Virus record (IMG/VR): IMGVR_UViG_3300046167_000273
Coordinates: 1 to 36,907 of that record
Reading direction: 5' to 3' (one strand)
DNA from: a virus
Length of the DNA stretch: 36,907 nt
Shown: positions 1-36,907 of the stretch, one piece after another
Numbering within the stretch: position 1 is the stretch's first letter
How the letters are laid out: each line of letters starts with the position of its first letter
Notes under the pieces: generated by a model
Database searches by the model: none
What the model was told of the DNA's origin: nothing
Seen by the model: the letters and a program-made list of their open reading frames with translations, nothing else
Program-made: the position numbers and the translations under genes

Positions 1-156
1 AAAAGTAGGACTAGCGGTATTAGCTTTAGTAGCCACTGCTGTTGCAATGTTATTATATTCAGTGTCAATCTCTGTACCTTTAACAACTTTAGCAGCATTG
101 CCAGAAGGGAGAGAATCCTTTGCAGCAAAGTTAGTTGTCTTTGTGTAATTAGACAT
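1..156 (-). CDS. Junction structural protein, N-terminal part (gene continues at 36907)
   Basis: Seen: an ATG at 156 opens 52 codons that run off the window start with no stop. The protein begins MSNYTKTTNFAAKDSLPSGN and reaches ...ASPTF at base 1. The frame continues exactly into the minus strand at 36907 (TGTVTA...GGSY, then stop), giving one 77-residue protein. The ATG overlaps the TAA of the tail tubular B-like gene by one base (TAATG), so it is translationally coupled. The T/A/G-rich C-terminal half resembles the short beta-rich segments of phage fibre or appendage proteins. Similar short proteins sit between tail and internal-protein genes in marine podoviruses (from memory). The exact role is unknown; a minor virion protein is likely. 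Confidence 0.85.
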   Translation of the reverse strand, partial: MSNYTKTTNFAAKDSLPSGNAAKVVKGTEIDTEYNNIATAVATKANTASPTF

Positions 157-1697
157 TAGATAAGTCTCCCTAGTAGAGCGTGTATGTCAATTTTTTGAAT
201 AGAAAATTCTGCGTTGTTTATTTGAGCTTCAAGACCAATAGAAACTACTTCACCACTACCAGAAGAGTTTACTCTAGGCGTTTGTATTGTAGTACCTTTT
301 GTATATTCAGCAGTAGTGTTGTACTCACTTATACCATACTCTGCAATGTTGGCGGCTGTACCTGAAAAAATAAATGCTTGTTTAGTATAAGACTCTGTGT
401 AGTCATAGCCCCAGTTTAATGTAACTGGAGTAGCTGGACTGCTTATAAGCGTCAAGTTAAACTTCTTTAAAAACTTTAAGTTAGCTGCGTTACCAAAGTC
501 CATAGGATTACTAAAGTAACTTAGCTGATAAGAAGATGAACCGTCTACATAGCCTGTGTACTTAACAATGCCTGAGTCTTTACCTATGTAAATGCTACCA
601 TCTTCTAACACAGCAAAAGACAAAGGATCAACAGCTGTCCATGTAGTAACACGATGCGCCCCTGATTCATCAATCGGGCCTCGCATATCAAAACAATACA
701 CAAGATTACTCTCACTAAAAGACAAGAGATAGAATGCTTCGTCTTCGCTATATATAGACTTAATAGGGTTTGTCTGAGCAAGTATTGCCTTGTTAATATC
801 ATTACGTACATTTTTACTAATGTCACGCATAGGCATAGACTTTTCTTGTACAGTCCTGCCAAAACTTCTTACACCAGAGTCAGACAAAAACAAAATGTCA
901 GTGCCTGTGTGCTGTACTGAGTCACGAGCTATGCAGCCAACGCCTTCTATAGTGTCTGTAAGCGTCATAGTAGCAGGAGAGGATGCACCTGAGTACACAA
1001 GTATAGACTTCTTACCAAAGATGATTAGAAAGCCATTGTGAGCCGCTAGAGCCGTTATCTCGTCAAAGCCTGTAGGCCATACAGTAGTAACATCTAACGA
1101 ACCTGACGTACCACCTGTCCAGTGGTGGCCGTTAAGCAGGTCAGACCAGTAAACAGTGTGTTTGTTACCTGTAACATCGGCTGCCCAGAGTCTACCATAG
1201 GCTGCTAAAACTTCGTTAGCCTGCGGTGGAATACCTGTAGCATGGCCGTGTGCTGAATGTTCTTCCAACACAAACGAACCATCATGGTCTGTGCCTAGTA
1301 CATACTCGTGATCTCTTTGGAATAAGTAGACATGATCGTTTAAACTAGCAGCTTTCCAGTTATTAGCTGTAGGAGTGTACCCTGTCGGTGTAGCATCCGT
1401 TAGTGTTGTAGTGCCTGTAAATAATTTATTATTACCTGCTGATATAACATACTTATCACCAGAGTTATCAATAAACTCGTAGACAGTTTCTATACCACGG
1501 CTGCTTCCTAATAGAGAAGAGGCGTTGGTTGATACAGCAACCCAGCCCTTACGCGCACCTACTCTACCGTACTGGTCAATAACACAGTTGTCAGCAACAG
1601 ACGCAAAAGCTGGGTTAAGTCCTATAGGAGAATCCATAGTGTTCAGCCCAAAAAAACCTGGAGCTGCTACTGTAATGTTCTGTAGTTGTTGTGCCAT
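156..1697 (-). CDS. Tail tubular protein B-like (nozzle/beta-propeller) protein
   Basis: The 513-residue protein has many short beta-strand repeats of aromatic/Gly type (for example LWAADVTGNKHTVYWSDLLN and the IGKDSGIVKYTGY region). This is the pattern of tail nozzle beta-propeller proteins such as T7 gp12 and P22 gp10 relatives. It follows the tubular A-like gene (1698-2342) with adjacent stop and start, the same order as T7 genes 11-12. Role, inferred: forms the distal part of the short tail tube, to which fibres attach and through which DNA leaves. No signal peptide or membrane segment is visible. It is part of the late unit and has no promoter of its own that I can see. The general assignment is fairly sure; the exact homology is not tested. 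Confidence 0.7.
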   Translation of the reverse strand: MAQQLQNITVAAPGFFGLNTMDSPIGLNPAFASVADNCVIDQYGRVGARKGWVAVSTNASSLLGSSRGIETVYEFIDNSGDKYVISAGNNKLFTGTTTLTDATPTGYTPTANNWKAASLNDHVYLFQRDHEYVLGTDHDGSFVLEEHSAHGHATGIPPQANEVLAAYGRLWAADVTGNKHTVYWSDLLNGHHWTGGTSGSLDVTTVWPTGFDEITALAAHNGFLIIFGKKSILVYSGASSPATMTLTDTIEGVGCIARDSVQHTGTDILFLSDSGVRSFGRTVQEKSMPMRDISKNVRNDINKAILAQTNPIKSIYSEDEAFYLLSFSESNLVYCFDMRGPIDESGAHRVTTWTAVDPLSFAVLEDGSIYIGKDSGIVKYTGYVDGSSSYQLSYFSNPMDFGNAANLKFLKKFNLTLISSPATPVTLNWGYDYTESYTKQAFIFSGTAANIAEYGISEYNTTAEYTKGTTIQTPRVNSSGSGEVVSIGLEAQINNAEFSIQKIDIHALLGRLI

Positions 1698-2342
1698 TTA
1701 CGAATACCAGATAGTTTCTTCAGGATGTTGTGACGCATCAATAGCAATAGCGTCTGCCAAGGTATTATCTGCTAGTGCAAACAACTCTGCTGCGCTAGTG
1801 CCTCCAGTTTCTCCACGCTCTCTAGCACCTAATGCAGTGGCTAGTTGGATAACTGGTGAGGAAGGCACAGTCATCTTATCTGCGTCTTCTGTAAAGTCTG
1901 CTGTACGTAAGACCACGTTAAAGCGTAACTGAAATACTCCGCTAGGCTTAGGGTAAACATCAACAGCGTTGTCGCCATTAGCGTTTACACCATTAAAACT
2001 ATAGAACTGTGGAGAACCAATAGGCGGTGTCTCAATCAAAAAAGACTTGTCCATCCAACGAGAAGACTTATAAGTCATAAACCAGTCTGAAGTGTCGTTA
2101 ATAACATCTAACAGCTTCATTCTATTCTGTGATCCTGTCAGTACATAGTTAAACGTGTCTGCTGTGGTTGACACAGTCAGTGTAGTACGAAGAGCAGTCC
2201 AATCATAAGCGTCTTCTACTGTACGCTTTGCATCATTGACAAACTCACCAATAAGTTTAGAGTAAGAAGTCTGACCAACAGTGTCTACTTCGTCCTCCCG
2301 CAGTCTGCGTAATACGCTATTAACAAGTTGTAAGTAAGTCAT
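1698..2342 (-). CDS. Tail tubular protein A-like / head-tail adaptor
   Basis: 214 residues. The N-terminus (MTYLQLVNSVLRRLREDEVD, then a TSYSKLIGEFVNDAKR region and YDWTALR) is the recognisable opening of the adaptor or tail tubular A family of marine podoviruses: helices carrying L-R-E and V-N-x-A-K patterns, followed by a beta-rich half. Role, from the family: a ring between portal and nozzle that completes the short tail. It lies directly before the nozzle gene. Its ATG overlaps the stop of the 556-residue gene upstream by one base (2342), implying coupled translation. The length is close to that usual for the family (about 190-220). An alternative name would be head completion protein. 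Confidence 0.65.
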   Translation of the reverse strand: MTYLQLVNSVLRRLREDEVDTVGQTSYSKLIGEFVNDAKRTVEDAYDWTALRTTLTVSTTADTFNYVLTGSQNRMKLLDVINDTSDWFMTYKSSRWMDKSFLIETPPIGSPQFYSFNGVNANGDNAVDVYPKPSGVFQLRFNVVLRTADFTEDADKMTVPSSPVIQLATALGARERGETGGTSAAELFALADNTLADAIAIDASQHPEETIWYS

Positions 2343-4012
2343 TAGAAAATGTAACTCCGTGGTTGTTGCTCATAAATTGTGCCTTCAAAAAAACCATCAG
2401 ATTCCTCTGTAGGATCTGGATATGTTAGTTCTAATTCTAATTCTTGTGACTGATCAAAAGGACTGTTCAAGTCAATGTAATCTAGGCGCTCTTGTGTGCT
2501 TTCCATAGGTGTTTTAAACTTAAATAACTCATCACCAAACAAAGCATCTGTTGTCCGTGTAGCAGAAGGCTGTGTTGCTGGAGCAGCTGTTTCAGACACC
2601 AGCCTAAAATGACCTAAGTTGGGGTTTAAGTTAGGTATGTTAATATCAGGCAGTGCTTGTCTAATAGTAGTATCTAAAGCAGAAGCAGCGTCTCCAATAG
2701 GCTGTATAACAGCATCGTCAATAGCTTTAGCTACTTCTCTAGTAGGCTGTATAACAGCTTCGTCAACGGCTCTACCGCCTGCTCTAACAACATCTTCAGT
2801 TGTTCTACCTGCTTGTCTAATAGCCTCTTCAATAGGGTCTAAGGCGCTAGTGTCTACATCAGGAATAGCCTCTTCAACAAACTTAGCTGCGGCTGTGCCT
2901 ATGCGCCCTATAGGACGTACAGCGGCTCTAGCAATGTCTTCAACAACACCTAAGTCAACGTCCATGCCTTCTAAGTTTAAACCACCGCCTTCTGTAACAT
3001 ACTTGCCTAAGCCAGAAACAAGAGCCTCGTCAAAGTCTGCACCGCCAGCTAGTTTATCAACTACTTTAACCATACCTGCTTTAACATCATCAGCTTGGAA
3101 TCTACCTAGCAAGTCTGAGTCTACAGGGACGTTTTCAAATGCTTTGTCAAGGGCTTCGTTACCAAACTTACCTACAATAAAGCTTGTAGGATCGCCCGTA
3201 GCTGCTGCGCTCAATAGACCAACAGAGTCAGCATATCCTAGATTTGCTATGCCTTTACCAGCCGCTGCTGCGCCTGTGGCTCCTGCTTCTGGAGGAACTA
3301 ACATTCCTGCTTTCTGTAGGGCAGGAACAGCTAAAGAAAGATAATCTCCACCATGTAAAGTCTCTCCGCTTATTGCTTTAGCGCCTGTTATAAAACCTTC
3401 AGAAAGACCGACAGTAGCTACACTAAGGGCTGCTCTAACAATAGGGTTAATGCTTGAGAAAATACTTTCTGGTTTTTGGTAGATTGTTGAGTAAGTACCT
3501 ACAGGGCCAAGGGCTTTATAACTACCAGAAGCTTTATAGTCATCGCCTAAAGTTTTAGCTAATGTGTCTTCGCCTAAACCTGTAGTTAAATACAAAGTCT
3601 GGCCGTCTTTTTCTATAGAAGGAGGTATTTTATTTTTTAATATATACTTAGAAGCGGCATCTGAAGCAGCAGCATTGCTTAACCCTGTAGGGCCACTATA
3701 ACCTGCCCTAGCAAAATCGCCCGGGTCATAGTTCATGTAGTTATACTTAGACGCAGTTTTTTGTACGTCTCCTTGTATCCCTTCTATAAAAGACCCAAAG
3801 TTAGCGAACGCCTCTTCAGGAGATTCGTAAGTGCTTCCTGAGCTATACTTTTGACTTACAACTCCTTGATAGGGTGTACCAGTATATTCAGGAGTCTCAG
3901 TTACCTGACTAATGTTAGCGCCTTGCACAGCAGACGAAGAAGGACGCAAAGATGCTTTAGCAGTAACTGCGTTATTAATTCTTCTATTTATGTCACCAAA
4001 ACCTGCACCCAT
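2342..4012 (-). CDS. Large virion-associated protein of unknown function
   Basis: 556 residues. I recognise no specific domain. The N-terminal half is Gly/Ala/Ser/Tyr-rich. The centre (about residues 350-450) has repeated alpha-helical segments of the type AIRQAGRTTEDVVRAGGRAVDEAVIQPTREV: short amphipathic repeats with 'AIDDAVIQPIGD'-like units that suggest an elongated helical rod. The C-terminus is acidic (ELELELTYPDPTEES). It sits between the holin and the tail tubular A-like gene, overlapping both by one base, which argues for a structural or ejection role. No signal peptide is visible. It could be an internal virion protein or a tail-associated scaffold; the sequence alone does not decide this. 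Confidence 0.6.
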   Translation of the reverse strand: MGAGFGDINRRINNAVTAKASLRPSSSAVQGANISQVTETPEYTGTPYQGVVSQKYSSGSTYESPEEAFANFGSFIEGIQGDVQKTASKYNYMNYDPGDFARAGYSGPTGLSNAAASDAASKYILKNKIPPSIEKDGQTLYLTTGLGEDTLAKTLGDDYKASGSYKALGPVGTYSTIYQKPESIFSSINPIVRAALSVATVGLSEGFITGAKAISGETLHGGDYLSLAVPALQKAGMLVPPEAGATGAAAAGKGIANLGYADSVGLLSAAATGDPTSFIVGKFGNEALDKAFENVPVDSDLLGRFQADDVKAGMVKVVDKLAGGADFDEALVSGLGKYVTEGGGLNLEGMDVDLGVVEDIARAAVRPIGRIGTAAAKFVEEAIPDVDTSALDPIEEAIRQAGRTTEDVVRAGGRAVDEAVIQPTREVAKAIDDAVIQPIGDAASALDTTIRQALPDINIPNLNPNLGHFRLVSETAAPATQPSATRTTDALFGDELFKFKTPMESTQERLDYIDLNSPFDQSQELELELTYPDPTEESDGFFEGTIYEQQPRSYIF

Positions 4013-4395
4013 TATCGTTCTCTCTGTACGTTCTTAGTCTTCTCTACTGTACGCATAGCACCTAAGCCTAACATACCCATCAGTACACTTGTGAGTAATG
4101 AGCTATCAACAGGCGGGACAGTAAACCAGATGTTTAGTATTGGAGCTAGGATAGTAGAATAGAATAAGGCTAGTCCACATATCCATCCTATAGCAGGTCT
4201 CCAGCCAGCAACAAACAAACTCTTATGTGCTGCTTCAGTCTTGTTGACTTCTAACTGACCTTTAGCTAATTCTTGAGCATGCTTCTCAGCCATAGTAGCT
4301 AGTTCAAAGGCGATAGCATTTTTCTTATCTTTATCTTCAATGAATTTATCTAAGAGTCCTGTCACTGGCCCTATTAAACTATTTAAAATACTCAT
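4012..4395 (-). CDS. Holin, three-transmembrane (Holin_3TM / DUF3154-like)
   Basis: 127 residues. The N-terminal part is hydrophilic (LLDKFIEDKDKKNAIAFELA, then MAEKHAQELAKGQLEVNKTE). It is followed by SLFVAGWRPAIGWICGLALF, a second hydrophobic stretch (STILAPILNIWF) and a third (LLTSVLMGMLGLGAM), ending in a charged tail (EKTKNVQRER). The order EV-N-K-x-E, LFVAGWRP-xIGW is the hallmark of the phage/GTA three-TM holin family. Role: timed permeabilisation of the inner membrane so that the M15 endolysin (17929-18303) can act. Start: the ATG at 4395 fits the family start (MSILNSLIGPV), but a perfect sigma70 promoter (4398-4426) ends just before it and no Shine-Dalgarno is visible. The protein family is quite sure; how it is expressed is not. 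Confidence 0.85.
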   Translation of the reverse strand: MSILNSLIGPVTGLLDKFIEDKDKKNAIAFELATMAEKHAQELAKGQLEVNKTEAAHKSLFVAGWRPAIGWICGLALFYSTILAPILNIWFTVPPVDSSLLTSVLMGMLGLGAMRTVEKTKNVQRER

Positions 4396-4397
4396 AT

Positions 4398-4426
4398 ATT
4401 ATACACGCTTTAGTCTTGTTTGTCAA
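4398..4426 (-). promoter_or_regulatory. Perfect sigma70 consensus promoter at the holin gene
   Basis: On the minus strand TTGACA (4426-4421) and TATAAT (4403-4398) are separated by exactly 17 bases. Both hexamers match the consensus 6/6. The predicted start, near 4391, lies just inside the holin ORF, whose ATG is at 4395-4393. Either transcription starts a few bases upstream of the usual position and the mRNA is nearly leaderless, or this promoter mainly serves genes downstream of the holin. Confidence 0.75.
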
Positions 4427-4595
4427 GTGATTTCTTACCATGCACTGCTTTCTGCACAGTGTCAGACTCATAAATCCTAATACCTAACCACACAATAGTC
4501 AGCAAAGACGCTGCTGGCGGCAACCAGGCTGCCATCGTTAATATCGCTGTAGAGCCTGCTGCTACATCTAGTACGTCTTTTGTTGAGCTATCCAT
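4410..4595 (-). CDS. Small membrane protein, putative second holin
   Basis: 61 residues: a short polar N-terminus (MDSSTKDVLDVAAG), one or two hydrophobic segments with a Pro-Pro turn (STAILTMAAWLPPAASLLTI, then VWLGIRIYES), and a basic C-terminus (VQKAVHGKKSLDKQD). It lies between the 159-residue coiled-coil/TM protein (8-base overlap) and the 3TM holin, so the three form a membrane/lysis cluster. Small proteins of this type are common beside holins in marine phages (from memory). It could be a holin, an antiholin or a pinholin-like partner. The stop lies 14 bases from the holin ATG, within the promoter described there. Confidence 0.7.
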   Translation of the reverse strand: MDSSTKDVLDVAAGSTAILTMAAWLPPAASLLTIVWLGIRIYESDTVQKAVHGKKSLDKQD

Positions 4596-5067
4596 TTGCT
4601 TGTCCTATAATCCAAGATATTGTTAAGTAAAGACCAGTGGCTAATACAGCAACGCCTGCGATCTGTATAGTGTTCCAGAATAATGCTTTACGCCTACGAT
4701 CCTGAGCGTATATAGTCTTTTCTCGTTGCTCTTTAATTTTCCTACGTAACTCTACTAACTCTTTGTAGCCATTCGGGCCATAGGAATACATCAGAAGTTC
4801 TCTGAGTTCTTTCTCCTGTTGCTGTATTTTCTTTTGATGAGCATATACCTGCATTGCTTCTTGCTCAACAGACTGTGATGCAACAATCTTCTTAAACAAG
4901 GGCGGGTTTTCTGCTCTACGTTGACATTCATTTAAATCACTTACAGCGCCATACCAGCGTCCTATTTGTGATAATGTATCTTCCACATCACGACCAGCAG
5001 CTACCATGCGCTTGATCGTGCCAAAGGCGTTAGTGGCTATGCTGATGGCGGTAATAGGATCAATCAT
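4588..5067 (-). CDS. Coiled-coil protein with C-terminal membrane anchor
   Basis: 159 residues. Residues 1-60 are mixed helical. Residues about 65-125 form a long charged helix (KKIQQQEKELRELL, then LVELRRKIKEQREKTIYAQDR), predicted coiled coil. Residues about 130-155 are a single membrane segment (IQIAGVAVLATGLYLTISWI). It is followed, with an 8-base overlap, by the 61-residue membrane protein and then the holin. A spanin-like or holin-regulating role is possible from context. However, spanins usually have the membrane segment at the N-terminus, so this topology (C-terminal anchor) does not fit cleanly. I do not assign a function. Confidence 0.65.
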   Translation of the reverse strand: MIDPITAISIATNAFGTIKRMVAAGRDVEDTLSQIGRWYGAVSDLNECQRRAENPPLFKKIVASQSVEQEAMQVYAHQKKIQQQEKELRELLMYSYGPNGYKELVELRRKIKEQREKTIYAQDRRRKALFWNTIQIAGVAVLATGLYLTISWIIGQANG

Positions 5068-5238
5068 TTACTTTTCTCTATTATCTATTTCTTTAGCTCG
5101 TTCTAAAGCAGAACTAAGTTTATTTTGTATTTCTATTTCATCTGTCATGCCAGTAATGTTTACTTCCATTGTGTAAAGACTTGAAATAAAACAAGCCAGT
5201 ATATTGTTAGTATCTTCTTTGATTGTATATTCTATCAT
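5068..5238 (-). CDS. Small acidic protein of unknown function
   Basis: A 56-residue ORF beginning MIEYTIKEDTNNILACF and ending LERAKEIDNREK. Its ATG overlaps the TGA of the fibre-like gene upstream (ATGA at 5238-5235). Its TAA directly abuts the ATG of the 159-residue gene. This tight packing, with no other use for the space, is the main support. The composition is mostly helical and charged, with no known motif. There is no Shine-Dalgarno, which is consistent with reinitiation after the upstream stop. Confidence 0.55.
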   Translation of the reverse strand: MIEYTIKEDTNNILACFISSLYTMEVNITGMTDEIEIQNKLSSALERAKEIDNREK

Positions 5239-5777
5239 GGTTTATCAAACCTTATTCTTTTTACTACACCTGTTGTAGTTCCAAAAGGATTAGTAGAAGT
5301 TGTCCATAGCCAGCTTGAAAAATTACTTCCAGAACTGTAAGAATACGTGGCATCTGCTCTATTAAAAACTGTACCATCAATAGTCATTTTACTAAAAGTA
5401 GCGTCTGTATTTGGAGTTTGAAAAGCGGGGGTTGAAGTAGAACCTATTGTTAGCTGTACTTTACTAGAAGAGCTTCCTCCTCCATTCCAAAATAAATAGT
5501 CAATATCATCACCTTGACCAACGTCTCCTAAATTTTTAAACCAATTTGATTGATAAGCGTTGTGATTAGGAACATAGACGAGACTGCCGTAGCTACTGCC
5601 AAACTTTCTGAACCCCCAAGAAACAGAACCATCCATCAAAGTACCAGAAGTACCTACAGTTAAATTATATAAAGCAGGGCGCACCCATACTCTATTAGAG
5701 CCTATAAAAACAGACTCTTTTTTAGCTGTTCCTATGACAATATCGTCTATGTCATTAGACCCTACAAAGATAGACAT
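5235..5777 (-). CDS. Tail appendage / fibre-tip protein with duplicated C-terminal domain
   Basis: 180 residues, rich in Ser, Gly, Thr, Asn and aromatic residues. The C-terminal about 50 residues (FSKMTIDGTVFNRADATYSY ... TTSTNPFGTTTGV) match the C-terminus of the protein at 7466-8014 (SMSINGQTFTRSSATYSY ... TTNPFGTTVGA). The two therefore share a paralogous domain. The N-terminus (MSIFVGSNDIDDIVIGT) looks like a small attachment segment. It is translated in tandem with the collar-like gene 5777-6358 (one-base overlap). Likely a receptor-binding or decoration component of the tail; no enzymatic motif is seen. Confidence 0.65.
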   Translation of the reverse strand: MSIFVGSNDIDDIVIGTAKKESVFIGSNRVWVRPALYNLTVGTSGTLMDGSVSWGFRKFGSSYGSLVYVPNHNAYQSNWFKNLGDVGQGDDIDYLFWNGGGSSSSKVQLTIGSTSTPAFQTPNTDATFSKMTIDGTVFNRADATYSYSSGSNFSSWLWTTSTNPFGTTTGVVKRIRFDKP

Positions 5778-6358
5778 TATGGTGTAGTCCTAAAGTAAAT
5801 AGTGTTAGCGTCAGTGCCTGTAGATGCTGTAGAAATGTCAAAACCATCTACTTTATCTGCATCAAGGTTTGTGCCCGTGCCGTCTACAGTTAAAAGAGCC
5901 GCAAGAATTTCTGCTGCTGTTTGATCAGCAGTTGCGTTTGCCTCAATACCGTCTAGTTTAGTACCATCGACAGATACATCACGTCCATCAAAGGTACTGT
6001 TGGTTGTTATAGCACCTGTCATTGCACCGCCAGTTCTAGGAAGAGCAGCGTCAGCAGTTGTGCCTTGAGTAGCAGTAGCATAATCACTAGAGGAAAAGGC
6101 TTTAACTTCGGCTAAGTTAGTAACTTCAGTGTCCATTAAAGCACCAGCAGCTGTTACGTTAGCTGTATCTGTAACGTCTGCGCCTGCTTCAATACCTGCC
6201 AGCTTAACACCGTCTACTAGTTCAACAACAGTACCTCCGCTGTTTTTAGTAAATAGTTTTTTATCAGCTACGTTTACCGCAAGTTCACCCTGTACTAGAT
6301 CATTAGTTGTAGGTACTGATGCTGCGGTTGAACTGTTCTTTGTTACAATAGTTGTCAT
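5777..6358 (-). CDS. Short tail-fibre/collar protein with repeat modules
   Basis: 193 residues. The N-terminus (TTIVTKNSSTAASVPTTNDL, then VQGELAVNVADKKLF) is the usual start of phage fibre and appendage proteins: a T-K-x-S-x-A-x-G-E-L-A-x-N-x-x-D-x-x-L-F-like pattern. It contains two KLxGIExxA units (VKLAGIEAGADVTDT and TKLDGIEANATADQTAAEIL) and an LDADKVDGFDIS segment. The same units occur in the 1196-residue fibre ([27 protein letters not shown]), so the two proteins share beaded fibre modules. It probably forms a secondary fibre or a sleeve on the main one. Confidence 0.75.
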   Translation of the reverse strand: MTTIVTKNSSTAASVPTTNDLVQGELAVNVADKKLFTKNSGGTVVELVDGVKLAGIEAGADVTDTANVTAAGALMDTEVTNLAEVKAFSSSDYATATQGTTADAALPRTGGAMTGAITTNSTFDGRDVSVDGTKLDGIEANATADQTAAEILAALLTVDGTGTNLDADKVDGFDISTASTGTDANTIYFRTTP

Positions 6359-6383
6359 TTTTATTCCTCTAAATTGCGTCTAT

Positions 6384-6668
6384 TTAGCTGGAGGCAGTGA
6401 TCACACCGCAAGCAATCTTGTTAGCTACACCGTTAGCGACTTGACCAATACGGATGTCGGTAGCGTCAGCATCGTAAGCGCCCTCAGCATCAAAGCACAC
6501 ATTCACCGAACGCTCGTGGACACAGTCAGTGTCTCCACAAGTAAAGCGCACCTGTATATCCCTGCATGGAGTCTCTTCAGTTATGATCTCGCCTTCGTTA
6601 TCAGGGTCAGGCATCTCATTTGTGCGAGTGCCTGTGTACTGCTCTAATAGTTCATATGTTACTGCCAT
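6384..6668 (-). CDS. Conserved small phage protein, cysteine-containing
   Basis: 94 residues with a repeated acidic character and cysteines in CRDIQVRFTCGDTDCVHERS and NVCFDAEGAYD. The segment AYDADATDIRIGQVANGVAN suggests a small beta-domain. A Shine-Dalgarno-like TGAGGAT lies just upstream of the ATG at 6668. It sits among tail-fibre genes and is probably a minor structural or fibre-assembly protein. I do not recognise a characterised family. Confidence 0.6.
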   Translation of the reverse strand: MAVTYELLEQYTGTRTNEMPDPDNEGEIITEETPCRDIQVRFTCGDTDCVHERSVNVCFDAEGAYDADATDIRIGQVANGVANKIACGVITASS

Positions 6669-6677
6669 GATAAATCC

Positions 6678-7475
6678 TCAAAGTATGTTGTATCTTGCGT
6701 AGGCTTTTACTGGCCCATATTCAAGAGTGGTCTTGTTAAACACAAAGCCCCAGCACCAAACTACGTCACAGTCTGTGTGAGTCGTTGGTGGCAGTGGGTA
6801 CGATAATCCTTTTTCAGCGCAGAATTCTCTAATTCTTTTAGGTGTAGCGTATACATAACAATCTACCCACTCACTTTCTGTGCCGTCTTGGTTGTGTGTG
6901 ACTGCATAGAAGTTACTCGAGTTATACGGCAAATCTGGCTTCTCGCCGCTGTACTCTGCAAGCAACACTTTTAGCATAACCTGCTTTGTGTCTAAATCAA
7001 ACTTAAGCCCGTACCATTTAAGTAGATTGCTGTTAGGGTAAGACGTGTTAAAACTTAACAACAACGACTCGCTTGGCGTATCCCCAAAGTTATAAAAACT
7101 AATGCCAGAGTTAGAATACGGCTCCCTATATGCAGTGTAACGCCCCGCCATGCTTTGTTTGTTTTTGTTCCAGTTTTCGTAGTCAGGAAATACCGCTTGC
7201 AACTCTTGTATTAGCTCCTGCCCTTCATCAAGTCCGGTAGTGTAATCCTGCCGCACAATAACCTTGTCGCAGTAAACATCATCTCTACATTGCGATATAC
7301 GAAATTCGCCTAAAGCAGTGTGCAACAATGCATTATCAATTTGAAGTTGAGTTTCTTCTTCGCTTCTCTCGCCCTTGGGAACTTCAATGTAAACGCCGTT
7401 TTTAGTTAATGTTGCATATGTTTCAGCAACATCTTCTTCAGACACTCTAATTGTGTATTCTCTAATCATACCCAT
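6678..7475 (-). CDS. Unknown protein in the tail-fibre cluster
   Basis: 265 residues: an N-terminal soluble domain with an acidic helix (SEEDVAETYATL, EVPKGERSEEETQLQ), then an aromatic-rich middle (NSGISFYNFGDTPS, NLLKWYGLKFDLD) and a C-terminal part with WVDCYVYATPKRIREF and CDVVWCWGFVFNK. No catalytic motif or membrane segment is evident. Start: ATG at 7475 as listed, or ATG at 7469, which forms an ATGA overlap with the upstream gene and is equally plausible. Its place among fibre genes suggests a tail component or a fibre chaperone; this is not decided. Confidence 0.6.
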   Translation of the reverse strand: MGMIREYTIRVSEEDVAETYATLTKNGVYIEVPKGERSEEETQLQIDNALLHTALGEFRISQCRDDVYCDKVIVRQDYTTGLDEGQELIQELQAVFPDYENWNKNKQSMAGRYTAYREPYSNSGISFYNFGDTPSESLLLSFNTSYPNSNLLKWYGLKFDLDTKQVMLKVLLAEYSGEKPDLPYNSSNFYAVTHNQDGTESEWVDCYVYATPKRIREFCAEKGLSYPLPPTTHTDCDVVWCWGFVFNKTTLEYGPVKAYARYNIL

Positions 7476-8014
7476 GTCGCTACTCTTGTTGCGCCCACTG
7501 TGGTTCCGAAAGGATTAGTTGTTACGCTCTGCCAGTACCATTGTGTATAGTTATTGTCCGAAACATAAGAATATGTAGCGCTTGACCTTGTAAATGTTTG
7601 CCCATTAATGGACATTGATGTCCAGCCTGAGTTTGCCCGATTGCCTGATATGAATAATTGAACAATGTTGTAGGTATTCCAGCTCAATCTTGTGATTGAA
7701 GCGCCGCTATACAGGTTACTTGTGCCATCAGATATAGACCCATACGTATAAATATAGTTAGTAAATCCATACTGCGAAGCTACATATTGACTACCTGCTT
7801 GATAGCCTACAGTCACTGTCTGAGAATCTAGTGAGCTAGACTTTCCATAGAAGTTAGAAAGGCTAATAGCGCCAGAAGACACCCCAGCTAATGAACGCAG
7901 GTCAGTCTCGTTCAGTGATGAATTAGCCGTTGCACTTCTACCCAGCTCTAAGTTAATAGACCTAGTAGCAGTCGTGCCTCCAATAGACATTGTGCCTGAC
8001 GTTGCAAGAGTCAT
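7466..8014 (-). CDS. Tail appendage protein, paralogue of 5235-5777
   Basis: 182 residues. The N-terminus (SGTMSIGGTTATRSINLELG, then SATANSSLNETDLRSLAGVS and AISLSNFYGKSS) matches the short attachment segment found on many phage tail proteins ending in LSNFYGK. The C-terminus shares the ATYSY-(x)n-TTNPFGTT domain with the gene at 5235. It overlaps the stop of the large S74 fibre by one base, so it is probably made together with it. Likely a fibre-tip or baseplate-like decoration; the role is inferred from context. Confidence 0.7.
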   Translation of the reverse strand: MTLATSGTMSIGGTTATRSINLELGRSATANSSLNETDLRSLAGVSSGAISLSNFYGKSSSLDSQTVTVGYQAGSQYVASQYGFTNYIYTYGSISDGTSNLYSGASITRLSWNTYNIVQLFISGNRANSGWTSMSINGQTFTRSSATYSYVSDNNYTQWYWQSVTTNPFGTTVGATRVATWV

Positions 8015-11000
8015 TAGGCGTTGCCCTTCAGTTGCTCAACCTCTGCCTTGAGTTCTTTAACAGACTCTACTAGCAACGCAATCACTGCGTTATAATCTAC
8101 AGTCTTAGTGCCGTCCTCTGACTCAGATACAGCTTCAGGTAATACAACCTCGACCTCTTGTGCAATTACACCTGCGTAGCGTCTGTCAGGGTCTTTGTCG
8201 AGCAGGTCATTACGCTGGTAAGTGTTACCGCTAAGTGTGCCTACCTTCTCTAATGCACCTTTGATTGGCTGGATGTCATCCTTTAATCTTCTGTCAGAAT
8301 AAGCAGTGACGTTACCGGTAGCGGTGAAGTGACCTGCATCGTCAAAGGTAAAGCGAGTTGTAGTAGTATCGCGTATGTAAAAGTTATTACCGCCTGAATT
8401 TAAATCTAAGTAAAAGTGACTACCGTTAAAGAAAAACTCTACATCATCTGCGCCTCCAAAGCGTAGAATGTCGCTGTCTGCAAGGTCGATAGCACCACGG
8501 ACATTAAGCGTTCCAGGAATTGTAACAGCACTATTATTGACTTCTAAACGCTCTACACCGCCAGTAACCACTCGCCATTGATCTTCGGCGTGAAACTGCA
8601 TGTAGGTATTGGTGTCACCTTCGTGGACAATCTGATCAACGCCAACGATGTCGTTGTTGTTCATGTCTAGCTGAGAGTTAGCGCTCCTACGCATAAACGT
8701 AGATTCATGCAACCCATCTACAGTGTCAGCGTCTAAGCCAGAGCCACTACCGTCGTTGCCTGAGTTCCAGACTGTGCTTCCATTAACATACGCCGCACCT
8801 GTCTCACCGTCAACCTTGAAGAGTTCTTGAGTCGTTCCGTTTTTAGTAATTACAAAGTTAGCAGTACCGGTGTCGTTGTTGTTCCTGTCCAGAGCAACAT
8901 ACACAGCGCCGTAAGAGCTTATAAGAAGATCATCCGTTGCGCTATTACTGCTATTTCTTGAGGTTATAGAGTGGGTTGTGCTGCCATCGCCATAAAAGGT
9001 GACACCGCCGCTTCTTGGTAGATGAACGTAACGGGTAGCAGTGGCGCTGTCATCGCGCATGTCAAGATTGGCTCTGAGATTAAGAGTGCCAGTCTTTATG
9101 TCAGTAGCATCAGAGCGTACGAAACTACTAGCCTGTAATCCATCAACAGTGTCAGCATCTAAGCCTGAGCCTGAGCCGTCGTTACCTGCATTCCAGACGG
9201 TGTCTCCTAAGACTCGGAGTTGTTTGTTAAAGTAGAAACTAGGTCGGTCTGTGTAGATGTGACCATAGCTAGTATTAGCAGGGCCAATGTCTATGTAACC
9301 ATAAGGTGTTGCGTTTCTTGTCCAACCCCCAGAGTTTACAAAACCTTTATTGGTGTCAACTACTATGTTTGCACCAAGAATATCTAAAGTTCCGTCTGTC
9401 CTGATAGTCATCCTACGAGTGCCACCAGTGGTAAACTGAAGATTACCTGCCGCGTTAGTCAGGCTATCAGGTGATTCAAATATTCTCCAATCGTTACCAC
9501 CTAACCACTGTAAACCTTCGTTAGCGCCTGCATCGTTAAAGGTAAGGTGATTAACATTGGTGATATTGTTATTAACCATGTTAAGCGCGGAGTTTGCAGT
9601 TCTACGCATGAAGGTAGATTCGTGAACCCCATCTACAGTGTCTGCATCCAGACCAGAACCAGAGCCGTCGTTGCCTGCATGCCAAACTGTGTTGCCTGAA
9701 ATTGCTAAGGTATTGCTTGCCCCAGTGAAGGTAATGTTAGGATGCGAATAAATAACATTTGCTGACGTACGCACTGTAAGAGGGTAAGTGCCATTAAAAG
9801 TAGTGCCTCCCTCAGTTACTGTCCCTGTGTTAGTCGTGTAGCCGCTGGGGTTACTTGCTGGGTAATAGTAAGACCCTTGCTGTCCGTCTAACAAATCAGC
9901 ATCTAATCCTGAACCTGAGCCATCTACAGTCTTTATAGCTGTCAATATCTCAGAGGCTGTTTGATCTGCTGTTGCGCCTGTCTCTATGCCGTTTAACTTT
10001 GTATGATCAGCAGAAGTAAAGTTGATCTCAGTAAGACCACCATCGCCAACAGAGTAAGTGGTGTCAGTAAACACAGCCCCTGAAGGAACATTAGTCAATA
10101 CTTGCGAGTCGTCTACCTTACCGTTTAAAGCGGTTTGTAATCCATCAACATTAGAAATAATATGATTGTGACTGTCATCTGCAACAGTAACGGCAATGCT
10201 TGTTGTGCCTGATCCAGATGCATCACCTGTTAGGGTAATTGTTTGGTTGTTAGTTAAATAAGCACCAAGGTCGCTAATCTGCGACTCAGTTATAGTAAAG
10301 GCTGTTTCGTGTTGAGTTACGCTGCTTTGAGTAATGTTTACGTCAGGTACATTAGTCCAAGTTACTGAAGCAGTTAAATCGTTAGTTTCAGTAAAAGATT
10401 GCAAAGCAGAATCAGCTAGACTGCCTTGAGCAGCAGTAGCATAATCAGTAGACGCTGTAGTGGCTGCTGTGCCTAACCCTAGATTGGTTCTGGCAGTAGC
10501 TGCGTTATTTAAATCTGATAAGTTATTAGCAGAAAGCAACGCTCCAGATAAAGAAGCATAAGCAGCTACCCATAGACTTCCCTCGTACACTTTCATTGTA
10601 TCGTCAGTGGTGTTGAAATATAAAGTGCCTGCTACTAGTGGATCACCATCGTTATCTACTGTAGGATCGCTCGCTTTCTGCCCTAAGTAACGATCATCAA
10701 ACGAATCAAAAGCAGCTAATGCTGCATCTCTCGCAGCTTCTGCGGCAGTCTGTGCAGTACCTGCTGAGGTTGCACTGTTAGCTGAGTCAGTAGCAGATGT
10801 AGCCGCACTTGTTGCGGAAGTAGATGCCTCTGTTGCTTTAGTGGTAGCAGTTGTTGCACTTGCTGACGCACTACTGGCGCTAGTAGCTGCATTAGTCTCG
10901 CTAGTAGCCGCTGCTGTTGCTGAGTTACTGGCGTTAGTTTCTGATGTACTAGCCGCTGTGGCGCTGTTGCTTGCATTAGTTGCTGAAGTAGCAGCGTTGG

Positions 11001-11604
11001 TTTCTGAAGTAGCTGCATCACTTGCAGAAGCTGCTGATGCTGTAGCTGAATTACTAGAAGCAGTAGCTGAAGTAGCAGCATTAGATGCTGACGTAGCCGC
11101 ATTGGCTTCAGAGGTAGAAGCGTTAGATGCGCTAGTTGCTGCCTCTGATGCTTTAGTCGTTGCTGTAGAAGCACTCGTAGACGCACTGGTTGCGCTTGTA
11201 GCGGCTTCTGACGCTTTAGTAGTAGCTGTGGTAGCACTAGCAGCGGAAGCCGTCTCAGAGGCACTAGAGGCTGTCTCAGAGGCACTGGCTGCTGTAGCAC
11301 TTGAAGCAGAGGCTGTAGCGCTAGTAGCTGCATTGGTCTCTGATGTTGCTGCGGCAGTTGCTGAGTTCTCTGCTGCTGTTGCGTAAGCTGCAACATCTGT
11401 GGCACTGTTAGCCGCATCAGTAGCAGAGGCAGCTGCCTGGGCTGCTTTAGTAGTAGCCGTAGTTGCAGAGTTAGCTGCATCAACAGCACTAGCGGCTGCA
11501 TCACTTGCTTTCGTAGTAGCTATGACAGCTTGTTGTGTAACAGCCAATAGCGTAGCATCATTGTTGCTATCACCAGCACCACCGTCACCTCTAAATATAG
11601 CCAT
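8014..11604 (-). CDS. Large tail fibre with C-terminal peptidase S74 chaperone
   Basis: 1196 residues, the main fibre. Residues about 15-295 are a long Ala/Ser/Thr tract built from units such as [14 protein letters not shown] and [12 protein letters not shown], like the stalk of lambda Stf-type fibres. Residues about 300-450 contain the join to the shaft. The shaft carries repeated beads with [13 protein letters not shown] (four near-identical copies) and [13 protein letters not shown]. Residues 1103-1196 are an S74 intramolecular chaperone: SDRRLKDDI with Ser1103 and Lys1108 as the likely cleavage dyad, then [17 protein letters not shown] and a terminal coiled coil ([11 protein letters not shown]). 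In this family the chaperone trimerises the fibre and then cuts itself off. An AGGAG site precedes the ATG. Confidence 0.92.
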
Positions 11605-11645
11605 TGTAGCTCCTACGAAAACAAAAGAAAAGAATAAAGAAGAAA

Positions 11646-11667
11646 GGGGGACTCCGAAGAATCCCCC
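11646..11667 (-). terminator. Rho-independent terminator with UUCG tetraloop after the capsid gene
   Basis: On the minus strand GGGGGATTC-TTCG-GAGTCCCCC forms a nine-pair stem (one G-U) closed by C(UUCG)G, followed by TTTCTTCTTT. It begins 9 bases after the capsid stop and lies between capsid and fibre genes. Read in this direction it should stop much of the transcription coming from the capsid module, letting capsid be made in excess over the fibre. Confidence 0.85.
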
Positions 11668-11675
11668 AGTTTAGC

Positions 11676-12605
11676 TTAAAGTACAGCTAGGGTGAAGCCT
11701 GCTTCTGGACGCATGACTTGAACGCCATACAGAGTGTCAGCAGTGTAGAGAGTACCAAGGAACTCCTGCTTGTACTGAGTCTGTGAACGTACAGCTTGCT
11801 GCTCTGCAAGAACATTGGTGTCCTTGTGGATCAACTGAGCGCCACGAACGCCTGCTTCAAGAGTAGGTACGTTAGTAGAAACATATACGTCAACACCGTA
11901 CAGGTTACCAATCTTGCCAGTCTCTACGCCTTTGCCATTAACAAAGTCAGTAGAAGTGTAGCGATCAATACCCATGATAGCGTTACGCAGTGAAGGTGGT
12001 ACAATGAAGCTACGACCGTCCATAGGAACGTCTGCATCGTCTTGCTTCTGAATCAGCGCACGGAACGCAGCGTCAGAGAAAGCGCCAATGTCAGCAGTGC
12101 CGTCAGCATCATAAGCTTCAAGAACACCAGTGCTAGTGTTGATCTGGAAAGAACCAGAGTTTACATAGCTAGTACCATCACCGTCACCGAAAGACTTAGC
12201 CAGTTCAAACAGATCGTTGTCAACCTGCTTGGCCAGACCGTAGCCAGCGTCACCAGTGTAGAACTGTCGCAGTGAAGCGAGAGCCTGTACTTCGGTGATG
12301 TCTTCAATCAGACGAGAGAATTCAAAGTGCTTGTTAATGTTAATCAGAACTTCTGACTCAACAGAGTTCTGGATAGTTACTGCAACACCTTCTGCTTTAG
12401 CAGTGGCTGAACCACGAGTAGGTTTAGGAACGTGAATGGTGTCACCTTTCTTACCAGACATGCTCATTTTCTTAACGAGGTTAGCCATTACAAGATTGCT
12501 TTTGTACGCAGCAATTACTTCGTCACTCCAGATTTCTGGGATAAAAGTAGCTGCGCTAGTGTTGTCTACTGCTCCGCCTTGTGCGGGATATACTGATGTA
12601 GCCAT
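11676..12605 (-). CDS. Major capsid protein
   Basis: 309 residues. The opening (AATFIPEIWSDEVIAAYKSN), then VKKMSMSGKKGDTIHVPKP, NINKHFEFSRLIEDITEVQA and the C-terminal LYGVQVMRPEAGF, are the pattern of HK97-fold major capsid proteins of P22/podovirus type: N-arm, spine helix and P-domain order. It follows the scaffold gene, with AAGGAAG as a strong Shine-Dalgarno before the ATG, and is followed by a UUCG terminator. Role: forms the icosahedral shell. It is one of the most reliable anchors in the window. Confidence 0.92.
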   Translation of the reverse strand: MATSVYPAQGGAVDNTSAATFIPEIWSDEVIAAYKSNLVMANLVKKMSMSGKKGDTIHVPKPTRGSATAKAEGVAVTIQNSVESEVLININKHFEFSRLIEDITEVQALASLRQFYTGDAGYGLAKQVDNDLFELAKSFGDGDGTSYVNSGSFQINTSTGVLEAYDADGTADIGAFSDAAFRALIQKQDDADVPMDGRSFIVPPSLRNAIMGIDRYTSTDFVNGKGVETGKIGNLYGVDVYVSTNVPTLEAGVRGAQLIHKDTNVLAEQQAVRSQTQYKQEFLGTLYTADTLYGVQVMRPEAGFTLAVL

Positions 12606-12628
12606 GATAATACTTCCTTAAAGAGATT

Positions 12629-13417
12629 TTAGTTTCGGACTCTCCCTTCTTGGTACGCTTGCATGATCTCGTCAGACAAAGACAAATACCTATCAGGGTC
12701 GGTCTGCATTAGTTTAATAATGTCTGAGCGTCTATAAACTTTGCGAGTTGCTGTCTCACCACTTCCTTTTGCACCACCTGTTGAGGCAGTCTTGACAGCT
12801 TCTTTCCTGCTTGCTTTCTCGTTAGCTACAGTCTGAGCTACTGCGCCTTGACGTTCCTTCCAATTAGTGAAAAGCTCATCAGCAGCTTCGTAGTCATACT
12901 GAGTATCCGCTTGTGCAAAAAGCTGAGTACGAATCTTTGATCCTTTAATCCAATCAACAAACTTACTATCTTGCAGAATCTCTTGCATGTCGGGATGACG
13001 TTGCTGCAACTGAGACTGCGCTGTCTGCTGTTTGTACTGCTGAGTTTGTGCTTCAGCAGCTTTGATTGAAGGATGATTCTTAATCGCTCTTTCGACTGCC
13101 TTGTCGGGATCAGAGAAAAAGTCTATATCTTCTTCAGGTTCTTGGGTTGCTGGTGTTGTGTCGAGTTGTGTCTGAATGTAGTTATCAACAACTTGTCGTA
13201 GTTCCCCTACTTCACTGCTCTGTCGGCCCAGTAACTTCTCAGCCTCCTGGTGCATCCGTACAATCTCAGCCGTTGACTTTCCTTTGTACTTGTCAGGGAT
13301 GTCATCTTCTTGAGGAGTTTCCTCTACTTGAGGTTCCTCAGTCACTTGACTTACTACTTCTTCTTGTTCGTTAATTTCTACTTCGTCTTCTTGACGCTCG
13401 TCTATTAGTGTTGCCAT
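12629..13417 (-). CDS. Scaffolding protein
   Basis: 262 residues, strongly charged. An acidic N-terminus (DERQEDEVEINEQEEVVSQ, EEPQVEETPQEDDIPDKYKG) is followed by helical segments (STAEIVRMHQEAEKLLGRQS), a long Gln-rich stretch (QTQQYKQQTAQSQLQQRHP) and a Lys/Arg-rich end (KVYRRSDIIKLMQTDPDRY). Its position directly upstream of the capsid gene and its composition are typical of podovirus scaffolds. These guide procapsid assembly and then leave. A GGAG site precedes the ATG. No protease domain is seen, so scaffold removal is probably by exit rather than cleavage. Confidence 0.85.
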   Translation of the reverse strand: MATLIDERQEDEVEINEQEEVVSQVTEEPQVEETPQEDDIPDKYKGKSTAEIVRMHQEAEKLLGRQSSEVGELRQVVDNYIQTQLDTTPATQEPEEDIDFFSDPDKAVERAIKNHPSIKAAEAQTQQYKQQTAQSQLQQRHPDMQEILQDSKFVDWIKGSKIRTQLFAQADTQYDYEAADELFTNWKERQGAVAQTVANEKASRKEAVKTASTGGAKGSGETATRKVYRRSDIIKLMQTDPDRYLSLSDEIMQAYQEGRVRN

Positions 13418-13470
13418 TATTAAACTCCGTGAGTATTCTCATTATGGAGGTGTATTATGCAGGGCTTCGG

Positions 13471-13701
13471 TTAGGAGTTGGCCTTGCGCTCTTGTTGTAG
13501 CTTTTGTGCCCTGTTCCTCTCCCATTGTCTGGTAGCACCCATAAAATCGCCAGAGATAGGGTCTAACTTGGAACGCACTGCGCTTACAATTCTGTTAGCT
13601 ATCTTGTCACAGTCTAAACAAGGTATGTGTGTACATTCGGAATCAACAAATCTTTCGTTAATATGTCCGTCATCACATTTAAACTCAACCATGATACGCA
13701 T
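13471..13701 (-). CDS. Small zinc-ribbon-like protein
   Basis: 76 residues with Cys9, Cys23, Cys28 and Cys31 (CTHIPCLDC), a four-cysteine zinc-ribbon arrangement similar to the FmdB-type regulators often found in phages near head genes. The C-terminus is basic (RQWERNRAQKLQQERKANS). It overlaps the TAA of the 84-residue gene upstream (TAATG). It could bind nucleic acid or act in head assembly; the function is not known. Confidence 0.65.
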   Translation of the reverse strand: MRIMVEFKCDDGHINERFVDSECTHIPCLDCDKIANRIVSAVRSKLDPISGDFMGATRQWERNRAQKLQQERKANS

Positions 13702-13955
13702 TATTCTGTTTCTTCTTTTGCGTCTTCTAGTTGCTGCTGTTCTGCTGTGTCAATCTGAGCTTCTAAGTTTAGCAGGTTCGCTATGACTGAGAGTTGGCCT
13801 TTACGGAAGTGCAGGTCTTCTAAGTCTTTAGTTACTTCTACTGAGTTAATCATTACCGCATTAGAGGATAAGTCATCTAGCAACTGTTTCCATCCTTCTG
13901 AACGGAATAAATCTTTCATGTTGCGATAATATAGTTCTAGTTTTGGATCAATCAC
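13701..13955 (-). CDS. Small helical protein at the head of the capsid module
   Basis: 84 residues beginning with a GTG start (IDPKLELYYRNMKDLFRSEG, then WKQLLDDL) and ending in an acidic helix (IDTAEQQQLEDAKEETE). AGGAGA lies 6 bases upstream, and it is the first gene after the capsid-module promoter (14003-14031). The WKQL/..DDL..L helix followed by RKGQLxVIxNLLNLE resembles small proteins found next to scaffold genes in podoviruses (from memory). Probably a head-assembly helper. No motif beyond the helices is recognised. Confidence 0.65.
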   Translation of the reverse strand: MIDPKLELYYRNMKDLFRSEGWKQLLDDLSSNAVMINSVEVTKDLEDLHFRKGQLSVIANLLNLEAQIDTAEQQQLEDAKEETE

Positions 13956-14002
13956 ACTGTTTCTCCTATAAGGACAGTTGAGTTAGTTATAATTACACAG
14001 TT

Positions 14003-14031
14003 AGTATAACATAAAAGCATAAGAAAGTCAA
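14003..14031 (-). promoter_or_regulatory. Sigma70 promoter for the capsid module (extended -10)
   Basis: On the minus strand TTGACT (14031-14026) and TATACT (14008-14003) are separated by 17 bases, with TG two bases before the -10 (extended -10). The predicted start is near 13996, about 40 bases upstream of the GTG start. The hexamers, spacing and flanking AATAAxGCTTGACTTT are nearly identical to those of the late promoter at 18918-18946, so the two look like copies. Confidence 0.8.
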
Positions 14032-14034
14032 GCT

Positions 14035-14160
14035 TTATTTCTTATTTTTACTTGACTTTGTCGTATTTTTGTTGTATATGGCGTCCCAGTTAGCTGCAAA
14101 TTTCTTTGAATCTGTCTTTCTCTGAGCGCTTCCTTTGCCACCGTGGGTCTGACCTTTCAT
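14035..14160 (-). CDS. Small basic protein (41 residues)
   Basis: MKGQTHGGKGSAQRKTDSKK followed by FAANWDAIYNKN and a lysine-rich end (TKSSKNKK). Its ATG overlaps the TGA of the upstream 29-residue gene (ATGA). The motif Gly-Gly-Lys-Gly-Ser-Ala-Gln-Arg-Lys followed by a short Phe-Ala-xx-Trp-Asp patch recurs in marine podovirus head regions (from memory). Likely a small DNA-binding or virion protein. It is too short for the usual gene cut-offs. Confidence 0.6.
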   Translation of the reverse strand: MKGQTHGGKGSAQRKTDSKKFAANWDAIYNKNTTKSSKNKK

Positions 14161-14246
14161 TTTTTAACTGGCTTTTTCTTAGGTGCTGCCTTCTTCTTTG
14201 GTGGTCTGCCTACTTTGTTACCGTATGTACCTTTACCGTATGGCAT
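14157..14246 (-). CDS. Very small lysine-rich protein (29 residues)
   Basis: MPYGKGTYGNKVGRPPKKKA followed by APKKKPVKK. It contains an AT-hook-like GRPPKKK core. It is preceded by AGGAGA at a normal distance and overlaps the next gene (ATGA). Such minimal basic proteins often sit between portal and head genes and may bind DNA in the capsid. The support is the ribosome site, the packing and the composition; no homologue could be checked. Confidence 0.5.
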   Translation of the reverse strand: MPYGKGTYGNKVGRPPKKKAAPKKKPVKK

Positions 14247-14283
14247 AATCTTCTCCTACATTAAAGTGTCGTATTTTTGTATT

Positions 14284-14574
14284 TTACCATTTAGTTTTAT
14301 CTGCCCAATATGCCGCAGACATCTTACCTTTTGCTATGTTCTTACCGTGTCGTGCTTTGAAGCTGGCACGTTTAGCTTTCATACGAGCAGATTCACCCGC
14401 CTTGGGTTTTCCTGCTGTGCTTGCCCCCTGTTCTCCAAACCTAATCGTCTTGATTTTGTCACCTTCCTTCGCCACAACAACATGGCTTTTCTTTGGATGA
14501 CTAGGGGTACGCTTGGGCTTGTTATAACCACTTACACCAGCTCTAGCTAGTCTTGGATCTTTTTTTACTGGCAT
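14284..14574 (-). CDS. Basic protein of DUF6321-like type
   Basis: 96 residues. PVKKDPRLARAGVSGYNKPK begins the protein, and the C-terminal motif SFKARHGKNIAKGKMSAAYW, then ADKTKW, is a well-conserved phage signature (DUF6321 from memory). The protein is Lys/Arg-rich throughout. It has a good GGAG-type ribosome site and follows the portal gene. It is probably a packaged DNA-binding or minor head protein. The function is unknown in the family as far as I know. Confidence 0.75.
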   Translation of the reverse strand: MPVKKDPRLARAGVSGYNKPKRTPSHPKKSHVVVAKEGDKIKTIRFGEQGASTAGKPKAGESARMKAKRASFKARHGKNIAKGKMSAAYWADKTKW

Positions 14575-14695
14575 TCTTCTCTGCTCCTGTATTATCAGCT
14601 ATTTGTTTCTCAAGCTGTACAATCTTCTTAAATAGTTCCTCAAACTTTACATTTACTTGAGCTACTACGTTCTCTAAATCTCTGGTGCTTACCAT
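14543..14695 (-). CDS. Small coiled-coil protein (50 residues)
   Basis: Begins at an ATG overlapping the portal stop (TAATG at 14697-14693). The sequence is a single long heptad-like helix (DLENVVAQVNVKFEELFKKI, then VQLEKQIADN) followed by a basic tail. It overlaps the start of the DUF6321-like gene by 32 bases. Short coiled-coil proteins are frequent after portals. The coupling and coiled-coil pattern support reality; the function is unknown. Confidence 0.5.
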   Translation of the reverse strand: MVSTRDLENVVAQVNVKFEELFKKIVQLEKQIADNTGAEKNASKKRSKTS

Positions 14696-16671
14696 TACTG
14701 TAGTCCTTGTGGTTGTGCAGGAGCTGCCTGACTAGCAACATTACCCTCTTTTACTGCTACTTCTCTTTCTTTAATAAGCTGCTCTGAAATCTTTAAACGC
14801 TTCTCAAACTCTTTGTCATCTGCGTCACCAGCTTTAAGATTAACAGTGGCTGCTTTGATGCGATCAATCTGAAGCTCCTCTGGTATTGCTTGTGCTTCCA
14901 CTGCCAGCTTCTGCGCTCTTGCTTGTGACTCTTGCGCTTGTCCATTAAGTGCAGCAGTCTGTGATGCTTGGAATGCCAACTGAGCTTGTTGTGCTGCCTG
15001 TGCTGCCTGCTGTGCTTCTGGGTTAGGCTGGTTAGCTTGCTCAAGCGTAGCAATCAACTCTTCACGATTAGACAAGTTCATGTTGTCAATAATTGATGTT
15101 ACCAGCTTAGGATACATAGGCTGATCTGGTGACATGGTTTGTAGCAACTGTACAAGCTGTGTTACCTCGTACTCACGAGCAATGATGCCTAGTGAGCTAG
15201 AAGTGTGGAACTTGTAGTCAGCTACTGGGTATAGCTCAGGCTCAAACTGCATGTAACGGTAAGCAGCCTTCTGTACAAACGGAATTAGGAAGGAGTCTTG
15301 GAAGTTAATCAGAGTACGCTTGTGGCGCTTGATGATAGCACCCAGTGACATAGAGACACCAGCGGCAGTGGATTCGCCATTGATAGAACCAGCAATGCCT
15401 GCTGAGTCAATAGCGCCTGTGGCAGTCTGCACCATAGTCTGTAGAGACTGTGCCTGTGCAAAGGTAATCTGGCTTACATTACCAAAGTTAAAGGGTTGTA
15501 GAATCTCAGCAGGGTTGCCGTTGGTAAGAATGGTCTTCCCTGGTTGTATGCTTGGTTTAGCGCCTCTAGGCATACGAGAAGCATCCATTGCCATCATTGG
15601 GTGAATGGTTAGGGCAAGAGCATCAATTCTAGCGCGTAGTTCTGCGTCTAACGCCTTCTGACTGTTATAGCCTTTCTCACATACTCCTCTGCCCCAGAAG
15701 CGGCTAGGAACGACATCCCAAGGGAATGAGACAACAGGACGATCCTGCATCATGTATGGGTTCTTCTCAGCTTTCAAAAGAATACCACCGTTAGCAATAA
15801 CAACCATTGCCTCAGTGTAGTAGCTTTCTTCTTCTTCGCTGTCAAACTCTACTACTTCCTCTGCATCATCGTCTGCCATAGCTTCTTTAAGCAAGTGCGT
15901 AGGAACAAGGCCATAGTATTTAGTCAGTCTAATCTTGTCTTCTGAAAAGCTAGTAAGGTCTTGGTCAGGCTCTAGGTTAAAGTCAGTAGTGGCTTCTGCC
16001 AAAGGTACATCACGATATACACCCTTCTCTTGCAACTGTTCAACTAAGTGGCTAGATACAAACTCGTCTACAGCACAGCCCAGTGCAGAGTCAATGTCTG
16101 TTGCTACTGGGTCAATCAAGAAGTTCTGTGGCATAACAGGACGCAGCTTAACACACGTACGATCCTTGATGGTAACACCTACTGCCTGTAGCTCACCGCC
16201 CATAACAGGCTGTGTAGCAGGAGCCATTTCTTTTTCTTCTTCTATAACAACTTCTGCAATACCTGTACCAAACACTGCTGCGTTGATTAGGCACTCAGCT
16301 ACGTTCTTACGAACTTTGTTCTTTGCAAAGTCTTCTTCCAAGTAGCTACGCAATGCTGCAATGTCGGCAGGGTTCTGATCTCTGACATCATCTTTAATGT
16401 CAAACCACTTACCACGGCCAAAGGTAGCCTCTTCTAGTTCTGCAACTGAGGACTCCACAGCCTGCTGTAGCGCAGGAGATATAATCTTAGATCGCTCTGA
16501 CTGACGGGTCTGGTCTTGTGCTGACCAATGACCACGCCATAGGCGGTAGTATTCTTCAAATTTGTCGGAGTAGTTAGCTTCGTAGTGATCGCGCCATCCG
16601 TCACACTTGTCCATTACCCAGCCTTCAATGTCCTGCTCTAGGGTGAAGTTGTCTGCGCCTTCTAGTTCCAT
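14695..16671 (-). CDS. Portal (head-tail connector) protein
   Basis: 658 residues. Opening helices with WRDHYEANYSDKFEEYYRLW and RSKIISPALQQAVESSVAEL, the segment ERSKIISP, the region with FGTGIAEVVIEE (typical of the T7/P22-like connector wing), GRGVCEKGYNSQKALDAELR and a long Gln/Ala-rich C-terminal helix (AQQAAQAAQQAQLAFQ). It lies directly after the large terminase gene (2-base gap) and before the head genes, the standard place for a portal. Role: a dodecameric ring at one capsid vertex through which DNA is packaged and ejected. The length (658) matches large podovirus portals. Confidence 0.85.
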   Translation of the reverse strand: MELEGADNFTLEQDIEGWVMDKCDGWRDHYEANYSDKFEEYYRLWRGHWSAQDQTRQSERSKIISPALQQAVESSVAELEEATFGRGKWFDIKDDVRDQNPADIAALRSYLEEDFAKNKVRKNVAECLINAAVFGTGIAEVVIEEEKEMAPATQPVMGGELQAVGVTIKDRTCVKLRPVMPQNFLIDPVATDIDSALGCAVDEFVSSHLVEQLQEKGVYRDVPLAEATTDFNLEPDQDLTSFSEDKIRLTKYYGLVPTHLLKEAMADDDAEEVVEFDSEEEESYYTEAMVVIANGGILLKAEKNPYMMQDRPVVSFPWDVVPSRFWGRGVCEKGYNSQKALDAELRARIDALALTIHPMMAMDASRMPRGAKPSIQPGKTILTNGNPAEILQPFNFGNVSQITFAQAQSLQTMVQTATGAIDSAGIAGSINGESTAAGVSMSLGAIIKRHKRTLINFQDSFLIPFVQKAAYRYMQFEPELYPVADYKFHTSSSLGIIAREYEVTQLVQLLQTMSPDQPMYPKLVTSIIDNMNLSNREELIATLEQANQPNPEAQQAAQAAQQAQLAFQASQTAALNGQAQESQARAQKLAVEAQAIPEELQIDRIKAATVNLKAGDADDKEFEKRLKISEQLIKEREVAVKEGNVASQAAPAQPQGLQ

Positions 16672-16673
16672 AG

Positions 16674-17927
16674 TTAATATCCTGCGTATTTATCTAAGAA
16701 TTCGTAGTCCTCTTCTTCATAGTCATAAGCATAAGAGACTTTGGCTAACTGGTCTATGTATGCTAAGGAGTCTATCAAGTCATCATGGACTAATGGATTA
16801 GGGAACTGAAACAACTCGTCTAGGAACTGAGTATTCCACTTACCCTTGTTTAATGTAATGTTGCCGTGTTCAAAGCGTCCTTGTAACGCCCATACAATTC
16901 TGTCTGTCTTCTTCTTGTTACCGTGGGTTAGTTCTTCTATACGGAAGAAGCGTTGATTGCGTTTCATCTCATCATTCAGATAAGGGAATACAGCGTTCTT
17001 TAACGCTCCTTTTTCAATTCCAACCGCAACTGGTTGATAGTCTCGTACCGCTTCGAAGATACGTCTGGCGGTCTCTTCAACGCCCCAGCGCCCATGTATG
17101 ATATTAGCAACCCACCAACCAGAAGTGCCAGCCTTAACCACAGCAATACTTGTTTGGTCAAGTCTTTTAGTTTTGGTAGTGACTTTTTGAACGTCTGCAA
17201 ATCCAGCCAAATCCACGGCAATATAATACTCACCGTCAGCAGGCTCTTCCTCGCTAAACTTAACATCATCTTCTTTAAAGAGTTCACTACCGTGGGCCTC
17301 AAAGCTTGCCATAAACTCCTGTCGGAACGAGAAGGCTGACATACTCTTCTCAGCAGCTTCAATCTCTTTAGGGTCTAGCAACGGGTTGTCAAAGCTAGTG
17401 TAGTGATAACCTTTAAACGAGTCATCTTCAGATACACTAGCGTATTGGTATAAGTCATAGAAGTGGTTACGTCCCATTGGCGTACCAATGAACATCGCAT
17501 CACCCTTCTGATCCGCAAGAGCAGGTCTAAGGATTTGCTCCCACACCTCTGGTTTCATGTCAGCGTATTCGTCCATAACCAAGAACTTAAGGCTAACACC
17601 ACGCATAGTCTCAGGTCTATCAGCACCCTTCAGCGTCAGCAACGCACCGTTGATAAACTTAATCTGTAGGTTGTTGACATGGCTAGAGGCTATAACACTA
17701 TGACCTAGCTCCAGCAGCATCTGCCACATAATGTCTCTAGCCTGTCCCTGTGTAGGGGCAACGTAGAACACCTGACCTTTCTTGGCTGACAAGCAGTTCA
17801 GTATTAGCGACCAAGCAGCTAACCTACTCTTACCTGTACGTCTACCTGCGGCAATAACCTTAAAGCGTGTAGGGTCGTTGTAGACCTCTTGCTGCCACGG
17901 CAGTAGCTCAACCTTTAAATCAGTCAA
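16674..17927 (-). CDS. Terminase large subunit
   Basis: 417 residues. ATPase motifs: Walker A AAGRRTGKS (Gly28-Ser34), Walker B FLVMDE (Asp119-Glu120), and motif III IGTP around residue 147. The nuclease domain begins with YYIAVDLAGFAD (Asp239). Role: pumps DNA into the procapsid and cuts concatemers. It starts at a TTG immediately after the stop of the endolysin gene; no ATG lies close enough to keep the Walker A motif. It is rather short for the family (usually 450-600), but the main motifs are present. It forms the packaging set with the small subunit (18296) and the portal. Confidence 0.9.
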   Translation of the reverse strand: MTDLKVELLPWQQEVYNDPTRFKVIAAGRRTGKSRLAAWSLILNCLSAKKGQVFYVAPTQGQARDIMWQMLLELGHSVIASSHVNNLQIKFINGALLTLKGADRPETMRGVSLKFLVMDEYADMKPEVWEQILRPALADQKGDAMFIGTPMGRNHFYDLYQYASVSEDDSFKGYHYTSFDNPLLDPKEIEAAEKSMSAFSFRQEFMASFEAHGSELFKEDDVKFSEEEPADGEYYIAVDLAGFADVQKVTTKTKRLDQTSIAVVKAGTSGWWVANIIHGRWGVEETARRIFEAVRDYQPVAVGIEKGALKNAVFPYLNDEMKRNQRFFRIEELTHGNKKKTDRIVWALQGRFEHGNITLNKGKWNTQFLDELFQFPNPLVHDDLIDSLAYIDQLAKVSYAYDYEEEDYEFLDKYAGY

Positions 17928-17928
17928 G

Positions 17929-18303
17929 CTAGTACGTCCACATTACAGGAGATTCATTATCGTCAAGGTCGCGGATGTCAACATGCACAAAGTCACGAGC
18001 AACTCCAATTCCTGAAAAGCCCATCGAGATAGCCTCTTGAACAATCCTAAACCGTTGTACACCGCTGTTGACTTTGATATCTGCTGCAATACCTTGGGCA
18101 TGAGTTCCTGGTTTCTCCTTCTTTGCTTCTATGGGGTGGTCTTCAGAACGATAACCACTCGTGATAACAAAGGGGAACCCACAACGTGCGCGTAACAAAT
18201 CTAACTTCAGCAACAGCCTGTCACTAATCTCATTCTCGCCAGTGTACTGACAAGCAAACTCTTCCCTAGTAAAATAGTCTAAGTCTTTATTGATACTATA
18301 CAT
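17929..18303 (-). CDS. Endolysin, peptidase M15 family
   Basis: 124 residues. VITSGYRS (Ser49-Ser53), then GTHAQGIAADI with His68 and Asp75, and DFVHVDI with His107 as the likely third zinc ligand and Asp104 as the catalytic acid. These match M15 L,D-endopeptidase/D-Ala-D-Ala carboxypeptidase-like lysins, which cut the peptide bridges of peptidoglycan. No signal peptide or membrane segment is seen, so export depends on the holins at 4.0-4.6 kb. It overlaps the small terminase gene by 8 bases and sits between the two terminase subunits, an unusual place for a lysis gene. Confidence 0.88.
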   Translation of the reverse strand: MYSINKDLDYFTREEFACQYTGENEISDRLLLKLDLLRARCGFPFVITSGYRSEDHPIEAKKEKPGTHAQGIAADIKVNSGVQRFRIVQEAISMGFSGIGVARDFVHVDIRDLDDNESPVMWTY

Positions 18304-18673
18304 CTGTGTATTCCCCTTCTATGGGTTCTTCATTACCGCTTATGACGGTGGTCTCGCCACCAACGCCAGTAATGGAGATGTTAATGGCGCTTTTGCCGCC
18401 ACTAGCCTTATCCTTTTCAAAATAGCTGACAGGTAATAACCTATCCATACAAATCTTCCAAGCCGCTGCCTGGTTCTTATGCTCATCGTCTAACGCAGCA
18501 TTCATTATAGAATCTAACACCTTCTTACTCTTAGGCGATGCTAACATTCTTGCTTTATACTCGTTGATGATGGCTGCATCACCTTTAGGTCTACCAACGC
18601 CTCTGCGTTGTCCCTTGGTAACACTCTGCACCTTCGCCTTCTTAGGTCTTCCTATCTTCTTTTTCTCAGTCAT
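18296..18673 (-). CDS. Putative terminase small subunit with two AT-hook-like motifs
   Basis: 125 residues. GRPKKAK (about residue 8) and GVGRPKGD (about residue 25) are AT-hook-like. They are followed by helices with EYKARMLASPKSKKVLDSIM, NAALDDEHKNQAAAWKICMD and RLLP, the pattern of podovirus small terminases. Role: recognises packaging sites and recruits the large subunit. It is the first gene of the late unit, downstream of a strong promoter and repeat-rich leader. The C-terminus is Gly/Ser-rich and acidic. It could instead be a DNA-binding regulator, but position and helices favour terminase. Confidence 0.7.
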   Translation of the reverse strand: MTEKKKIGRPKKAKVQSVTKGQRRGVGRPKGDAAIINEYKARMLASPKSKKVLDSIMNAALDDEHKNQAAAWKICMDRLLPVSYFEKDKASGGKSAINISITGVGGETTVISGNEEPIEGEYTDV

Positions 18674-18715
18674 AGAATTGCCTCTATAGAGATACTATGT
18701 AGACTGTATAGTCGC

Positions 18716-18737
18716 TAACGCTCTGTTGCTTTAAAGC
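18716..18737. repeat. 22-bp direct repeat, copy 1
   Basis: Starts TAACGCTCTG and ends TTTAAAGC; identical at all 22 positions to the copy at 18842-18863. It lies in the late leader, between the late promoter and the small terminase start. Confidence 0.9.
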
Positions 18738-18870
18738 ACTAGAGACTTTAAAGCTTTAAAGCATTAAAGACATTGTAAGGCTAAGAATAATTATTATTTG
18801 ATCTTAAATTCCTCTTTAACGTCTAAAATGCTTTAAAGCTTTAACGCTCTGTTGCTTTAAAGCTTTAAAG
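18729..18870. repeat. Array of six CTTTAAAG palindromes
   Basis: Perfect CTTTAAAG octamers occur at 18729, 18746, 18754, 18831, 18855 and 18863 (start positions). Three related CTTTAAC/CTTTAAT sites lie nearby. Tandem pairs abut directly (18746/18754 and 18863 after 18855). The array is downstream of the late promoter, in the leader of the structural transcript. Such dense self-complementary sites suggest binding of a dimeric protein, or iterons. Confidence 0.85.
18842..18863. repeat. 22-bp direct repeat, copy 2
   Basis: Exact second copy of the 22-bp unit at 18716-18737, start-to-start distance 126 bases. It ends in CTTTAAAGC, leading directly into another octamer. Confidence 0.9.
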
Positions 18871-18917
18871 CTATATAACTTTAACAACTTTAACACTCTT
18901 TAATGAACTATATAGCT

Positions 18918-18946
18918 AGTATAGCATAATTCTGAGCAAAAGTCAA
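18918..18946 (-). promoter_or_regulatory. Late (structural) sigma70 promoter, extended -10
   Basis: On the minus strand TTGACT (18946-18941), a 17-base spacer and TATACT (18923-18918), with TG at the extended -10 position. It points toward the small terminase gene. The predicted start is near 18911, leaving about 240 bases of leader that contain the CTTTAAAG array. It matches the capsid-module promoter in both hexamers, spacing and upstream flank. Confidence 0.8.
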
Positions 18947-19049
18947 GCATTATTTACTGTTATTGTTATAATAGTTACTAGGTTACCTCTCCCCAGTTCC
19001 TTTATAGGCGGATTCTGGTTAATAACAGCGTCTCCGCAGTGGCTTTTTT

Positions 19050-19135
19050 ATTCCTTTATTATCAACTACTTAGCTATATAGCCTATAGCTATAAGCACCC
19101 CCGTTTTAATAGCCTATTTTGACTCTTTTTTGTAT
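19050..19135. other. AT-rich block, candidate DNA unwinding element
   Basis: A visibly AT-rich stretch (including AGCTATATAGCC and TATAGCTATAAG) about 110-200 bases to the left of the DnaA-box cluster. In bacterial-type origins the region melted by DnaA lies next to such boxes. Assignment is by position and composition only. Confidence 0.4.
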
Positions 19136-19185
19136 CTGGGCGGGTACAGTAACAATCCTGCGACGCCAGCCCCCTCCCCCGTCCC

Positions 19186-19214
19186 TGTTTAGCACAGACT
19201 ACAGCGATTGTCAA
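19186..19214 (-). promoter_or_regulatory. Weak second minus-strand promoter candidate
   Basis: On the minus strand a perfect TTGACA (19214-19209), 17-base spacer, extended TGC and a poor -10 (TAAACA, 19191-19186). If active it would add a long leader to the late transcript, or supply RNA through the AT-rich block. Low confidence because of the -10. Confidence 0.25.
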
Positions 19215-19245
19215 GGCTAGAAAGTGACCAGTAGAGCCAGGATAG

Positions 19246-19277
19246 TCATCCACAGGTTATCCACAGAGTTATCCACA
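19246..19277 (+). other. DnaA-box cluster, candidate replication origin
   Basis: Three same-orientation 9-mers: TCATCCACA (19246), TTATCCACA (19257) and TTATCCACA (19269). The last two match the consensus DnaA box exactly. Start-to-start spacing is 11 and 12 bases, about one helical turn, so bound proteins would lie on one face. The cluster is bracketed by GTGACCAG (19224-19231) and CTGGTCAC (19305-19312), an 8-bp perfect inverted repeat. No other TTATCCACA was noticed in the window. It probably recruits host DnaA. Confidence 0.75.
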
Positions 19278-19379
19278 GGCTGAGGCGTGACTGTATAGGC
19301 TGATCTGGTCACTGGAGATGCTGGACAGTCGAGTGTGAGTATGCTAGTGGGTACTATATAGACTACTTAGCACTACCAT

Positions 19380-19405
19380 GACCAGGTTAGCCAATGTGGT
19401 CACAC
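19380..19405. repeat. Operator-like 26-bp repeat, copy 1
   Basis: Matches 19484-19509 at 23 of 26 positions. It contains inverted arms TGACCA (19379-19384) and TGGTCA (19397-19402) around a 12-base centre, the form of a two-half-site protein binding site. Confidence 0.75.
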
Positions 19406-19483
19406 TATGTTGTTGACTATGTAACAGCTTGTATGTTACTCGCACGTGCGCGCATAATAGAAAGTAGCAGTAGATTATAGCGT

Positions 19484-19509
19484 GACTAGGATAGCTAATG
19501 TGGTCACAC
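19484..19509. repeat. Operator-like 26-bp repeat, copy 2
   Basis: Second copy (3 mismatches), ending a few bases before the -35 of the early promoter candidate. Inverted arms GTGACTA (19482-19488) and TGGTCAC (19501-19507), one mismatch. The position suits a repressor or activator of the early unit. Confidence 0.75.
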
Positions 19510-19515
19510 GAATAG

Positions 19516-19543
19516 TTGCAATCCTATTTGACTTTGATAAAAT
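19516..19543 (+). promoter_or_regulatory. Candidate early promoter
   Basis: TTGCAA (19516-19521), 16-base spacer, TAAAAT (19538-19543). Moderate match only (4/6 and 5/6). It is placed directly after the second operator-like repeat and about 80 bases upstream of the first early gene. The predicted start is near 19550. Confidence 0.4.
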
Positions 19544-19621
19544 GTCACCCTGTTAGGCAGTAAGGCAGACGGGGCAGCAGGCCAGCCCACGGCGAAAACT
19601 ACAATTAGAGAGGATTGCAAA

Positions 19622-19942
19622 ATGGAAAAATTTACTTTTAACACCGGACGCGGTTATGGGCCAGACGGTCAGATAATTGATATTTATAACATCATGGAAA
19701 CAACCGAGTATTGCCCCATTTTTGAAGAAGAAGGGCCGGTTACTTTAATTCTTATGCATGACAAAACGCGCGGCATTCCCGAGCATATGATTTTTTATTG
19801 CGAATTCGCGGATATAACAAAAGATAAAATAATGGATAGATACGACCAATATCAATATGCGGATATTAGCGCCATAGCAGAAAAATATGGTTTAGGCGCA
19901 TCGACTATCAACGAACAAATGTATCAATTAATTAAGGGGTAA
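19622..19942 (+). CDS. First early protein, unknown
   Basis: 106 residues (MEKFTFNTGRGYGPDGQIID; TTEYCPIFEEEGPVTLILMH; DKTRGIPEHMIFYCEFADI). The first half matches the composition of small conjugation/antirestriction-like plasmid and phage proteins that begin with a FNTGRxYxxxGQ pattern. The C-terminal part (ISAIAEKYGLGASTINEQMY) looks helical. AGAGAGG at a good distance precedes the ATG. Being the first gene of the early unit, it may act on host takeover. No enzyme motif is seen. Confidence 0.75.
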   Translation: MEKFTFNTGRGYGPDGQIIDIYNIMETTEYCPIFEEEGPVTLILMHDKTRGIPEHMIFYCEFADITKDKIMDRYDQYQYADISAIAEKYGLGASTINEQMYQLIKG

Positions 19943-19945
19943 ATC

Positions 19946-20101
19946 ATGAATAGCGCAGCCCTCAAACAACAGAAACGCGCAGCACGGCTAGACTTTCTGG
20001 TCGCTGCTGTTGGCTGGTCTACCATAGCAGCCCTAAATTATTTGCTATATACAGGGTTTTTCTGGATACTAGCTAACCCACTATCTACTTGGAGTTTTTA
20101 A
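19946..20101 (+). CDS. Small single-membrane-segment protein
   Basis: 51 residues: a basic N-terminus (NSAALKQQKRAARLDFLVAA) and a hydrophobic stretch (GWSTIAALNYLLYTGFFWIL). AAGGGG lies 8 bases upstream of the ATG, and the gene starts 3 bases after the previous stop. Early membrane proteins of this sort often affect host physiology or superinfection; the actual role is unknown. Confidence 0.65.
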   Translation: MNSAALKQQKRAARLDFLVAAVGWSTIAALNYLLYTGFFWILANPLSTWSF

Positions 20102-20102
20102 A

Positions 20103-20886
20103 ATGATTATTACAAAATACCAAATTACTGTTAGCGATCTAATAAACGACAATGCCAAACAATGGGCTATAGATAATATCGACTATCTAAATAAACCTAT
20201 GCAATTTTTCGGCAGTAGTACAAAGCTGGAAAAAGGTCAGTGATAAATACGATAGCTATGTTATGTATCTACAACCCGCTGATAAAATAGCAGTAAAAAC
20301 GCTTTGTTCGTTTGCCTCTAAAGCGGGATGCAAAGAACCATGCTTAATAGACTCTGGCCAACTAGGTATGACTACTGGCCAGAATGCGGCCACAAAGCGC
20401 ACCATATTAATGCTATTAAGACCAGACTATTTCAAGTCTAAAGTATTAGCAGAGATAGATAAAGCAGAGCGCAAAGCGGCAAAGCCCAACCAATTGCCAG
20501 CATTGTTCCGCTTAAATGGCACTAGTGATCTAGATTTTAGCGATATCTACAAAGCGCGACCAAATAGTCAGTTTTATGATTATACAAAAGAATTATCACG
20601 CGTCCGAAAAAATACGCTTGCAAACTATGATTTAACGTTTTCTGGCAGTATGTACAGCAAGCAAAGCAGAGCGGCACTGCGTAAAGCAGTAACAGCGGGT
20701 CATCGCATAGCTATGGCATTTAATACAAAGCTAATTGCAAGTGATCGTTTGACAATACCAGATAATCTAGCTGATTTTGATAAAACAGATTTACGGCATC
20801 TTGACGGTAGAGTTATTCGGCGCTTTGACGCGCTAAAGGCAGTAATAAAAAACAACGCGCCGTTGATGATACGCACAAAGCAATAG
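20103..20886 (+). pseudogene. DUF7227-like phage protein split by a frameshift
   Basis: Frame 1 (20103-20243, 46 residues, good GGAG site) ends MQFFGSSTKLEKGQ*. Frame 2, open from 20191 to 20886, contains VSDKYDSYVMYLQPADKIAV and then 207 residues from 20263. The family I recognise has ..FLG.GTKL.KG.....LYLAPA...vCP.AS.GC...CL..G... as one piece. Here FFGSSTKLEKG is in one frame and MYLQPAD..LCSFASKAGC in the other. Removing one A of the AAAAA run at 20230-20234 would restore a protein of about 260 residues. Later motifs (RLNGTSD, YDYTK, LTFSGSM, DLRHLDG) are intact. The 207-residue ORF has no ribosome site at its ATG (20263). It is either a real mutation, a sequence error or programmed +1 shifting. 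Function unknown. Confidence 0.7.
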
Positions 20887-20951
20887 TTTTTTTGTCACTA
20901 GTGCAAATTCTAAAGCAGTTTAAAGACATAATAGCGGTAGGAGGCTAAAAC

Positions 20952-21077
20952 ATGTATACAATGACTAATGATGATATAAAAGCATATTATGACGGTAGCA
21001 ATATCACACTGGCAGAGTTATCAGCAATAACGGGTAAAACTGTAAAGCAATTAAAAACAATTTTGATGGGAGCGTAG
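20952..21077 (+). CDS. Small helix-turn-helix-like protein (41 residues)
   Basis: MYTMTNDDIKAYYDGSNITL, then AELSAITGKTVKQLKTILMG. The pattern ITLAELSAITGKTVKQLK is that of a short helix-turn-helix (L-A-E-x-A-x-x-T-G-x-T-V-x-x-I/L). GGAGG at a normal distance before the ATG is one of the best ribosome sites in the early region. It may bind DNA, perhaps the operator-like repeats, or act as a small regulator. It would be missed by most gene finders. Confidence 0.65.
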   Translation: MYTMTNDDIKAYYDGSNITLAELSAITGKTVKQLKTILMGA

Positions 21078-21080
21078 ACA

Positions 21081-21239
21081 ATGAGCTACTTTAAAACAGT
21101 AAACCTAAACCCAACAGCTGCGGCAGTCTATAGAGCCAATGAGAAGCGCAAGGAGCAGGAGCGCAAGGAGCGAGAAAGGCTAGACCATTGGGCGCGATTG
21201 CGTCGAGATTATCCAGCAATTGAGAGGGCTATACAATGA
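21081..21239 (+). CDS. Small charged protein (52 residues)
   Basis: Begins MSYFKTVNLNPTAAAVYRAN and continues with a strongly Arg/Lys/Glu-rich helix (EKRKEQERKERERLDHWARL). Starts 3 bases after the previous stop and overlaps the next gene by 4 bases (ATGA). Likely a helical nucleic-acid- or protein-binding peptide; no family is recognised. Confidence 0.6.
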   Translation: MSYFKTVNLNPTAAAVYRANEKRKEQERKERERLDHWARLRRDYPAIERAIQ

Positions 21240-21484
21240 GCATTAAAAAACAATATACATTCGATAATTTTCCATGCTGGGCTATGTCGGCACTAATCAA
21301 CGGTGATGTTTCGGGTTTAGAGCCTACCGACGAAACATTGTTAGACCAGTTTTTAGAGCAGTTTGGCGACGTTGTAACTTGGGATTATGACGCTGATTCG
21401 CTAGATAGTGGCGATTTTAGAGCCTATCCGCTATTTGGATTAGCCACAGATTGCTGCACAGTTTACGGTTATATACATAATTAA
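21236..21484 (+). CDS. Small acidic protein, DUF6926-like
   Basis: 82 residues (SIKKQYTFDNFPCWAMSALI, NGDVSGLEPTDETLLDQFLE). The pattern FP-xxA-xxAL-xxGDxSGL followed by an acidic helix and a C-terminal FGLATDCC is shared by small mobile-element proteins (DUF6926-type, from memory). It is the last gene before a strong terminator. Acidic, possibly antirestriction- or DNA-mimic-like, but that is only inferred from composition. Confidence 0.65.
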   Translation: MSIKKQYTFDNFPCWAMSALINGDVSGLEPTDETLLDQFLEQFGDVVTWDYDADSLDSGDFRAYPLFGLATDCCTVYGYIHN

Positions 21485-21513
21485 ACTAATTTCCCCTAGT
21501 AGTGCAATCCTTT

Positions 21514-21539
21514 GCCCAGTGTAATAGCTGGGCTTTTTT
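21514..21539 (+). terminator. Rho-independent terminator of the first early block
   Basis: GCCCAG (21514-21519), 8-base loop, CTGGGC (21528-21533), then six T. It lies 30 bases after the 82-residue gene. Confidence 0.85.
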
Positions 21540-21756
21540 ATGCCTGTAATATGCTGAAAAACAGCGAGCCAATATAAGCCTGTTTAAGCGCCTTAAATAG
21601 CTAAACCCTTACCAGCAATCAAATAGCCCGCTAAAGCCCGTTAGAACGCAATCTAGGCGCTGCTATGGCTATTCTGAGCCATTGTTTAAACCCTTGTTTC
21701 ACTACTTATATTTTTGGCTCTGTTTACTGGCTATTGTTCAACCTGTTTCCCGTAAT

Positions 21757-21811
21757 AGAGAGACAACAGAGAGACAACAGAGAGACTACAGAGAGGCTAC
21801 AGAGAGGCTAA
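21757..21811 (+). repeat. Five tandem 11-bp units resembling ribosome binding sites
   Basis: Units AGAGAGACAAC (twice), AGAGAGACTAC, AGAGAGGCTAC and AGAGAGGCTAA, head to tail. AGAGAGG is also the Shine-Dalgarno used by early genes of this phage (for example before 19622 and 22677). Confidence 0.9.
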
Positions 21812-21814
21812 AAC

Positions 21815-21840
21815 GTGACCCAAATCCTGGTTCTGGTCAC
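21815..21840. promoter_or_regulatory. Operator-like inverted repeat
   Basis: GTGACC (21815-21820) and CTGGTCAC (21833-21840), the same arms that flank the DnaA-box cluster and occur in the 26-bp repeats. It is located about 85 bases upstream of the methyltransferase-like gene. Confidence 0.5.
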
Positions 21841-21923
21841 ATTATAGCACTGGGGATGTTGAACCATTGGGGAGAATGTTGTCAAATGCTGCGGACTTAT
21901 TTAACCAATAGAGAGGCAGAACC

Positions 21924-22511
21924 ATGAAAGTATTAATAGCGTGTGAGTATTCAGGAAAAGTTAGAGAAGCATTTAGAGCGCTGGGGCATGATGCCTATAG
22001 CTGCGATTTATTAGCGGCTGATGATGATAGCCAATATCACTACGCTGGCGATTGCTGGCCTATTATATCTGAGGGCTGGGATTTAATTATAATGCACCCG
22101 CCATGCACTGCGCTGGCAGTGTCGGGAAATCGCTGGTATGGTGCTGGAATGCCAAAGAATAGCGAGAGGGTAGAGGCGATAGAATGGACGCTGGCACTAT
22201 TTGAGCATGCAAAAAAACATGCACCAAAGGTAGCATTTGAGAACCCCGTAGGAGTGTTACCAATAAAGCCTACGCAATATGTGCAACCGTACCATTTTGG
22301 ACATGCTGAGAGTAAAAAGACGGGGCTATGGTTACATAATTTGCCACCGCTTACCGCCACAAATGATGTAGAGGCGCTGTGGCGTACATTGCCTAAAAAA
22401 GAAGCGCAGCGTATGCACTACCTCCCGCCCAGTGCTGACCGCTGGAAAATAAGATCAGAGACGTATCAAGGCATTGCAGATGCTATGGCGCAGCAATGGG
22501 GTGACGCATGA
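21924..22511 (+). CDS. DNA cytosine-C5 methyltransferase-like protein
   Basis: 195 residues. MKVLIACEYSGKVREAFRAL with GHDAYSCDLL is a motif I-like SAM-binding start. HPPCTALAVSG (Pro59-Pro60-Cys61) is the catalytic PPC region. FENPVG (Glu106-Asn107-Pro108) is the ENV/ENP motif. It is shorter than true C5 methyltransferases and lacks an obvious target-recognition domain. It belongs to the short phage group with conserved QPYHFGHAESKKTGLWLHNL. It may methylate phage DNA against restriction, or may use the fold differently. AGAGAGGCAGAACC precedes the ATG; the stop overlaps the next gene (ATGA). Confidence 0.75.
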   Translation: MKVLIACEYSGKVREAFRALGHDAYSCDLLAADDDSQYHYAGDCWPIISEGWDLIIMHPPCTALAVSGNRWYGAGMPKNSERVEAIEWTLALFEHAKKHAPKVAFENPVGVLPIKPTQYVQPYHFGHAESKKTGLWLHNLPPLTATNDVEALWRTLPKKEAQRMHYLPPSADRWKIRSETYQGIADAMAQQWGDA

Positions 22512-22693
22512 GAGAGGGCTTAGATTTCACAGATATTGAGGACAATAACGCCCGTACTGAGGCGCTGGCGGAGTTTGTTGACATTGTGCAGTCAATACCG
22601 TACCGTGCCAGTGCAGAGGTCGTAGAGGCCATTAAAGACAGAGTAATCATTAACCAATTAGAGAGAGGCTTTAACAATGATAATGCCATGTAG
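22508..22693 (+). CDS. Small helical protein, unknown
   Basis: 61 residues (REGLDFTDIEDNNARTEALA, then EFVDIVQSIPYRASAEVVEA). The ATG is coupled to the methyltransferase stop (ATGA). It is mostly alpha-helical and acidic. No motif is recognised; the tight packing supports it as real. Confidence 0.6.
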   Translation: MREGLDFTDIEDNNARTEALAEFVDIVQSIPYRASAEVVEAIKDRVIINQLERGFNNDNAM

Positions 22694-22925
22694 AGTAACA
22701 GATGTTTGGGATAAAGAATTCGACGGAACAGAGGATAAACTAGGATATATTAGCGACTTTAACGCCTACCTGCTGAGTGAGGACTATGACGGACAAGCGC
22801 CTATAAAGACTATACAGACTCCAGAGTCTCCTTGGATAGTGGCAGAGGCGCGAAAGAAGGCAGCAGAGCAACAAAAGAGAGTTGAAGAGATTGTTGAAGG
22901 TTATAGAAAGCTTTTTAGTAAGTAA
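22677..22925 (+). CDS. Small protein with charged C-terminal helix, unknown
   Basis: 82 residues. MIMPCRVTDVWDKEFDGTED, then KLGYISDFNAYLLSEDYDGQ, and a long charged helix (WIVAEARKKAAEQQKRVEEI). AGAGAGG at 8-10 bases upstream of the ATG is a clear ribosome site. It overlaps the previous gene by 17 bases. Function unknown. Confidence 0.65.
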   Translation: MIMPCRVTDVWDKEFDGTEDKLGYISDFNAYLLSEDYDGQAPIKTIQTPESPWIVAEARKKAAEQQKRVEEIVEGYRKLFSK

Positions 22926-22996
22926 TTATTATTATTTTAAAGGGCTTTAACGAACTATAGAGTAATATTTTATCATAAATTTAAGAGGTTTTAAAG

Positions 22997-23248
22997 ATGG
23001 GACGTAAAATAAGATATTTTCGCAATGGAACAACAGACAGTAGACTTGTAGCAGGTAAACTGTATACTATGAACGAGTTAGCCAAGTTGGTTAATTTTTC
23101 GCCATCAACACTACGCAACAGAGTAGGCACTGGCGATACAGTGACTGACGAGCATTTTATCAGTAAGAAGAGGTTACACGTTATATGGCCGACGTTTGAG
23201 AATGAAACCGACGCTAAATCAGCAGAATGGTTACGGAGGGCGTTATGA
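22997..23248 (+). CDS. Putative DNA-binding protein, MerR-like helix-turn-helix
   Basis: 83 residues. YTMNELAKLVNFSPSTLRNR (about residues 28-47) followed by VGTGDTVTDEHF is a typical helix-turn-helix in which L-A-x-x-x-x-F-S-x-S-T-L-R-x-R precedes a short wing. MGRKIRYFRNGTTDSRLVAG forms the start. A Shine-Dalgarno-like AAGAGG precedes it. Candidate regulator for the repeats in the control region; not proven. Confidence 0.65.
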   Translation: MGRKIRYFRNGTTDSRLVAGKLYTMNELAKLVNFSPSTLRNRVGTGDTVTDEHFISKKRLHVIWPTFENETDAKSAEWLRRAL

Positions 23249-23451
23249 TTTTTAAAGAATATATGTTGAATGGCACAATGGATCCAGAGGTTCAGGCAGT
23301 GTTTAAGGCAGCAGCAGACATCAGTAATGGTGTTTTTAGCTTGACAGAGGCTGCTAACTTCTACAAAGTCCACCCAGCAGTGATTGTTAGATTTATTGCT
23401 GAGAGTGCAGAGTACGATATGATTTTTCACAAAGGATACAAAGAGCAATGA
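23245..23451 (+). CDS. Small helical protein, unknown
   Basis: 68 residues when started at ATG 23245, which has GGAGGG just upstream and overlaps the previous stop (ATGA). An upstream in-frame ATG (23227) has no ribosome site. Sequence: MIFKEYMLNGTMDPEVQAVF, then SLTEAANFYKVHPAVIVRFI, a second possible helix-turn-helix (LTEAANFYKVHPAVIVRFIA). It may act with the previous protein. Confidence 0.65.
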   Translation: MIFKEYMLNGTMDPEVQAVFKAAADISNGVFSLTEAANFYKVHPAVIVRFIAESAEYDMIFHKGYKEQ

Positions 23452-23645
23452 TTTTATTTAATAGAAGTTTAAATATAGAGCTTATCAATGGCTGCGGTAT
23501 TTTCTTGGAATTTTCCGACAGTAGGGCTGTGTGGTGTTATAACAACAAGACAGAGGAAACCTACGCTATGCCATTTGAGGGCGTGTTATTGATGCTGCCG
23601 TTTATATTGATTAGCTATGGCAGAGTTTACGAGGAGATAGAATAG
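23448..23645 (+). CDS. Small protein, unknown
   Basis: 65 residues (MILFNRSLNIELINGCGIFL, EFSDSRAVWCYNNKTEETYA, MPFEGVLLMLPFILISYGRV). Linked by ATGA to the previous gene and by a one-base overlap to the primase-helicase. The second half is hydrophobic and might touch the membrane. No family is recognised. Confidence 0.6.
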   Translation: MILFNRSLNIELINGCGIFLEFSDSRAVWCYNNKTEETYAMPFEGVLLMLPFILISYGRVYEEIE

Positions 23646-25261
23646 TGGCTAAAATCCATCAACCATGCCCAGACTGTGGCAGCAGTGATGCGCTACAGAT
23701 CAACGACAACGGCAGCACATTCTGTCACAGTTGTCACAAATACACGCCCAGCAGCCAAGTCAGTGAGGATACCTGGAATATCTCTGTGCCAGTATCGACA
23801 GAGCCAAAGTCCAAACCAGACTTCAGTGCTGTAGAGAGAACACTAACAACAGGCAACTACCAAGCCATTGTTGATAGAGGTTTAACAACAGCGACAGCCA
23901 AAACCTATGGCATATTGGATCAGGCAGACAGAACCTATTTTGCCTACCATGATCCGTCAGATGCTAATGTACCCATAGCAGCCAAGATCAGACTGCCCGA
24001 CAAAAACTTTTACAATGTCGGTAACTGGGCAGGTACTGGTCTATTCGGTCAGCAGCTATTCAATGGCGGTGGAAAGTACATCACCATTTGTGAAGGCGAG
24101 TTTGACGCAGCAGCGGCATACCAGATGCAAGGCAGCAAGTACCCATGCGTCAGTGTCAGGAATGGTGCTGGCGGTGCGCTGAAAGACTGTAAGGCGGCAT
24201 ACGAGTATCTGGATAGCTTTGAGGCGATAGTAATATGCTTTGATGCAGATGAGGCAGGAACAAAGGCAGCGCGAGAGGTAGCAGAACTGTTTGGCGGTAA
24301 GTCAGCCATTGTGAAGCATACCAACGGACACAAAGATGCCTGCGACTATCTGAAGGCCAACGATGTTAGAGAGTTTACAGCGGCATTCTGGGCAGCAGAG
24401 AAGTTTGTTCCTGATGGTATCATCAATGGCGCATCACTGTGGGACGAGGTAAACAGACCAGTAGAGAAGTCTGCTGTGATGTACCCGTGGGAGAGTTTAA
24501 ACAAGCTAACCTACGGCATCAGAGAGGCTGAACTGGTGACTATCACCGCTGGTTCTGGACTAGGCAAGTCACAGTTTGTGAGAGAGATTGTGTGGCATAT
24601 ACTCAAGCATTCTGAGGAGAACATAGGTTTATTGTTCCTAGAGGAGAATGCGCGGAAGACTGCGCTATCACTGATGTCTCTAGCAGCTAACAAGCCCTTG
24701 CACCTACCAGATGTAGAGAGTACAGAGGAAGAACGCTGGGAGGCTTTCACAGAGACGATGGGTACTAACAGGCTCTATCTGTTTGACCACTTCGGCAGCA
24801 CCAGTGTTGACAACATCATTGCACGTTGTCGCTACATGGCTAAGGCGCTAGATACAAAGTTTCTGTTCCTAGACCACGTTAGTATTGTTGTGTCAGCGCA
24901 GAGCAACGGTGACGAGCGAAAGGCGCTAGATGAAATCTGCACCAAGCTGCGAATGCTAGTGCAGGAAACAGGCATAACATTGTTTATGGTTAGTCACTTG
25001 AAGAGACCAGACGGCAAAGGACACGAGGAAGGCGCTGTTAGCAGTCTATCGCAACTCAGAGGCTCTGCATCAATTGCACAGCTATCAGATATGGTGATAG
25101 GACTGGAGAGGAACGGACAGGCTGACGATCCTACAGAGAGAAACACCACCCATGTCCGGGTACTGAAGAACCGCTTTTGTGGCACTACAGGTAAGGCAGG
25201 TGGCTTGCTATTCGATCAAACTACAGGTAGAATGACAGAAATTAGAGAAGAGGGACTGTAA
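23645..25261 (+). CDS. DNA primase-helicase (T7 gp4-like)
   Basis: 538 residues, GTG start with GAGGAG just upstream. Zinc finger Cys8-x2-Cys11-x15-Cys27-x2-Cys30, as in T7 gp4, reads the priming site. TOPRIM: ICEGEFDA (Glu150, with Asp154) and VICFDADEAG (Asp200, Asp202), then KDACDYL. DnaB-family helicase: Walker A GSGLGKS (Gly303-Ser309), Walker B FLDH (Asp410), and conserved HLKRPDG and QLRGSASIAQ near the C-terminus. Role: unwinds DNA ahead of the polymerase and lays primers for the lagging strand. It heads the core replication cassette. Confidence 0.93.
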   Translation: MAKIHQPCPDCGSSDALQINDNGSTFCHSCHKYTPSSQVSEDTWNISVPVSTEPKSKPDFSAVERTLTTGNYQAIVDRGLTTATAKTYGILDQADRTYFAYHDPSDANVPIAAKIRLPDKNFYNVGNWAGTGLFGQQLFNGGGKYITICEGEFDAAAAYQMQGSKYPCVSVRNGAGGALKDCKAAYEYLDSFEAIVICFDADEAGTKAAREVAELFGGKSAIVKHTNGHKDACDYLKANDVREFTAAFWAAEKFVPDGIINGASLWDEVNRPVEKSAVMYPWESLNKLTYGIREAELVTITAGSGLGKSQFVREIVWHILKHSEENIGLLFLEENARKTALSLMSLAANKPLHLPDVESTEEERWEAFTETMGTNRLYLFDHFGSTSVDNIIARCRYMAKALDTKFLFLDHVSIVVSAQSNGDERKALDEICTKLRMLVQETGITLFMVSHLKRPDGKGHEEGAVSSLSQLRGSASIAQLSDMVIGLERNGQADDPTERNTTHVRVLKNRFCGTTGKAGGLLFDQTTGRMTEIREEGL

Positions 25262-25467
25262 TGAGATGCGTAGCGTGTAACAAGGCTTTATCGGACTTTG
25301 AGTCCACCAGGAAATCTGCAATCAGCGGAGAATACTTAGATATGTGCAATGATTGCTACTTTTACACTGACGATATAGACACCATTGACCGCGAAGATTT
25401 AAGGTCAGAAGCAGACACAGTAATGGAGAGTCAAGAATATGAGCAAGATTGGCAGTTGGATAGCTGA
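25261..25467 (+). CDS. Small zinc-ribbon protein
   Basis: 68 residues. Cys3-x2-Cys6 and Cys29-x2-Cys32 bracket DFESTRKSAISGEYLDM, a conserved small phage zinc-ribbon of unknown function. The remainder is acidic (DDIDTIDREDLRSEADTVME). It overlaps the primase-helicase stop by one base, so it may be made with it. Possible partner of the replisome, by context only. Confidence 0.75.
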   Translation: MRCVACNKALSDFESTRKSAISGEYLDMCNDCYFYTDDIDTIDREDLRSEADTVMESQEYEQDWQLDS

Positions 25468-25651
25468 ACAGCAAGAGAGTAAGGCACAGATAGCCTATAC
25501 TAACCCGTATGACAGACACAGCAACACAGACAACGCAACGAGGCAATACTATGTTGATTACGCTGGATATAGAAACAAACACCAGCCACGACAATATCTG
25601 GGTAGTGGTGACGCAGGACGTAGAGACTGGAGAGATGTTAGAGCATTATAG
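25439..25651 (+). CDS. Possible small protein overlapping the polymerase start
   Basis: Would encode 70 residues beginning MSKIGSWIAEQQESKAQIAY. The opening resembles short phage proteins of the MSxIGxW type, but no Shine-Dalgarno is visible and the last 100 bases overlap the polymerase gene in another frame. The space from 25467 to 25551 is otherwise unexplained. Weakly supported. Confidence 0.3.
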   Translation: MSKIGSWIAEQQESKAQIAYTNPYDRHSNTDNATRQYYVDYAGYRNKHQPRQYLGSGDAGRRDWRDVRAL

Positions 25652-27194
25652 TGCTGTGACTCTAGCGCCTCTGATTAGTCGAGCATCAGGCGTTATAGGA
25701 CACAACCTTGTAGGCTTTGATGCACCAGTGCTGCTGAAGCAATGGAACCTGCACATACCGACACCAAAGCAGCGTGACACATTAGTCATGTCGCGCCTTT
25801 ACAATCCATCACTGGAAGGCGGACACAGCCTAGACTCTTGGGGTAAACGCTTTGGCGATCACAAGATAGACTTCGATGACTACGATGGTGGACTGTCTGA
25901 CGAGATGGTGGAGTATTGCAGGCAAGATGTTGCACTGACTACCAGACTGTACAAGCACTTAACTGACACACTGAAGCGTGAGGGGTTTTCAAAACAATGC
26001 GTAGATTTAGAAGAGAAGGTCGCTATCATTACGGCTCAACAGGAGCAGAACGGGTTCATGCTAGACGTAGAGCAAGCAACTTTACTTTGGCAGGACATAA
26101 CGCACAAGATGCGACAGATAACGGAGCAGCTACAGAAAGTGTTTCCACCAATAGTGGAGGAACGCTGGAGCGAGAAGACAGGGAAGCGACTGAAGGACAA
26201 GGTGACAGAGTTTAACGTAGGCTCTCGTAAGCAGATTGCAGAGAGACTGGAAGGTGTAGGCGTTAAGTTTAAGCTGCAAACTGAGAAGGGCGCTATCATC
26301 GTCAACGAGAAGGTGTTAGAAGGCATTGACATACCAGAGGCTAAGATGATCTACGAGTACCTGATGTTGCAGAAGCGAGCAGCACAGATTGACTCTTGGC
26401 TAACCCACGAGAAAGATGGCAGGGTACACGGCAGAGTTATCACCAACGGTGCTGTAACAGGCCGTATGACGCACCACAGCCCTAACATGGCACAAGTACC
26501 ATCAGTGTCTGCACCGTATGGCAGAGAGTGTAGATCATTCTGGTGTGTGCCTGAAGGGCATAAACTAATAGGCTGTGATGCCAGTGGCTTAGAACTACGT
26601 ATGCTTGCACACTATATGCGTGACGAGAGATACACTAACGAAATACTAAGCGGTGACATCCACACAGCTAACATGAAAGCAGCAGGGCTTACAGATCGTA
26701 ACCAAGCCAAGACATTCATCTACGCTTTCTTGTATGGCGCTGGTGCAGCCAAGATAGGACAGATAGTAGGCGGTGGCTACAGAGAAGGTCAGCAGCTTAT
26801 AGACTCGTTCCTACGCAATACACCAGCACTGGCGAAGTTACGAGAGAAGGTAGCAACACACTCAGCAGGCGGTACTTTACCTGGTTTGGACGGTAGGCGC
26901 TTACGAGTCAGGAGTGAACACGCTGCACTTAACACACTATTGCAAGGTGCTGGTGCTGTTGTGATGAAACAGGCTCTGGTGTTGCTGTCAGAATCTTTAC
27001 AAAAATACGACATTCCGCACAAGCTAGTGGCTAATGTGCATGATGAATTTCAGATAGAAGTACCAGAGAATTTTGCTGATGTAGTAGGCAAAGCAGCAGT
27101 ACGAGCCATCAGGAATGCAGGAGATGTGTTAGACCTGCGCTGCCCTCTTGATGCTGAATACAATGTAGGAAATAACTGGGCAGAGACGCATTGA
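25551..27194 (+). CDS. DNA polymerase, family A (T7-like)
   Basis: 547 residues from ATG 25551 (ACGAGG site 7 bases upstream; an ATG 42 bases earlier lacks a site). 3'-5' exonuclease: LDIETN (Asp6, Glu8), GHNLVGFDAP (Asp57), EYCRQD (Tyr122, Asp126). Polymerase: motif A GCDASGLELR (Asp343), motif B RNQAKTFIYAFLYG (Lys387, Tyr391), motif C NVHDEF (Asp498). The residue matching E. coli Pol I 762 is Tyr391, as in T7. The thumb goes from VFPPIVEERW to FNVGSRKQI in about 20 residues, so the T7 thioredoxin-binding insertion is nearly absent. There is no 5'-3' exonuclease domain; that activity is supplied by the gene at 27677. Confidence 0.95.
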   Translation: MLITLDIETNTSHDNIWVVVTQDVETGEMLEHYSAVTLAPLISRASGVIGHNLVGFDAPVLLKQWNLHIPTPKQRDTLVMSRLYNPSLEGGHSLDSWGKRFGDHKIDFDDYDGGLSDEMVEYCRQDVALTTRLYKHLTDTLKREGFSKQCVDLEEKVAIITAQQEQNGFMLDVEQATLLWQDITHKMRQITEQLQKVFPPIVEERWSEKTGKRLKDKVTEFNVGSRKQIAERLEGVGVKFKLQTEKGAIIVNEKVLEGIDIPEAKMIYEYLMLQKRAAQIDSWLTHEKDGRVHGRVITNGAVTGRMTHHSPNMAQVPSVSAPYGRECRSFWCVPEGHKLIGCDASGLELRMLAHYMRDERYTNEILSGDIHTANMKAAGLTDRNQAKTFIYAFLYGAGAAKIGQIVGGGYREGQQLIDSFLRNTPALAKLREKVATHSAGGTLPGLDGRRLRVRSEHAALNTLLQGAGAVVMKQALVLLSESLQKYDIPHKLVANVHDEFQIEVPENFADVVGKAAVRAIRNAGDVLDLRCPLDAEYNVGNNWAETH

Positions 27195-27220
27195 CAAATC
27201 CGTACCATTCGTGGTATAAT
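27191..27220 (+). promoter_or_regulatory. Consensus sigma70 promoter inside the replication unit
   Basis: TTGACA (27191-27196), 18-base spacer, TATAAT (27215-27220). Both hexamers are perfect. The -35 overlaps the polymerase stop codon. It drives the SSB-like gene and the genes after it. Confidence 0.85.
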
Positions 27221-27225
27221 ATATG

Positions 27226-27243
27226 TAGATCAGTTGTGATCTA
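27226..27243 (+). promoter_or_regulatory. Hairpin/inverted repeat at the transcription start
   Basis: TAGATCA-GTTG-TGATCTA, a perfect 7-bp inverted repeat starting at about +1 of the promoter just upstream. It could protect the 5' end of the SSB mRNA or be an operator. Confidence 0.65.
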
Positions 27244-27266
27244 AAACAACCAAAGAGGAAATTAGC

Positions 27267-27680
27267 ATGAGCGAAGCAAAACCAGTAACAATAGCAGCAG
27301 ACATGATGTGGTCGAGCCTGACTGAAGTAAACCGTATGTCAGGTAAGTATCAAGTAGACCTAGCTAACCTATCCAAGGCAGCAGTAGAGGCGCTGGAGAT
27401 GATGGGCTTGAACGTAAGACAAAAAGACGGACAAGGCAACTTCATCACTGCAAAGTCTAGCCACCCTATTCGCATCTATGACACTGACGGTGACGAGATC
27501 AAAGGTATCCTAGTAGGCAACGGCTCTAAAGCCAAGGCAGTAGTAGGCTACTATGACTGGAAATCTCCAGCAGGTCAGGCAGGACGTAGCCCTTCACTGT
27601 TAAAGCTAGTGGTCACTGACCTAATCCCTTATGGCGGCAACGCTGAGACTACTAATGTGGACTTGGGCGAAGCGTTATGA
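27267..27680 (+). CDS. Single-stranded DNA-binding protein-like
   Basis: 137 residues. The region VGNGSKAKAVVGYYDWKSPA with SPSLLKLVVTDLIPYGG fits the OB-fold pattern of podovirus SSBs (T7 gp2.5 group): N-G-S-x-x-x-V/A-x-x-x-Y-x-W, then S-x-x-x-L-x-x-V-x-V-x-D-L. Role: coats single-stranded DNA for replication and recombination. It has its own strong promoter with a hairpin leader and an AGAGG ribosome site, suiting a protein needed in large amounts. The C-terminus is only weakly acidic, unlike T7 gp2.5. It overlaps the exonuclease start (ATGA). Confidence 0.7.
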   Translation: MSEAKPVTIAADMMWSSLTEVNRMSGKYQVDLANLSKAAVEALEMMGLNVRQKDGQGNFITAKSSHPIRIYDTDGDEIKGILVGNGSKAKAVVGYYDWKSPAGQAGRSPSLLKLVVTDLIPYGGNAETTNVDLGEAL

Positions 27681-28369
27681 TCTTAATTGATGCAGATATT
27701 CTAGTCTATCGCATAGGTTGGTCATGCAACGAGGAATCAGAGAAAACAGCCATCAGTACCATCGATGGCTTTATCTCCGACATTCTGTTGCAGCTCAACG
27801 TAGACGAGGAAACAGACTATTATGTTCTGTATCTCACTGGCAAAGGAAACTTCCGCAAGGAATATGCCGTAACTGCTGAGTACAAAGGAAACCGCAAGGA
27901 TAAGGAAAAGCCAGTACACATCCAAGCACTGCGTCAACACCTTATCGACAAGTGGGCTGCTGTAGTTACTGAAGGAGAAGAGGCAGACGATGCCATAGCT
28001 ATAGCAGGAACCACACACGGTGATAAAGCCATCATGGTCTCTTTAGACAAGGACTTTGACCAGATTCCAGGTTGGCACTATAACTTTGTTAAACAACGCA
28101 AGTATTATGTTAAGCCAGAGGAAGGCTTACGTTTTTTCTACCGCCAGATACTGATGGGTGACAGGATTGACAACATCATAGGCATACACGGTATTGGCGA
28201 GAAGAAGTCAGAGAAGATATTAAAGGACTGCGTTACTGAGCAGGAACTCTACGACAAGTGTGTAGAGATGTACGATGGTGACGAGGCCAGAGTGATAGAG
28301 AATGGTAGGATGCTCTGGCTGCGTAGATACGAAGGTGAGATATGGAGCTTCAATGAAACCAAGGAATAA
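27677..28369 (+). CDS. 5'-3' exonuclease (FEN / T7 gp6-like)
   Basis: 230 residues. MILIDADILVYR (Asp5, Asp7), a central YKGNRK (helical arch), EEADDAI (Glu101-Asp105), VSLDKDFDQIPG (Asp124, Asp126) and GDRIDNIIGIHGIGEKKS (Asp162, Asp165, then a helix-hairpin-helix). These are the metal ligands and DNA-binding hairpin of the flap endonuclease/5'-3' exonuclease family. Role: removes RNA primers and resects ends, degrades host DNA, and replaces the domain absent from the polymerase. It overlaps the SSB-like stop by 4 bases. Confidence 0.92.
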   Translation: MILIDADILVYRIGWSCNEESEKTAISTIDGFISDILLQLNVDEETDYYVLYLTGKGNFRKEYAVTAEYKGNRKDKEKPVHIQALRQHLIDKWAAVVTEGEEADDAIAIAGTTHGDKAIMVSLDKDFDQIPGWHYNFVKQRKYYVKPEEGLRFFYRQILMGDRIDNIIGIHGIGEKKSEKILKDCVTEQELYDKCVEMYDGDEARVIENGRMLWLRRYEGEIWSFNETKE

Positions 28370-28730
28370 CGGAAGATGGACAGAAGCACGTTTCCGTTCC
28401 TTTATCGTCTCCGCACTCCGACAGGCTCACGCTAAGTGGGGTGTAAAGCACGATGTTAAGTCAGCGGCTAGGGTAGCTAGGGGAGTTTACAAGTGTGCCA
28501 AGTGTGGCAAAGGCTCTCCAGCTACTCTACCACCGCTAGAAGGAAAGAAGCGTAGACGTAATAACGCAGCAGTAGACCACATAGACCCAGTAGTAGACCC
28601 AGCAGTAGGCTTCGTAGATTGGAACACCTACATAGACAGAATGTTCATAGAAGCTGAAGGGTATCAGGTACTGTGTCACAAGTGCCACACTGCTAAGACT
28701 AACGCAGAACGTAAGAGGCGTAAGAAATGA
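28353..28730 (+). CDS. HNH endonuclease (possible junction-resolving enzyme)
   Basis: 125 residues from ATG 28353 (GGAG site 5 bases upstream; the gene lies 17 bases into the exonuclease end). Zinc knuckles Cys48-x2-Cys51 and Cys108-x2-Cys111 flank VDHIDPV (Asp75-His76), a beta-beta-alpha-metal HNH core. In T7 the corresponding slot next to the exonuclease holds endonuclease I (gp3). This protein is unrelated in motif to gp3 but may do the same job: cutting branched DNA or recycling host DNA. An ordinary HNH nicking enzyme is the alternative. Confidence 0.8.
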   Translation: MKPRNNGRWTEARFRSFIVSALRQAHAKWGVKHDVKSAARVARGVYKCAKCGKGSPATLPPLEGKKRRRNNAAVDHIDPVVDPAVGFVDWNTYIDRMFIEAEGYQVLCHKCHTAKTNAERKRRKK

Positions 28731-29230
28731 GAGATTTAACTGTAGATTTATTGAATCATTTGTTTGAGTACGACAAAGAAACTGGTAATTTGATCTGGAA
28801 AATTCAAAATCAAGGAGCAAGAAAAGGAAGTATTGCAGGTGCTTTACGTCCTGATGGTCGCTATCAAATAGCAATAAATAATAAGCTGTATTTAACCCAC
28901 CGTTTAGTTTTCCTGATGCACAAAGGCTATCTACCAGAAATATTAGACCATATCAATAACGACGCTGGTGACAACAGAATAGAAAACCTGAGAGCCGCTT
29001 CTCGAAGCCAAAACGGATATAACAGTAAATTAGCCAGTAATAACAAAAGCGGCTATAAAGGAGTATCTTGGTTAAAAGAAAATAAAAAATGGAGAGCGAG
29101 TATAACATTTAACAAAAAAACTATATATTTAGGTCGTTTCGATAACGTAGAAGAGGCTGCTGAAGTAGTACGAAAAGCCAGAGAAGAGCTACACGGTGAA
29201 TTTGCACATCACGGAGATGACAATGACTAA
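28727..29230 (+). CDS. Homing endonuclease, HNH plus AP2 domain
   Basis: 167 residues. HNH_3-type core: LTHRLVFLMHKGYLPEILDH with His58 and Asp74-His75, then IENLRAASRSQNGYNSK. C-terminal AP2 DNA-binding domain from about residue 106 (SGYKGVSWLKENKKWRASIT, YLGRFDNVEEAAEVVRKARE). This layout is the classic free-standing phage homing endonuclease. Base use is more AT-rich than in the neighbours, a sign of recent arrival. It is joined by ATGA to the HNH gene and overlaps the phosphoesterase by 8 bases, so it does not disturb the operon. Confidence 0.9.
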   Translation: MRDLTVDLLNHLFEYDKETGNLIWKIQNQGARKGSIAGALRPDGRYQIAINNKLYLTHRLVFLMHKGYLPEILDHINNDAGDNRIENLRAASRSQNGYNSKLASNNKSGYKGVSWLKENKKWRASITFNKKTIYLGRFDNVEEAAEVVRKAREELHGEFAHHGDDND

Positions 29231-29990
29231 GCATCTAGTAATACCAGACACACAAGTAAAACCTGGAAATCCTATCGATCATCTACGATGGGCTGGACAG
29301 TATGCTGTAGATAAGAAGCCTGACGTTATAGTACATATCGGAGACCACTGGGACATGCCAGCCCTGAGCAGCTACGATAGCGGTACTCGTAACTTTGAGG
29401 GCAGACGCTACAGCAACGACATCGAAGCAGGTATACAGGGCATGGAAGCCTTCCTAGAGCCTATCAGACAAGAGCAGCAGCGTCTTATACGCAACAAAGA
29501 CAAACGCTGGAATCCTCGCATGGTGTTCACTCTAGGTAATCACGAATACCGCATCGAAAGAGCAGTCAATGCAGACCCTAAACTAGACGGTCTAATTGGC
29601 TTTAAAGACCTGAAGCTGGAAGAGATGGGATGGGAAGTGTATGACTTCTTAGAGCCTGTCATCATTGACGACATCGCCTACTCTCACTACTTCACCAGCG
29701 GTGTGATGGGCAGACCAGTCAGTAGTGCAAAGCTGATGCTACAGAAGAAGTATATGTCGTGTGTGATGGGACATGTTCAAGACAGGGATGTTGCTTTTGC
29801 GCGTAAGGCAGATGGCACTAACATGCTAGGTTTATTCGCTGGTATCTTCTACCAACACGACGAAGACTATCTAACACCACAGACCAATGGAAGCTGGTCA
29901 GGTATCTGGATACTCAACGAAGTTAAAAACGGTGGTTGTGACGAGATGCCAGTCAGTATAAACTACTTGCGAGAGAAATACGGAGACTAG
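29223..29990 (+). CDS. Metallophosphoesterase
   Basis: 255 residues from ATG 29223 (GGAG site 5 bases upstream; an earlier in-frame ATG at 29196 would overlap the previous gene by 35 bases). Calcineurin-like motifs: PDTQ (Asp9), GDHWD (Asp41), LGNHEYR (Asn106, His107), SHYF (His155), GHVQ (His184). The DxQ in place of DxH is common in the phage subgroup. Such enzymes sit beside replication genes in many marine podoviruses. Possible substrates are DNA ends, cyclic nucleotides or RNA. Start choice is fairly sure; the substrate is unknown. Confidence 0.87.
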   Translation: MTKHLVIPDTQVKPGNPIDHLRWAGQYAVDKKPDVIVHIGDHWDMPALSSYDSGTRNFEGRRYSNDIEAGIQGMEAFLEPIRQEQQRLIRNKDKRWNPRMVFTLGNHEYRIERAVNADPKLDGLIGFKDLKLEEMGWEVYDFLEPVIIDDIAYSHYFTSGVMGRPVSSAKLMLQKKYMSCVMGHVQDRDVAFARKADGTNMLGLFAGIFYQHDEDYLTPQTNGSWSGIWILNEVKNGGCDEMPVSINYLREKYGD

Positions 29991-29991
29991 G

Positions 29992-30159
29992 ATGCCTCTA
30001 ACATACTATGAACTATTGGAGAAGATGTCGCAGCTAGACGAACTAACACTAATAGAGATATTAGATATAAGCTCAGAAGAGTTAGTCAACAAGTTTAGTG
30101 ACCGCATCAACGACAGACTAGAAGAACTATCAGAGGATTTTAAACATGAGACTCAATGA
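29992..30159 (+). CDS. Small helical protein (55 residues)
   Basis: MPLTYYELLEKMSQLDELTL, then IEILDISSEELVNKFSDRIN and DRLEELSEDF. The pattern SSEELVxxFxDRIxxxxxEL is a recognisable small phage protein often found near DUF3310/RNR genes. GGAG lies 7-8 bases upstream, and it starts one base after the phosphoesterase stop. It overlaps the next gene by 14 bases. Function unknown. Confidence 0.7.
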   Translation: MPLTYYELLEKMSQLDELTLIEILDISSEELVNKFSDRINDRLEELSEDFKHETQ

Positions 30160-30487
30160 CGCAACACCTGATATGTGGGACAAGGCAACCCAGAAGTACG
30201 GAAAAGTAGCAGAGAAAACAGGACTAGAGCCTTGGGCGACCATGGCAGAGGAAGAAGCAGTGGAAGACTTAGTAAACAACCCAGACCATTACAATACAGG
30301 CAACATAGAGTGTATTGATGCAATAGAGGAGTCCATGTCCAGTGTTGCATTCAAAGGCTACCTCAAGGGCAACTGCATTAAGTATCTGTGGCGCTATGAT
30401 TACAAAGGTAAGCAGGTAGAGGATTTAGAGAAGGCTGGCTGGTACTTAAACAAACTAACAGACATGGTAGCAGAGGAGAACAACTAA
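30146..30487 (+). CDS. DUF3310 protein
   Basis: 113 residues. NNPDHYNTGNIECIDAIEES (about residues 44-63), then FKGYLKGNCIKYLWRYDYKG and KAGWYLNKL are the fixed points of the DUF3310 (phage nucleotide-kinase-like) family: HY-x-x-G-x-x-E-x-I-D-x-I, then K-G-N-x-x-K-Y-L-x-R. Usually near nucleotide metabolism and replication genes, as here directly before the ribonucleotide reductase (one-base overlap). Exact reaction unproven. The N-terminal about 40 residues are variable and acidic. Confidence 0.88.
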   Translation: MRLNDATPDMWDKATQKYGKVAEKTGLEPWATMAEEEAVEDLVNNPDHYNTGNIECIDAIEESMSSVAFKGYLKGNCIKYLWRYDYKGKQVEDLEKAGWYLNKLTDMVAEENN

Positions 30488-32367
30488 TGGATCAGTATCA
30501 ACAATTTATACACAAGAGTAGGTACGCACGTTGGCTACCAGAGGAAGGTAGACGAGAAACATGGGAAGAGACGGTAACACGTTATGTAGACTTCTTTAAA
30601 GATCGTAAGCAGCTAAAAGGCAAAGACTACGACCTACTCAAAGAAGCTATCCTGCACCAGGATGTGATGCCTTCAATGCGCTGTATGATGACAGCAGGCG
30701 AAGCATTGGCTAAGGACAACGTAGCAGGATTTAATTGTAGTTATTTGCACATTGACTCACCGCGTAGCTTTGACGAGTTAATGTATGTTCTGATGTGCGG
30801 TACAGGTGTAGGGTTTAGTGTAGAGAGAGCGTTCATTAACAAGCTGCCAGAGGTTGCTGAGACCTTCCACAAGACAGACACCGTTATTGTTGTTAGTGAC
30901 AGCAAGATTGGCTGGGCATCAGCGTTCCGCGAGTTAATTGCTATGCTGTACGCTGGTAAGATACCTCAGTGGGACATGAGCCGCATACGTCCAGCAGGGG
31001 CTAGACTAAAAACCTTTGGTGGTCGTGCTTCAGGGCCAGAGCCTTTGGTTGACCTGTTTAACTTCTGTGTAGAGATATTCCAGAAGGCAGCAGGACGCAA
31101 GCTAACCTCTATTGAGTGTCACGATGTTGTGTGTAAGATAGCTGACATTGTAGTGGTCGGTGGTGTGCGTAGATCAGCCCTAATTAGCCTATCTAATCTA
31201 TCTGATCCGCGTATGGCTAAGGCTAAGTCAGGAGACTGGTGGCGACACGAAGGGCATCGTAGGCTTGCTAACAACAGCGTAGCGTACACTGAGAAGCCAG
31301 ACTTTGAATCATTCCTGTCAGAGATGCAGAACATGTACGAGAGCAAGGCAGGTGAGCGTGGTATCTTTAGCCGGGTAGCAGCACAGAAGATTGCAGCGCG
31401 TAACGGCAGACGTGACAGTGAGCAAGACTTTGGTACTAACCCATGCTCTGAGATTATCCTGCGTAGTAACCAGTTCTGTAACTTGTCAGAGATTGTAGTG
31501 CGTCCTGAAGACGACCTAGACACGTTAAAGAAGAAAGCAGAAGTAGCAGCCATCATTGGCACGTTACAGGCTACCTTGACAGACTTCCGTTACCTGCGTA
31601 ACTGCTGGAAGAAGAACACGGAAGAAGAGGCGCTATTAGGTGTAAGCATGACAGGTATAATGGATCACTACCTGCTAAGTAAAGGTGACTCCACAGACTT
31701 GGAGAAGTGGCTTGAACAAATACGCGATGTTGCTGTTAAGACTAACGAGAAGTGGGCTGCAAAGCTTGGCATTAACCAGTCTGCGGCTATTACATGCGTT
31801 AAGCCTAGCGGTACTGTATCTCAGCTTGTCGATTCTGCTAGTGGTATCCATCCTCGCTTCTCTAAGCATTACATTCGCAGAGTTCGTAGCGACAAAAAAG
31901 ACCCGCTTGCGATCTTCATGGGAGAAGCAGGATTCCCAGTAGAGCAGGATGTTATGTCGCCTACATCAGCAGTGTTTAGCTTCCCTGTAAAGTCACCAGA
32001 GAAATGTACCACGGTTAAGCAGGTAGGAGCTATGCAGCAGCTACAGCTTTGGAAGACTTACCAAAACCATTGGTGCGAACATAAACCAAGCATCACTGTG
32101 TATTATACAGATAGTGAATTCTTGCAAGTAGCACAGTGGATATGGGAAAACTTTGATCTTTGTAGTGGGATTAGTTTGTTGCCTTATAGCGATCATGTAT
32201 ATCAGCAAGCTCCGTATGAAGAAATAGACGCTGAGAAGTACGAGGAACTACTAGCGGCTATGCCAGTGAATGTAGATTGGTCTGCTCTGGAACAGTTTGA
32301 GCAGGATGACAACACTACAGGTAGCCAGGAGTTAGCCTGTGTAGGTGGTGCGTGTGAGATAGTGTAG
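30487..32367 (+). CDS. nrdJ: Ribonucleotide reductase, class II (adenosylcobalamin-dependent)
   Basis: 626 residues, a monomeric RTPR-like type. TNPCSEI contains Asn318, Cys320 (radical) and Glu322. Cys84 (FNCSY) and Cys331 are the active-site redox pair; the Cys320 to Cys331 distance of 11 equals that of Lactobacillus RTPR (408/419). The C-terminal CVGGAC (Cys618, Cys623) has the shuttle-cysteine spacing of 5. GTGVGF and VKPSGTVSQLVDS are also conserved. Role: makes deoxynucleotides without oxygen, using B12 from the host. No small subunit is expected or present. Last gene of the unit, followed by the convergent terminator. Confidence 0.93.
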   Translation: MDQYQQFIHKSRYARWLPEEGRRETWEETVTRYVDFFKDRKQLKGKDYDLLKEAILHQDVMPSMRCMMTAGEALAKDNVAGFNCSYLHIDSPRSFDELMYVLMCGTGVGFSVERAFINKLPEVAETFHKTDTVIVVSDSKIGWASAFRELIAMLYAGKIPQWDMSRIRPAGARLKTFGGRASGPEPLVDLFNFCVEIFQKAAGRKLTSIECHDVVCKIADIVVVGGVRRSALISLSNLSDPRMAKAKSGDWWRHEGHRRLANNSVAYTEKPDFESFLSEMQNMYESKAGERGIFSRVAAQKIAARNGRRDSEQDFGTNPCSEIILRSNQFCNLSEIVVRPEDDLDTLKKKAEVAAIIGTLQATLTDFRYLRNCWKKNTEEEALLGVSMTGIMDHYLLSKGDSTDLEKWLEQIRDVAVKTNEKWAAKLGINQSAAITCVKPSGTVSQLVDSASGIHPRFSKHYIRRVRSDKKDPLAIFMGEAGFPVEQDVMSPTSAVFSFPVKSPEKCTTVKQVGAMQQLQLWKTYQNHWCEHKPSITVYYTDSEFLQVAQWIWENFDLCSGISLLPYSDHVYQQAPYEEIDAEKYEELLAAMPVNVDWSALEQFEQDDNTTGSQELACVGGACEIV

Positions 32368-32381
32368 ATGTTGTAGGTACT

Positions 32382-32417
32382 AAAAAGCCCTGTGTAGATG
32401 ACTGCACAGGGCTTTTT
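32382..32417. terminator. Bidirectional terminator between convergent units
   Basis: AAAAAGCCCTGTG (32382-32394), 10-base loop, CACAGGGCTTTTT (32405-32417). The A run on one side and T run on the other let it stop both the RNR transcript and the late transcript, which ends at 32420. Confidence 0.92.
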
Positions 32418-32419
32418 TG

Positions 32420-34396
32420 TTACTGCGCTCTGAAGTAGTCTTTTACCTCTTGTTGTTCTTCCTCAGTAAGTTTATCTACTACATCACTAACTATTAAAGC
32501 AGCAGCTTTCTCCCTAAGTTCATCGTTTTTAAAAGTCATCTTCTCAAAAGCTAATAATTTATTAACTGCTTTTGGGTCTGCTGCCATTTTAGCCAGAAAA
32601 ATAGGACTAGCCAGTACAGCTCCTGCCGCAGCTATTGCTCCCACACCTCCAGTAGTAGCTCCTAAAGCTAAAGTACCTAAAGCACCGTATTCTTTAGAAC
32701 GGAGAACTAGAGTACCTACGTTGCTCTCAGGTTTTTTAGAAGCCTCTGCAAATAGATTAAATATTTGCTTTACTCTACCGTAGTCCTCTCCCATTACTGA
32801 CTTTAAGCGAGCCGCTTCTGATGGTTTAGAAAACTGTGCAGCTAGTTTAGAATACTCTTGTATATCAAATGCTTTGTCATTAAGCTTAGGAACTGTACTA
32901 GCCAAAAACCCTTGCTTTATAGCTTGTTTTGCGTCTTTCGCTGTGGCATAAGCAATATTAGCAACACCTTCTTTGCTTTTATCTATTTGCTTGTAAGCTT
33001 CATCTATACTTTTCATAAAGTTGTTAATTTTACTTACGTTTTTTTGATCTACTAACATTTTTCCTAACGCATCGTAAGAACCTGATTCAGCGTTTTTTAT
33101 CAAGTTTTTATTTACTTCAGGTAGCAGACCAGACATTCCTTCTTTGTAAGCAGCTTTTAAAGCAGCATACTCTTCCGCTACTTTAGGGTCTGCCTGTTTG
33201 AGCGTGTTTATAAAGGAGTCTTTTAAAATATTAGTAAGTTCTGCCATCTCTCTATCAGCCACAGAGTTATAGTTTGAAGAGCGAACATCACCAAACTGTC
33301 TAATATCAGCAGCTATTTTTTTATCTAAACGCAACAGACCTTCAGCAGTCATCTGACTCAACTCTAAAATACCGTTAATATTTTCATTTATGTATTTTTC
33401 AGTAGCACCGTTTAGTAAAACTTCTGATTTTTTCTTTAAAACTCTCTTACCGTCTTCTATTACATAGCCTTGTGTTATCTCGCTATTGTCTTTTACGAAC
33501 TGTTGGAGACGCTTTTTTATGCCTGATGTGTTTACTTTCTTTTTTCTTACTTTAGAACTAATTTGATCTAGCCCTTCTCCATAAGTACTGCTTAAAGCTT
33601 TTTTACCAGCGGTTACGACATCTATCATTGCTTCGCCTATGTCCACGGGAGCGTTTCCTGTGGTATAGTCAATTTTATTAGCAATGTCGTTCAAAGCTTC
33701 TTGTGCAGCGGCATTAACCTTAATAGCATTGTCTGCTACTTCTTTTCCAGAAAAAATACCTGCATTGGCTAGTTTCTCTGAGAAAACTTCTATAGCAGAT
33801 GCTTGTCCAGTTTGAAATCTAGTAAGACTAGCGCCTTTTTCTTGAAGAATCTCTTGAGTAGCTTTTAGAGATTCTACAGTGCCTGTTTCTTGTCCTTGCT
33901 TTGCCGTTCTAATAATATCTGCTGCTACTTCTTTTGGCGTAAATCCTAAAGCTTCTTTAGCTGCGAAATATCCAGGTTTTACATATTTACCAGCGCCTAA
34001 CGTAGCTACATCAAAACCAGCAGAGAACAAAGCTTCTTCTGTTGCTTTTGCAAAATCTAACTCGTCTTCTGAAACTGCGTCAGATAGTAAAGAACCTGCG
34101 AATGTACCAGTAACTCCTCCTAGTATACCGCCCGTCACTATTCCAGCAGGGCCAAAAGGTACTCCTGCTTTAGCACCAGCTATAGAGAGAGCAATACCAG
34201 CAGGTAAGTCTAAATTTCTCATTAACCAGTTAGGTTCTTCAGCTTCTGGAGAAGTTTCTGGAAAATTAAACTCGTCAATAGTAGCCTCGCCCTGCGCTAA
34301 AAGTTCTTCTCTAATCTGCGCTTCTGTCACGTTCTCTGGCAACCCAGACATAATTACTGTTCTGCCGTTAGGTAATACTACTTCAGACTCACTCAT
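32420..34396 (-). CDS. Large internal / ejection-type virion protein
   Basis: 658 residues from ATG 34396 (MSESEVVLPNGRTVIMSGLP); earlier in-frame ATGs at 34408 and 34426 overlap the previous gene more. The N-terminus is a VLPNGRTV..GLPENVTEAQIR.EL unit often seen in phage ejection proteins. A hydrophobic Gly-rich segment (LDLPAGIALSIAGAKAGVPF, GPAGIVTGGILGGVTGTFAG) follows at about 75-115, long charged helices fill the middle, and a second hydrophobic segment (GALGTLALGATTGGVGAIAA) is near the end. Location as last structural gene matches T7 gp16-type internal proteins. Likely forms part of the trans-envelope channel. No lytic transglycosylase motif is visible. Confidence 0.65.
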   Translation of the reverse strand: MSESEVVLPNGRTVIMSGLPENVTEAQIREELLAQGEATIDEFNFPETSPEAEEPNWLMRNLDLPAGIALSIAGAKAGVPFGPAGIVTGGILGGVTGTFAGSLLSDAVSEDELDFAKATEEALFSAGFDVATLGAGKYVKPGYFAAKEALGFTPKEVAADIIRTAKQGQETGTVESLKATQEILQEKGASLTRFQTGQASAIEVFSEKLANAGIFSGKEVADNAIKVNAAAQEALNDIANKIDYTTGNAPVDIGEAMIDVVTAGKKALSSTYGEGLDQISSKVRKKKVNTSGIKKRLQQFVKDNSEITQGYVIEDGKRVLKKKSEVLLNGATEKYINENINGILELSQMTAEGLLRLDKKIAADIRQFGDVRSSNYNSVADREMAELTNILKDSFINTLKQADPKVAEEYAALKAAYKEGMSGLLPEVNKNLIKNAESGSYDALGKMLVDQKNVSKINNFMKSIDEAYKQIDKSKEGVANIAYATAKDAKQAIKQGFLASTVPKLNDKAFDIQEYSKLAAQFSKPSEAARLKSVMGEDYGRVKQIFNLFAEASKKPESNVGTLVLRSKEYGALGTLALGATTGGVGAIAAAGAVLASPIFLAKMAADPKAVNKLLAFEKMTFKNDELREKAAALIVSDVVDKLTEEEQQEVKDYFRAQ

Positions 34397-35588
34397 TGTT
34401 TTCACCATCTCTTTGTCCAAACACAATTACTCTTCTTTTAGAGGGTGCTTCTTCAGGAAACATCTGCTTAACAGTTATCTTAAACTCTTCGTAGTTGTCT
34501 GCTTTTTGATACAAATTAGCCTTAACTATCCCGTCATTGAGTTCTTGCTTCAGTCTTTTTAATATACCTTTGTTTGCTGTGTTGCCTTTCTTTAAATTAG
34601 CATAGATATCCACAATAGCTTGTCTTTCGCCTTCAGAAATAACACCGCCAAACAAAGGTTTCAAAGACTTAAACATTTCCTGCCCTAAGATTATTTCTAA
34701 CTCTGCTTTATCTGCTCCTTTAACACCAAAAAAGTTTTCTAAACCTGTGCCTGCTAAGTTTACAGGGCCACCTGTTGAAACAGAATCTAACAACGCAGTC
34801 GCTCTATCAAGGTTGTTTTTTGAAGCATTCAAAGTAGGGATAGAGTCAGTAGCGGCTACCTTTAACTCTTGGAATTTTGCCTCTTGCCTTTCTAAACCTT
34901 TTGTTTCAATTGTTTGTCGTTGGGCTTCTCCCGCAGTCTGAGCAAACTCTCCACCAGTTACTACTGTTTTACCTATAGGATTAGAAGGAGCATTTCCTAT
35001 TGGAGAGTAGCTATTTTCCAACTTCCCAGTTTTATTATTCAAAGTAGGAATCATTGTAAAGTTGTTGCCTTTTTCATCCCTGACTGTGAAAGTACTACCC
35101 TTTAGTATGGTAGCGTTAGATGTGTCTTTTATAAAAGAGTCTAAATTGTTAGGCGTTAATACACCTCCCGCAGCTAGTTTCGTAAGTTCTGGGTTGTTAA
35201 AAGTAGAATCTACATAAGAAGCAAACACCGCGCCTTGGGACTGTTTTAGTTCCTGCGCTTTTTCTTTCTCAGCCCTGACCCTACCTTGCTGTGCAAACTG
35301 CGCCACCAGTGCAGATTCTTTTTCTGGGGCATACTTTCGTACAATCTCAAGAAGCTTAGGCTGGTCTGCTGGGTTGTTAATATCTAAACCACGCATAGCT
35401 GCTCTAGCCGCTTCTTGGTTAGTGCGTGTATCAGCACCAGTAAGAGCGCCTATGCCTCTACGCAGCCCTGTACCTGCTGATTGTGCTAGTCTCATCGAAG
35501 CTTCTGCTAAAGAAGACGGAACAGCCTGCTGAGTAGGCTGGAATAAGCCTTCTGTGAGCATTCCTGTTAAATCTGTTGGTTGTGCCAT
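34389..35588 (-). CDS. Internal virion protein, helical
   Basis: 399 residues. LAEASMRLAQSAGTGLRRGI, then AARAAMRGLDINNPADQPKL and VAQFAQQGRVRAEKEKAQEL, are long charged helices. A middle section (NNFTMIPTLNNKTGKLENSY) and a C-terminal helix with RLKQELNDGIVKANLYQKAD follow. Position between the 409- and 658-residue proteins is that of T7 gp15-like core proteins. No enzymatic motif. Overlaps the next gene by 8 bases. Role inferred from order. Confidence 0.6.
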   Translation of the reverse strand: MAQPTDLTGMLTEGLFQPTQQAVPSSLAEASMRLAQSAGTGLRRGIGALTGADTRTNQEAARAAMRGLDINNPADQPKLLEIVRKYAPEKESALVAQFAQQGRVRAEKEKAQELKQSQGAVFASYVDSTFNNPELTKLAAGGVLTPNNLDSFIKDTSNATILKGSTFTVRDEKGNNFTMIPTLNNKTGKLENSYSPIGNAPSNPIGKTVVTGGEFAQTAGEAQRQTIETKGLERQEAKFQELKVAATDSIPTLNASKNNLDRATALLDSVSTGGPVNLAGTGLENFFGVKGADKAELEIILGQEMFKSLKPLFGGVISEGERQAIVDIYANLKKGNTANKGILKRLKQELNDGIVKANLYQKADNYEEFKITVKQMFPEEAPSKRRVIVFGQRDGENNE

Positions 35589-35600
35589 TGTTCTGTCTCC

Positions 35601-36830
35601 TTAAAGTTGATAACCAAAGTCATCAGGGGCTTGTATGTTGCCTAAGTTTATTTGCTGTCCTGGTGATGGAATAGCTGGTGGAACATAACCACTAAACAAA
35701 GAACCTGTATCGTATGGGTTAGTTACTTCAGGTAAGAAAATACTGCTTAAAAAGTCACTACCGCCTAAGAAAGAGTCAGTAGCTGTTGTAGGCAGTGTTA
35801 GCATATCTTGAGTAGACTCTCTACCGCCTAGAATACTGCTTAACAAACCACCACCAAAGCTACCAGTTGTGGGGTCTTGTCTACCAGTTAAAATTGTTTG
35901 TAAATTCTGTAATTGAGCTAATCTGTTTGCTTCAGCAACACTAGAGCCTTGCAACAGCGATTCAATACCAGCCAAACCAGCCTGCTGTTGGAACTGAGCG
36001 CCTTGTCTGCGACCAATATCAGCATATCCAGCAGGAATCTGACTAGCCTCTAGCAACGACAGTGCTTGCTGCTGTGGCATGTAACCAGCGCCCAACAGAC
36101 CACCAGCAATACCAGCAGCTTGTTGTTGCTCTGCCAATGCCTGCTGTCTAGCACCTAAGTTAGCCCGTGCCATAGCCTCCTGTCGTGCAGTCTCCATAGC
36201 CAGTAGCTCAGGTGATGCACCGCCATAGGCAGAAGAGGATAGTCCTAAACGGCCTTGTGACAGCATACGCTCTTCCAATGCTAGACGCTGACGTTCCTCT
36301 TCAGGGCGCTGTGTGGCTCTAATGTCTTCGTAGATACCAGCCTGTACAGCAGCAGGGTCAGCCTGTAGTTGACTGAAGAACCCACCAGCTTGTCCCATGA
36401 TTTGATTCTGTAAAGCCTGTTGCTCTGGGCTTAGTTGTGTAGTAAAGCCACCAGAAGGATCTGTGCCAACACGTGCCAGGTTGCTAGTGACAGTGTAGGG
36501 TTTAAATGCTGCTGTTTCTGCACCACGCTGTCCTACCTGCTCTGCCATCTCTAAACCAGCACGACCTACCTCGTAAGGAGCAGAGATAGCTTCTTGACCT
36601 AGATAAGCCTGACCAGCAGTGGCTAGAACATTCTGTAAGTCTATACCACCTCCAAATAAACCACCTAAAACGCCACCTAAAGCAACCTGACCAGCTCCTA
36701 CTGAGCTAGGTGCAGAAGGCATACCAGTAAGTCCTACAGTAGTAGGAGCAGCTACAGGAGCCTGTGTAGGCAGTGTAGTGTTAAAGCCTGTGGCTCCGTA
36801 GGGCTGTGCCTGATCCTTTAACATAACCAT
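35601..36830 (-). CDS. Internal virion protein, Gly/Ala/Gln-rich
   Basis: 409 residues, very rich in Ala, Gly and Gln: LPTQAPVAAPTTVGLTG, then GGVLGGLFGGGIDLQNVLAT near the start, and AYGGASPELLAMETARQEAM, ARANLGARQQALAEQQQAAG in the middle. The hydrophobic N-terminal glycine stretch and long Gln/Ala helix recall the T7 gp14-like internal core proteins. Starts with a one-base overlap to the junction gene (TAATG). Probably part of the ejected DNA-delivery complex; inference from position and composition. Confidence 0.6.
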   Translation of the reverse strand: MVMLKDQAQPYGATGFNTTLPTQAPVAAPTTVGLTGMPSAPSSVGAGQVALGGVLGGLFGGGIDLQNVLATAGQAYLGQEAISAPYEVGRAGLEMAEQVGQRGAETAAFKPYTVTSNLARVGTDPSGGFTTQLSPEQQALQNQIMGQAGGFFSQLQADPAAVQAGIYEDIRATQRPEEERQRLALEERMLSQGRLGLSSSAYGGASPELLAMETARQEAMARANLGARQQALAEQQQAAGIAGGLLGAGYMPQQQALSLLEASQIPAGYADIGRRQGAQFQQQAGLAGIESLLQGSSVAEANRLAQLQNLQTILTGRQDPTTGSFGGGLLSSILGGRESTQDMLTLPTTATDSFLGGSDFLSSIFLPEVTNPYDTGSLFSGYVPPAIPSPGQQINLGNIQAPDDFGYQL

Positions 36831-36907
36831 TAGTACGATCCTCCAGTAATTGTATCAGCCGTCAGTGTTCCTGTGACGTTTACGGTAGCGGCTGTAACAG
36901 TACCAGT
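36830..36907 (-). CDS. Junction structural protein, C-terminal part (gene starts at 156)
   Basis: Reading down from 36907: TGTVTAATVNVTGTLTADTI, then TGGSY and TAA at 36832-36830. The frame is exactly continuous with bases 156-1 (52 + 25 codons + stop = 234 bases). See the entry at 1-156 for the protein. The stop overlaps the ATG of the 409-residue gene by one base. Confidence 0.85.
   Translation of the reverse strand, partial: TGTVTAATVNVTGTLTADTITGGSY

Follow-up and report, generated by a model that had tools for sequence, protein, structure and literature searches.

A Putative Exchangeable Operator Cassette, Most Often of DnaA Boxes, in the Control Region of an Environmental Phage Group

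Results and Discussion

Gene Layout and the Control Region

We analysed an IMG/VR record of 36,907 bases that is classed as linear; this whole stretch is called the window below. Its control region lies between the terminase and structural genes, which run leftward, and the early and replication genes, which run rightward (Table 1). A reading made from the sequence alone had assigned a group of DnaA boxes to the only large intergenic region, and the boxes do sit in the largest non-coding gap (18674–19621). The same sequence-only reading had recognised a T7-like replisome, and our searches agree with it. Besides the primase-helicase and the family A DNA polymerase, we found a 5'-3' exonuclease and a weak gp2.5-like match. 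No RNA polymerase gene was seen among the scanned ORFs of the window, and the search with PF00940 (phage RNA polymerase) was silent both in the window and in its controls. A phage RNA polymerase is likely to be absent, and the record is possibly incomplete.

A megablast search of 15 kb against isolated phages returned no match, and the closest TerL and helicase matches among isolated phages were less than 60% identical. The promoter scan near the region gave about as many sites as chance would; the stretch holding the sigma-70-type match for the leftward genes is visibly conserved in relatives. The AT-rich block between this promoter match and the probable terS gene contains CTTTAAAGC repeats, many of them inverted (18728–18900), and the block motif GTAT-N6-GGTAC showed no excess across the window. 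Rfam and tRNA scans gave no matches.

Table 1. Positions of the main features in the window
Feature	Position	Strand	Remark
Small terminase subunit gene (probable), first of the leftward block	18296..18673	-	Assigned by position; phrog_15261 is the sole match
Sigma-70-type promoter match for the leftward genes	18918..18946	-	TTGACT-17-TATACT, inside the AT-rich block
Conserved block 1, left border of the cassette	19125..19147	+	CTTTTTTGTATCTGGGCGGGTAC
C-rich tract separating block 1 from the sites	19169..19186	+	Conserved in relatives
Dyad A	19225..19248	.	TGAC-N16-GTCA
DnaA box 1	19246..19254	+	TCATCCACA, one mismatch
DnaA box 2	19257..19265	+	TTATCCACA, perfect
DnaA box 3	19269..19277	+	TTATCCACA, perfect
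Dyad B	19288..19311	.	TGAC-N16-GTCA; starts 10 bases past box 3
Conserved block 2, right border of the cassette	19332..19358	+	AGTGTGAGTATGCTAGTGGGTACTATA
Dyad C	19379..19402	.	TGAC-N16-GTCA
Dyad D	19483..19506	.	TGAC-N16-GTCA; a weak promoter-like site (19516–19543) follows 9 bases downstream
First gene of the rightward (early) block	19622..19942	+	
T7-like primase-helicase	23645..25261	+	phrog_239
Family A DNA polymerase	25509..27194	+	

DnaA Boxes and TGAC Dyads in the Window

We rechecked the exact coordinates of the boxes and found three in one orientation, two of them perfect, at steps of 11 and 12 bases, just as they had been described. Exact TTATCCACA occurs nowhere else in the window. 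When the window was simulated with a first-order Markov model (n = 1000), two exact boxes within 15 bp were found in 0/1000 simulated windows, and three relaxed boxes within 30 bp likewise in 0/1000. The trio is not a product of chance. The TCA of box 1 is shared with the end of dyad A, whose final GTCA overlaps the start of TCATCCACA, and the mismatch in this box may be explained by the overlap. The boxes had also been described as lying near an AT-rich block; this block (about 18720–18960) is 290–530 bp away and does not adjoin them.

The control region of the window contains four 24-bp dyads of the form TGAC-N16-GTCA. An 8-bp inverted repeat had been reported around the boxes, and its arms, GTGACCAG (19224–19231) and CTGGTCAC (19305–19312), are present 73 bases apart. 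They are best regarded as the outer arms of dyads A and B. Dyad B occupies about the position at which relatives have a sigma-54-type promoter. In the relatives, the spacer of the dyads is 16 bases long in 45 cases, while any other length from 8 to 25 was found at most once each. All half-sites have a pyrimidine at position 5. We predict that TGAC-N16-GTCA is a real, second protein-binding site. The dyad at 21816 was left out of the count, as it lies in a coding stretch where relatives encode similar residues; another one, at 27554, is also within a gene.

Conservation of the Boxes in Relatives

Relatives were gathered through the terminase (82–98% identical) and by scans with the conserved block CTTTTTTGTATNNNNGNGGGTAC, which gave 106 distinct control regions, 92 of them non-redundant. 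The sequence-only reading had made its claim depend mainly on conservation in close relatives, and the boxes are kept: exact DnaA boxes were found in the slot between blocks 1 and 2 in 51 of the 92 regions. The slot contained 141 exact boxes in all, where the remainder of the same loci predicts 0.19. Some relatives with a TerL identity of only about 54–61% keep the C-rich tract together with the array. No exact DnaA box was found in SIO1 or in the examined stretch of HTVC115P, both of which have similar helicases. The search of genome contigs for host assignment returned two MAG contigs only, and their binning is doubtful.

The pattern of the boxes is what would be expected of DnaA sites. In 80 non-redundant regions, exact TTATCCACA was found 123 times on the plus strand and 2 times on the opposite strand (0.09 expected). 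The common single-base variants, TTATACACA (n = 18) and TTATGCACA (n = 17, with few exceptions on the reverse strand), fall at position 5, which is degenerate in the DnaA consensus TTWTNCACA, and each remaining variant was seen at most 7 times. Because the counts come from related, non-independent sequences, they indicate strong enrichment and not an exact probability. The distances between boxes peaked at 11, 22, 31–33, 42, 53, and 64 bases. Since these are helical multiples, the boxes should lie on one face of the helix. Selection for DnaA binding at these predicted sites is thus well supported, and from base preference, helical phase, and conservation we infer that host DnaA would be the protein bound.

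Two further features of the relatives can be mentioned here. The primase-helicase of the window is 96–99% identical to that of some of the loci L012, L208, L243, and L245 and only about 49% identical to that of others. The terminase of the latter is still over 90% identical, and this split suggests a probable exchange of modules. In addition, GATC was rarer in the cassettes of relatives (positions +25 to +330 relative to block 1) than in the rest of the loci, with 29 sites against 66 expected.

Exchange of Operators in the Slot

In relatives that lack the array, clusters of other operators often fill the slot instead. We counted 43 TGAC-N16-GTCA dyads in the slot (0.61 expected), 10 Fur-type boxes (0.09 expected), 15 TCTTATATAAGA repeats (0.05 expected; loci L207, L253, and L265), and, over the cassettes, 9 LexA-like CTGT-N8-ACAG sites (0.42 expected). 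The names Fur, SdhR, sigma-54, and LexA are putative assignments from motif matches. No other occupant is nearly as common as the DnaA array. Boxes and dyads stand together in the lineage of the window and likewise in L236, L243, and L249. About 22 of the 92 regions have no recognised operator array, which means that the slot may have no single function.

Fur-type boxes occur in the control regions of L203, L232, L259, L284, L300, and L315, and those in L232 are three in number and evenly spaced. Three or four tandem SdhR-type operators (GTCTTATATAAGACATAAGA and near copies) replace or lie near the DnaA boxes in the three loci with TCTTATATAAGA repeats. The 20-base core of L207, GTCTTATATAAGACATAAGA, is contained as 20 contiguous bases in a published SdhR operator (PMC4494728). 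In L012, L245, and L275, a LexA-like CTGTATGAATACACAG lies just past block 2, directly upstream of a TTGACA-like element.

The comparison of L012 and L245 illustrates the exchange. These two loci are 86% identical to the left of the slot and 91% to the right, and no similarity was found inside it; L245 has the boxes and L012 does not. Farther downstream, the DNA of a stretch containing the primase-helicase gene is 89% identical between them. More generally, relatives whose flanks or terminase are nearly the same can carry TGAC dyads instead of boxes, and in one pair the helicase type is shared as well. On the TerS tree, which is short and poorly resolved, parsimony required at least 18 changes in the presence of the DnaA array.

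Link to Promoters

We divided relatives into a D class, in which DnaA arrays are the sole recognised operators, and a T class, with dyads only. The exact sigma-54 consensus TGGCAC-N5-TTGC was found on the same strand in the control region of 24 of the 41 D-class loci and in 0 of the 15 T loci, and its orientation was forward in 29 cases and reverse in 1. The distance from the last box to the start of a sigma-54-like site (at most 1 mismatch) is exactly 11 bp in 17 loci. The same 11-bp junction between box and promoter is seen in L167, whose TerL is 66% identical. Such a fixed geometry would be expected of an operator-promoter unit. The sequence-only reading had mentioned a transcription switch as an alternative to an origin; the box-phased sigma-54 promoter of the relatives favours this alternative, but there is no such site near 19.2 kb in the window itself.

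Because the slot is occupied by differing operators, the simplest function common to them is control of transcription and not a DnaA-specific opening of an origin. We consider that phage transcription is controlled through an operator cassette to which host regulators bind, DnaA being the most frequent of them, and we give this explanation a probability of about 0.5. The boxes would be host DnaA sites within an exchangeable cassette of about 80–180 bp between the two conserved blocks. Host DnaA would assemble there on one face of the DNA and set the activity of the adjacent rightward promoter or promoters, which appear to be of sigma-54 type in many relatives. In the phage of the window, the promoter would be governed jointly with the protein that binds the TGAC-N16-GTCA dyads, and relatives would have exchanged the DnaA array for the operators of other regulators, namely TGAC dyads and Fur-type and SdhR-type sites. 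It is plausible that copy number sets the timing: replicating phage genomes would titrate a limited host regulator, and the switch would then be released.

Known phages offer a parallel. The lambda promoter pR is regulated by DnaA, and a promoter of Stx phage by Fur, so a host global regulator beside a phage promoter is common to those systems and to the present one. The difference is that, within one phage group, a whole operator set is here exchanged as a cassette, be it DnaA, Fur-type, or SdhR-type sites or TGAC dyads. Our literature search returned nothing relevant on phage DnaA boxes with Fur boxes or on phage sigma-54 promoters.

Alternative Explanations

The boxes had at first been read as a DnaA-dependent origin. 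At such an origin, bound DnaA would open nearby DNA or activate transcription through the origin, after which the phage helicase-primase would load. In lambda, DnaA activates transcription through the origin, and given that T7-type phages have transcription-primed origins, an origin near promoters is plausible. It also speaks for an origin that the boxes are conserved, helically phased, and for the most part tandem, and that they occupy the one large intergenic region of a phage that has a replisome of its own. It could be that DnaA arrays are the commonest occupant, and are kept at the low TerL identities given above, because DnaA has a special role, for example in replication. The predicted minimum of the cumulative GC skew was indeed found at about 19 kb. 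However, the skew switch also tracks gene strand at 32.4 kb and is accounted for by it, so it is not independent evidence, and the skew at fourfold sites gave no separate replication signal. Moreover, there are relatives in which other operators replace the arrays or the arrays are missing, and in one pair of loci (L012 and L245) the helicase type is the same; the AT content over and beside the array is only 0.50–0.55; and the AT-rich zone lies 150–350 bp upstream of block 1, which leaves no adjoining unwinding element. With other operators in the slot, no AT-rich element beside it, and a skew that follows the genes, the proposal that DnaA opens an origin and loads the helicase-primase there was not upheld; it is weakly supported, and we regard it as rather unlikely. 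An origin coupled to transcription through the region is possible. The T7 primary origin, which consists of tandem promoters and an AT-rich region, is similar in its related replisome and intergenic control region and different in that here DnaA boxes are present and no phage RNA polymerase was found. Bacterial oriC and its basal origin unwinding system, of which DnaA-trios beside DnaA boxes are a part (PMC8287927), share with the window tandem boxes in one orientation and a short GC-rich neighbour, whereas here there is no adjoining AT-rich zone, the array is exchangeable, and the phage has its own helicase-primase.

Titration might also be an end in itself, with replicating phage DNA withdrawing DnaA (or Fur, SdhR, or sigma-54) and disturbing host replication or gene control with no direct role at a phage promoter. 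In E. coli, DnaA is known to be titrated when DnaA boxes are present in many copies (PMC5835720), consensus boxes are of high affinity, and different relatives target different host regulators. Yet such a sponge needs no fixed position, single orientation, or 11-bp phase to a sigma-54 promoter, and this phage has just three boxes, so we think it improbable. The E. coli titration locus datA is likewise a cluster of DnaA boxes that lacks an unwinding element, but here the cluster lies in an exchangeable phage control region and IHF sites are not enriched (1 consensus match in the cassettes, 2.1 expected). Even less probable is a packaging region (cos or pac), in which dyads and boxes would be recognised by the terminase. 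The probable terS gene adjoins the region and contig ends are somewhat frequent near it, but those ends are scattered and not at one base. We rejected the dyads and boxes as packaging sites since TerS is identical in L234 and L263, one of which has DnaA arrays and the other TGAC dyads (L222 and L296 are also at zero distance); blocks 1 and 2 themselves could be packaging sites. The least likely explanation is a stop signal for DNA entry, as proposed for T5, with host proteins on DnaA boxes pausing DNA transfer. DnaA boxes do count among the described characteristics of the injection stop signal of T5 (PMC13250531). T5-type phages, whose boxes lie in the terminal repeat and in this stop signal, resemble the window in that consensus boxes are clustered in non-coding DNA. 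However, exact boxes in the examined T5 stretch number just three and are scattered, with a single one inside the annotated stop signal, and the present region lies in the middle of the record with no sign of a terminal repeat. T5 is also another phage type, with sparse boxes that lack helical phasing at another genome position. In T5-like phages such as AKFV33 and BF23, repeats of DnaA boxes that are similar to the box array of the window lie within or close to the terminal repeat, near 5.4–5.8 kb.

Conclusions

Beyond control of transcription by an operator cassette, we tentatively suggest, as a possibility with the odds against it, that this widespread environmental phage group times its expression by plugging in a cassette for DnaA, Fur, SdhR, or another host regulator, depending on which one is useful, and that rising copy number titrates that protein and flips the switch. 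DnaA would then be a sensor of copy number or host state and not an initiator. The switch and the origin can both be tested with small DNA fragments, and DnaA boxes in phage genomes should not be equated with replication origins. If the suggestion is true, an abundant group of uncultured phages would, at a single master control site, use DNA-binding proteins of the host to read the physiology of that host, and the reading head at this site would be exchanged between relatives.
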